From positions 4,456,179 through 4,520,178 of the forward strand of contig OX442428.1 of assembly GCA_949361645.1 (NCBI GenBank): a stretch of DNA of 64,000 nt, read 5' to 3'. The position numbers and the translations under genes were made by a program. The notes below the pieces were generated by a model. That model had not been told where the DNA came from and ran no database searches. It was given only the letters and a program-made list of their open reading frames with translations. Of the stretch, positions 1 through 64,000 are shown in pieces (positions within the stretch are counted from its first letter, which is position 1; each line of letters starts with the position of its first letter). Source of the stretch: Spongilla lacustris. Its lineage: Eukaryota > Porifera > Demospongiae > Spongillida > Spongillidae.

Positions 1-477
1 GTTAATTAAACTTTAAGATGGGAGCCACCTGGAAAGGATTGCTGTCGCACTCTCACCAAATGCAGTTTGAGCCTACTAAACAGCTCAGACAGAACAGCTG
101 ACTTTGTTTTACCCAATATTATGGCAAGACAGGAGGCAAGCATTTTAAATGAATCCTTTCCCCAGGACTCTGCGACAAGAGACAGACGAGCCTTATCAGC
201 AACAGAAGAAGCTATCAGGATGTTATTGAACTGATGGATATCAATCCTGCTCAAAATTTGCTTTTGATGGACTGGAGATGAAAACAAACTACCATCAGCC
301 TGAATTGCATCAGAAGGGGATACGATGCATTAAATGTCTGTACTGCATGAGAGAGATGGTGGTCTGATATGGAGCCATAGCCAGCAGAGATACACAATGA
401 ATGCTGCAGGTGAGTGGCGGGACAGAGACCTTATGCCCAACCCTCCTCTGCTTAGGCTTAGCTGGGCCTGCTGGCAG
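1..477. other. Left edge, no confident gene
   Basis: A 93-codon stretch on the minus strand (6-287) is open, but it has no family resemblance I can name and no clear flanking splice sites. It could be an exon or chance. Nothing else is supported before the hAT end at 478. Confidence 0.3.
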
Positions 478-1315
478 CAGGCGCTGATCCAGGATTATAG
501 GAGGGGGGGTGGCTAGAGGGTAGTGGCCAGCAATCCTCAGCAAGGGGGTCTGGGGGAGTGCTGTAAGCTCCCCCAGCGGGGTCTGGGGCGGAGCCCCAGA
601 CCCCAACGCTTTTGTACTTCATCACGCTCAAAATGCTACACAAAACTACTGTAAAATTGCCAGGATGCTGATCCAATCTTCTTTCCCAATGTACGGGAGC
701 TACTTTGTATCTTGGTGGTACTTCCTATTGGCAGTGCAGAAGCTGAGAGGTCATTTTCCTGCTTATGACTGATACATTCATGGCTTCGTTCCACCATGAC
801 TATTGAAAGGCTAGGAAATTAAGGAGTGTTAGGTATTCATGGATTTGATTTTCCACTATCTGTTGACCAAATATGCCAATCATTTACACAAATGCACCAT
901 AGAAAGTTGTGTAGTGAATCAGTGTTGTATGAATAAATCACAACTTTCAAATTATGTTTTTGTGTAAATGATTGACATATTTGGTAACTTAGTATTATCA
1001 TGCAGTTTAAAGATGTGCACTGGCAACTATATGCTTACATTGATTTTTCTTTTGTGCTGTGTACTAGTCACAATTATTATGCATGTATCAAAATAAACAT
1101 CTGATCACACAAAAAAACAAACAAAGCTTCATCATCTTTTTTTCACCCCTAAATGGAAGCTGTTGAACAGAAAAGCTATTAGCCCTCAAACAGAAATTGC
1201 TGATAGTTCTCAGTCAGTATTTTAGTATTCGTAAATAATTATTTGAGGAAGGGGGGGGGGGGGGGGGGGGGGGGGTGGCTAGCCACCCTATCCACCCTCT
1301 CTGGATCAGCCCCTG
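478..1315 (+). mobile_element. hAT-type DNA transposon remnant
   Basis: The ends are imperfect inverted repeats: CAGGCGCTGATCCAGG at the left and CTGGATCAGCCCCTG at the right. Between about 645 and 905 the plus strand reads, through several stops, as the C-terminal dimerisation (hATC) domain of a hAT transposase: VLPIGSAEAERSFSCL, then SWLRSTMTIERL. Next to the left end is a GC-rich block (about 540-605) with GGAGCCCCAGACCCC that recurs, inverted, in elements at 44.3, 53.05 and 53.85 kb, so those probably belong to related families. A pure G run of about 30 sits at 1245-1275. The 8-bp flanks match at only 5 of 8 positions, so the target duplication is not established. The transposase is dead. 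Confidence 0.7.
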
Positions 1316-1470
1316 GGCCGCAGGCAACATCAGTTGTATCAACAACTGCAGTGCATGAGTATTATTATTTTAAAACAGTTACAGCCGAATAAATGAACAT
1401 ACACACTTCTAAGCTACACAGTTACTAAACAATAAAAAAGCAATACACTATCTTGGAGAAGGTGAGGAGA

Positions 1471-2730
1471 CTAACAGCCATTTGCCAACAAACGAGACAA
1501 CACAGCTATGGCATTCGCTCTTACTAAGACCAGGTTTAACCTGCCATAGAGGGCAGAAGTGGCCTGGGCCTTGCAACAATTTGATCGAATTGCAAGGCGT
1601 GCAGCAAGTCGAGAAAGGTTTGACTGTGCTTCAGGCCCCCAACAACCATAAACATCAACTGTCAAAGGCATGCACACCCACCCCAGCTCCAAGCACTTAG
1701 CATCATTGCTGGCCTGTTTCCTGTTTTCAGCCACCTGAGCTGTTGACCCACTTGTCACACTCGCTTCATATAGAGTAATTGGAGTAAGCAGTGATGGGAC
1801 AGTTGTGTCAAAAGCTACAGGTTTTTCCAAGCACACAATTAGGAACAAGCACGTCAGCCAGCCTTGTGAGTCAGGCATCATGGCCCAAACCACTTCCAAC
1901 TTCCATTTAGCCACCAATACCAGCTTGCCTGCAGGACTTAAAAATAAATTTTAAAAACATCTCAAAGCCTATTGTGGCGTGATCACCATTATGCTGACAA
2001 GTTAGTGCATGATAAGGGATGTAATGACAGAGTAAGACAACAAGGGCATTTTCCCTCAATGAACAAATCAATCCCAAGCCACCATTTTATTGCTGTTTGG
2101 AACTCTGCAGATTCTAGATGGAGGTTGAGTTCTGGAGATGGCACAACTGACAGCCAAGAAGCAGCATGAGGGGATGCGACTGATAGTAGCCACGCCCTAT
2201 TTGGCAATGAAGAGGTCTATTTTCAATCTTGCTAGAAAGCTCCTTCTGATTCTTGGGTGAAGTCAACATTTCATCAATGGAAGTATCATCATCTGGAGAA
2301 ACCAAGCTATTCAAGCAATCTAATGACTGGAGGAGATGGTGGCTTGTGTTGGATGCCGAGCCTGACACTGCTAAAGAAGCTACATACGCTGCTGCTGAAT
2401 GCTAAGATAAGCTGCGGAGTCCAAGACCACCTCTACTCAAGCTCAACTGGGCTTGTTGCCATGCTGCATTGGGTCAATAGTCAGAAAAACACGCAAACAT
2501 CAATGTCAAAGGAATGCAAGTCCTCAGAAGCAAGGGAGGGAGGGAGGGTTGCATCTAGCACTGTGGAACACATTTACAGAATCCTCCACATTAGCAAAGG
2601 AGTACCAAAGCAACTTGAGAATCAAAGGATCTGACTTCCTTCAACATAGCCAAGAATTTGGAGGCACCTGCTGCAATAAACTTTGCAAAGAAAATTGGGT
2701 CTCCAACTGGGGCCCCTATTATTATAATAT
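1471..2730 (-). pseudogene. Non-LTR-type retrotransposon, 3' (C-terminal) fragment
   Basis: Reading the minus strand from about 2730 down, frame-shifted segments show the order typical of the C-terminal half of a reverse-transcriptase polyprotein. GAPVGDPIFFAKFIAAG comes first, then SLSRGGLGLRSLS, then a Trp-rich stretch (WWLGIDLF) with a degraded Cys knuckle, then an open segment (1471-1917). That segment contains FDTTVPSLL, an Ala-rich helix ending NDAKCLELGWVCMPL, and SRLAARLAI. Similar C-terminal pieces occur at 24.6, 29.5 and 54.3 kb, so this is a repeat family. Several frameshifts and stops make it non-functional. I recognise the type from shared architecture but cannot assign a clade. 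Confidence 0.7.
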
Positions 2731-2892
2731 GTAGTTAATTTTAAACATCTGAGTTGTGAGAAATACTACAACTCAAACACTTAAATCACTGAGCTTTTCC
2801 AAATAGTCTTTGGTTTCCACATAGCTTGTTTGCAGGCAGTAGCTGAACGGCTGCCTTTACTCTAAAGTGATACAATTCCTCACTCTTTGCAG

Positions 2893-3050
2893 GGGCTGGA
2901 CCATCGGCTGGTATAATATTCTTTGCTGTGGTACTAGTTCACCTGCATCCTGACGTTCTGCAGCGGCTTGTGTCCGAGGTAGATGAGGTGTTGGGAAAGA
3001 AGAAGGTGATTACTTATGAAGATCTGGGCAACCTGAAATACATCGAACAG
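2893..3050 (+). pseudogene. Solitary cytochrome P450 exon (I-helix to K-helix region)
   Basis: The 158-nt exon is bounded by a good acceptor (CTCTTTGCAG) and a donor (CAG then GTACTA), and it ends in phase 0. It encodes about 52 residues: the I helix (AGPSAGIIFFAVVLVHLHP), then QRLVSEVDEVLGKKKVITYE and DLGNLKYIEQ, which is the run-up to the ExxR helix in CYP46/CYP3/CYP4-like enzymes. The usual I-helix acid-Thr pair (AGxET/DT) is absent; Ser-Ala replaces it. No ExxR exon, no haem-binding FxxGxxxC exon and no N-terminal exons are visible nearby, and a minisatellite follows at once. I call it an exon relic. An intact gene with distant exons is possible but no partner exon was found. Confidence 0.65.
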
Positions 3051-3079
3051 GTACTAATTGGAGTGATGAGTGGGAGGTT

Positions 3080-3440
3080 AGGAGAGAGAGTGGGAGGGGA
3101 GGGGAGGAGAGGCAGTGGAAGGGGAGGGGAGGAGAGGCAGTGGGAGGGGAGGGGAGGAGAGGCAGTGGGAGGGGAGGGGAGGAGAGGCAGTGGGAGGGGA
3201 GGGGAGGAGAGGCAGTGGGAGGGGAGGGGAGGAGAGGCAGTGGGAGGGGAGGGGAGGAGAGGCAGTGGGAGGGGAGGGAAGGAGAGGCAGTGGGAGGGGA
3301 GGGGAGGAGAGGCATTGGGAGGGGAGGGGAGGAGAGGCAGGGGGAGGGGAGAGGGTGGGGGGAAGGAGATATGAGTGGAAGGGGAGGAGAGAGGGTGGAA
3401 GGGGAGGAGAGATGAGGGAAAGAGGAGGAGAGATAATTAT
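3080..3440. repeat. Purine-rich minisatellite, 25-bp unit
   Basis: About ten near-identical 25-bp units built on GGGAGGGGAGGAGAGGCAGT, decaying to looser GGAGGAGA repeats towards 3440. It starts about 30 bases downstream of the P450 exon donor. Strand asymmetry is complete: one strand is nearly pure purine. Long open frames across it are artefacts of the repeat. Confidence 0.95.
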
Positions 3441-3715
3441 GAGGGAGTAAGCTTAAGGATGAGTGGGAGAAGAGGAGAGAAAGTGAGAGGGGAGGAGAGG
3501 CGATCATGAGTGGGAGGTATCCATATGGAAATAGTTTGTAAAAGGTATAGTTAGGTCCATATGACCTAGATGTTGGCTCCGTTGAAACATCATGCATGAC
3601 TTCTGTCATGACTGTTAGGAAACCACCCAGATGGCAAGTCATGGCCAAAGTTTTCCACAATTAACTGAAATTTCAAAACACCCACTTAAAGTTTATGCAA
3701 TACACTGATATGCGT

Positions 3716-4683
3716 TCAGAATGGAGTTTTGGGCCTCTCTTCCAACCACACTTTGATGCGAGGTAAATTTTCGACTGCATTCTTCAGTTTCGCCAGATGT
3801 GGGAAATGGTTCAGTACGTCTGGTTTTTGGCCACATACTGTCTCCAAGAAGACGCATACTGCGAAGTCTGCATACGTTACCTGTGCGCATGCGCAAAGTG
3901 GCTGGCTCACATCTAGATACGTTGCACACAATGTGATTACCTTCGATCCGACGATCCAGCCATCAAGGCTGCCATTCACAGTGCAGATCTTTTCCAGTTT
4001 TGACAGAACAAGTGGTAAATAGGAAGACATGAGTACCGTCTTGAGGTGTTCCTTCCTCCCTGGGTCTTGCTCCCAGAAAAAATCTGACATTCGCTGCCAG
4101 CTCTCTTCCATAGTCTCCACAATAGAGCCGGCCTCCGCCCTCTGCTCAGCCGTGTTTCCAGACAGACCTGCATGGATGACAGACAAATGTGGCTCGCCCC
4201 GTACTCCCACGCAATTCCCCGCACGTCACTAAGTATACACCGCAACGCCTGCATGCATGCACTGTTTATCCAGCGTAAATATTTTGCACAGGCTTGGTGC
4301 GGGGAGTAAATCATATCATGCCTTGCGTGTGGGAGTTGGAGAACACTGCTGCATAAGCAGAGACTTAGAAGAAGAGATTTAGATTACCGAACTTCTCGGA
4401 CAAGTATGCCGCAATGTTAGCATTGCCGCTGAACGTAACGCCTCCATCCAGCTCCAATATTGGCACGATTCCAAGCGGAGTAGCTGCAGGGACAAATGTG
4501 GTTGATCCAGTTTATGCGAAAAGTAGCTACATGACTGAGCAACTAACTTGAGCGGAATTCAGGCCACTTTTCCGGGGCAATGCGACAGTCCTCGTATTTT
4601 TGTTCCGCCTGTGCAAAAATATAGCGGATAAGTTCTCCGCGCCCTCGGAAGTTCAGATACACCAATTTGAAGCCAGACGACAT
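3716..4683 (-). CDS. Glutathione S-transferase, sigma-like, 4 exons
   Basis: Cytosolic glutathione transferase that conjugates glutathione to electrophiles; sigma members also include prostaglandin D synthases. Exons on the minus strand: 4548-4683, 4388-4483, 3941-4167, 3716-3880. All junctions are GT-AG with matching phases, and the total is 624 nt, or 207 aa, the usual length. The N-terminal thioredoxin-like domain begins with FKLVYLNFRGRGELIRYIFA. The Tyr at residue 8 is the expected catalytic Tyr. GIVPILELDGG and SGNANIAAYLSEKFG form the glutathione site. The helical C-terminal domain includes GWIVGSK then VTYADFAVCVFLE. Intron 3 is 60 bp and open in frame, so a read-through product looks plausible in raw translation, but the family alignment requires its removal. 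It shares its upstream region with NDUFB3. Confidence 0.9.
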
Positions 4684-4790
4684 CGTTCGGAAAAAATTGT
4701 TTTTAATTTAGTTTATAGCACTATATAAATGATTTGAACGAGCATATCTAATTACACGAATTGTAAAAAAAAAGGGAGTTGTTTTTAAAA
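4684..4790. promoter_or_regulatory. Shared head-to-head promoter interval, GST / NDUFB3
   Basis: Only 107 bp separate the two divergent start codons. The interval is AT-rich (TTTAATTTAGTTTATAGC) with no obvious TATA box oriented for either gene. It must contain both 5' UTRs, or the transcripts overlap. Bidirectional promotion is inference from spacing. Confidence 0.5.
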
Positions 4791-4997
4791 ATGTCGAATA
4801 GGCAAGTACTGAAGGATCCTTGGGCTAGATTCGAGGCTTGGCGGTACTCACCAGACATCAACAAGCGAGCAAATGTGCGAAGGATGTTTCCAGGTCTAGG
4901 TCTCGGCATAGCTGCTTTCCTGACGCTTACCGCAGTAGAGGAACTGTACTGGAAGCCAACTCATCCTGAATCAGAGAGCCATGAACACCACCACTAG
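4791..4997 (+). CDS. NDUFB3: NADH:ubiquinone oxidoreductase subunit B3 (complex I, B12)
   Basis: A 68-aa accessory subunit of the membrane arm of mitochondrial complex I. The diagnostic block LKDPWARFEAWRY (residues 7-19) matches the family's conserved LRDPWGRNEAWRY. It is followed by a single membrane segment (LGLGIAAFLTLTAVEELYW, about 36-54) and a His-rich C-terminal end (HEHHH), also typical. I start at the ATG at 4791; the upstream in-frame codon at 4779 is TTG. It is intronless and shorter than the human protein (98 aa) because the N-terminal extension is missing. The stop is followed by intergenic DNA with a GT microsatellite. Divergent from GST with 107 bp between starts. Confidence 0.9.
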   Translation: MSNRQVLKDPWARFEAWRYSPDINKRANVRRMFPGLGLGIAAFLTLTAVEELYWKPTHPESESHEHHH

Positions 4998-5071
4998 ATA
5001 TCGTATTATCGGAGGGGTGCTAGTACCTTTTGATTGGACAGCTTACTAGGTAACGTGCTTCTGTGTATGTA

Positions 5072-5174
<103 letters not shown>

Positions 5175-5636
5175 TGCGCGTGCGAGTGTGTGTATATGTT
5201 TAAGAGAGGGTGTTCATGGCTGTATTTCCTTATTTCCACCCTGGTACCATGAATTTGATGCCATAAATTGCGAGAGTGTGTACATGTACCTACATGTAGC
5301 TGTGGATAGGGTGACCTGCCCACAAAGCTGACCTATCTATCAAAAAGAATCAACCCCTTGATATTAGCACCAGTGACCATACTTTTTAATGCTTTGGCAT
5401 CACATTTCCTTTCAATTTTGGTTTTAGTATGGTCCCCAGACTGTTCACGTTAGTCTTATATACCCTGACCCAAATGTGTGCAAGCATTCATTGCTTGCTG
5501 TACAGTTTGATGACATCCGTCACATGTGCCGTCAGGTGTGTCCGGTCGAATTGAATGCATCAAATAATTTATTGTGTATCCATGGGCACTGAAGTAGCTA
5601 CATGTGCTAACATTATTTCCGCATGGAGATCTAGAA

Positions 5637-5780
5637 GGGTTAGCTGTACAAAGGTAGGGTTAGCTGTGCAAAGGTAGGGTTAGCTGTGTAAAGGTAGGGT
5701 TAGCTGTGTAAAGGTAGGGTTAGCTGTGCAAAGGTAGGGTTAGCTGTGCAAAGGTAGGGTTAGCTGTGCAAAGGTAGGGT
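5637..5780. repeat. 20-bp tandem repeat, 7 copies
   Basis: Seven copies of AGGGTTAGCTGTGCAAAGGT. Units vary only at positions 13-14 (AC, GC or GT). The AGGGTTAG core resembles a telomere-like heptamer but is spaced by 12 unrelated bases. Confidence 0.95.
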
Positions 5781-7267
5781 ATTCCGAAACGCATCCTAAT
5801 CAAAGCACAGCTGAAAAGTGTTTCTTGGAGGAACACAAAGTCTTTAAGCATACCAATAGGTAACCAATGGGTAGTGAAAAGTTGCTTATTGTCACCTCGC
5901 TTTGCCTTGTGTAATCTGATGATGCCAGGTGACTTGTGCCCCTTCTTTGCTTCCCAATATGGCACACACCACCCTGGAATTACTCAGCACACAAATGTGT
6001 CCATATCGAGATGCAAGCCGATTATTGGTGATGACGCAAATATTATGTAACTTGGGGGGGGGGGGGGGGGCTTAGTCACCAAAATGTTTGACCATTTTCC
6101 AGACCCTTGGTACCATGTCCATAGTAGTATGCTGCAAGCGATAATGTGCAAACACTTGGGTCTGGGTACGAGGCTATGCACGTATCGAATAAGGGGTCTG
6201 GGGAAGAGACCTCTTTTATGTTATCCTTTGCTGCTTAGGCCATGCATGCCTACATTTGTAGCTGTACTGTCCCGGGCAGAGCATGCCCAGGCATCTGGTG
6301 TGTGCACACAAATGTAGCTAGTGGTTANNNNNNNNNNNNNNNNNNNNNNNNNNNNNNNNNNNNNNNNNNNNNNNNNNNNNNNNNNNNNNNNNNNNNNNNN
6401 NNNNNNNNNNNNNNNNNNNNNNNNNNNNNNNNNNNNNNNNNNNNNNNNNNNNNNNNNNNNNNNNNNNNNNNNNNNNNNNNNNNNNNNNNNNNNNNNNNNN
6501 NNNNNNNNNNNNNNNNNNNNNNNNNNNAAATCCTATTGAGGTAAGCATGTGGTTAGGTACTCCATGGCAGCTATTTGAAGGGTCAATAATTAGAGACAAC
6601 CTCTGCCTATGTATGGTATGTTGGCATCATACTTAAGTTATGAGGTTATTAATTCCCTCTTGTGATGTTCAGCTTGGGAATGGCCAACATGGCACATTGA
6701 GTTACTGTGGTGACCCTTCAGATGAACATAAGTGGCCAGTCCCCAGCCCATTCTCACACCACTGTGGTAGCCAATGCTCACACTAGTCCCCAGCCCATCT
6801 GCAAACCTAGGATGCATGCTTATCATACGCAGAAGCAAGTGTTTCTTTTTGAATGCATTGTTGGGCCAAGGAATTTTGCACAGTGTCAAGTTACAAACCT
6901 TTCATAAGGTATGAACAGTCCATCCATGAGAAGAGCGAATAGATTAGAGCTCTCATGCCCCCCCCCCCCCCCTCCACCAGACCTTAACAATTATCCACTT
7001 GTGGTCTTATGTGACCAAATGTGTAGGATTGCATGTACATGTCCCTCCTACAATTCCCCAGGCAGAGAAATCTCAATACTTCACACTTACACAAACACAC
7101 AACCTCCCACATACCCACATACCATTACACATACATGTGTACACAAAGTTGCATGCCGTTAAGGGTCTAGCAAAGAGGAGTGACCCAAAGGAGTATGTGC
7201 TGGCACCCTGCTGTGCAGTATTTGTAGTACAACTCTTTGCCCATGTACGGAATGACCTTTGAAGTGT
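5781..7267. other. Intergenic, no gene seen; contains assembly gap
   Basis: No coding signal. It holds a G tract at 6055-6070 and a C tract at 6958-6971. Bases 6328-6527 are 200 Ns, probably a scaffold gap of nominal size. Frames spanning the Ns are meaningless. Confidence 0.8.
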
Positions 7268-8338
7268 TCATTTGGCTGGCAGGACTGGGCTCTTTGCCCG
7301 AGTCCCCACCCCATAACTGGAAAGCACTTGTTCTAGAAGGGAGCCTCTCTCTGACTCATTTACATAGTCACCTGCGTTGTAACCACCACCTCTTTGGGAT
7401 GGAAGGCTGGTTGCTACAGTCGAGTCTGTGTTCCTTCGTACTTGCCTCTGCAGTTCTGGTGTCATGGTGACGTACTCTTCCTCCAACTCCTGCGCCGTCA
7501 GCCCGGCAAAACTGTACCTCTGCGATTGGACCACATTGGCGTACTTGGGACTGGTCGGAGTAGCGCTGTTGTTGTCAGTGGGAGGAGACTCTTCGGTGGT
7601 ATGCTCCATGGCGACGTAGAGATCCTCCTCGTCTGTTGCCCCATTGTTGTTGGGGTTAGCAGCTGCTCCATTCTCCATTAGCACAATACTCAAAACCCGA
7701 TCCCGGGTAAACACCCGGGGATCTACATACTCATCCTCGGTTGGGTTACTGGATTCCTTCATCAGCTTCTTCCGTGGCAGTGGGACAGGCCTCCTTGGTC
7801 CAATGGTGGCTGCTGGTTGTTGCACTGCCTCCTCCGTCTGTTGCTCCGGGATTACAACGATCTCTGGAATCATGACAGCTGGGGTGGAATGTTCGTGACT
7901 AGCTTGCCCAATGTTTGTTGTGCCTGTGCTTGGCCGGACTTCATCCTGCTTGCTGCTGTTGGGCAACTTGCCATGCAGTGTGGGTGGGTAGCTACCTGAT
8001 GAAGTGTTGGTCAACGTGGGCAGGTAAGCGGGGGAACTCAGTCGGTCATTAGATGGTAGCTGTTTACTGTTGCTAGGTTGAGCATCAGGTGATGCCTGTT
8101 TACTGTTGCTAGGCAATGAGGCTGTACTAGAGATAGAGGTATTCAGTTGGAAGTCTGGTGGCACCTGTTTGCTCCTGGCAGGCAAAGTGAGTGGATTAGT
8201 AAATGAAGTGCTGCTCTCAGGAACAAGTGTCAGACTGGTGAGAATAGGCATCGTAGCTGTGAGGTTCTGCATGGGAATGCCAGCATCAAAGGTGGCGACC
8301 TCTCCCTGCCTCCAAGGAATGCGTAGACAGGAAGGAAG

Positions 8339-8412
<74 letters not shown>

Positions 8413-9244
8413 AAGTGTGTGTTGCATGTGTGTGCAAATATTTGTGAGGTGTGCATGTGTTTTGTGCACATGAAGGGGGGGTGTTTATGATGAGGATGTA
8501 CGCCTGTACCTGGTTGTAGTTCTGGATGAACATGGTGTTGGGGGGTTCCCGTTTTGCCATTAGCTTCACGGAGCGCTTTCTGCGCCTCCTTCTGCAGCAG
8601 CACACACAGCACATGCACAGCACCAAGACAAGGACTAAGCCTCCTCCCCCTCCCCCTGCTCCTGCAGCCACATAAGTGACCAGAGATGATGCTTCCTGTG
8701 TGGTGGGTGTGGCAGGAGAGAGGTAGGAGGAGGAGGAAGTTGGTACAGGTAGGGTGGTGAAGGGGGATGAGTCTGGTGATATTGCAGGTGTGGTGAAGGG
8801 GGAGGAGTTCAATGGTGATGCTGCAGGTGTGGTGAAGGGGGAGGAGTTCAATGGTGATACTGCAGGTGTGGTGAAGGGGGAGGAGTTCAATGGTGATACT
8901 GCAGGCACTAGGGTGACTACTGAAGGGGTTGCAGCTAGGATTCCAGTAGACTGGGTGATATTAATAGCTCTGGTTGGATCATATGAGGACACAGAAGTGG
9001 CTGTGCTCATATCGAACGTTGATGTGGCTGTGATGTCTGTTGTCCTTTGCGACATAGTTACTACCATTATTGCTGATTCCCATGATGATGAAGACAGTTT
9101 CAATCCAAGCACAGCGGTGGTGGTGTACGTGTCTGATGAGGTGGTCATGTAGGGGAGTTGTGTTAATGAACTATTCCCTCTGATTGTTGTGAGAGAAGTT
9201 ATGAATTAACGTGACAATGTCCCGCCTCCTATGCTACACACATG

Positions 9245-9343
<99 letters not shown>

Positions 9344-9839
9344 CCCACAGCACACCAACACTTACATTGATGATCCAGTAATAGCGTTGGTGTTGCCTCC
9401 TCCCTGTGTCTGAAAAGGGCATTTTCAAACGTGAATCCCCTTACATATAACGTAGTTTTCATTCGCATTCCACCGTACATGTACATCGTTTCCAACCGCA
9501 TGCACACTTGTCCCTTGGGACACCGCATGCAAATGAAATCGTTGATCCCAAAATACTTGCCCCTCACGCTAAAGCCTACTGCCATACGCCATGCAACCCA
9601 AAGAGCGTATTTTCGTCCCACCAGCCCTTCCATGAGCATCGAGCTACTTTTCATCCTTTTTCCTCATTGACGATCGCATTATATTTAAGCTTGTTCGCAA
9701 TTATATAATACTGCGTGCAGCAAAAGAGCTAAGGCTAAGGTCCCCTCCCTCCTCTCCCTCGTCTGCTTACTTGCACCTCCGCGAGCCGTAACATCAAGGT
9801 GGCGAGTACCAACACGACGCTGCATAACGATGTTGACAT
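7268..9839 (-). CDS. Mucin-like single-pass membrane protein with adaptor-type tail
   Basis: Not a family I can name. The model has four exons (9771-9839, 9366-9409, 8510-9179, 7268-8305) with GT-AG junctions in phases 0, 2, 0, giving 606 aa. Exon 1 is a textbook signal peptide (MSTSLCSVVLVLATLMLRLA). Residues 24-203 are a Ser/Thr/Pro-rich ectodomain with N-glycosylation sequons and about four repeats of SPLNSSPFTTPA. A membrane segment (about 206-228) runs into a Cys cluster (CMCCVCCC) and RRRRRKR, a pattern expected for palmitoylation and inside-facing charge. The tail (234-606) has EDEYVDP, YVAM, YANV, YVTM and YVNE, plus PVPLPR. YxxM fits PI3K p85 SH2, YxN fits Grb2 SH2 and PxxxPR fits CIN85/CD2AP SH3 ligands. 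By architecture it resembles transmembrane adaptors. Introns 2 and 3 carry long CA/GT microsatellites; intron 3 is also open in frame. The first two exons are short and less certain than the last two. Confidence 0.7.
8339..8409. repeat. (GT)n microsatellite in intron 3 of the adaptor-like gene
   Basis: About 35 GT units with one TT interruption, inside the 204-bp intron 8306-8509. It reads as poly-Thr/His in the gene frame, which is why the region looks like a continuous reading frame. Confidence 0.95.
8745..8905. repeat. Coding minisatellite in mucin-like ectodomain
   Basis: Direct repeats of 39-45 bp, each holding GGTGTGGTGAAGGGGGAGGA on the plus strand. They encode the SPLNSSPFTTPA-type repeats of the minus-strand protein. 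Adjacent units are nearly identical, so copy number is likely to vary between individuals. Confidence 0.85.
9239..9341. repeat. (CA)n microsatellite in intron 2 of the adaptor-like gene
   Basis: About 46 CA units between the strong donor GTAAGTG at 9365 and the acceptor before 9179. Confidence 0.95.
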
Positions 9840-9978
9840 CACAGCGAGCGGATAACGCGACTATGGCTTCTAAGTGTTAAATGTGATCATATGCATTTAA
9901 ATTTTTTTTTTTTTTAATTTCGTCAAATCCCAGATGGCATTCCACGATTGCGGTTAAATGCTTCCGCTAGTATGGATC

Positions 9979-10006
9979 GGAGCCCCACCCTCGAGGGTGG
10001 GGCTCC
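9979..10006. repeat. 28-bp perfect palindrome
   Basis: GGAGCCCCACCC, then TCGA, then the exact complement GGGTGGGGCTCC. It lies 140 bp upstream of the adaptor-like gene start codon. Confidence 0.95.
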
Positions 10007-10499
10007 ACCAAACAGTGGTTTGAATACTAGGGTTAGCAAGTCAGTTAAAAATTCCAGAGGGTTCATGGGGCGGGCATTCAGGTAGAAAGTTTATCTTCTA
10101 CGTGATACTGAAATGATTGCGTATTGACTATATCCAGTGGCAGGAAGTCGTTATCGGTTTGAATTTTAATAATTTGATTTTCAACTTTTTTTCCCACCAC
10201 TAAATCAAGATATATTGGCCACTCGAGTATACCCATTTCGTACATGTAATTTTAATATTTGCAGGGGATAGTTTAGTTAAAAGCCGCAAACTGTCTTTAA
10301 TTAACTACTAGGTTCCGGGGTTATTCAAAATTGAAATCTTGAGTTTTTGTTACATGCGATTTAGGAGAATTAAATATATTTCAACACATGTTTATGTATA
10401 GGTGTTTGCGGCATGCATTTTCGGTCGCTAGCATGGCAGATGATTATCGCTTACACGTACAGAGGGTCTGGCCAACAAGTTGATCGAAAGTTGTTCTGC

Positions 10500-10700
10500 G
10501 CCGGAATGTTGGCGCTCCAATCAGATGCAGAACGAGCTCGCGTGACGTCACGGTAATTAGATTCCAATAGCATTCCACACTACAGAGAGGAGCCTGGTGC
10601 TTTATCTTGCGTGCGCGGCTAAGGTTGTGATATATGGACACGTGTCTAAAACGAAGGTAAAGCCATTTCAATATGGAAGGACTCATTACGAAGTACGTCT
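10500..10700 (+). promoter_or_regulatory. Possible CRE/CCAAT promoter and first exon
   Basis: An inverted CCAAT (CCAATCAG near 10515) and a perfect palindromic TGACGTCA (near 10544) precede ATGGAAGGACTCATTACGAA, which is followed directly by GTACGT, a good donor. No second exon could be found downstream. Weak; recorded because the elements are closely spaced. Confidence 0.2.
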
Positions 10701-10921
10701 AAAATCTGTCTTGAATCGCTTTCTAGCCCATCGCGTTCACTATCATTGCGTGTACAAAACATAATGTACGCGCGTACACAAACATGATTAAAGTTTTAAA
10801 GGACGTGTAGCTGACTGAGCTAAATGTAAGTCGCTGTCTTTCAATTTCGCTATGTCTATGACGCTTGTCCAGACTACTTCTACTTTTGGAAAATTAACGT
10901 CATTGTGACGTTAACATATAT

Positions 10922-11101
10922 CACAGCAAAAAAACGCGTCAAATCAATTATTGATTCACAATTGATTTCACAGTTAAATCAATCGCAAATCAAGCGCACT
11001 TGATTTTACTATGAAATCATGCGTTGATATAACAATTGATTTAAAAATCCGTTGTGGAGGTGGGATAAATAATTGATTTGATGCGTTTTTTTTTTGCTGT
11101 G
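10922..11101. mobile_element. 180-bp MITE with terminal inverted repeats
   Basis: The ends are CACAGCAAAAAAACGCGTCA and, inverted, CACAGCAAAAAAAAAACGCA, both continuing AATCAATTATT. The flanking TAT on both sides suggests a TA or TAT target duplication. The interior is AT-rich with further ATTGATTT/AAATCAAT inversions and has no coding capacity. Confidence 0.8.
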
Positions 11102-12257
11102 TATCCCCCCCCCCCCCCATGGAGTTTTTGTTTGATCAATTCATCTTTCAGAATCACTACTCTTCCAAAAGGAGTCTGAAGTTCTGAACTGCTGCCACTG
11201 GAGTCACCCCCCCCCCCCCCCCCCCCCCACTAATGTCACAATGATGCTGCCGAATAGTTTGGACAAACTCCCTAATGAACACGCCAAACTACACAGTAAC
11301 ACGCTCTATACGTCACTGCAACTAATGCCTCTTCTTTAGACTCCAAAGGTTAGAAGCCATTATGAGGTGTGCAGGGATTTAATATACACAATGTAGCTGG
11401 AGAATACTTGAATCAGCCAAAATGATTCAGTGCAAAGTTTTCTATACCATTGCAAATGTGATTTGATGGATGAAAGCAACAGTTGTTAATGAACATGAAT
11501 GCATGGTAACCTGGTAGGAATTGAATTCACTGCTAGGAAGCACAACACAAGTTGTCGGGCAGCTCTAGTACAAAACATGTACAAGTGCACGACTGATTCT
11601 ATGTAATAACATATTCAATTTTGTATTTCTGTTCTTCTCTGTTCTCTGGCATGGTGAGCCCAATGACAGCATGTTGTACAAGTGTGAGCTAAATAAAGCC
11701 CTTCATAACAATACAGACAGCTAAATGATGCCTTCAATCCCTGTCTAGCTACAAATAAAAGCTGCTCACACAAATTGATAGTGAAGCACTAGTGAAGATC
11801 TGCACAAATGCTTTGAAATATTGGGGTGTGTGCCTCATTGTTTTAAGATGTTCATTGCGTATAATCGTGTAAATGTACGTGTAACTTTAAATCTAAAAAT
11901 TGAAGGCATAAACAAGTGTTGATCATGAATTTTCTTGGCCTCTTCTAAAAAAAAGTTTACAAACTCTGGTCTGGGGGTGCTGGGGTGGTGCTGAAAAAGA
12001 ATGGCAAATGGAAGATGGTCCATCCCTCTGCTCCGGGAGTTGCATGGGCATTTAAAGAACCAGACACCTGCTTATAAACTGTACCACTTGCTCACAGGTA
12101 CTAGGTCTACATCCCTTGCACTGTTCCTAAAGGCATGTACATACCTCCCCCATACTTTAATTACCACATACATCTACATGTATCCATTCCTAAGAGACAT
12201 GCATCTGGATTATTAATACATGCACAGCAATATTTGTTTTTCATTGGACCAACTCAC
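11102..12257. other. No gene seen
   Basis: C tracts at 11105-11119 and 11206-11229. The rest is unstructured AT-rich sequence without coding signal. Confidence 0.6.
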
Positions 12258-12350
12258 CCACTTCGTGATGTTCACATCAATACCAGGAGCAGAATGGAGA
12301 CATTCCACACAAGTAGTATGATCTCCATATGCAGCAAGGTCACCTTTATC
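12258..12350 (-). pseudogene. Degenerate ankyrin-repeat exon
   Basis: The minus strand has an acceptor (CACAACTCCAG) and donor (GTGAGTTGG) around 93 nt. The exon encodes DHTTCVECLHSAPGIDVNI, an ankyrin second helix and loop, but the TPLHxAA turn is lost. It resembles the more intact exon at 15920-16021. Confidence 0.55.
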
Positions 12351-15300
12351 CTGGAGTTGTGGAAGTTTTCCAGTTAACATGGGTACATGCATCTGTACTA
12401 TTGCAACACTGTACATCTATTGCTGCAAATGTACATATCTGTACATGTGTACCTTTAGTTACATGTACATGTATGTATTACTGAATACAATTTAAAAAAT
12501 GGTATGTATGCTTAGGTCAACATTAAAGCACTTTGAGCTACATGTATTGGCTGACCATTCACACATTTAATTTGAAATATCCATGTACAGTGCATACACA
12601 GTTGTATGCGAGCAACATGGAGAGTCATTGTCTGGTAGAATTTAGAGCTATCTGGGTTATCTGAAGGAATTATGGGTTACTCCTGCCTCATACATGTACA
12701 TGAACATGTACATGTACATTTGTATTTGTTGAAGCTCAGCACACAAGTCTTCTAGCACTATACTTCCTGGTTGGGGTTGAACCCAGGATGCCTCTTTTGT
12801 GAGAAGATATGAACCCCACCATATGTGCACAGCATCATTGGCATCAAAGACATCTGGGTGTGGTCCCTCCAGTGATAAGGTGTTTTCACTGAAGCCCTCT
12901 ACTCATTCATTTTTATGCACGCAAATCCTCTTTCACAGCAAGCTGCATGTATACCTATGGGCATGGTAGGATTCCATTAAGGTCACTAAGCCAGGAAAGT
13001 CCTTACAATGTCAGGAAAAATGTTTGCGCAAACCTTATATTGTTCTCCTGGAAATGTCTTGTACCCAATAAACTCACTGAACAAGGATTCTACAGAAACA
13101 TAAGTCCATCTAAAACATGCTGATGTAGTCAGTGCTTATAAAGTGCAATAACTCCCTGTTTGCCAGATTAAATGAAAGATTTCTTAGAACAAAAATCATG
13201 GTGGTCAAGATTTGGCTATGTACAAGTAACATGTACATGGAGATGGATCAAAGGTGCCAGGATACTATCCTGACTCAAGTCTTTAAGGTGATCGATCATC
13301 AAGATGTCAACTTGATGTGCAAATATCTTCCTTCACCCTCATCCTTGTTTCTGTTGCCCTTGGGTAGGATTAAAATTATTCAACTCTACACCATCGTAAA
13401 TTCCAGGGGTACAATCAAATCAGCCATCACCTGACCTTGCAACATACATGTAACCCCTACAATGTACAGGCCTACAGTGTGTAAATCTGATTTAGAGACA
13501 GGTTTCCTCATACACATACATGTATCTCTCTAATGTTTCACCCACTGCGAGGTCATAAGGTATGCATGTAAGGCTTAGTTATGAAAGCAAATACAGAATA
13601 TGTCACGCATAAAAAACATAAACCAGCAAGCACTCGAAGTCTTTCATAACTTAAGCAGATTGCTTGCCCTTCCAATCTGGGTTGGTGACGATTTTCTTGG
13701 TTGCTCTGTGCTGAAAATGCGCAACAAATACTTTGTAACTTTGGCAAGCAATGAGTAAAGCTCGATTATGGTATGGCAGCCATCAAGCACCAGAAAGGTT
13801 TTTTTTGGTTTCAGAACCTTCTCTTTTAACACCTCACCAAGTGACATCTTCACAGTTCTCTGAAGGCCTTTGGACTTTGGTCTCAGTTTTGACTCATGCA
13901 AACGAACAAGGGCAATGAGCAGCATCATAGCTATAGTGACAGTGTACTGTCAATGGCATAGCTTTGCAGCTACCCCTTCCTTGCTATCTGAATTGAATGC
14001 TACCCCATCTGTACAATCACTTTTTTACACCTTTCAAACACTCCAAGCATCAACAGTTTCAAGGATGCCTTCTGCTGTAACAGTTGCATCCTCAATGCCA
14101 ATAAAAGATGTAACAACCCATATCTAGATATCCAAGTTCATAAAACTAAATAGGCAGGGTATGGCAGCCATCAAGCACATAAACCAGTCAATATTTGTAC
14201 AGTCAGCTTTCCCAATCACAACTGAAAAGACGCGAGCTTCTAAATTTAATAAGCTGATCTATTTGCTACATCATATATAAACCTATTGCAAGCTATATTG
14301 GCATTTTTGACCCCCAGTACATACATGTACATTACAGTGGAAAGTGAGTATATATGTATGGGTACATACATGTACATTACAGGCAATTAAATCTGGAAAG
14401 TCAGTATATATGTATGGCTACTCATTTTTCTTTGCAATGTAGTATGCAACAGTGTTCAAATTGCATCTCCACTTGCTTCATAGGTTTTATGGCACTGGCA
14501 TTCTCTTTGAAAGCCTTTATGCACTAAAACTTATGCTTTGTACTGTCATCATAAAGCATTTATTCGCAGTTCTTCCAACATTAAAAAACTAAAAAACTAA
14601 ATAGGCAGGGTTGGTTAAGGTGCATAGCAGAACAAATTTGAGTTGATTGAACAGCTCATCTGTCAGCTGTATCTTTACATATTGCAAAACCTTCATCAAA
14701 TGCAACCCATGGCCAAGTACCATCTGGATCAAATACCCTATCATGTTTCTCTTCTTCATCAAACTTTCCTTTTCTTTCTTGGTGGCTGCTTACTCATCGT
14801 TTGAGATATTATGCTAATGATGCATGATGATGCTTCCATAAGCGGGTTGTGTAGTGGATTGTGGGTGCAAAAAGCAAAGAAACAAGGTATAGTACACAAC
14901 AGCAGTCCTAAGCCGGCCTACATATAGTGTACATGTATTTGTAAAAATTAAGGACTGCTACATGTGTATACATTCTAGTTGTAGGATTTTCACTGAAACA
15001 CTAATGTACCTAGTTTCCTTGCATTTTGCACCACCAATTCTACACATGCACATCCAACACTGAAATCATTTTCTCGATGAGAAGTTTTTGATTTACATGT
15101 TCCCCTCAATTTTTTTTTCTCCTTCAGAAGTATTGTTGCAATTCATTCAAAATATGGCAACACAGAAATGTTCAATATTTAATTCATTGATCTTGCACTT
15201 GGTGTATCCGTTGCAATGTAGCATGCAAAGATTCAGAGTCCTATTGGTGTCCAGTGTGCTGTGTAGTCAGCTTGACCTCGTGACCTCTATTGGGCACTTG

Positions 15301-15919
15301 TACAGTTTCCCCCACTTCAATTATTATTTGTACACCCATTATTTCACACATCCCCGGAGACAACTGCCAATCCTACATATAGCCCACTATCGTGGGTCCT
15401 CATATCACTGGCTCAATGGGGAATTTCTACTTGCGTAGGGACCAGCGGGCAAACGTCAATATTGACCACTGACATGTGCATTGACTTTGTCCCATGCTAC
15501 ATATACACTGCATGCCTGGCTTGGACGCATGTATTCAAGAGTTTGATCCCATATGCACATACAAATTGCTCAGTATTAATTAAGCTACATGTGTGTAATT
15601 ACTAATTGAACTTCCTCAGCAACGGCTACACCTTGTACATGTACATGTATAATGGTGAAGGCACCATTTGATAAATGTCCTTGCTTGCAATCACTCATCA
15701 TAGATCAGTATTTCAATACCACATTAAACATGATATCAATTTTTTATCACTAGCATTTCTACCTTTAATGATGGAAATTCGAACAACCATTATCAGACAG
15801 TTAACTGTTTGTATTCAATTTGCCGTGTTTGTGTAACACCCTGTATATTAAACGATAATTACATGACCAGTGTGTACACAACAAGTATCATGAATCCCTT
15901 TCAGGAAGCATCAACTCGC
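12351..15919. other. No confident gene; scattered short repeats
   Basis: Contains many TACATGTA words and a roughly 60-bp direct duplication at 14320-14420 (ACATACATGTACATTACA). ATGGCAGCCATCAAGCAC is present at both 13770 and 14160. A minus-strand frame at 13644-13928 is open for 94 codons without a recognisable family. Confidence 0.5.
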
Positions 15920-16021
15920 CTTATTCTTAATGTTCACATCAATACCAGAAGGGGAAAGGAGACGTTCCACACAAGTAGTATGACCTTCCCTTGCAGCATA
16001 GTGTAATGGGGTATCACCACC
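15920..16021 (-). pseudogene. Single ankyrin-repeat exon
   Basis: The 102-nt exon (34 codons, phase 0) encodes one full ankyrin repeat: GGDTPLHYAAREGHTTCVER followed by LLSPSGIDVNIKNK. The acceptor CACCCACTCCAG is good. The 3' boundary reads AAG then GCGAGT, a possible GC-type donor rather than GT. Ankyrin proteins are commonly built from one-repeat exons. No further intact exon is seen within 4 kb, only the decayed copy at 12.3 kb, so a remnant is more likely than a working gene. Confidence 0.55.
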
Positions 16022-16369
16022 CTGGAGTGGGTGGTGGGTACAATGTACACACATGTGTACATGTATGATTGAATAATGTCTGAGGGTTAGAAACTGTAAG
16101 ACAACATGCAAAATGCTAAACATTGCCCTGGGTCTATTTCAGCTGTTGGACCAGAGAAACTACATGTACATGTTGTACATTTGTATGTGTACATGTTCCT
16201 CAGTCACTGTGCTACTTCACATATACATGTACATATATGTAAAATTCACTAGCCTCAGTTGAAGAACTTTATTGACAAGCCTACCATCTAGATGGGGCAG
16301 ATCCCTGAGGGATTTAACCCTATATTCAGCCAGCCAAGCGTAGACCACCGCCTAGAACAATGTCCTGAC
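16022..16369. other. No gene seen
   Basis: AT-rich spacer with TACATGTACATG words and nothing coding. Confidence 0.6.
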
Positions 16370-16735
16370 TAGTGCCAGTGCCCAGACCAGTGCATACACC
16401 AGTGCCCAGACCAGTGCATACACCAGTGCCCAGACCAGTGCCTACACAAGTGCCCAGACCAGTGCATACACCAGTGCCCAGACCAGTGCATACACCAGTG
16501 CCCAGACCAGTGCATACACCAGTGCCCAGACCAGTGCATATACCAGTGCCCAGACCAGTGCATACACCAGTGCCCAGACCAGTGCATACACCAGTGCCCA
16601 GACCAGTGCATACACCAGTGCCCAGACCAGTGCATACACCAGTGCCCAGACCAGTGCATACACCAGTGCCCAGACCAGTGCATACACCAGTGCCCAGACC
16701 AGTGCATACACCAGTGCACAGACCAGTATTGTGGT
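16370..16735. repeat. 24-bp minisatellite, about 15 copies
   Basis: Unit CAGACCAGTGCATACACCAG plus TGCC. The unit is a multiple of 3, so all frames stay open and give periodic false proteins. It contains two offset CCAGTGC half-units, suggesting origin from a 12-bp ancestor. Confidence 0.97.
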
Positions 16736-17079
16736 GACCGTTTATGTTAGGTATGACCTTCATTCTGAGCTTAGGAGGGTGAGAGGGGGTGTGGAAAGTA
16801 TTGACCTCCCTGCTAACAGAGGATTCTCTTTGTTAGTTAAGTCAGCTGCTAATGATAACAAAGCAGCATTGACTGTCCATATCCCATTCAGATGTGCAAA
16901 TGTAATTAATCAGAAGCCATACGTTGTTGTACCACAATGTCACTGTAGGGTTGGAGGTATAAATTGATTTTGATTATTGCTTATTCATGATTCACCCTGC
17001 AGCTATGGGCAATGCCCCTTGCTCACATTTCACATAATTTGGTAACAGACATGGGGGGAGGGTGATCTAGATTTAGTTA

Positions 17080-17590
17080 GAAGGTGGCATAGCATGAGCT
17101 AGTTAGAGGGTGGGGTAGTGGCATGAGGTAATTAGAGGGAGGGGTAGTGCATGCGCATGAGGTAGTTAGAGGGTGGGGTAGTGGCATGAGGTAGTTAGAG
17201 GGAGGGGTATTGGCATGAGGTAGTTAGGGGGAGGGGTAGTGGCATGAGGTAGTTAGGGGGAGAGGTAGTGGCATGAGGTAGTTAAGGGGAGGGGTAGTGG
17301 CATGAGGTAGTTAGGGGGAGGGGTAGTGGCATGAGGTAGTTAGGAAGAGGGGTAGTGGCATGGGGTAGTTAGGAAGAGGGGTAGTGGCATGAGGTAGTTA
17401 GGGGGAGGGGTAGTGGCATGAGGTAGTTAGGGGGAGGGGTAGTGGCATGAGGTAGTTAGAGGGTGGGGTGATGGCATGAGGTAGTTAGAGGGAGGGGTAG
17501 TGGCATGAGGTAGTTAGAGGGAGGGGTAGTGGCATTAGGTAGTTAGAGGGAGGGGTAGTGGCATGAGGTAGTTAGAGAGGGAAAGGTAGA
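17080..17590. repeat. 29-bp tandem array (left half)
   Basis: About 17 units of GGCATGAGGTAGTTAGGGGG plus AGGGGTAGT, with A/G substitutions in the G-rich part. Confidence 0.95.
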
Positions 17591-17689
17591 GTGGGGTAGT
17601 TAAAGGCAGAAGGTGGTATTGGGTAGTTAGTTATTCCAACAAATAAAATACTTCCTAATAACCATACTGACGTTCCAACTGTCTACTAC

Positions 17690-18062
17690 CTCCCCTCTCA
17701 TTTGACTACTACACCCCCCCCCCCCCAACTGACTACTTACTACTACCCCCCCCCCAACTGACTACTTACTACTACCCCCCCCCCCCAACTGACTACTTAC
17801 TACTACCCCCCCCCCCCCCCAACTGACTACTTACTACTACCCCCCCCCCCCCAACTGACTACTTACTACTACCCCCCCCCCCCCCCAACTGACTACTTAC
17901 TACTACCCCCCCCCCCCCCCCCCCCAACTGACTACTTACTACTACCCCCCCCCCCCCCAACTGACTACTTACTACTACCCCCCCCCCCCCCAACTGACTA
18001 CTTACTACTACCCCCCCCCCCCCCCCCCCCCCCCCCCAACTGACTACTTACTACTACCCCCC
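17690..18062. repeat. Tandem array with variable C tracts (right half)
   Basis: About ten units of AACTGACTACTTACTACTAC, each followed by 7 to about 29 Cs. Reverse-complemented, the unit (G-run, TAGTAGTAAGTAGTCAGTT) is clearly kin to the left array. Confidence 0.95.
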
Positions 18063-18480
18063 CAACTAACTAATACCCTACTACCCCAAAATGACTAATA
18101 GCTACCTAACTACAAGTGGCTCATCCCCCAAGTCTCTCTAATGTGAGCAAGGGCATTGCCCATAGCTGCAAGGTGGATCATGAATAAGCAACCAATTAAT
18201 ATCAATTTATACGTCAAACCCTACAGTGACATTGTGGTACAACAAAGTTGTATGGCATCTAATTAATTACATTAGCCCATGCGCACATTACATTTCCACA
18301 TGCAAAATGTAGTTAGATCTATTAACCTACATGTAGCTATGGGCAATACCCTCGCTCATGTTTTGGTATTGTGGATTAGGTAGGGTAGTGGTATTAGGTA
18401 TTAAGGGGGGTGGGGTATAAAGGAGGTGGGGTATAAACGGGGTGGGGTAGTGGGTAGGTCAGGGTACAAAGGAGGACAGG

Positions 18481-20901
18481 TAGGGGTAGTAAGGTGGAAT
18501 GTGCAATGGTACTTCTCACCATTGTTAAACATTATCTGTTTTACGATACTATCTATATCAAACCCATTGATAATCTCAACCATATGGAGTGTAGATCATA
18601 GAATTGTGATAGTTTTTCTATGGTTTTCAGTTTTCCTACAATCCACTACAATTGGGATATGTATACATGTACATAATGCATACACATGCAACATGTCGAC
18701 AGTAACACTTTCCCTGGAGTCCTTTGATGAAATTGCACCACCATCATTAGTCTAACTATAAAATCATGTGCATGTGTATTTTTTTCTTTCATCACGTGCA
18801 TACCTCATGTGAATTTTTTTAAATGCTCAGTCTCAATTGAATTTTAGATCTAGTCTGCTGCAACTAAGCCAGACTTGAATATTAGTGCTGGCTGGAGAGT
18901 ATAAAGTGTTACTTTGTGGATCTTTTGGATTCATACACACGCATATGGTGTTTCTTGCATCAGCAATGTCTTTGCCCGTTTCTGTTCATGCATCATACAA
19001 ATATTCATTGTGATGCATACTGAACATGATCAGGTGTACCTGCACTTGAAGTGTACATAAACATTCCTAGATATAAAAATGAGAATGCTAGCATTTATGA
19101 GATATGAAAATGCTAACCATGAACATGTAGTGTGCTGTCAGACCGGCAATGATCCAGAGTTCTGCAACAATGTTACTGATAAGTGGGCTGAAATTCTTGA
19201 ATAGTTGTCTCACAACACCACAACTCTATGCCAAAGGAAGGTATGCACTGTACTTGTTGTATTGTTTATAGACAAATTGTCCTGAGTTCATCTTCAAAAG
19301 TTCATCTTCACCAAGCAAAGTTTGTGGAGTCACGTAAATTTTGTCACCATTTTGTACTCTGATGTATGGCCATCAAGCTACTCTTCCAATTGATGCAGAC
19401 ATAAAAAAAGGAATCTGCTGAATCAGACTGATGAGCTGTGTTAATACAGATACTCCGTAAAGATAAACACAGACTCTATATAGAAGATGCTAAAAAGCAC
19501 AATCATTCGTGCTGCTCAAAAATAAAAAAATAATAAAAGTAAGCATGTCAAGCCACAGTCATTCCAAGTAGTTGCACTAGGATGAAGAAAAAAAAATGTA
19601 AAGATGACAACAGACAAACTCAAATAATATTTTGATGGTCAATTCATAATTGCTACGAAGTTGCCAAAAGGAGTGTACGAGCTTGTCACCAAAGAATTGG
19701 TCCTAGTTCGAGTAACTGGACTGAGGACAACTGAAGTGATACACCGTGATGGCTGAGTGGATGATCAATGCAATTTGGCACCAGATCTAGAAATCCTACA
19801 AGCAACCCACCCACCCCCTAGTGACGTTGAGGCTGATCACCTAAATCAATTAAGAGAAAAGCTCAAAAATAACCGAATTTCAGGAAGCGATCGCGACGAA
19901 GTAAGACACAATTGGTTATTTGGACTAAAGTAATTATATAAATTCTGAAATCGGTTATTCCAAATAGCACTAGATGCATTGGTCGAATAGGTAATCGCTA
20001 ATAGTTGACTAAACCTAGGCCCGTAGCAAACGTTTTTGCTTTGGGGCTGCTCAAAAAAAAAAGGGGGGGGGGGGGGGGGGGGGGGGGGACATGGGATTAC
20101 GCTCTTTAATTTATATGAAAGGTTACATCGCGTAATATGTTGCATGCTTGAATTGCCGGCAGGTGATAACAAAACCGATCATCATCGCTCTTGGCTTCAG
20201 GGAATTGCGATTTTTCCTGCACGGGTTTGCATACCAAAAAAATGCGAAGGAAAAAAAATTGCTATTTGACAGTCCAGAACGTACATGCAGTGTTTTCGTT
20301 ACAATATGGTTTTCTGAATGCGAGTCAGTGATTGTTTTGGATAATTTTAAAGCGTTCGCTACACAATAGTACAGGGTATGCTACACAGAAACATTTAATT
20401 TTATTGTTCAGTATCCTATAAACATTTCCCACAGTAAACATTTTACTTCCTATAACTAGTTCAATTGTTGAGCTGCTTTGTTTATGCATGCGCGTCCTTT
20501 CCTAGTACTGAATCCCACGCGCGCGCGCCTGTGTTCCTTTTTTTTGTTTTTTTTTTTTGTTTTGTTGTTGTTGATCTTTCACATGATTTAATTCAGTTCT
20601 AAGAGATACCTACTTGGTCCTCTACAACTGAAGATTGGTCTGTCCATTACTAACTGTTTCGTGCACATTTCAATTACATGCGCGTCACTTTTTCAGTATA
20701 CTCCTGCCTAGAAAATTATAGATACACGAACTGAGGTTGTTATCCCGCACTATCCAGGCCGGGCCCTAGCCTGCAGAACACAACCATCACGATAGCTATA
20801 CCTCGATCGATCTAGCGTCCTCTGTCGTCAAAGCAATGCACATGAACTTCTTCTCATCGATGTGTTTGAAATTTTGAATCCATAAATATAGCTGCCACAC
20901 A
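18481..20901. other. No gene seen
   Basis: AT-rich, with an A10 then G24 tract at 20049-20088 and poly-T at 20537-20560. There is no coding frame with family resemblance. Confidence 0.6.
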
Positions 20902-20910
20902 GGGCTGCCG

Positions 20911-21576
20911 TAGTCTCGTACCCAGACGTATAAATGGACGTCTGGCGAAAATAGGTCGAATTTCGTGGCACATTGGAATGCAATTAACAACCCAAGTCAC
21001 GTGTCAAAATGGCTGCGCATTGGACTAGGCCCTACAGGCAGCTGCCTTTATATCGGTGTATGGGGTTAAACAGTAGCTTCCAAATAGTACCAAAAATCAA
21101 TCAGCCAAAAGAATCGCGCTGTGTTCGCATGAAAGTAAGTACATTGATAAGAACTCCGTTTCCGCGATCAACCTTTCAGGCACTTATATGCCACATGCAA
21201 CGGCTCTGAAGGGATTGACATCCTACTGTCAGTTAGAAGACAGGCAAAAACGTCCCGCGGCCCGGCCCTTTTACAAAACTAGTGATGGCGCAGCGTTGGG
21301 TATCCAAACTAAGACTGCTTTTAAACAGCGCTCGACATGCCTGTTTCAATATGATACTACGATTACTATAGCCCAAGCCGCGTCAGAGATTGAAGTTATT
21401 AGTAGTTGTTAGGAATGTGATTATAACACCATTTATGTTCAATATCACATGACTGTGGGAGTGTCACATGACTGCCTGCATCTGATTGGTAGCGACAAAA
21501 TTCTGTCGCTGTGCTACGGAATTCGACCCATTTTCGCCAGACGTATAATCCATTTATACGTCTGGGTACGAGACTA
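20911..21576. mobile_element. 666-bp non-autonomous element with 9-bp target duplication (Mutator-like)
   Basis: The left end TAGTCTCGTACCCAGACG is exactly inverted at the right end as CGTCTGGGTACGAGACTA. The inverted similarity continues for about 70 bp (TATAAATGGA, then GTCTGGCGAAAAT and GGTCGAATT). GGGCTGCCG occurs directly outside both ends (20902-20910 and 21577-21585). A 9-bp duplication with long inverted repeats fits the Mutator superfamily. The interior has two short plus-strand frames without recognisable domains. Confidence 0.8.
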
Positions 21577-21585
21577 GGGCTGCCG

Positions 21586-23531
21586 TAGGCCCGCCGGCTT
21601 GAGGTCCGACCTGAGACCGGCCGGCTTGCCAGAGGCCAAATGATTGGAAATTATAATTTAAAATGTCAATTATTACGATGTCGATATGCAATCAACTTAG
21701 CGTAAATAATCTCCGTCGGCTTCAATTTTCAACGATTCCCATACCATCTGCTCAGCGGCTCAAACCTGTTCCAAACCCGGATCTATAGGAATCAGATGAG
21801 ATTTACCAAGGTTTAGCAGTAGCACAAACACATGCATTCGCTGACATAAGGCTCATGCTCACCACAATTGAGCCGTTCTCCAGGGAACACTCCACTCTTT
21901 ATAGACGCATAGAACGGCATCATAAGGACCAAATGGAAAATGCCGAAGTCTCAGTAGTGCCAAACGAAGTTTTAGCCTGTCTTTCACAAAAGTTGAGCGT
22001 GTAACGAAGGAATGAAACTCTTAGCACATGCACGGTATGAAATTATACTTTGCTTCCCCCAGTTCTTGTTGACAGCCTAACCTTCACTACATTGTTGCGT
22101 GCATCTCAAGAGGTGCACATATAAAAAGTGTGTACTATAGTACTTCTCATGTACAGGTTGCACCAGATGCTTAATAACTTACTGCATGCTCACAGTGCAT
22201 GTTGCTATTTTACTGTTGCACCTTACTTTAATCGTTGAATTCTGGTACATGTACTAATAGGGCAGACGTATGCAGTCATATACTACATGCACGGTTTTGG
22301 TATATCGGGGGGCGGGGCGGGGGGGCGTGGTCTGGCCTGACAGGCCAGGGGTGCGGCCTGACAGGTCAGGCGAGGTCTCCGGCCTGTCATGACGGCCAGC
22401 TGGCCTTTGGCAGCCCTGCTGCCACATCATATCAGCATGACTGATTGCTTGCATGGGCATTGTGTTATTGAAACTTACGATTGCCTTAATTTGCCTGATA
22501 ATAATATATACCGGTAGGCATTAGCTGATGCGTTAGATCGAAGTCCTATTACGCTCTGTGAACAAAAAAGGTCTGTATTAAAATTGGGCATGCATATTAC
22601 GCCACTCAACCCAAAACCAACTAGAAGGACGCAGCCGGCTTGCGATGAAATGATTTACTGGAGTGGGCTGTGCTCATTACACATGCATGTTACTTTTCCT
22701 CGTTCATGTCAGTAAGATGCATGTCATGCATTGTGTATGACCTGCATGTAATTGCTATATATGCTTGCAGTATATATATATTTGAAACTGGGTGACACAT
22801 GCATAACCGATGTCGGAACTTGATGCTTTAGCTGCTATCTGATCATCTGTATTGCAGGAACAGGCAAGTGCCATGCTCCGAAGTCGGGGATCGAGCTAGG
22901 ATAGGGATGGATACGATTGAAAACAGATACCCGAGATCAGAAATATATCGTCCAATCTCTAGCCACTTTGTGATGGCATCATAGTTATTGTTCGCGGTGT
23001 ATCCGACGAAATAAATAGACAGCTCTGAACAAGGCATATATGGCAATGTTGAATCCATTTACTGCAAGAACAGACCTCACAACGGCCTTCTTCCTATTAG
23101 GAGACATCTCGTTTCACTTTCAGGTGTGTCAGGATGGAAAATATGACGATTATGAACAACGACAAATGATACAATGACGTCAGGGGCGGATCCAGGGTTT
23201 TGGGAAGGGGGGGGGGAGGGGGCGATAAATATATTCACAACTGGGGGAGGGTACGGGAGGGGGCGTGACCCCACCCGTGACAGCAAGGGGGTCTCTTTTT
23301 GCTTTTGCGTTTATTTAGCAAGAAATTCACAGTGATTTCCAATACAAACATCATGCGATATCCGGATTACTAGAGCCTATGCTAGCATGGATAGCGACGA
23401 GAAAACTCTTCATGTTTCACAATGCTATGGTTCCAACTGCTACTTCGTGACACAAGCTTTTGTGAATTTGTGACCGAAGCGTGCACGTGGCCATGCACCA
23501 TCTGCATGTCGGTCTATAAATGACTCATGTA
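21586..23531. other. No gene; GC-rich patches
   Basis: A GC-rich patch at 22300-22410 carries repeated GGCCTGACAGG motifs. At 23183 CAGGGGCGGATCCAGG marks one end of a hAT-like element, but its partner end was not found. The rest is unremarkable. Confidence 0.5.
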
Positions 23532-24284
23532 CAGTGTTGCCGCGAAATAACCTTTATCTTTAATCGTCTATATCGCGATATATCGCGATATGAGCATTTA
23601 ATCGCGATATAAATATCGCGATATATTAAATTATTCATGATCAATTATCGCTTGGTTATTGAAGAATAGTTATGGTTACCACGAAGGATATGGTACAAGT
23701 ATATGTGTACTTAGGCTAAATGTACTTGCTACCACAGAGGATTTCATGAACGTTGATCGCAAAGCCTTCAAAACTGCCGTATCGGAGGCTTTGGATGGCA
23801 CAAAAAACTCAATTGTTTTTTTTAACTTGCGCAATGTTTCCAACCAGCCTGTCAGCAGAAATCAATTTCAGAAAATATGAACCATTGTTGTGGTGGAGGA
23901 ATCATTAGCCATACGTCCCTACCATAGCTAAACCAGCAAGCAAGTACTTGTGTGCATTTTTGCTTAGGTATCTTCCTTAAGGAGAAAAGGTTGCGACCGT
24001 GGGGGCGTGGCATCTTGCATGAAAGGCTGCATTGGCAAATGTATATTTCTAAGGCAAAATTCAAACTGAACTGGTTTAACTGTAATAGTAAACTATTTTC
24101 ATTGTAATACCTAAATGTATGCTTATTCTCTGCTCGTTTCTAAATTTTGTTTCTGTATATCATCGCTTACGTCCGTACACGTTTATTTCGCGATATGGCT
24201 AAAGATTAATCGCGATATATCGCCTTTCGCGATATAAACATTTAATCGCGATATATCGCCTTTCGCGATATATCGCGGCAACAG
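23532..24284. mobile_element. hAT-like element with CGATATATCGCG clusters
   Basis: Left end CAGTGTTGCCGCGA; right end, inverted, CTGTTGCCGCGATATATCGC. Both subterminal regions are packed with self-complementary ATCGCGATATATCGCGAT words (23570-23630 and 24190-24275). A 73-codon plus-strand frame in the middle (23659-23880) has no recognisable domain. Flanking duplications are not clear. Confidence 0.6.
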
Positions 24285-24559
24285 TATGCCGGTTTTACTA
24301 TAGTATTAGTACTTTTAGTTTGTTTAGCTCTATAGCTACGGTAATAACCTGTTTTCTGAGGAAAAGTACTGATGAAACTGGCTGATCTGATCTGTTGGCC
24401 ACCATTCTGGCCACAGTCTTGAAAATTGGTATACTAGCTGTGCCCCAACCACCAAAAGTCTCAACAGCCAAAGGAACAAAAAGTATATGTTTGGCATCTA
24501 AACTTTGTTCATACTTCTTTCACTTTTGTTCCTCTCTCCAATGAGCAGCACAAAGTTGT

Positions 24560-25296
24560 TCAGACTGTGCATGGATGGTGGTAATCTAAAAGATGAACCT
24601 GTGTAGGGCTGACAACAGTGATGTCCATTGCTAAAGGTTCACCTCTAGACCAGTTGGGAATGTAAATATCAGCCGGTTTCTGCTTGATACCAGGCAGAAT
24701 GTATGGTTTTTCCAGATGAGGTGAAAGGGCTGCCTGAGAAGCCATGCAAAAAATTGTATCGCATATAGCGTTGTGACGTCTGGTTAGATCGCCATTCACT
24801 TTACAAACAGTCGCATGGTGCCCAGACCTACCTTGGTCATGATGGCAAAATGGACACTTGGAGTTTTTACTAAAAACTTCTGCCCCCAACCACCATCTGG
24901 CTACAGCTCTCCATTCATGTGGTGATAGTGATGGACCAAGTTGTTCGTTTGGAATCACTGAAAGCCATGCTGAAGCATGTGGAGCAGAGACTGCTGTTAG
25001 TCTGGCTCTGTCAACTGGAAAAGAGTTTTATAGTTCATATCATCAATGCATGGTGGATGACAGTTTCTTTTGTGTTACCACAACTGGAAAAGGAGTGCAC
25101 AAACCATCTGACAGACCAACAATGAGGTTGTAATCTTCAACAGCTTTCTTTAGGTGAGCACATTCACCTGAAGGCACATTTCTGCAAATATGATCCTTGA
25201 TTGTGGAAGAGTTGGCAATCACTGATGCAATGTAAGCAGCATTTGCATGCTCACTGACCTTTCTCAAATCCAAACCACCATGCTTGAGATCAAGGG
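24560..25296 (-). pseudogene. Retrotransposon 3' part (sense segment of an inverted copy)
   Basis: The minus strand reads HGGLDLRKVSEHANAAYIAS, then a helical spacer, then WWLGAEVF. A Cys/His knuckle (CPFCHHDQGRSGHHATVC) and TRRHNAICD follow, then an ending with WSRGEPLAMDITVVSP. This is the same C-terminal order as at 1.5-2.7 kb, with frameshifts between segments. It stops at a short ATT microsatellite, beyond which the plus strand carries the N-terminal part of what looks like the same family. Confidence 0.7.
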
Positions 25297-25349
25297 TTAT
25301 TATTATTATTATTACCGCCATCACAACCATTACTATCATTCGTCCCTTT

Positions 25350-26448
25350 TTTAATGCAGCCTCCGTCAGATCCAACATCTGCGGCGGGGGCTAGTTCTCA
25401 TTGTCAAGTTGCGGACTTGTCCGCTTGTCACACCCTACCGCTAACGTCGAATTCTACTACATGTACATCTTCACTTCCATCGCTGTTCTCACCATTGTCT
25501 TCGTCATTACCACCATATCCTACGTCGAAATCATCCCTAGCCACTTCACCCCTAGCGTTACCCTTGTCGCCTATGCTGCTTCCCTGCCAACTGGTTGATT
25601 CCTCTCATGTTTCAGCTACTTGCCCCACTCCACCTGTTTTACCCACATCCTTGGGGTGTCCTGTTCCATCTCCAGTCACACTGGCAAAGGATTTCACACT
25701 ACAAAGTGGCCAATCCCTCGATAGTATGTCTATTTTTTCTTCAAAGAAGTAACCCTGTGTGGTACCTGGTTACCCTGAACGTGTAGCTCCGACCATGTGG
25801 CGATCCCACCTAAATCAGCATGCCTCTGGTCTTTTCCCTGGTAACGTGCCATCAGGCTGGCTCACCCAAAATGGCTTTTTTGTCTGTCAATTGTGTCATC
25901 AGCTTGTCTCAGAATCACACATTGCCTCTCACAACAAGAAATACAAGGGGTCTACTCTCACCCAACCTATGGGTGACCACTGTAATGTGACAACACCTGA
26001 CTTTGTATGTGCTGAAGCTACATACTTACCTTCCCTTGATGAGATACTTGCTCTTAAGGTACCTACACTGACACATATTCCTCGCGAGTTCCTACTTATC
26101 TTTGCCCAGACTCTCTCAAGTGCCCTGTGGGCTATCGTACATGAGAACACTGAGGAGGCTTGGAGGAAGCTTCTGATGCTCCCAAAGTGTTGCCTTCCTG
26201 CAAGTAAACGCTCTGGTCGTCACCATAAACCACTGGACTTAACCAACCTCTGTGACCTTTGGTCTCGCGGGCAATATGGTGTACTGTGGCACATGGCCAC
26301 GAAGCGTTTAAGTCCTACCCTACCTTCTGCATCTGTATCTGTGAAGTCCCGGAAACATATTGATTCAGCCATATCCTTTGCTCAAAAAGGCTTATATTCC
26401 AAGGCTTGTCAACGCCTGGTGTCTTCAGGGATTGCCATGAGGGTGTGA
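25350..26448 (+). pseudogene. Retrotransposon 5' part (inverted segment)
   Basis: The plus strand has a low-complexity Ser/Pro-rich leader (25354-25752) and then, in an overlapping frame, a 229-codon segment. That segment has a C2H2 finger (CQLCHQLVSESHIASHNKKY), a stretch ending EAWRKLLMLPKCCLPASKR, and the motif ISFAQKGLYSKACQRLVSSG. This motif normally lies just before the reverse-transcriptase fingers. The polymerase core itself is missing. It is head to head with the minus-strand 3' part. Confidence 0.65.
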
Positions 26449-26844
26449 TTCCATAACTAACAGTAAATGAAGAAACCTATTTGAAAATGTAGGGCTGTTA
26501 GTTGTAGGATCATACCAAATTTACTCAGCACCTTTAAGCCACAGCCTGCTTGGTTGTTGATGTCCACTCCACACTAACATAATTACATGTGTGTGCTCAA
26601 GTATAGAACATCCTGCAGGTGTCTTATGTGTCATGGCTCTATGTATAGCACAAGGTATTCCTGATAAGCTTCTCAACTCTATGGGCATCATAGTCCACTA
26701 GCTCTTCCTGCTGACATTTTACACTGCATGCTTGTAGTTGGAACGAAGCATCACCTAGCCTGCCTGCATGTGTATGTGTGTGCTCGCATGTGTGTGTACC
26801 AATATGTGATTTATCAATATGTGATGTACCAACATGTGATATCG

Positions 26845-27135
26845 CAAGTAAATAAAAACATTCTCTATGAGAAAGTTGGTGGTATATAGGATTTGAAGGC
26901 AATAGTGGTGTCAAAAGCAGGGAAACAAGGGTTGAATGACAAGGAAAAACGAAATAGTCCTATATTTAGCCCGGCACACATTGTAGGACAATACATTGTT
27001 CATGCATGTGCTAAATATAGGACTATTTTGTTTTTCCTTATCGTTCAACCCTTGTTTCCCTGCTTTTTACACCACTGTTGCGTTCAAATCCTATATACCA
27101 CCAACTTTTTCATAGAGAATGTTTTTATTTACTTG
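26845..27135. repeat. Long hairpin: 126-bp inverted arms, 39-nt loop
   Basis: Arms 26845-26970 and 27010-27135 are reverse complements with 7 mismatches in 126 (about 94 percent), running from CAAGTAAATAAAAACATTCT to CCTATATTTAGC. A degenerate single-arm relative (ACCACCAACTTTTTAGTTGA) lies at about 56396-56510. No flanking duplication is visible. It could be a foldback MITE or a hairpin transcript source. Confidence 0.9.
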
Positions 27136-29170
27136 TTTCATTGCTTTTTATTTATAATCAAATGCTTTCAACAGCTACATCTAAATATATTCACATCTTG
27201 GCAACATCACTATTAATCTTATATTCCCCAATAAGAGAGTACTTTGCAATTTTAAAATGCAAAAAGGACCATTTTAAAAATAATAGCCTCCGACGTTGCA
27301 ATTATGATACCACAGAGAAACACTGATCACTTAGCTACGATCTGAACTTGGTATATATGTCGTTTACACAGTAATCATGTATATCTACATGTCATAATCA
27401 GAAATAACTCAGCCATGGATGATACATATTGTTCAGTACATAAACAATGTTATACTCAGTATTAGTACTGATACCAGTGAAACTTTTACTCTCTTCTGCT
27501 CTCTTGATATGACAGCAACAGGTGTGTCCACCATCTCTTCCTTTTTTACAGTGTTCTGTAAATTAAAGTGATCTGTGTCAACTCAACTTATATGTTTCAT
27601 ACTCTGGCAGTATCACATACGTGACCATTGAGATCACCTCACTCCATGCACCAGGGGAATAGTAGGTAAGGGGAGGAGTAGGGGTAATAGGTCATGGGCG
27701 TCCCCAGGGGGGGGGGGGGGGGGCCCACTTCTAATAAAACATTAAAATATTCAGTATTACTAGGAACATGCGCATATCCCCCCATCCCCCTGGCTGAATC
27801 GAGGAGTTTGGCAAAATGAGGGTTTGGGCCCGCCTCTCATCCTCCCATGATGCAGGTTTGACAACTTGACTGCCCCGCTAGATTCCCACTTCGATAAATA
27901 ATCGCATTAGTCCGCTTCACATCCACATAAGGCCTACTGATAGCAATTACCAATACGCCATTCATTTGCGTTACATTATACCGGTATTTGCAGCATAAGA
28001 TAGGGTCTTCAGCTTTTTTTTTTTCAGGGGGACATCAATACTAGGCTACAGTTGTGATATTAAGTAAGGTTCAGCCCGGTGAAAAGATATATATAAATTA
28101 TTTTTCACCAAGTTAATACATACATAACCATATCATTAAAACAAGAAAAAAATGCACAGGAGCATAGGATGAAAACATGCTAAAATTTCAGTGAGTGCTC
28201 CATCATCAAACCTAGACCACATCGCCATTTCAATCTAGTAGCCTCACAAAACACAGGCTAGGAGATATCAAGATTGCAAATGAACTTTTCCCTGCAAGGC
28301 CAGCTATAGATATATGTATAATTATATATATACGCTGGATAAAATGCTCTGTGTAGGAGACCGTCAGCTGATCATGAAACAACAAACGGTTGTATTAGTG
28401 TTTTGTTTTGAAAGATGAATGCTACATTTTCAGCCATTTCTGGAGGTGGACCTCGGGTGAAAAGTGGTCAGGCCATGGTCCGAATGCCTGACCAGCTCCT
28501 ACGACCATGGCTCAGGTTAAGTGTGGCGTGCTTGGCTGCTAGAAAGTGTTAGCTCAATTGCTGAAGATAATTCAAAGCAGTGAAGGACATCATTGTTGAA
28601 TTGACTAAACACTGACTCAGACATTGGTGAAGGAGATGTTGACCATGCTAGATGGGACCAGCTTACAGAAATTAGCACATGACCTCACAGCAATTTGCGG
28701 GTTGCATGGTTGGGGAAGAAATGATGAAAGATGAAATGCTTTTGGATTCAGTGTATCGAGCACAATATTTAGCATTCCCGATGGGGGCACCTAGCAATTC
28801 AAAGTGAGGACAGGCTGAGCATGGAATGTCAGAAGGAGACATGGAGAGTTCTTGGGCACTGAATAATCAAATTGATGTGGAAACCAGATGTGTCACAGTT
28901 GGCTTTCAAAACATCTAGAGCTCTGGATAGTGCATCTCTTGGTCCTGCCAGAGCCCATCATCCAGATACCAGCAGTTCAGCAGCATTTCTTTGCACTGGG
29001 GGTCAGCAGAAATTTTGAGAATGGTGCAGTGCAGAACAAGGGCAAAAAGAAAAGGGGCCGGCCCAAAGGGTCACCTTGTTGGACACATGATGCCAATATT
29101 AATTGACCCATTGCATGGATGCCACAACTTTTGGAGCTGTGAATAGCACCAAGTCACCCATGGAAGAAGC
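27136..29170. other. No confident gene
   Basis: G tract at 27709-27723 next to a CATGGGCGTCCCCAGG end-like motif with no partner found. From 28430 to 29160 there are short broken frames that may belong to the retrotransposon pieces downstream, but I cannot prove it. Confidence 0.45.
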
Positions 29171-29365
29171 TCAGGAAAGTGGGATGGCACACTGGTGAAG
29201 GACAGTTTCCTGAGACTCTAAGTTAAATGCATTGTGCACATCAACTAAAAAGATGGCAAAATCTCCATTATTCCTGTTGTCCTCAATAAATTGCCTGAGC
29301 TTGTGCACAATTTTTTCAGTGCCAGCTGGACAAGCTACTCCGTACTGAAAAGGATTGGAGAACAC
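29171..29365 (-). pseudogene. Reverse-transcriptase palm fragment
   Basis: The minus strand reads QYGVACPAGTEKIVHKLRQF, then AIFLVDVHNAFNLESQETVL, which is the first catalytic motif region of a non-LTR-type polymerase (LxDxxNAFN). It is only 64 codons and flanked by unrelated sequence. Confidence 0.65.
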
Positions 29366-29513
29366 ATAATAACATTTATTATTATTATTATAGCGCAGTC
29401 TGCAATAAATCTTATGTAGTCTACAGGACCCTCAGACAACCAGTCTCTTGCCTGAATAGCCCTTGTGTTTGACCGAACCAGGGACAAGTTCAACTTTCCA
29501 CACATTTCAAAAC

Positions 29514-29873
29514 TTACTCTTGACTTATGGAGTGAATAGATGATGGACAGATGAGCAGTCTGCTGGATGATGGTGCTCCTGGCTTCTTAACTCCAGTTAA
29601 CCTATGCCTCAGCAGCCATAGGCACACACCCCAGCCCAGCTCCTCACACCTTGGATCATTAGTAGTGTGCTTCCTAGCCTCGGCTGCCAAAGCTGCTGCA
29701 CCCTCTGTTGTACCTGCTTCAGACATTATGCTTGGTGTGAGGGGAGATGTTACTGTGAAGTCAAGTGCAATTCGATCAGGCAGGGCCAGAATGGCCCATG
29801 TCTGTATAAAGACCACTGCCCATCCCAACCCTGACCCGTAGGTGGGCATGATGGCAGAGGTCAACAAATACAT
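29514..29873 (-). pseudogene. Retrotransposon C-terminal fragment
   Basis: The minus strand has ALDFTVTSPLTPSIMSEAGT, then ARKHTTNDPRCEELGWG, matching the C-terminal segment at 1.5-1.9 kb. It lies upstream of the palm fragment on the same strand, the reverse of the normal order, so the two come from different insertions or a rearranged copy. Confidence 0.7.
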
Positions 29874-29879
29874 TAAGTA

Positions 29880-31290
29880 GATGGTTATGATGTGTAACTA
29901 CATTGCCTCCTAGTCTGAGTGTTACAGAGTGGTGGCCAAGGGGATCTAAGGCTATGCTTGGGCAAAGAGGACATAGGGAGGTCTTTGAAGCATCTGTTCC
30001 AAGCCACGATAAACATTATCATATTATTACGATTACGAAAAAATTAAGAAAGCATGAATAAACACACATCATGAAGGAGTGTACTGGGAGGATCTGAGTA
30101 GAATGGCTCTTGCATTCTGCCTCACCAGTGTGACACCCAGCAGGTATGGGGGTCTTTAATCTATGACCAGATGAAACTGCTCAAAATCTTGGGCCATGTG
30201 CCACCTGTCAATTGTATGGTACTAATGGCAGGCATAGCCTAACTTTGATGCAAGACTACTCATGGGTACTCCTGCATGTCACGACCCCATTGTTGAAGAT
30301 CAATCCATAGTACTTACTATATTAGCCCTTTTGCATGTAATATGCTTCTTTTTGTGTGATGAATCTTGTGATAAAATAATCAGCATATATACTACAACAT
30401 ACAAATGATCGCTGATCTTCAGTATAAACTGCAATTTTTCAACCAAGCTTGTAATATTATTATGAAATAGTCATGAGACCTATATTGCTTGGGGACAAGA
30501 GGCTGTGAGAAGTTTTGCTCAGTTGGCTTATGTAGGTCTGTGTTTTTGTATCAGTGGCATTGGCCATCCTTAGTAGGATTGAGCCTCTACATTAATTGTG
30601 AGCGACATAATTTCCTAAGGAAAAACTGTTGCCGCGACACAATTTCCGGGTGGCAGATTTTCCTGTGACACCTGTTCCATTGCTCTGAATTCGCCTCCCT
30701 GATCAGCTGCTGAGTTCTGCTGCCAAAAAAATCTTGGCCATGTTCCTGACCAAGATCATGGCCAAGATAGACTAATAGTCCTGTCAAGATTCTGTGTATT
30801 ATTAATCTTTATTACAGAGTGCACATAGGAATGTCCTGATGGTGTGGTTTCAGTACTGGTGGTTATAAAGGGACACCAGTGAAGTTGCAAGGACACATTA
30901 TTCCACTGCAACTACAAAAACTTCAACTCGGTAATGTCCAGTTTATCAAGGTTTTAAAGCTTTCATCAAGTTATGTAAGTTCATAAAACGCGCATGCGCA
31001 GTGAAGTTGTGAGCCAACATGCATACGTAAGATGTACAAGTATCAAATCAGCAACACATTGTGGGGAAAAAAAATAATTCCTTTGAATATCTATCCAAGC
31101 AAGAAATGAAACTCTTGGTCCAAGATTCATGGTCGGGAATCTTGGTTAGAACTCTTGCCTCGAATCTTGGTCAAGATCGTTACAATGTTGTGACCAAGAT
31201 GACCATGAATAGGTCCATGATCTGATCCAAGATATTGAAACATTGGGGACTCTGAAAAATATTGTATCTTGCACTCCGTTTGCAATCACT
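29880..31290. other. No gene; repeated CAAGAT words
   Basis: Between 30720 and 31400 the words CCAAGAT and ATCTTGG recur about ten times in both orientations. Otherwise nothing coding. Confidence 0.5.
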
Positions 31291-31295
31291 GGCTG

Positions 31296-32640
31296 TCACA
31301 CTGATTTTAGTCAGTGAAAATATTGTAGTGCTGAAAAATTTCTTGGAGTAAGAATTTGCCAAGAATCTTGACATGATGAACAAGATCTTGGTCATGGTTG
31401 TCAAATGCTTAGAAATACCTTTGTGACGACGTTCAGAACTTAGCATAGAAGTGAAATATACATACAAAATATACACCTTAAATACTCAATAAAAGGAATG
31501 CTGTAGATCTTAGTACAGGGTGCACGTGATACTGTCCCACTTTGATGCTATTTCGCGCACCCAGCTCGATACTTTGCCAACTGCCGGCTTTTTACCCTCC
31601 GGTATACAAGGACGTGTGAATATTGTGCTCATTCCGCAAAATTGAACCAAGCAGTTAACTCTTCAAGGTTTTGATCAGCGTTAATTGTGCAGGACTGATT
31701 TGTGCTTATTTTTCCGAGGCATATATAAACATTTTAATAAAAGCCAGACCTATGCGTGGATCATCTCTAACCGTTTTACTGACACGGGCAGACGTAAAGG
31801 GTTTAAATGCAGGAATGGTTACGCCGGTATACGCAGTGCGAAATATCTACACTTTTTTCGGTACTAAAATTATTTTAGTGACACCTCCCGCTCTGTTATG
31901 CGCATTAACACTCCCACATACACGCACGAGGATTATAAAAGTTGCACGACATGATTATACGTTGCATCCACAATACTAACCGAGTGCGCGAGTGTGAAAA
32001 CAATTCCTTGCGGTTGTATTTATCATGGACCTCATCTCTGCGCATGCACATTTTGATTAATGTTATTACTATACGTACATATTGTATACAGACTGTCTGC
32101 GTACACAGTGCGCGATGCCGCCATTGATCTCTTCGCAACGCTCGGTTCCATCCCCACTACATATTTGATGGACAATACATTATCAAACCGGTTTAATTCC
32201 TTTTTTTACGCTACGAACAGTATATGCTACAACGTAAATTAATTTGGAAAATTAAACCAATTTCCTCATCAAAGGTAACTTTCGGCTGCAGTGTCATGTG
32301 GATTTCTCTACCACCTGTATGCAACTCTGCATACTGAGTCGATCATTAAGTTCAGTTGCTGAGATCACCATACACCCCCGCTCCCCTTTCCAAAAACCCA
32401 TTTGGGTACTTAATTTAGAACATGCTTATCTTGTACACGTCATTTTTCTTCATAATGCATGTATGTGCTTTTAAATATTGATACAAGACAGATGCATGTG
32501 CTTGTAGTATAATCTTGTGGCAAGTCCAGGCAATAAGTTTGCCCTTGTAACGGCAGACAAGGGAGCTACAAAACTCCTACAAGCTTGCTACATGCAAACC
32601 CTTCTCACATGTTAAAAATCACAACCCACTCCACTAAACC
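31296..32640 (+). pseudogene. Sterol C5-desaturase locus copy lacking its coding region
   Basis: It shares long stretches with the downstream SC5D locus. Upstream: GCGTTAATTGTGCAGGACTG, CCAGACCTATGCGTGGATCA and TTGCATCCACAATACTAACC. The start region is TTTATCATGGACCTC at 32019-32033. At 32034 it jumps straight to sequence equivalent to about 39065 (ATCT, then GCATGCAC), which is past the stop codon. It then follows the 3' flank (TTGATCTCTTCG, GGTTCCATCCCCAC; later GGCAGACAAGGG and CCTACAAGCTTGCTACA). Only ATG GAC CTC of the gene remains; about 925 bp are absent. Confidence 0.85.
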
Positions 32641-32689
32641 AATGCATGCAATTAGTGCATTATTGTTTTAATAGATAAATTCATTTTAT

Positions 32690-32775
32690 CCTTCTCTTGG
32701 CCTAGGTGGGGGTCTGGGTAGGCCTTGAAAACTTCTGCCAGTTCTGTCCTTAACTGTATAACAGGTATGATCACT
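32690..32775. repeat. Short dispersed repeat, inverted copy at 41440-41515
   Basis: Shares GGGTAGGCCTTGA, then AACTTCTGC, TCTGTCCTTAACTG and ATAACAG with the reverse complement of 41440-41515. Confidence 0.7.
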
Positions 32776-32871
32776 GCATGACATCAGATATATGGTCATA
32801 TGGGAGGTATAGCATGCAAATCAGCATGCTACACCAGACCACTGCATGAGTGCTAGGGTCAGGGTATAACA

Positions 32872-33423
32872 ATGGAGTTGGATACAGGGGCTGCAGTATC
32901 TTTGGTGTCGGAAGTTACATATAAGCATTTGTGGCCAAAGCAGGTGCTAACAAGAAGTACAGCAACTCTGACTACATACTCGGGAGAAGTACTGAAGGTG
33001 ATAGGGAAATGGGAACCAAGAGTATGTTGGAATAGCAGAACAGAGAAGGTACCCTTAGTGGTGCTAAAAGGGAATGGGCCTTCCTTATTGGGAAGAGACT
33101 GGTTGGATTGTTTCAAGATAAATTGGGATAAGGTGCTAGCAATAAAAGATATTCCTTCTCTTGAGCAGGTTTTGGAGAATCACAAAGAAGTATTCTCAGA
33201 GCAATTGGGACGACTCAAAGGAGTAGAAGTGAAATTAGCACTAGATCCAGAGGCATCACCTAAATTCTGTAAGGCTCGACCAGTTCCATACGCCATGAGG
33301 GAGAAGGTGGAAATTGAGTTAAGAAGGTTGGAGAAGGAGGGTATTGTAGAACCGATAGAATTTTCTAATTGGGCTGCACCTATTGTGGCAGTATTGAAAC
33401 AGGATGGTAAAGTAAGGATTTGA
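32872..33423 (+). pseudogene. Gypsy protease and RT N-terminus
   Basis: Starts in the aspartic protease active site (LDTGAAVS), with the ILG-like SLLGRDWL further on. It continues into the RT connection and fingers (ARPVPYAMREKVE, then GIVEPIEFSNWAAPIVAV). A frameshift follows directly. Confidence 0.85.
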
Positions 33424-34858
33424 TTTTCGTGTGTCAGTCAATCCTGCTTTGAAGCTGGATAGGTACCCTATTCCAAAGGTGGAAGATTTATTGGCAACGC
33501 TGGCAGGAGGTAAATCTTTTACCAAGTTAGACTTGAACCAAGCTTATACACAGCTAGCACTGGATAAGGAGTCAAAGGAGCTAACAGTGATCAATACACA
33601 CAAAGGGTTGTTTTGCTATACAAGGTTGCCTTTTGGGGTGTCCTCGGCACCGGGTATTTTTCAGCGAATTATGGAAACTTTGCTCCTAGGCATACCAAAT
33701 GTTGTGGTGTATATTGATGATATCTTGATTACAGGGCACACAAATCAAGAACACTTGGATCATCTACATGAAGTCCTTCAGAGGTTAGAAAAAGGAGGCA
33801 TGAAGCTGAAAAAGTCGAAGTGTGAATTTCTGATGAAATCAGTTGTATACCTTGGTCACAAAATTGACTCTTGTGGCATTTCCCCTGTAGAAGAGAAGGT
33901 GAAAGCAGTTCATCAAGCCCCTGACCCTACGAATGTGACAGAACTAAAATCCTAGTTAGGACTGCTGTTAACTTACTATAACAGATTCATACCCAACTTA
34001 GCAGCTACTTTGGCACCCCTGTATCAGTTGCTCAAACCAAACGTGGCATGGAAATGGAATAAAGAAAGAAAAGATGCTTTTGAAGCGTCCAAGCGTCTCT
34101 TGACCTCAACTAAGGTCTTGACACATTTTGATCCGGCTGAAGAGATAGTACTGGCCTGTGATGCTTCGTCATATGGAGTGGGAGCTGTGTTGTCTCACAA
34201 AAAACAGGATGGAAAGGAACGACCCATAGCATTTGCGTCGAGAACACTAAGTTCGGCTGAGCGGAATTACTCGCAAATAGAGAGGGAGGCACTTGCGTGT
34301 ATATTCGGAGTGAAGAGATTTCACCAATATCTTTATGGGCGGAAGTTTATATTGCATACTGACCATAAGCCATTGCTTACTTTGTTTTCATCCTCCAGAG
34401 GCATACCATCGCAAGTTTCGGCAAGGATTCAGAGATGGGCTCTAACGATGGCAGCGTACGAATATGACATAAAGTACAAGAAGACGTCACAGCATGGAAA
34501 TGCAGACGGACTGAGTCGTCTGCCATTGACCGAGCCAGATGAAGAGCAGTCAGAGGTCCCAACCGAGGTAGTGCTGCTGGTGGAAGCCTTGGAGGACGCA
34601 CCAATGACTTATGCTCAGATACAGAGGTGGACCAAGCGAGATCCTCTGTTGTCCAAAATATCTCAGTTCATACTACACGGCTGGCGGGAGGAAAGGAACG
34701 AGGGGGACGAAGAGCTGAAGCCATATTGGACAAGACGTTTGGAGTTGTCATTGCATGAGGGGTGTATTTTGTGGGGAAATCGGGTGGTGATTCCGACGCA
34801 GGGGCGGGAGTATGTATTAAGAGAACTGCATGCATGGGGGACATCCAGGCATGAGTAG
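33424..34858 (+). pseudogene. Gypsy RT and RNase H
   Basis: RT motifs: FTKLDLNQAYTQL, LPFGVSSAPGIFQ and the YIDD catalytic box (VVVYIDDILI). There is one in-frame TAG at 33953 within the LGLLxYY region. RNase H follows with LACDASSYGVGAVLSH and ILHTDHKPL. The segment ends in a frameshift at the start of integrase. Confidence 0.9.
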
Positions 34859-36418
34859 AATGAAAGCAATTGCAAGAACGTTGGTCTGGTGGCCTCGTAT
34901 GGACCAAGATATCGAAGGAATCAGTGGTAAGAAGATGTGAAGAATGCCAAACACAACAAGCATCACCTCCACATGCTCCACTTCACCCATGGAAGTGGCC
35001 TACCAGGCCTTGGGCCCGACTGCACGTAGATTTTGCGGGGCCTATGTGGGGGAGAATGCTGTTGGTGATGATTGATGCACACTCGAAGTGGATTGAAGTC
35101 GAAGATATGAAAGAAGCCACAGCAGGAGCTACCATTCAAAGGTTGAGAGCCATGTTTGCGAGATTTGGTATTCCAGAATCTCTGGTTTCCGACAATGGGC
35201 CTTGCTTCATCAGCAAAGAATTCAAGGATTTCTTAAGGAAGAATGGGGTACATCCGCTCCGTATCACCCGGCCTCGAATGGCTTGGCAGAGAGGGCTGTG
35301 AGGATTATCAAGGAAGGACTAGGGAAGATGAAAGTAGGGACGATAAATGACAAAATCGCTAGATTGTTGTTCCAGTATCGGATGACACCTCAAAGTGTGA
35401 CAAAGCTGTCGCCTGCGGAGTTATTACTGGGAAGATGCCTGAAAGGCAAATTGAATTTGTTGCACCCAAATCTTGCTGACAGAGTGGAAAAAGCAGCAGA
35501 AAAACAGAAAGAGTACCATGACGTTTATACTAAGGAAAGGAAACTCCAGGCTGGAAGTAACGTGTATGTGAAGGTGTACGAAAAGGGCGGAAAATGGAAG
35601 TGGAAGAAAGGAGAAATCGTGAAGTGTACGGGGCCGGTGTCATTTATAGTACAGCTGGAGGGAGGAATAGCAAGGCCGTAGATAAGGGGGAGCTTGGGGG
35701 GGCACGTGCCCCCCCAAAAATTCTGTAACTTTTAAAAAAATGCGTGGCAGTCGCAATAATGTCAATATTGATATCTTCAAAGGAGGACTCCGAAGTCCCT
35801 ACAAACTTCGGGTAATAAAGCTCAGGTAATACTTCACTCAAGTGCTAGTAGCAAGCCTAGGCCTGCAAATCGCAATTCCAGTCGCCGGCATTTTTCCTTA
35901 ATGAGCGGTGTATGATAACGCGCGCACGCATAGTTCGAATCAAGTTGTGAAGAATTGTTCTTACATGTAGGCATATACGTACAGGGCATGCCTATACAGT
36001 GACGAATATTAGATATGAGACTGAATTTAGATCGCAATATATGACATTCAGACCTATTGTGCCCCCCCCAAAGTATAAAAATTATCTACGGCCCTGAATA
36101 GTCTGTCGCAGGCATCTGGATCAGCTAAGAGAGCTTCTTGAAGAGCAGAACGAAAATCAGTGGGATTGGGCGGAAAACATTAAAATTGGTCCCGAGGTGA
36201 TGAGTGATCAAGGACAGGAGGTCAATGAACAGACGGAAGGAGGAGAAAGTACGAAATCCGTTCCAGAAAAGCCGAGGGTTGTCGAAGCACATCAGAATGA
36301 AAATGTGGGTTCAGAAGCAGATGGGGAAGTAACGAATGAAGCAGACGGCAAGTTAGAAATTCAACCAAAGATATACCCCAGTCGGGTTAGGCGACCTCCA
36401 GATAGATATGGATGGTAA
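34838..36418 (+). pseudogene. Gypsy integrase and C-terminal tail, interrupted
   Basis: A zinc-binding HHCC region (RRCEECQTQQ) is followed by the catalytic core with Asp in HVDFAGPMW, Asp in VSDNGPCF and Glu in GLAERAVRIIKEGL, split by a frameshift near 35250. The C-terminal part (KGEIVKCTGPVSFIVQLEGG) is cut by the insertion at 35671. Skipping 35671-36101 leaves one copy of AATAG and reopens the same frame to the stop at 36416-36418. Confidence 0.85.
35671..36096. mobile_element. 426-bp MITE inserted in Gypsy, 5-bp duplication AATAG
   Basis: Terminal inverted repeat CAAGGCCGTAGATAA / CAGGGCCGTAGATAA (one mismatch in 15). AATAG flanks both sides (35666-35670 and 36097-36101). The subterminal tracts are G-rich and C-rich (GGGGGGGCACGTGCCCCCCC). 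No coding capacity. The CAGGG end and 5-bp duplication place it with the other hAT-like elements of this window. Confidence 0.85.
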
Positions 36419-36450
36419 AACAGTTGTTTTCCTTCGGGAGGGGAGAAGAT

Positions 36451-36890
36451 GTAATAACCTAATAGCTTACGCATGGCGCATGCGTAAGGAATGTGATTTA
36501 TGTGCGTGATTGCTGTGTAATTGTCAGTCATGTAATTGGCATTTGTAACATTAACTTGATGCTTGACGATATTACAGGAGGGCAGGTCTGCTACATGGTC
36601 CATGGTGTCAGACTACTACACTGCATGGCATGGCATGGTCCCCATGCATGCTTGCCCCATCACCATGCAGCAGCTTACTCTGAAAAGTTGCATGCTCCCT
36701 ATCAGGCTTACCCAAACCAAGGGCAACCTCCTGATCTTTAGAAGCTGAGTGAAGGGGAGAGTGCAAAATGACGTCACCACTCAACACTCCTCAGTCCATC
36801 ACCCACATCCGTCTGACTAGCAGCAAAGGAAGTAGTGGATCACCCCGTTGCCTTCACGCTGTGTTTTTAAATAACCTATCAGCTTCCCTT
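36451..36890 (+). other. Candidate 3' LTR start and spacer
   Basis: TGTAATAACCTAATAGC follows the purine tract, as an LTR would. No matching 5' LTR exists in the window, so the LTR length cannot be set. Confidence 0.4.
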
Positions 36891-36895
36891 ATGGT

Positions 36896-39800
36896 GGCTG
36901 TCACACTGATTTTAGTGAAAATATTGAAGGGCCGAAAAATTTCTTGGAGTAACTGAGAATTTCTTGATAATCCTGCATGCAAGAATCTTGACTCAGTATT
37001 GGGCATGATGAACAAGATGATGATCTTGGTCATGATTGCTAAAGATTCACGAGATTTGTTCGCTGGGAAGTGACGGAGTATCAGGTCGAGGAATCCTGGC
37101 TCTATGTGGACGTCAGGCCTCAACAAGGTGCTAAGGCAGGGTGCCAGCCAGAGGTGATAAAGATGACAATGCGCATGGAATTAGCGAACATTCCATCAGT
37201 ATAGCTACGAAGAGCCTGCATGCATGGGGATTATAGATAGCTTTAGGTTGTGTTCATGCAATAAGCTTCCAGTTACTCAAAGATGTGCATCTTCCTTTGA
37301 GGAGGATGTTCGCATTTCTGTACTAGTGATACTGTTTGGGTCAGTTAATTGCTATTTTCACTCACTGCGCCGGTTACTATATACGCAGGCTCGGTCGTTG
37401 GTATGGCGATGACTGTGTTCCTCATTCACCAGCTCACAGATGGTAGCATGTACATTTACGTCACTATCACACCAACAGCAATAACATGTGAGGAAGAGTG
37501 GGACCATTCTTAACCCTTTTTGTCAAAGGGATAACAAACGCTCCGTGTAACACTGCCCACAATGCAGGGCTTTTATTGTTACCATGCATGCAGGGAAAGG
37601 ATGCTTAGAAATTCTACAGGTATTTCGCGCACCCAGTTCGATACTTTGCCCCCATCTTGAAATGCGCACGTGCTTTTTTCACATTATAATAACCTGCACC
37701 TCTGGTATACAAGGATGTGTTAAGTATGGTGCAAATTCGGCAAAATTGTACACCTCTTGAGTCAATTATTTTTGATCAGCGTTAATTGTGCAGGACTGAT
37801 TTGTGCTTACTTTTCAGAGGCATATAATATAAACATTTTTATTTATTTATATAAAAGCTTCTCAAAGCCAGACCTATGCGTGGATCATCTCTAACCGTTT
37901 TACTGACGCCAGCAGACGTAAAGGTTTTAAATACAGGAATGGTTACACAGTGTGAAGTATCTACACTTTTTATTATTTTAGTGACACCTCCCGCTCATTA
38001 ACACTCCCACATACACGCGCGCACGAGGATTATAAAAGTTGCACGACACGATTATACGTTGCATCCACAATACTAACCGAGTGCGCGAGCGTGAAAACCT
38101 TTCCTTGCGGTTATAATCTTCGTATTTATCATGGACCTCGCATTGAAGTTTTTGGACTTCCACTTTTTCTCGCCCTATATCTATCCAGAGCTTTGGCACG
38201 AGGGCTACTGGCTGCGACAGATGATCAGCATATTTGCCATCACCGCCTTAGGAGGGCTGCTGCAGTACGCGCTCCAATCAACGATCAGCTACTACTTCTT
38301 ATTTGATCGCAGACTTGAAAAGCACCCGCTATTTCTTGAAAATCAGGTAAAGTTAGAGATCACGCAGGCTTCATATTCAATTCCGCTGATGGCACTACTT
38401 TCCGTCCCACTGTTCTTCCTCGAAGTTCGCGGTTACAGTAGACTGTACTTAGGCGTATCGGGCCTCTCCGGGTGGTCCTTTGTCGCGCTGAGTGTGGCTT
38501 GGTTCTTGATGGTCACCGAATTCCTGATATACTGGACTCACAGGGGACTTCACAACAAGCTGGTATATAAGTACATCCACAAGCCCCACCACAAGTGGAA
38601 AGTCCCTACCCCTTTTGCGAGTCACGCCTTTAATCCTGTGGATGGCTTTATCCAGAGCGTGCCTTACCACGTATATACCTTCATCTTTCCTCTCCACAAG
38701 TTCCTATTCTTGGCGTTGTTCGTGTTTGTGAACGTCTGGACCCTCCTCATACATGACGGCGACTACAGGGTACCCGAATGTTTGAGGCCTTACATCAACG
38801 GGGCGGCGCACCACACGGAACACCACTTGTACTACTTCTACAACTATGGCCAGTACTTCACACTGTGGGACCGCATAGGTGGGTCCTTCAGGTATCCGGG
38901 TGCGTATGAGGGGAAGCTGCTGATCAAAGAAGTGCAAGAGGGGAAGGATAAAGTTAAAGGATCTGAGTGACACCCTATCCCGGAGCTGGGCAGCTAAATG
39001 TGTTAACTGGTGTACATAATTATGCATGAACGTGTGCGCAAGCGCCTGATATGTAAGTCAGTAAATCTTTGTGCATGCACGTTTTGATACAATATAGTTA
39101 TTATTGTACGTATATAGTCTGTCTGCGTAACGTAGACCGAATGGTGTGAAGTATAGTTCGCAATGCCGTCATTGATCTCTTCGGTTCCATCCCCACCACA
39201 TGCAAATTTGATTGACAAAAGATGTTACTGACCTTACCATATGTCCGAGCAAAGAAACCAAGAAGGCAGAGTAGCAACATTTATTGCTCCTTTGAGTGCA
39301 TCGGTGAATTAACTTACTGTCTTTAACCTATTCTTTAATGCATTAGCATACCTGTATAATGAAGTTACTGTTAATTAAAACTTATACTAGGTGTTGTATT
39401 GCAGTTGAACATGTCACAGTTCTATATAGGCCTACTTTAAAAAGTTGCTTTCAAACTCTGTGCTAAACCTTTCAACCCATTTTACTTGCATCAAACCGGC
39501 TCAGTTCAGCTATATGCGCTAGGCAGAACTGACAGTATGCTACAACATAAAATTGGAAAGTCAAATCAATTAATTTCCTAATCAAAGGTGCCATCGCATT
39601 TCTCTATCATCAGTATGCAACTCTGCATGTACTGAGTCGAGTATTAAGTTCAGTTGTTAGTACTTGTTACGTATAACGTTCAAGAACACCATGCACCCCC
39701 GCTTCCCTTTCCAAAAACCCTTTTGGTAGCGCTGCACTTAATTTAGAACATATGCTTAGCTTGTACACGCCAGCTTTCCAAGTAGATTCATAGTTGCTCC

Positions 39801-40330
39801 GTGACGCCTAATGGTAGATGTCACCCCGTGCCGGTATGCATATATGCATGTACTTTTAAGATTTGATACAAGACAGATGTACATGTACCTTGCTCGGCTT
39901 CTAATATCATGCAGGTGCATGTAATAACAACATGCCCGCGCGATTAATTAATATATATAATATGTCCAATCGCTGTGTGCACAAATGTAGCGTATATATG
40001 TATAACTTATTTGAAAGTGATGCGTTAATTGGCTTTGGTTAGAGCCTATTGGGCAACCTCTGTACATATATACCGTAATGCAATCCCATATGGATGTGCC
40101 GTTGTCTCAATCAATTGCAATACACGTCAGAATAAAATTGTACTTGCCATTATACCGGTACCACAGGATTTCACACTGAGCCAATCGTGTGCTTGTGGTA
40201 TAATCTTCTGGCAAGTTCGCGCAATTTAATTTGCCCTTGTAATGGCAGACAAGGGGGCTACAAAATTCCTACAAGCTTGCTACAACCCTTCCCACATGCA
40301 CATGATTTTCTATTAGAAGCCGTACGCGTA
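36896..40330 (+). repeat. Downstream copy of the duplicated SC5D locus
   Basis: Direct-repeat partner of 31296-32640. Shared blocks begin at GGCTGTCACACTGATTTTAG (36896 versus 31293), resume at GCGCACCCAG, continue through the 5' flank, and after the gene run to CTACAAGCTTGCTACA near 40275. This copy has additional sequence at about 37050-37600 and the complete gene. Confidence 0.8.
38131..38970 (+). CDS. SC5D: Sterol C5-desaturase (lathosterol oxidase), intronless
   Basis: 279-aa di-iron membrane enzyme of the fatty acid hydroxylase superfamily. Family members introduce the C5-C6 double bond into sterols in the endoplasmic reticulum. The three His boxes are intact: HRGLH (137-141), HKPHH (150-154) and HHTEHH (227-232), the last followed by GQYFTLWDRIGGSFR, typical of C5-desaturases. 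Membrane segments lie at about 31-56, 84-98, 113-135 and 181-207. The length is close to the animal and yeast enzymes. The start ATG lies in TTTATCATGGACCTC, a context preserved in the upstream copy. It is a single exon with no frameshift, unlike its split vertebrate homologues. It is flanked by the same non-coding sequence as the gutted copy at 31.3-32.6 kb. Other superfamily activities (for example methyl-sterol oxidase) are less likely given the third box. Confidence 0.9.
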   Translation: MDLALKFLDFHFFSPYIYPELWHEGYWLRQMISIFAITALGGLLQYALQSTISYYFLFDRRLEKHPLFLENQVKLEITQASYSIPLMALLSVPLFFLEVRGYSRLYLGVSGLSGWSFVALSVAWFLMVTEFLIYWTHRGLHNKLVYKYIHKPHHKWKVPTPFASHAFNPVDGFIQSVPYHVYTFIFPLHKFLFLALFVFVNVWTLLIHDGDYRVPECLRPYINGAAHHTEHHLYYFYNYGQYFTLWDRIGGSFRYPGAYEGKLLIKEVQEGKDKVKGSE

Positions 40331-40439
40331 GGCCTAATCTATATTGTCCCTCGGACTCCCCTTAACCTGTTGGTAAAGGAATCATGCAACATGCACAAAG
40401 TATCTTGAAAAATTATTCTTGCAACCAAGATAATGATAA
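40331..40439. other. Short spacer
   Basis: Nothing recognised. Confidence 0.5.
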
Positions 40440-40746
40440 TAATGAAAGTTTAAGCTTGAGTTCAGAAGGGATGGTTCTTTAAGCTGGAGGTCACCAATCA
40501 AATTCATTATATCCCCCATGGCAACAACATGCTAGGACAACAGTCCCCCCCCTCCCCCCCTCACCCCTCCCCCAAAATGAAATTGTGCAAATTACCAACC
40601 AGACCTCCATCATGACTTCATTGGTGAGTCTCCTGCCAAGGATGCGGTTGGCAAGCTTGATTCATTATAGCAGCCAGTTTGTACAATTGCATGGTGGGCA
40701 GCTCCAGTTGGAACACCAACAGTGATATCAGATATCTGTGATGTGA

Positions 40747-40816
<70 letters not shown>

Positions 40817-41022
40817 ATGCACATATTTATGGTATTACTGCCATGGTTACCACAACATTCTCATTACCTTGACTCCCAATGACTCTCACATTTCTGCTCA
40901 ACACTTACCAACTCCATCTGCATTGGTGATAGCCATGGCTACAAACTTTAAGAAGCCTTCTCCTCCACTGATCCAGAGGTGGTCTTTGGACTCCACAGGC
41001 AACACACACTCCTTCATGGTGG
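40440..41022 (-). pseudogene. Transglutaminase C-terminal exons, pseudogene copy
   Basis: Minus strand. 40925-41020 matches the exon at 57435-57583 ([36 protein letters not shown]) and is followed by GTAAGT. 40600-40735 matches the exon at 57214-57374 but is frame-broken (SDITVGVPTGA in one frame, LGRRLTN in another). 40450-40490 matches the end of the last exon (DLIGD) with the stop region deleted. No 5' exons are present. It is a duplicated fragment including introns, so DNA-based rather than a retrocopy. Confidence 0.85.
40748..40815. repeat. (GT)n microsatellite in the transglutaminase pseudogene
   Basis: About 34 GT units in the position of the intron between the two copied exons. The functional copy has only GTGAGTGAGTGTG there (57375-57395). 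Confidence 0.95.
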
Positions 41023-41054
41023 AGCCCTTCAACCCAGGTCTGACATAGGCGGCA

Positions 41055-41420
41055 GAAGGTTATGGCGGAAGGTTATTCTGATTGGTCAGGCCCATTAATA
41101 TTTGATGCATGCCACACCCACGCCACACACATTTTAATAAATTCAAATTAATACATGAACAAGATGATGAATCAATTGAAGTGACCAAGTGTTTGTTGTC
41201 TGGATTCATTCGCACTAGCAAACTCCTTTGTGATGTCAGGGAAATCATGATTATGAAATGATTCAGCCGCTCCTGCATCATTGTGGATCGTAGGTACGAT
41301 TTAACTTGATGCATCACGCAGAAGGATTGCTCACTTGAAGTATGCCATGAGGTGTAGTCTGACACACACCTCCTGTGTGACCATACATCTGATGTCATGC
41401 GATGATACCTCAAATGTCAT
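41055..41420 (-). pseudogene. hAT transposase C-terminal (hATC) fragment
   Basis: The minus strand reads SSEQSFCVMHQVKSYLRSTM then MQERLNHFIIM, the hATC dimerisation motif. It abuts the transglutaminase pseudogene. Both ends are undefined. Confidence 0.7.
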
Positions 41421-41439
41421 GTGACTATCCCTCTCTTTG

Positions 41440-42850
41440 CACTGTTATGCAGTTAAGGACAGAGCTAGCAGAAGTTCTCAAGGCCTACCCAGGCCCTCAT
41501 TTAGGCCAGGAGCAGGATAAAAATTTATATACATGTATAAAAGAATTACAAAAAAATGCCCAAGCCAGCTAGCATTACAATGAAGGTCACCATCTGTTGT
41601 CAGGACATCTTTTAATTGGTTGTGCTGGTTGAACTGTCACCCCAGTGTTTTTATTATCATTATTTATTAGTATTGAAAATAACAACAAAAAGCAACAATA
41701 CCAGTTGGTCATCATTTGGTTTTTTCCTTATGTAGACCTCATAGTTGTCACCATTGTGGTTGTATTTAGCTGTTCATTGCCTTAGTTGCCGAAAGAGTGA
41801 AGGGCTATGTGTCAGGGCAGGTGGCATCCCAGACAAGGAGCTTACCACACTGCCAGGGTACCAGGGTAATCTAATCAGGTCTTTTCCCATCAGAATGGAA
41901 AAGGTCAGAAGGCTTCAAGCGAGATGGAATCCAAGCAGCAGTCATGGCCCAGTGGATTATATCATTGATGGAGGCATGTCTATGGTGGTTGCCCCATCTT
42001 ACACAGCTATTGCAGCCACAGAGGCTGGAAGAGTGGCCTACCGAGTAGAGCACAAAAAATGTGTGAAGTATGCACACCACTTCAGGAGTTTTTGGATTAG
42101 AGACTTTAAATTTCTGACGAAGCTTGGTTATCTCAGTTGTAGTGCAACAAGGAAATGCGACTTCTGTAATGGGTTTTGCGGCCAGCATTCAGTGGAAGAC
42201 TTTTTTTCATGTAACTTGTTACATGTATAGTTAGTTGAGTATTTTTTAATGTGTGTAGATTCATCATGTAAACCAACAAAACAAAAAAAAAGAATAACAA
42301 CAAAACATCTTTATTGTCCAACCCTAAAGCAGAATCGAAGCTGCATTGCCCCACTGGATGGCAACTGACAATCTCTGAAGCAGATATAAAAGAGTTTTGT
42401 TTCACCCAACAACTGTCTTAGCAAAAAAACCCAGCTACTTTCTATGGCCACCATGGTGAAAAAGTGATTGAGTTACATGAGGTTGTACCTTCTCTGTTGA
42501 CTTCTGGCTGCTCAGCAACTGCTCCAGCTTTCTCTGCAACAACAGCAGAGTAGAAGGATGGTCCACTGAGTAGCTAGGAAGGTTGCATCGCACACTAAAA
42601 GTTGGCCACATTTCCAAGGAAATTCACTTTCCATCTGAGTGACAGGCCTGGGGCTCCAGATATGCTGGAACATGCATGTTATTATAAATATATTGTACTG
42701 AGTGTGGTTTGGAATATAACAACAACACTAATAACAGAACTTGAAAGTTTCTGGTTCAAAGGACTAATACATATGTCAGTACACAGGCCTATGCATGCTT
42801 ATTAAACTGAGTTCCCTATGTAACACATTGGAATACTCAGAGCCCACAGT
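41440..42850. other. Repeat remnants, no confident gene
   Basis: 41440-41515 is the inverted copy of 32690-32775. The plus-strand frame 41745-42230 (161 codons) contains [20 protein letters not shown], which vaguely resembles the Ala-rich C-terminal helix of the retrotransposon family here, but I do not call it. The remainder is unrecognised. Confidence 0.4.
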
Positions 42851-42852
42851 TT

Positions 42853-43716
42853 CTAATTTACATCCACATCAAGCATCACTGGTAGACAACATGCACAGAG
42901 TCGTTTGAGTGTTCCATTTGGAGGCTCAGTCTCTCTGCTATCCTTTAATTCAGGCTTTCGGCTACCCTTTAAATCAGGGTTTCGCAGTAGAGTGTAGACC
43001 AGATGCCACCTGTTGCGTGCCTTTCGGGAAACACGGAAATAACCTATGTTGGTGTGCAATGAGGGGAAACAAGATAATTATATGTACAGATTTTTAATCA
43101 AATACAGATGTATGGGCAATGACTGAATTCTTCAAGTTTTAAAAAGAGATTGTTACAATCTTGCAACTACGTAAATATTGCAGACTTGCTACAAGTACAA
43201 ATAAAATGAGTATGTTTGATAATTGCAGCCTGGGTACTGGCTGTAGTATTACATTACTGGCACATGATTGTCATAATGTTTGTCCCCCCCCACCCGCAAA
43301 TGCTTATATCTAAAACATATATCCTGCTTCATATATGTCTAGAAATGCTTCTTTTGTAAATGGCAATAATGCAAATGAATTTCCAATTATAGTAATATCC
43401 ACTGTAATGGAGTACTACATTTATCAGTTACAAGCATATACCCTCTAAAAGACAATTCTTAAAAATCCAACTTCCTACATTTTTGGCATTTTATAGTTAA
43501 GCATAGCCCAACCTTTACATTTGGCATTTGGCTACAACCAACTGGGCTTGTCATCAATGCGCAAATGTGGCAATTGCACGAACTGTCAAATTGCTAGCTT
43601 CCTTCTCAGATGTGGATGTTTCTATATCATGAACCAACTTACCTTTTTGATATAGTAACTTATCAGGCCCGTAGGCTGAAGGGGGGGGGGGGGGGGGGGC
43701 ACGATGGCTTCGGTCG

Positions 43717-43752
<36 letters not shown>

Positions 43753-46700
43753 CCCGTCCAGGCTAGTTCCGCCTGCCCAGCTTGGTTTCGCCTGCCGAGA
43801 CTGGTTCCGCTTCTTTCCGCTAACCATAAAAATAACTCGTAGCTAATGAATTAATTATTTTACATGACGTTATACAAAATTAGCGTCCGTTCTAAATGGG
43901 GCACCCATGGCCTGCAACAAACTGCAGTCAGAGTGGCGGATCCGGGTCATGCCAAATACATGCCGGTATATATGGTTCATTAATGCGTACACTTATCTGG
44001 CTATGAGACTAGTCTAACTTTCCTATCGATCAGGAAAGTTAACTCGCAAGCCAGATCAACATACTTCTTAATCGAACGGCACAACGCCGTTGTAAAGTAC
44101 TCTGTCACTGGCTCAAGCCGGACCTATACTTCGCAACGCTTGCTTCAAAACTTTCCGTAGTAGTCGTGAGCTATAGCTAGGCTCTGGAAACAAAAGTAAT
44201 TCTTGTCATATGTATAATATGTTTTTGGCATGCGTGTTTCTACGCAATTATACGATTTTTTGTGATTTCAACATTGCAAAAGTTGCAAAGCTGCTGGGGC
44301 TCCGCCCCAGACCCCGATGGGGGAGCTCACAGTGCTCCCCCATACCCCCTAGCTGGGAGAGAAGGCCCCTCCCCCACAAGTTAGTTCCACCCTCATTGTT
44401 TCCCCCCATCTCCCAACCGGCGTACGGGCCTGCTTATACAGGTCCTACTGGCCATATGATGTCATCTTCACTAATGGGTACAACATGATGATATTAGTGC
44501 TGATGAGTGCATTTGTGCTTTGAAGATTGGGACATTGAGTAATTCTTTTGGTGGCAAATCACCTACTAGGCTGACTCTCAGTGCTGTGGGGATGCCAAGC
44601 TCCAAGCATTTGGTATTATTCTTGCCTGTAACATCAGCTCTATCCTAATATGCTAACTAAAGTCAAATAGACATATCGGTATCAGTATCATGCATTTTTC
44701 TAAATCATTTGAAGGTGTATTTCTGCTTACCAGACTGCAAAAGATTCTATTGCAACAGTGATTTATGTGCCTATACCTGTAACATAATTCCAAAAGGATT
44801 TGTTTTGTTCAATTTTGTTGTTAGAATTTACAGGCATCCCCATAAAAATTAAAAGCAATTAATTCATTTGCGGCATAGTACATACAACAGCACAAGTACA
44901 AGGCAATATGAGCGCTATTAACTAGAATCATTTAAATGCAAATAAATATATCATAACTGAACTTATGTTAAAATTTAGTACCTGTATTATGTAATTATAC
45001 GCACAATGTAATGATAACCTGATTAACATAATAGCACAGTACCTTTGTATGGCTGAGCTTCTAATATAACATCATAGTTTTCTATGTGAAAATATAACAT
45101 TAAAATATTTGTAATTTGTGTATATGACATACCTTTGTGAGACATTCTATTACATCTAACTGGCTTGTCAGCAGTACTTTTAGCAGCATAGGCTTCAAGC
45201 AGAAGTTGTACAAAACAGTTTGCGATTGGATTGTTCTGTGTGAACTCCAAGTACAAAACTGCAATATAGGTAGCGTATCCTGCATATGGAGCCAAAATGG
45301 TGCATAAGTGCATATTATGACAAGGAGTAAATTTATGTAATGTACCTTTATCAGAACTCTCCTGCCCTCTAATGTACATGTTCCTGTCCATTCTCATCAG
45401 ATGAAATACGATGGTGATAACTGACCATATGAATCTCCAAAGTGAAGAAACTAATCCATGAAATGTGTTGAAAATGAAAAATACATAGGTCCACCAGTGA
45501 TAGAGTCGTCTGTTAATAGTTGATAAGAAAATGGTGCCACAAGGTATCAGTGTAAACTGTAGCTTACACATGAACAATGCTGGTGTCTTTTGCTGGTGGT
45601 GTTTTCTTCGAGTTATTTTTTCTCTTCATTTCAAATGTGCTGTCTTTGAACACGTGTGTACACATGCGGTTCTGGATATATGGCATAATTATTCTTCCTA
45701 TAATCAATACCATGCTGCAGAAAAACACAAGGAAAAAACTCATGATCTGTACTGCCAAGTTACGTTTCAGTTTCTAGCATAACATTCCTAACAGCTTTGT
45801 ACATCTACACATTAAATAGAGCAAAACATCTGGAATAAGGATTTACATAGAGTAGAGGTGTACAAAGGTAGTGTTTTTATAACAACATGCAAACCTCACG
45901 AAAAACCTAGCACACTCAATTGTGCAGTTACATATTGGAAGGTGAAATATTTAGAGAGAGTGGCATAATTGATAGATACAATTGTTGGATCCAGTATAAC
46001 ATTATCCATACCCGATACATGTATAGTGAATAAATAAAACAAAATTATCATATCATATCAAATTAGCATAAATATAGCATATTTATATTATATACATAAT
46101 TCTCCTATGCACATCCTTACATAAAGGAAAACGCCTTTGGTAGAATGAATGAGCGTGCAAATACAAACAGCAGCACAATGACAGCAATAGTAACTCCAAT
46201 GCCAAATACAGCAAAGAGAAATATTGTCCAAGCTGCAAATGGAGGGTTAAATTTGAATTCACTTTGAGAGATCTATGATTTCAAGCTTACAGATGATCAA
46301 GTAGGCCACTTGATGTGACATGTAGTCAAGGGATGATGCCTAGGTGATGTTATTACCAATGTACACAAATCAGATCAATAGATGTATCGTAAGTTACCAA
46401 TATCGCTTCTGGTGTGGGAATGGGCACATTAAAAGATGAATCATTGTATGATGAACTTGGTATGTGAAAGGATGAAAAATCTCCTCGAATGACATTCTTT
46501 AGGTCGGACCTAGAGACAGTTACAACATTTTAACCATTGTTACTTAATGCACAACATCACCATACCTTATGCACTTCACCATGTAAATTAGGATGCAGAA
46601 TACGATGATACTTGTAATGCAGGGACCAACAACAGCTGCAGCTGTATGGTGAAGGAAAGCTCTATTGGAAAACACATCAACTAGCACAGACGTATACCTT

Positions 46701-48185
46701 GAAGTCCCTTTTCAATCTTTGGAAGTGCATTCGATAATGAATTTATTTGATTCAATGCATTTACAAAAATAGCGACTAAAATCAGAAGAATACTGATCCA
46801 AAATAATGTTAGCTGAAGAGAATTGAATGGATTGTATGGTAAAGCACAGATAATTACATAAGTGTAAATGTCTGAAATCCCATTAAAATGCAGTTAATGA
46901 ATTTGTAAACACTAGAGAATCTTGATGGAATCAAATATTATAATTTATTACAACATAGTTTATATATTAGTTAAAGATTGTTGGTCTGTAATAATTCATC
47001 CTTGTGTGTATGCATATCAATGTGAATTGCTTACCTGATAAATCAGTACTAGCATAATAAAAATGGCACTGATGAACTTTGGGGAGAACTTGAATACCTC
47101 TATTGATTCAAAGACATGTTATTAAAACATAAACATGGTATTCCAAGCCTTATACTGTAATTCTCACTTGGTTGATACTTAATTGACAACAAAGCGCTGC
47201 TTTCTGGCCTGTTAATAGAGATTCATCATAAAGCAATCCAGAGCACGTGTGTACCTTTTATAACTCAACATTTCCTTTACCCATCTCTTGTAGTAATCTG
47301 TTTCATCTCTAGAGGGTTGAACCAGCTGCAAAAAGAAAAATTAATGAGCAGATGAACAAATACATCTGTAGCTCCAAGTACACTAAAGGCTGCTTGGAGG
47401 ACATTAAGAGATTTGGAACATTTCCACATTTCATGTATGCATCCTATGATGTAATATATCGCCAATATGAGCAGACATATGTAAGTTGGTAAATTCATTC
47501 CCAATTGGAGCCAAACCTACAATGGATGATAAAGAATAGATGTGTATGGCAACGTAGCTGAAAGTCATACTTGTGGGAGTGTACGTGGCTGCAGACATGA
47601 GAATTCAACAAACTGTATCACAACTTTAACTAACCTAGAGTTGGATTAAACAATGGTATGCATTAAAAGGCATGCTTCTCAAATAATGCATTCATCAAAT
47701 AGCACATACGTTACAGCACTGTAGATTGCTCCCATCATCATCCCTAACCAACGAATGGATGCATATAAGCACCCAAACAGAGGAAAGTAGAGAATTGCTT
47801 GGAGTAGCACAAAAAACCAGGTTGTGAGAACTGATAACAAAGGTAGAGCTATTTTGTGCACAAGATGAACTTTCAACTTACACTCAATAAATACTTCACC
47901 ATACTCATTGGCCACAGTTCCCAAGGATGGGGGGTTGTAAATATTTGCCAGAATACTTGAAGACATTGATGCAAAAGCCACTGCATTTATGATACGATGC
48001 TGTGTGATCCTCAACAAATTCACTGGCCTGTTATAGGAAAATTTACTAACACAGTTGCCAATACAACCCAAATTGCAGTGGTGTTACGTACACCTGTTGT
48101 AAAGTTTTAATGCAACTGGACTCATGCATCCCAAATAACCACAATATCAGGCCAAACAAAATAGTGTTATGTTTACTGACTGGTA
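42853..48185 (-). CDS. STRA6-like multi-pass receptor, about 15 coding exons resolved
   Basis: Vertebrate STRA6 is the plasma-membrane receptor for retinol-binding protein and moves retinol across the membrane. Exons from the 5' side: 47882-48027, 47715-47848, 47364-47516, 47255-47325, 47168-47208, 47035-47099, 46698-46812, 46566-46641, 46398-46509, 46121-46272, 45568-45714, 45346-45509, 45133-45279, 45043-45081, 42853-43043. All are GT-AG and every phase matches, giving about 584 codons. Family signatures: RPVNLLRITQHRIINAVAF (like the SPVDFL region), DETDYYKRWVKEML, the NRRLYHWWTYVFF-type segment, DKGYATYIAVLYLEFTQNNP, and the terminal RNRWHLVYTLLRNPDL. At least seven hydrophobic segments are visible. 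A first exon at about 48091-48185 (FGLILWLFG, then SPVALKLYNR) needs a one-base shift and is unsettled. Intron 14 holds a MITE. The ligand here is unknown. Confidence 0.85.
43664..44432. mobile_element. 769-bp hAT-like MITE in a STRA6-like intron, duplication CTTAT
   Basis: Left end CAGGCCCGTAGGC; right end inverted CAGGCCCGTACGCC. CTTAT flanks both sides (43659-43663 and 44433-44437). A G20 run is separated by about 19 bases from a C30 run. It contains the shared block GGGGCTCCGCCCCAGACCCC at about 44298. No transposase is visible. Confidence 0.85.
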
Positions 48186-48189
48186 CAGC

Positions 48190-51134
48190 AGGCTAAACTG
48201 GCACCTGCTCACATCTGGAAATCTAATTTCTCTTAGATGTACTTTTTATTGCAATAACATTGGATACAATACAAAACCAAACCAAAGGTTATTAAATGTT
48301 ATCTGTTGCATCAGCCCTGACTGGTTCCACTGCTACTGCTACTGCTACTGCTCGTTACTCAGCACATACATACGTGAGGTGTACAGTATTGCTTTTTGTA
48401 CCCAGGTTGATTATTTTTAAGTTGGGTAATGAGACTGGTCCTGCAGCATGACATTAATGTACGAACATCCAGTGGGAACCCCCGGGAACGTGGGTTCCTG
48501 TATAGTTTCCGCTAAGCATGCTATGTTAGAACAATTGTACATAAGTAGTGACAATTTTAGTTGCATCTATAAACAAAGATACAGGGTATGTTTATTCATA
48601 ACGAACTAGCTATCTTTCCTATTCATAAGATATACCGCTGTGACTAGCGCTTGCGGTTGACACTTTGTATACAAGGGTCCCGCAGGGGTGGTTGACTTCA
48701 ATTGTGTAAAGAACAAAGGTCTTTCTAACAATATTAATTCTAATCCTATTTTCCACGAAAGGAAGAGTCATTTTATGTTCCCCATAAATATCAAGTTGGT
48801 CCATCGACGTGATTTGATGGTTACACTGTCTTCAACATTCTACTTTGGTTCCCGTCAATAATTGTGTTTATACATGCTCACATGAGCAATCAATTTTCAT
48901 ACTAGCAGGGCAAATGGCTTGCACAAAACAACAAAACAAAACACCATTGCATTTGTTTTAACTCAATCTTGGTGTGAAAGTGTGGATACATCTTAACATT
49001 CAACCCAAATAGTTTTCTACTGTGACCCGAACCCACAATCTCAAATGCACTCACATGCACCACACTTTTATGCTGCATGCCCACGGACCTAAAATATCTC
49101 CAGCTCGTATAGCTGTTAACCAAGAACAAGCACAGCTTAATTGCCCATGCCTGGCACTCAATCCAATCTTTAGTCCTGGTGCCATGTTTTTCAATTAATT
49201 ACGCCCCTTTTAAGTTACCTATGCTGTTCCCATGCGGGAACATTGGTTCCCGCTAGGTTCTCGCAAAAAGTGATAACTACTTGATTTGATGCAAGAGTTT
49301 GGCTCACTATATTGGCTTCTATTCATTCGCATATGTCTTTTTAGCATACATGCAAGTACTTCAGAAATAAGCATTGCGGGAACTTCACGGGAACTACGCT
49401 TGCGCGTTCGTACGTTATCTAGCTTTTTTTTTTAAGCAAGCTAGCATAAAAAATACTTAATGGTCATAACAAATGACATGAAGCAGATGGTTATAGTGAC
49501 TTTGGCAGAGGATGAGAAACTACACTCACACTTGGAATTGATGTTTGATCCCATGGTTGCTAACAAAGCAAATGACAGAGGTCTGCCCTTATATAGCTGT
49601 GTGAAACCATGTGTGTTAAAGCCACTTCCAAGCTGTTATGTGTTCATCCACTACATGTAAACAATTATTAATGCCAAGTACCATGGATACATGCTAGACC
49701 AAGTGGAACAAGCTCAGTGTAAAAGCACATATACAACATTGACAGTGCCCAATTAATGAGGCATGTAAACTATTATGTGCTGCATGAACAAGCTAGAACA
49801 ATTATTAATAATGTGCCAGACTGAATTAAAGCAGAGCAGTTGAGAGATCACACTTGTGTTGCATTGGATGTGGCTGGCTAACCTAACACACCCATGGGCA
49901 CTATATGGTGAGGTGCACAGACAGCTGAGAATGTAAAAAGCAGCTTGATATTGATGTTCTATGCTTGGGCTGTTCATCATACCATACACATACAAGTAAA
50001 GCAGCAATACAGTGTTAATATGTGCACTTAACAGTGGTATGCTAAGTTCTACTGAGCCATTGGCTGGCTGACGGCAACCACACTACATGGTATGCTTGTT
50101 GTCATCAATTATGTACATATACATGTATATAACCTGTAATTTAAAATGTGTGCACCTACATGTGTACAGAATATACCCATCAATTGTTACATAAAGAACA
50201 TTGCTCATACTACCATTGCCCTGGATGCTATGTGGTCTTGTGTATGGATCTAACTCTGTTTTGGAAACCTGTTACTGTTTTCTCAACTCTCCTACTCTGA
50301 GTTCGCTTTGCATCAGAATCATGATAGCAGCTCTTTATAGACTCCAAGCATCACAATAGGTGTCTATACAACACTTGTGGTCTGGGGATGCTATTTCCAT
50401 GGAAACACTATTTCATGGGCTTATCTGCTGCAAACTGGCTTAGCCACATGATTGTGCTAAAATTATACGTCCACAAGAACTAGACGATGCAGAGGCCCAG
50501 AAAGTGGGAAGGGAAGGGCAGGAGAAAGCTGGTGCTGGTCTTTTTCATAATAGGCTGTACTATATTACAAGTTATAATTTAACGAATTTACAGTTGTACA
50601 TGCATACATGCTACCACATACATCACACATTATAATTATAACAACACACAAAATACACACAAGCAACTACATGCACATCAAATTTTTGTATATAGAAATA
50701 TTGTTATAAAGACGCTTGGTCAAATAGTGCCTGTACACGCATCTGTATAAACAGATACAGTGTAATTAATGCCCAATTCAACACTATGAGGGGTCCTATG
50801 CCCCTGCATCCCCTCCCTCCCCCACATTTCTACACAATGATAAAGGGGGAGGGACCTTATGAGTATGAGAACAGTTGTTCTTTTAACCTTTAATCTATTT
50901 CATCCTGCTTGTTTCCTCTTTTATTCGCAAATAATGCCGTGGTTACCATCAAAGTCGGGTATAAAATTGAGGAAACAGCAGAAAGCTTACTTTCAAGATA
51001 AAAACTGTTACTAAGTTATTGTGATTTAAAAGCGTTGTGTTCATTTGTGGATACCCGGTATATGCTACTTGCTACTGTAACTGAGTTCAATTCTTGAAAT
51101 ATTGATTCTGACATTTTTAAAAGATCTAGTGAAG
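48190..51134. other. No confident gene
   Basis: Upstream side of the STRA6-like gene. Short open frames without family resemblance. GGGAAC/GTTCCC words recur at 48470-48500 and 49230-49395. A promoter for the STRA6-like gene should lie here, but I see no diagnostic element. Confidence 0.5.
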
Positions 51135-51387
51135 CATGGGCATACACAGCCTTCGGGAAAGGGGTGGTTGAAATTTTATAAAAGGTGACCTTTCATCACG
51201 CAAAATGATGGATTACTGTATCATTACTAAATGTACGTAAATTTATACGCGTACATGTACACTTTCGTAAGTATATGTATATGCAAGCGTATGTAGTAAA
51301 TAAAACTTTTTAAGTGTGATGGTGACCTCGTTTTGGGGAGGGGGGAGGTCGTTCGAACCCATCGACCCCCCCTTGCGTACGCCCATG
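51135..51387. mobile_element. 253-bp MITE, duplication TGAAG
   Basis: Ends CATGGGCATAC and, inverted, CATGGGCGTACGC. TGAAG flanks both sides (51130-51134 and 51388-51392). The interior is G/C-tract rich near the right end and non-coding. Confidence 0.8.
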
Positions 51388-51392
51388 TGAAG

Positions 51393-52522
51393 TATGTGGA
51401 AGCATGCACAAGCAAATATGATTCAATACAATATTTAGTGTGAAATGTATGTTTCCTTACGTAACAAGTCCTGGAACTCCATTCATCACACTCGGGCACA
51501 AATCAACTCGCTTTTTGGTAAATGTCAGCATCAGTAATATCATTCCCTGCATGAATCAAATACACTCCTAAAAATAACGTACACTGATTTCATTATTATA
51601 CTGCAAATCTAATTAGATGGTTTAGCCAAGACATCTGAACTCATTAACGACAAAGTCATCACGAAAGCAGCAGAACGAGATGCGTCTTGCGTTGCACACA
51701 TGATATTTAAAACTATAATGGCTGCATTATTAGCAGTGGACACATGCAACTGATACATATATGTGTGGGTGTGGCTATGTTCTGCTTCCGAATGATTAAC
51801 TTTTAATTCCTTGTAATGTTACATGCATGCATTTCCTAATATGAACACTGGAGCTAAGTTTTCTGTTTAAAAAAACAAGTCATGTGAGAAAGCATCCATA
51901 AATGGCAGTCCACGGCCTGCCTGTATGGACATATATTATATCGTGATCGGTTTGATCAGCTTCACCTTCCATATCTGCATGCACATCGTCAGACACAGAT
52001 ATAGCGTGATCAGATAGTTCTGCACAAAAGACCCAACACTTTAGCTTCTTCCCAAGTTCTGGCCTTCCTCAGCTGTTGACAAAAGGCTCCTGACCTTTGC
52101 ATTTTGCAGCACCGCAGCAGAAATGTCCACATCCACCATGTGGGGGGGTTCAGGAAAGGTGAGGGATGGTGCAGGTAAATATGGATGGAGAAAGGTTACC
52201 ATGACAGAGCCAGCCTCAGCATCCATAGCTATTTTGCAGCCCAGCCGACATATTCTACAATGTTGTAACCATGTGTGGAAGATGGTTGCAAAGTCCTCAC
52301 TGCTGGTCTCTGATTAACTCATTCCCATTGTGAATGGTTACGCTCTGATAACGGCTTCACTTCCAACATGTCATTAGATACTGGTCAAAAGCAGTAGTAC
52401 AGGTCCAGGATAAGAGGATGCTGCGCAATGAAAGATTTATTGCAGCCAGGACAATACCATGTATCAGTTCAGAAACTACACTGCTTTCTACTGTACTGCT
52501 TGTACATGAACTGATACAGTGT
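51393..52522. other. No gene seen
   Basis: Short frames only; none recognised. Confidence 0.5.
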
Positions 52523-52660
52523 AGTTCCAGGCCCGTAGGCAAGGGGGTGGCTTGGGGGGCTTTAGCCCCCTCCCAGTTTTTTGGGTACCCCTTTAAATTT
52601 TATGTACAAGGGTTGTAGTACTGACTCGCTCTGTATGCGAACCACATTGGTACAGTACAG

Positions 52661-53183
52661 CAGTGGCGGATCCAGGGGGGGGGGGGGGGGTGGCGGGGGT
52701 ATACCCCCCCCCCCGCAAAACCTGTTATAAAAATTCATGACTTCTTACGGTACACTGTACGCGTTAGCGGCGCAACGATCCTTCCAATATTGGTAGGTGG
52801 AGTGATTGTTATAAATGTCCCAGCCCACAGGATGTAGTTAAATATTCCGATCTATATATACAACCTATTGTACTTTGGAATATTTAACTATGACGGATCG
52901 TTGAGCGGGTACCGTATATCGATCGTTATGCGGTTCAATACTACAGGAAAGTCTGGAAGCAAGTAATTTACTATTCTACCTGGGTTTAGCATGTTTCTAC
53001 GCAATTATGCTATGTTTTGTGACATTAAAAGTGCAAAATTTGCAAAGCGGCTGGGGCTCCGCCCCAGACCCCGATGGGGGAGCTTACAGCGCTCCCCCAT
53101 ACCCCCTTGCTGGTGGTGGGCGTGTCCTGCCACGCCCTTGCACTTATACCCCCCCCCGCTCCTAAATCCTGGATCCGCCCCTG
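52661..53183. mobile_element. 523-bp nested MITE, duplication TACAG
   Basis: Ends CAGTGGCGGATCCAGG and, inverted, CAGGGGCGGATCCAGG. TACAG flanks both sides (52656-52660 and 53184-53188). It carries the same CTGGGGCTCCGCCCCAGACC block and the preceding TTTCTACGCAATTAT segment as the MITE at 43.7-44.4 kb. Confidence 0.9.
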
Positions 53184-53519
53184 TACAGTCCAGAGCCAAT
53201 TCAGTTCAAAACATTAATTATTCATGTGCATGCTATATCATAGGTGTTATTAGATGTACCATGCATCAATACATTCAACATTAGTCTGTGTCCGTATTAG
53301 AATACAATACATGATGCACTGCAATAAACAAGTTGAAACTTACCACCACGGAATGGTAACTGCATTTACACGAATCACCCAAATATGCGCAAACGACTTT
53401 AGTTTCTTTCAATGAAGTCATTTGCAATGCTGGTCATAGAAAGGCTATCCGTTTTGTCTACATGTAGGATGAAGCATCAATTCAACCTTGCTTGACCCAT
53501 TGTTGTGCGCGGCCATGTT

Positions 53520-53759
53520 TTAAGCGACAAAGAGCACTAAAACTCCTTCACTCACAACATGTGTTGCTGGCATTACAAGGATCAACCTTGCCACTTTCAA
53601 TACCTCACAGTAACATATATTTTCCGCACTGTTACTGGTTTTAAGGTAGGCAATTACAGCAGAGATAATATCTCTGATTAAAGCATCTAAATCCACCAAT
53701 GGGCTTGCACTACTGGTATGCAAGGCATGGAGCTGTGTCTTAAGGCGATCACTATTCAA
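53520..53759 (-). pseudogene. hAT transposase C-terminal remnant
   Basis: The minus strand encodes VLKVARLILVMPATHVVSE, the strand preceding the hATC ERSFS motif, and then diverges (79 codons). It lies inside the 52528-53986 element, identifying that family as hAT. Confidence 0.7.
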
Positions 53760-54338
53760 GTCAGCTGCTCCATAGTTATTGCGTCTTCCAGCTCAATGGA
53801 TTCAGTAGTATCAGAAAATCATTAAAAATCATTATGCGCCAGTTTCTGGGGCAGAGCTCCAGACCCCGATGGGGGAGCTTACAGTGCTCCCCCATACCCC
53901 TACCTGTTGCAAGAGGGGGCGCGCCATCCCCTGCACCTGCCCCTCCATTTAGCCCACCCAGTTTTTCAACCTTGCCTACGCGCCTGAGTTCCTATCAGAA
54001 CGTGTGCTATTTCTCTGCATTAAAACCTGCCTATGGTCCAGAATGGTAAAGATAAGTTAAGACTTGAAGGACTGCTTCAAATGAGAAAACTTCTCATGAG
54101 TGTCCAGACCGAAACTATAATTTGCCAGCAGCTCAGCAGTTAGCAGATCTAGTATCAAGAGCGCTGAATTTTCTTTATTCATAATTCTTGTAATTCTGTA
54201 CTGTTGTTTTCACGTAGAATGCATATGTATACATGCATAATATCGCTTGCATCTTTAGAAACGTGTGCAAGCTTATAACCAGTAGATGCTCAAGCTTTAT
54301 AAGTAGCGCACCATAATCAGGTTTGCCCATAGATAGTA

Positions 54339-54814
54339 ATGGTGAAAGAGGCTAACATCAGTGATGGTACCCCCACTATGACTGTGGACATCAGCATTAG
54401 AGGTCTTTGGCAATGTCAGACAGTAGCCTTGCTTGATGTGCGAGTAGTAGACACCGATGCACCATCACATATACATTGGAACACAGCTGCAGTACTTTCC
54501 TCAGCAGAAGAAGAGAAGAAACGGAAGTACAACAGTGCAGCTGAAGCACGTCGAGCATCTTTTACCCTTTTGTTGTATCTACTGATGGAATGCTGGGTAG
54601 AGAGGCAAATTTCTTACTAAAAAGGCTAGCCCAAAGCATAAGCATTAAATGGGACAAACCCCTGGGGCAAACCACAGGATGGCTGCATGCAAAGCTTTCT
54701 TTTGCAATACTTCAAGCCACAAATCTTTGCTTGCGTTGTTCTCGCACCAAGTGGAGAAGCGGAGTTGGAATAGATGGTGCTGGACTACCTGCAGAATTAT
54801 CTAAATCTGATTAA
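54339..54814 (+). pseudogene. Retrotransposon C-terminal fragment
   Basis: The plus strand reads ISIRGLWQCQTVALLDVRVV and DTDAPSHIHWNTAAVLSSAE, then after a frameshift near 54575 DGMLGREANFLLKRLAQSIS, then LSFAILQATNLCLRCSRTKW. This layout (nuclease-like strand, Lys-rich helix, conserved Arg-Thr-Lys end) is common at the C-terminus of large reverse-transcriptase ORFs. It is a family distinct from the 1.5-kb fragment. Confidence 0.7.
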
Positions 54815-56735
54815 CACGTTTCTTTCATTCTTTTATTGTGTCATTTTGTTGTTTATGTTTCTTGTTTTATCTGTGCATGTTGTAATTGGTTTTTCATCGT
54901 ATAGCATACTATCTACGTGTATGGTTTGCCACACACCAGCCATAAAATAGCCGCCAAGCCCGCGGCACGCCATTGCTTATCTTCTCATAAATGCGTCAAA
55001 ATTAAGGCTAATTAAGCTACACAGAGCCGAGCACGAATCAGCCTGACTGCACTGTGGTCTTGTTTGCGATCCGCGAGCGACCTATATGAGCACAGCTCTG
55101 ACGCGCATCATACAAATACTAATTAAATTATATATATAATTATATATATAGCCATGCAGGCCGGGGCGTACACTTACCGCCAGTACACCCTGCGTTATGG
55201 TGAAGCCCAGGGCAGCAGGATTAATAGCTATAGAATCGCATCTAAGAAGAAAAAAAGAAAGGTTTCGATGTGAGTCTAGAGCCAGATTAGAACTTAAAAA
55301 AATATATCTTACTGAGCCATATTGTGATGTCACCTTAGTGCCGGTCAGTTTCTGGTCGAGCTTGTTTTTCACTTTCTGCGGTCTGCGGCTGCCGACGTGG
55401 CGTGATATTGCGGTGCACGTGCTGAGGCAGATCAGGTGCATGCAACCAAAACTCTTATCAAAAGGGAAAAGTGTACAAAGGTCATATAACTGTAAGACAG
55501 CCTGGTTTATCATCCACTTAATACTTTTGTTCAATGTCTGGTCTGGCAGTCTGGTAAGATGTGGGTCCTTACTAAGTACGCTCAGATATAGCTTTAGACA
55601 ATCAAAGAGTACCACCTGCTCATACAGAGGCCATTCGATCTATTAGTATCATATACCTTAGTAATTGTGCAGTCCACATGTTTTTTGTTGGAAATCCACC
55701 AAGGCACTGCTCACTTCGTAATATGGTCATATAGCTGCTCGATGTACTTGAAAGTTGCCTTATTTGGTCATAAGGCTTCAACCAACCATACATTGCTCCA
55801 AAATCTTTAGAGTGCTGTGGCTGTTGGCAGGTCTTGGGATTTGCCAACATCATAAGCCTCACCAAGACATGAGTGTGGTTGCATGACACTGGTGTAATAC
55901 GCCGTCATGAGGTAGCATGAGCTGCTTGTCAAGTTCATAATCAATTTCAGCATTGACAGAAAATCTTTCGATCATGCCATCAGACTGGGGATGATTAAGG
56001 GGACAGTGATGGTCTCAACCCACAAATGTCTTTTTTTCTTCGGCATGCAAAAGTGCTGGGGAAATTGAGAGGGACTGCTATTTTGATAGGCCATTTAATG
56101 TTTTGTGGAGATCAATCTTCCCCCACCTTCCTCCACTTTATTGAGTACTCAGAGACTGCCCATACAACATACGCATCTTGTCTCCAGCCCAAATAGATTG
56201 CAGCAGTAGTGGTGGTGCATGGAGGGTGCTGCAATCACAACACATCACAAGGAATAAAAGTGGTCATTTAGACCATCTCAATATTTTGGTGTCTATATAT
56301 CCATAAAATGTTTGTGGCATATAAGAGGCAAGTGGTGTACATAAAGATAAATAAAATACCTACACTGACTTAGCACATATTTAATTTATGTATGCAGACC
56401 ATCTTTATGCCAAATATAGGAGTATCATCACCTTGTTTTCTTGCATGCCTTTTGCACCACTATTGCCTATATACCACCAACTTTTTAGTTGAGAATGTTT
56501 TTTCCTCTGCTGACGACAAACCAGCTAAGTTAGACTTATTGCAGCCTTGCAATGATGTTACGATCCTCAAATCATATTGTTGTCTTTGAATATTTAATAA
56601 GTAGGCCTACATATACAAACTAGTTCTATCTCAAAGATAATGACTTTTAATAAATGAATAATTCTTTCGTTCTGAATAATGAAAGTTAAGCTTGGGTTCA
56701 GAAGGGATGGTTCTTTAGAAGTCTGCTCTTCTGCA
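54815..56735. other. No recognised gene; unexplained open frames
   Basis: 55082-55646 is open on both strands for about 150-177 codons. The minus-strand version is hydrophobic near its end (LGFTITQGVLAV) and could be an exon of a membrane protein, together with the frame 55690-55889; no family was recognised. 56396-56510 is a decayed relative of the hairpin arm at 27.0 kb. Confidence 0.35.
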
Positions 56736-59700
56736 CTAGTCCAGCACATCAAGCTGAAAGTCACCAATCAAATCCACCAGTTGATCTGATGTAAAGCGAA
56801 CTATGACTTGGAACCGCCCTTTCTTCAGAGGAACAGTTTCCAAAATGGCTTCAGTAGGGCCCCAGGGGGAGACAGGTCTGAATATAAATATGATGAAATA
56901 AATACCTCAGTTCAATGTGCAGTAATACTACTAATAGTACATAACTGGATACTAGGAGGGAAAGCATTCCTGTTGCTGTTGGGATACAATAGCCTTACTA
57001 AATTGTAATTCCTCGCATTTAAGCTAAGCTCCTTCTAAGCTATGAGTGTTAAGGCATCTAAAATGTTTCTGTACTACAGAGCTCTTAGACATGAATAAAG
57101 TGGTCTTGATATCACTGCAGGGTTCTTGGCTAGATAAGGAAATAATTTCACATGTAGGAGGGCCCCATGTAGTAGTATTAGTGCACATGCACCACAGTAC
57201 TATTATAACACACCCAACAGACTGATCGATGTCCTGAACATGCCCTCCACCATGAAGGTGGAAGACTCCATTGGTGAGTCTCCGGCCAAGGGTGTTGACA
57301 AGCTTGACCTTCACAACAACAGGTTTGTACAAGTGGAGGGCACCAGTTGGAACATCAATAACAATATCAGGTGTCTGCCATGTGAGTGAGTGTGCATGTT
57401 ATTGCTGTCATGGTTACCACAATGCTCTCATTACCTTGATTCTCACACTTTTGCTCTTCACTTGGCAACAGTCCCCAACTCCATCGGCATTGGTGATAGC
57501 CATGGCTACGAACTTTAAGAAGCCTTCTCCCCCACTGATCCAGAGGTAGTCTTTGGACTCCACAGGCAACACACACTCCTTAACTGCACAACAATGGGAT
57601 AGTCACATGACATGTGACATACAGTCACATGACATGAGAGGTATGATTTATCACATGATATCGGAGTATGATCATATGACATAGGGAAGTTTGATCTCAT
57701 GTGCAACACAGTAGGTATGATGAGAGGCCGTATGGTCACATGACACAGGTGATATGGTCACATGACACAGGAATATGGTCACATAAGGAAACATAGGCAC
57801 CATCACTACAGGTCAGCTACATGGCTGCTGCAATATAAACAAAATATTTACATGTAGCTACTACACACTAACCTTCCCCGACATCCATGGTAAGGCTCTG
57901 GTCCAGACTGCACCTCATGGCGTGGCCATGGTCCCCAGTGTAGGTGGTGGCTTGCCCTGTCACCAGCAGCTTGCACTGCACACTTCTGGCAGCCATGTTT
58001 GTTAGCGTTATCTTCACTGCAAAGTTGCTCCCAACAATGACATCATCGGGTATGCCCAAACCAAGGGATACCTCCGTAGCAGCTGGATAAAAATGACATC
58101 ATAACTCAGCAATGGTTCTCAGTATTCCTCTTCCCCAGTCCATCATACACTTCCTCTAACTTGCCAAACTACTTTCCAATCACATGCCACACCCCCACAT
58201 TTTAATCAGTTCTTCATACACCTTGTACCCCATGTGCTTACATTTTACCGATGCACCATGTCCTCATCCCCAGTCCAACACCAAATTTCTCCTCCCCAGG
58301 CCACACTTACATGTCAGGGGTGTATGTCCAATGCTCCTGTAGTCCATGGTGAGGTTTTGTGGGACCAGACCACCTCCCACAGCCTTGGTGCAAACCTTCC
58401 TGCCCACCAGAGATGGGTCCACACTGGCCAGAGTAAGGCTCTTGTCCTTGTGCAGCAGGTAGCCACGCACCTGGCTACTGACGGCACCAGCAACCCTCTC
58501 CACATTATAGTGCATCCCCATGCCCCTATTCACTGCCAACTGGGGGGCGGGGCCCAGGGACACGCCCATTTCTCCTGGCCCCTCCCATGGAGGCGAAGCA
58601 TCCAACACCTGCCAGCCACTGAAGTCTTTTGGGAGGTCAGGGCGCGCGATGTACACCTCGTTCAGCACATGGAACTGCCTGAAAGTCACATGGGGATTAC
58701 ATGGAGGTCACATGGGGATCACAAGGAGGTCACATGGAGGTCACACAGGGATCACATGGGGGTGATACAGGTTAACAAATGCTGCATTGGATCAAATGTG
58801 CCACAGTTAAAGAGACTAACCAGACAGAGTTAGGACTGGGGACCTCTCTCCCGTCCTCAGTGAAGTACTGAATGATGTCCTTTCCAACAGATGAACAGGC
58901 AGAACCATATATGGTAACTGAGCGGGTGGGGATGCCAATGGAGCGCAGCACTGGGAAAGGGTGGGCGTGGCTAAGTCAGGCACTCCACTCATCCCCAGCC
59001 CTTACTGCATCATTGTTCTGCACTCTTTTTTACCTCTCCTCTCCCACATCCCCACCTTCCCTACTCACGTGAGGTCAGTACCCCAGAAGACACCCAGCAC
59101 TGCCCATACTTCACATGGCATTTAGTGGTCCTGTACTCTGATAGTATCTGTGCTGAACCAACCCAGGAGTGAGGGGACTTTCCCCTGCTGTAGTCCCCAG
59201 AAACGTTGTTCACTAGAATGCCACGCCCATCCTGGGATTGACTCTGGCAGCAAAGTATTGACTAACCTTTGGAATGAGCATCACTGTGAGATGTGTACAC
59301 ACTATTGCACCCCTAGGCCTCCCTTCCACATAGCACCCTCCCTTCCACATGTAGCACCCTCCCTTCCACATAGCACCCTCCCTTCCACATGTAGCACCCT
59401 CCCTTCCACATTAGCACCCTCCCTCCACATGTAGCACCCTCCCCTCCACATGTAGCACCCTCCCCTCCACATGTAGCACCCTCCCCTCCACATGTAGCAC
59501 CCTCCCTTCCACATGTAGCACCCTCCCTTCCACATGTAGCACCCTCCCTTCACATGTAGCACCCTCCCCTCTACATGTAGCACCCTCCCCTCCACATGCA
59601 GCACCCCTCCCCTCCACATGTAGCACCCTGCTTTCCCACCAATGTCCGCATCAATAGCTTCCTTTGCAGCATCTCTTTCCCTCCCTCTTCTCCTCACCAC

Positions 59701-62700
59701 CTCCCCTCACTCCTATATGCTCCGCTCACTTTCACTGGATCAAAGCTATCTTCCTTCATCTTCTCCAGCAGGCTCAAGGCCACCTCTAATGTATCCTTCA
59801 TGAACTGGGAGTGTTGCCACGGGCGACCATAACTGCTGTCAGCTGTTCCAATCCATATTTTCCCAACGGTGGAAAGAATGTACTCTTCTAGATCCCCAAC
59901 TGGCCCACGATAGTGACATGTGTCAGCTGTTGAGGCAATAGGGTGAGAGGGAGGAGAGGGAGATGGGGGAAAGGGGGAGGTAGGAGGTGAAGGAGTGAAG
60001 AGGGAGAAATGGAGGAAGGAGTGGGAGAAGAAGTGAGAATGGTCAGAGAAGTAATGAGACAACAGAAGTGCCCAATCATCACAATTCTCACCAGTACACC
60101 AAGGGTTAAAGAGGATGATGACATCAATGCCATTCTCCACCACCATCACATGACCTCCTCTGTCCAAGGTGAGTACCACGTAGTACCTAACAGCAGGAGA
60201 CAGGCCAGTCACCCACACATGTAATAACTATATCATTGTCACACACACCACACACACATGTACACATGGACATGCCACACATAACATATGTACAAACCCA
60301 TACACACATGTACATGTACTATGCATAACCAATGTGATTGTACATACATACATACATACATAAACTCCACACACCCATGTACACATGGACACACCACACA
60401 TACGATACATACACAAACCCATACACACATGTGCTATGCATAACCACACACCCCACCTCCCAATGGGGGCATCAGCGGGGGTAGTAAGCTCCACCCTGAT
60501 CCTGCTCCCCTCCACCACAGCGCTAGCATCCACTTGGAACGTGTGGTGCTTCTTTGACAAGCTCCGCGTGCCGAGGTTAAAGGTCGCCCGTGAGGTGAAC
60601 CTGGTGCTGGAGGGCAGACTCTTCCCCAGGAGGAGGAAGAAAGTGAACGACTGTCCCCTCCTGACAATGAGGCCACCACTGTCATATCTGTCTGTCTGGT
60701 GAACACGACGGTTGCCACTGGCGTTCAGGTCGACGCCTGAGATGGTGTCTATGATGGAGAGGCTCTCCTGGTGGTCTTTGCCTCCCACCATGATGAAGTC
60801 CATCAGGGAGGCGGGGCCATCTGTACCCTCCCGGGCCTTTGTCACCGTCACCTGCGAGCAGGTGGACATTATACCCACATTTAAATGAGCAGATGGACAC
60901 AGGCTTTTACAGTAACTTCCTACTCAGGTGGACATGCTCCCTCCCTCAAGTGAGCAGGTGGACATGCACCATCCCAAAGTGAGCAGGTGGACATGCTTCC
61001 TCCCCGAAATTAACAGGTGGACATGATTCCTCCCCAAAGTAAGCAGGTGGACATGCTCCCTCCCCAAAGTTAACAGGTGGACATACTCCCTCCCCAAAGT
61101 GAACAGGTGGACATACTCCCCCTCCCCCCCCCCCCCCGAAGTGAACAGGTGGATATGCTCCCTCCCTCAAGGTGGACATAACCTCACCCACCACACCCTC
61201 ACCTCTGCCTCTCCTGTCACCAGCTGCACATGATCACTGCCAAGGCCAATGACCAATCGAAATGTGCCAACCTTGAGACCAATGATGTTGAATGTGTAGT
61301 AGATGGTGGCATTGGCCCCAATATCTCCTATCTCATGAACCAGATCATCTAGGGTAAGTGTATGTGTACAGATATTGAATGTGTGGTGCACATTTGAGTG
61401 AAGGAGAGAACAGGTTTAATAAAATGGCAGTGAAATATAGTTACCATGGTTACCATGCAACAGGTTGTCGTTCTCCACATTGAGTGACACGGCCTCCATC
61501 TTGAAAGGGAGGGGGTTGGTGAACTGGACCGTGACTTTGGCCTCCTCCCCAAGACCCAGGTGGGACGAGGTCTGAACCTCCATCTTTGGGGGGTGGGGCC
61601 CACGTACACCTTGTGCTCAAACACCTGGGTGGTCCCGCTGTGGGCCAGGAGGATGTCAAACAGCAGGTACACCCTCTCCCCAGGGAACTCTGTGAATACT
61701 CGCTCCCCAGCCTCCATCTTGACCACCTCCGTGGAGCTCACGTTGATGCGTTGCCTCACCACCTTCTTGTCCACACTCCGCAGGACCTTCCCCGTGTACA
61801 TGACGGCCGAGCAGGACACATGGCCGCACACCTCCACTGTGCGGCTGCCGCAGTTCTTGATGTGGACTTCCATGGCTATGTCGCTGCCAAGACGGTGGGA
61901 GACCTCTGGTACGTGGAATGAGACCTCGTACTTGTCCTCCACCAGCTCCTTGTAGTTACGGTACAAGGCATGACGCTCAAGGTCTGAGCCATCCGGGTAC
62001 TTGTACTGAGAGGGAGGGGAAGGGGAGGAGAGGGAGAGGAGGGGGAGAGGGAGAGGAGGGAAGAGGGAAGGAAGGGTGATTTGCAAAGCTAAGAGAGGCA
62101 CACTTATATGATAGGATTTTGACTTGTACATATTTTACTAGACAATGTACATTACAATTACAGTGCCACCCACTAAAAGAGATGGAAAATGCAATTTCGC
62201 ATGTTTTTGATGATATCTCAATAATGTTATGTAATGCTGTCGCCAATTACATTTTTGGATTCAGCATCTATTTCTGAACAGAGTACAATATGTTTTATTG
62301 GATTATGACATGTAAACAAAACAATATGTAACTGTAAACAACTGCTTGTCAGGTTGGATGAGGCTATAACTCCTCTATTTATTGCAGTTAAGGTCCCATT
62401 TTTTTTAAATATATGTAACCCATACAGGTAGGTACACAAGGTATTGTATTGAGTTTCTAAGCCCCATTCAATGTGGAGATTGGTAGTAAAGTATGAAATT
62501 TTGGAGGGAGGCGGGGCTTCGTGCAATTTAGTTTGACTTAAGGAATGAAAATTGTCCCAAGGCATGACTAATGTGTATTATCTTTTTACAGCCAAATTGA
62601 ACCACAACTGCCGCACAGAAAGGAACTTAACTTGCCGATTAAACATGGACTGGCAACACCCATGTAGGAGGTGGGGCACCCTGAGTGTGATATGGATGTT

Positions 62701-64000
62701 GCTTAAAGATCTACCTACGAATTGTATCACGTGACTGTGACCACTATTTAATCACGAGATTAAGTCTTAGAACGAGGTCATGTGTGCATGCATTTGCAAA
62801 GAGAAATAGGTAGTGGATCGTAGTTTTAGTTCTGCAGGTGAAAACATTGAATATTTTCACAATCGATATTTGCAAACTTTCAAATCAGTTAATTTGTTAT
62901 GTTAATTAGCATGATTAATAATCTATTATATTGAAGGAGACAAATTTGAGGGAACCAACCAACTTAGTTCAAAAGTTATTCTTGTTCAAAAGCCTTGCAT
63001 TTAGTTGTGGACACACATGTATATAATGGTCCTGGTATCAGTTAAACTTTTAAAACCTCTACATGTAAACCATTTATTGCAATTACATGTAAGAAAGAGT
63101 ACATTGAACTGGTGCCCAGACCCGGTCCCTTTGCTCCTGCCCACTCACCATGTCCGTGACATCAACCCTCTGATCACTGCCCACTGCCTTGGTGGAGATG
63201 TCCTTACCCACCGTGGTGGTGTCCACTTGGAAGAGGCGGGGCGCCCCATCTTCCAGTATGAACTTCTTGATGTCAGCATTCACCTGCGGGGAGAAAAGAG
63301 AGAATTGAAGGCTTAATCCTTCTTACATCCAACCCCACCCTTTTGGGAGCGTACAAATTTAATAAATCTAGATATGCGTACAATAGACCACTTTTGGCCC
63401 TGTAAAGGTGTAGGTGTGGAGAGTGAGATGGTGTGGTGAGGTGGGTGGTATGGTGAGGGAGATTAATGGCATATTGGCGCAAATAATATACAATCAAATT
63501 GACCTTACAAGTTAGCCACACCCAGCACACACCTCAGCGATCACGTGTCATAAATCACTGAGTGCCCTTCCTTTACAGCCTTGAGGGAGGTGGGACCTAG
63601 GCAGTATCCCCCGCCCTGAGGCGACTCCTCCTGGGGCGTGGCATCCACCACCTGCCAGCCCTCAAACCCTGCATATAGGTCTGGGCGCTGAATGTGAACC
63701 TCGTTCCAACAATGGAAGTTCCTGTGCAACATGACAAAGCAAACCATTAACTTGATGAGGCCTCCAGTGTATGAAAGCAAACCTTACAACATGTATTTAC
63801 CCCCTTGTACAAGTATGCACTAACAGCTACAGTATCCCTACTTATCTAATCGCGATCATGAATATCTGTAAATTGTTTTTGCACTTCTATGCCTTCTGCA
63901 CCTTGCCCTCTGCGTTTAGCGTATACATACAAAAAATTACATCATTTGTATGAGCAGATGGGAAATATTGTGACATTACACGACTCACCATACGGTGTCC
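56736..64000 (-). CDS. Tandem transglutaminase: module A (partial) fused to complete module B
   Basis: Transglutaminases are Ca-dependent Cys-His-Asp enzymes that form Gln-Lys isopeptide bonds. The gene runs off the right edge. Module A exons: 63989-64000, 63533-63721 ([23 protein letters not shown]), 63149-63283, 61454-62005, 61203-61348. Module B exons: 60457-60851, 60092-60186, 59730-59926, 59069-59266, 58821-58950, 58311-58678, 57873-58082, 57435-57583, 57214-57374, 56736-56877. B is about 681 aa, the usual length. It has the N-terminal sandwich ([11 protein letters not shown]), VIILFNPWC, catalytic KYGQCWV (Cys about 286), QFHVLNEV (His about 342), WQVLDASP (Asp about 365) and two C-terminal barrels. 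The exon at 60851 supplies the last strand of A's second barrel (VTVTKA) and then B's start, so the modules appear continuous. All phases match only if three single missing bases are allowed (near 63545, 61590, 59235). Two adjacent genes are the alternative. Confidence 0.8.
58680..58770. repeat. Minisatellite beside a 3' splice site
   Basis: Repeats of GTCACATGGGGATCACA and GGTCACATGG begin at the acceptor of the catalytic-His exon (58678) and extend into the intron. Confidence 0.8.
59310..59640. repeat. 21-bp minisatellite in transglutaminase intron
   Basis: About 14 units of TAGCACCCTCCCTTCCACATG, with CCCCT/CCCTT variants, between exons 59730-59926 and 59069-59266. Open frames across it are artefacts. 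Confidence 0.95.
60925..61165. repeat. Minisatellite in the inter-module intron
   Basis: About 8 units of GAGCAGGTGGACATGCTCCC plus TCCCCAAAGT, in the intron joining module A to module B. The GAGCAGGTGGACAT part also occurs at the acceptor itself (60855-60869). Confidence 0.95.

Follow-up and report, generated by a model that had tools for sequence, protein, structure and literature searches.

The question raised by this locus of Spongilla lacustris is whether two transglutaminase modules, A and B, are encoded in a single polypeptide, as was proposed in an initial annotation of the 64,000-nt stretch analysed here (C15:4456179-4520178, hereafter the window). The transglutaminase gene lies on the minus strand and the exons of that annotation were all found in place. 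Our analyses make it likely that a sponge two-module transglutaminase gene, with an altered module B in Spongilla, is present here as two near-complete tandem copies, of which the window copy would be a recently broken daughter. The features of the window copy, and two fragments related to it, are as follows.

63989..64000, minus strand: 3' end of exon A1 (window copy), the exon of the N sandwich and of the core with the catalytic Cys, module A
63533..63721, minus strand: exon A2, with the His and Asp of the module A triad; 7-nt deletion relative to copy 2, then TGA
63149..63283, minus strand: exon A3, VNAD motif of module A
61454..62005, minus strand: exon A4, encoding the C-terminal barrels of module A; relative to copy 2, a C run has lost 1 nt
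61203..61348, minus strand: exon A5, end of module A, final residues GEAE; 146/146 bases identical to copy 2
60852..61202, minus strand: linking intron A5-B1, 351 bp, phase 0, with minisatellite-like repeats
60457..60851, minus strand: exon B1, predicted last strand of module A (VTVT), linker and N sandwich of module B
60092..60186, minus strand: exon B2 of the two-module model
59730..59926, minus strand: exon B3 of the two-module model
59069..59266, minus strand: exon B4, with the Cys of the module B triad; relative to copy 2, 1-nt deletion upstream of this Cys
58821..58950, minus strand: exon B5 of the two-module model
58311..58678, minus strand: exon B6, with the His and Asp of the module B triad; VNAD calcium motif replaced
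57873..58082, minus strand: exon B7 of the two-module model
57435..57583, minus strand: exon B8 of the two-module model
57214..57374, minus strand: exon B9 of the two-module model
56736..56877, minus strand: exon B10, which contains the fused model's stop codon
40901..41017, minus strand: isolated fragment resembling exon B8 (90% over 39 residues), a relic of a further duplicate
93461-92366 (window coordinates continued): transglutaminase 3' fragment, located by tblastn with the copy-2 protein

When the sequence was read past position 64000, exon A1 was found to extend in full from 64899 to 63989, to begin with ATG and to complete module A, with stops closing the frame upstream of this ATG within 80 codons in both copies. 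Additional modules had been thought possible in this direction; the extension adds this one exon only, giving two modules in all. A third upstream module was further discarded because genome-wide searches of the 248,560,934-base assembly with three Pfam models (core, N and C; counts being lower bounds), together with tblastn with the copy-2 protein over 49 kb beyond the window, detected there only copy 2 and the 3' fragment among the matches listed. Elsewhere in the genome, a third transglutaminase-like gene having few introns was observed (L001, C22:124005-127334).

Mitochondrial sequences were also recognised in this assembly. Contig C51 (L021-L023) corresponds to a mitochondrial genome of 28,044 bases with TGA as Trp and 24 tRNAs (ARAGORN), in which atp9 occurs, by our own reading, as an open frame (L022:1926-2162); this gene is reported from 22 demosponge mtDNAs with a single exception (PMC2444032). 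Nuclear contigs C15, C2, C3, C1, C12 and C17 contain six short pieces resembling COX1, every one with standard-code stops, which may be nuclear insertions of mitochondrial DNA.

The second copy is located at 101710-94267 (window coordinates continued), 37 kb upstream of the window copy, and corresponds to a single open model of 15 exons and 1326 residues with 14 GT-AG introns. The same exons occur in the window copy, and the main aligned pieces of the two are 83-90% identical, introns included. Just before copy 2, a set of exons whose spliced translation matches Ku_PK_bind (Pfam, 106.9 bits) appears to represent the end of a Ku80-like gene; upstream of the window copy, our reading of the alignments suggests a broken or truncated remnant of the tail of that gene, and copy 2 therefore looks like the parent. 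A neighbouring stretch is duplicated too (44434-48213 versus 69-75 kb) and the region looks like an active tandem array that would have duplicated the entire two-module unit. Stretches within 42577-48213 of the window were also seen to recur within 66005-74787 (continued) with 72-92% identity, as part of the same duplicated array. A haplotypic false duplication was not favoured since both copies belong to one N-free stretch and show a 5% silent-site difference, their upstream flanks differ and duplication of the surrounding region follows a mosaic pattern.

Relative to copy 2, the window copy carries a 7-nt deletion in A2 and 1-nt deletions in A4 and in B4, as well as one in-frame 6-nt difference in A1; when read straight through, its first stop is met at residue 364. 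Because of the three frameshifting deletions, the window DNA as assembled does not contain one open two-module protein, and the suggestion of two active sites is not supported for this copy, the frameshifts hitting both modules. For exon A2, use of a possible donor (GTAAAG, present only in the window copy) would skip the deleted place in frame, and was rejected as a rescue since the other two deletions would not be helped by it. When the window copy was read in the frame of copy 2, no further stops were found, and the 49 amino-acid changes between the copies comprise 12 specific to the window copy, 11 specific to copy 2 and 26 that could not be assigned. This even distribution, together with the lack of extra stops, is why the frame of the window copy looks to have been lost recently. 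The dN/dS between copies is 0.312 overall, with 0.415 for module A and 0.226 for module B, the value for module A suggesting that constraint there is not strong.

The same deletions could also correspond to assembly errors, or to one allele of a polymorphic gene, with the window copy being intact in life. Indeed, one of them sits in a C run and the copy displays neither other nonsense changes nor an excess of amino-acid change. However, two of the three are outside homopolymers and one is 7 nt long; moreover, the published Spongilla lacustris assembly is HiFi-based with a QV of 53.6 (PMC12141999), which makes three base errors in 4 kb unlikely if that assembly is the one analysed here. An intact window copy is thus rather unlikely, and a recent loss of its reading frame is the interpretation retained below.

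At the junction between the modules, sequence analysis agreed with the initial annotation: the exon 61348-61203 ends with GEAE at a phase-0 donor GTGAGG, and the exon starting at 60851 begins with VTVTKA after CTGCTCGCAG, also in phase 0. From copy to copy, 28 of 338 positions differ in the gap between these exons (8.3%, versus 1.7-13.1% for the other 13 introns) while the flanking exons differ at 0/146 and 8/395 positions, a comparison in which the A5-B1 gap appears to behave like the gene's own introns. In both copies, translation could nonetheless continue past the end of A5 until a stop close by (19 residues, sequence omitted), and an in-frame ATG occurs 21 nt before the B1 acceptor with another one inside B1, so that separate proteins are possible. 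The locus would then be composed of two adjacent single-module genes, A ending by the A5 read-through and B starting from its own ATG after 340-351 bp of intergenic sequence; single-module sponge transglutaminases do exist (P0256, Halisarca). This arrangement is nevertheless improbable, because neither AATAAA/ATTAAA nor a TATA box is found in the gap of either copy and because the junction splice sites are good, the donor and acceptor ranking 4th and 2nd of 14 in the window copy and 5th and 2nd of 14 in copy 2 by leave-one-out scores trained on this gene's own sites. It is further opposed by relatives whose frames continue across the junction, in agreement with a single chain.

These relatives were found by a protein database search in which 520 matches were obtained, the best 120 of them being considered, and 7990 candidates were scored. 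The top match, P0001, has 1341 residues in one frame on a 4354-nt contig, presumably a transcript, and shares 43% identity over 99%; the Sycon ciliatum gene model LOC135828093 (P0003) shares 31% identity over 98%, and P0005 is a partial JGI protein in which the end of A leads into B. In each of these sequences the A barrel is followed by a linker and then by B, with the barrel segments VTGEKEVEVV, RTATDIDVVS and VAGVTEVVVD, in a sample of three that includes a gene model (Sycon, the only one with an organism name) and a partial protein (P0005). In the predicted model of P0005 (mean pLDDT 84.4), residues 164-173 form the last barrel strand, residues 176-183 are of low confidence and the first strand of module B starts at 190. 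This model has a strand homologous to the VTVT strand of exon B1, the matching segment being the last barrel strand, in agreement with the earlier proposal that VTVT completes the strand; GEAE and VTVT are thus modelled as parts of the same barrel strand, split by the phase-0 intron. In a Foldseek search with this model, the top match was transglutaminase 3 (8oxw), with a TM-score of 0.83 by target length.

Phylogenetic analyses gave further indications on the age of the pair. A tree of 34 rows united the A modules of Spongilla, P0001 and Sycon in one clade (100/99) and placed the B modules of the same three, together with that of P0005, in another (95/83). Both persist in a 40-row tree to which six rows were added (100/99 for A, 96/90 for B); in this tree the A clade has a chytrid and a transcriptome sequence as neighbours (90/78), and the Halisarca single-module P0256 and a nearby JGI sequence fall outside both clades. 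A joint A+B clade is absent from the 40-row tree, yet is not rejected (p-AU 0.296). The Spongilla pair has its A module in the A clade and its B module in the B clade, the pattern taken to define a sponge two-module protein. Since A groups with A and B with B across species, the pair would be older than the Spongilla-Sycon split. The idea of two modules in one polypeptide therefore stands for the open model of copy 2, with the three junction-crossing relatives and the A and B clades in its favour, but not for the frameshifted window copy; as judged from these sequences, the sponge gene probably encodes two transglutaminase modules in one chain and the fusion is probably real.

It had been stated that animal transglutaminases are single-module enzymes. 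This does not hold for database entries, where two-module gene models of several phyla occur; among the non-sponge ones inspected, several resemble merged tandem genes. As in the sponge, models of Spea, Mizuhopecten, Crassostrea, Dinothrombium, Anopheles and Liolophura have two transglutaminase sets per predicted protein. When these six, hand-picked from listings, were placed in the 34-row tree, the modules of one protein were sisters in 4/6 (Spea, Mizuhopecten, Crassostrea and Dinothrombium) and fell apart among single-module genes in Anopheles and Liolophura, none of the six having the A/B clade pattern of sponges. Two-module models might thus recur through annotation merging of tandem genes or through young local duplication, the sponge case being one more example, an explanation in line with the many non-sponge models, with the sister modules and with the long linkers (86-285 residues with an internal Met) of 4/7 inspected proteins. 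It is very improbable for the sponge gene, whose modules cluster by position across species and whose linkers are of 27-46 residues in 4/4 sponge proteins, although linker length alone cannot separate the groups since the other 3/7 non-sponge linkers have 3, 16 and 46 residues. Among the literature matches listed (titles and abstract openings, chiefly open-access), no two-module animal transglutaminase was described.

Having retained the fused model, we compared its domains with known transglutaminases. Pfam analysis of copy 2 detected the expected domains with one exception: module B passes all cut-offs (Transglut_N 49.8, core 33.4 and C 35.2 bits), as do the core and C of module A (37.6 and 36.1 bits), but the Transglut_N of module A scores 24.5 against a cut-off of 27. 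Similarly, P0001 and P0003 each have two core stretches, two C stretches and one N stretch, that of module B, passing alone, and the N domain of module A is divergent in sequence. The catalytic Cys, His and Asp, aligned to C277, H335 and D358 of TG2, are present in both copy-2 modules, and the family spacing claimed for module B was recovered, with 56 residues from Cys to His; across seven sponge modules this distance ranges over 56-61.

The two modules differ at the calcium-ligand positions of TG2. In copy 2, module A keeps SAHDTNHN and VNAD together with the equivalents of N398, D400, E452, D306, N308 and N310, with E447 replaced by Asp (TG2 numbering). It has no loop at TG2 230-233, so that part of one calcium loop is absent and A is a near-canonical rather than a fully canonical head. 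In module B, SACSS and AVSSQ are found instead of the calcium motifs; the equivalents of N398, D400, E447, E452, D306, N308, N310 and D233 are all replaced or absent, E447 and E452 being without any counterpart, and those of N229 and D232 are retained. Among the four sponge B modules, these motifs are lost in Spongilla only and kept in P0001, P0005 and Sycon. The Trp of Spongilla B (TG2 W241) is shifted by one position in the multiple alignment and kept in another alignment. That copy 2 would have two active sites, as first suggested, is thus doubtful: the triad of module B is kept but most of its calcium-site residues are gone, and its function as an active site is questionable on this basis. 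Between the copies, module B still shows less divergence at amino-acid than at silent sites; this comparison, based on two young copies, suggests that its function has shifted and has not simply decayed.

Several known systems offer points of comparison. The factor XIII A chain, which acts as a dimer of two modules, has the same four-domain fold and triad (E 7e-83 with module A, 2e-65 with module B); its modules are separate chains, whereas those of the sponge are fused and one is without most calcium-site residues. Transglutaminases 2 and 3 share the fold and catalytic residues of the sponge modules (E 8e-90 for module A versus TG2 chain 4pyg) and differ in being single-module. Erythrocyte protein 4.2, matched by the sponge modules at E 2e-48 and 9e-46, is a transglutaminase fold with no activity, a binding role and a lost triad; it is a single module, and Spongilla module B instead keeps the triad and loses the calcium residues.

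These comparisons suggest a scheme in which two animal-type transglutaminase modules would be joined by a phase-0 intron splitting the last strand of the second C-terminal barrel of module A. The chemistry would be that of a Cys thioester formed with a Gln side chain, followed by transfer to a Lys or an amine. The ancestral form may have had two calcium-dependent heads on a short tether, acting on partners or holding them in a bivalent manner. In Spongilla, module A would have remained a near-canonical head, and module B, with its triad kept and most calcium-site residues lost, may have come to work without calcium, to work weakly or to serve in binding alone, the window copy being a daughter duplicate that would have lost its frame recently. 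We tentatively propose, with somewhat less than even confidence, that the sponge two-headed transglutaminase predates the split between calcareous sponges and demosponges and that its heads have divided tasks in the freshwater sponge, A being calcium-switchable and B, a triad without the calcium switch, being constitutive or binding.

Transglutaminases glue animal tissue, clots and skin. If old in sponges, the covalently paired form would imply that gene fusion doubled the enzyme at an early stage of animal evolution, and it would provide a natural experiment on the function of a second head and on whether a triad can outlast calcium control. Finally, the sponge wound response induces genes annotated as transglutaminases (PMC8789774), and the two-module gene may therefore bear on sponge healing.
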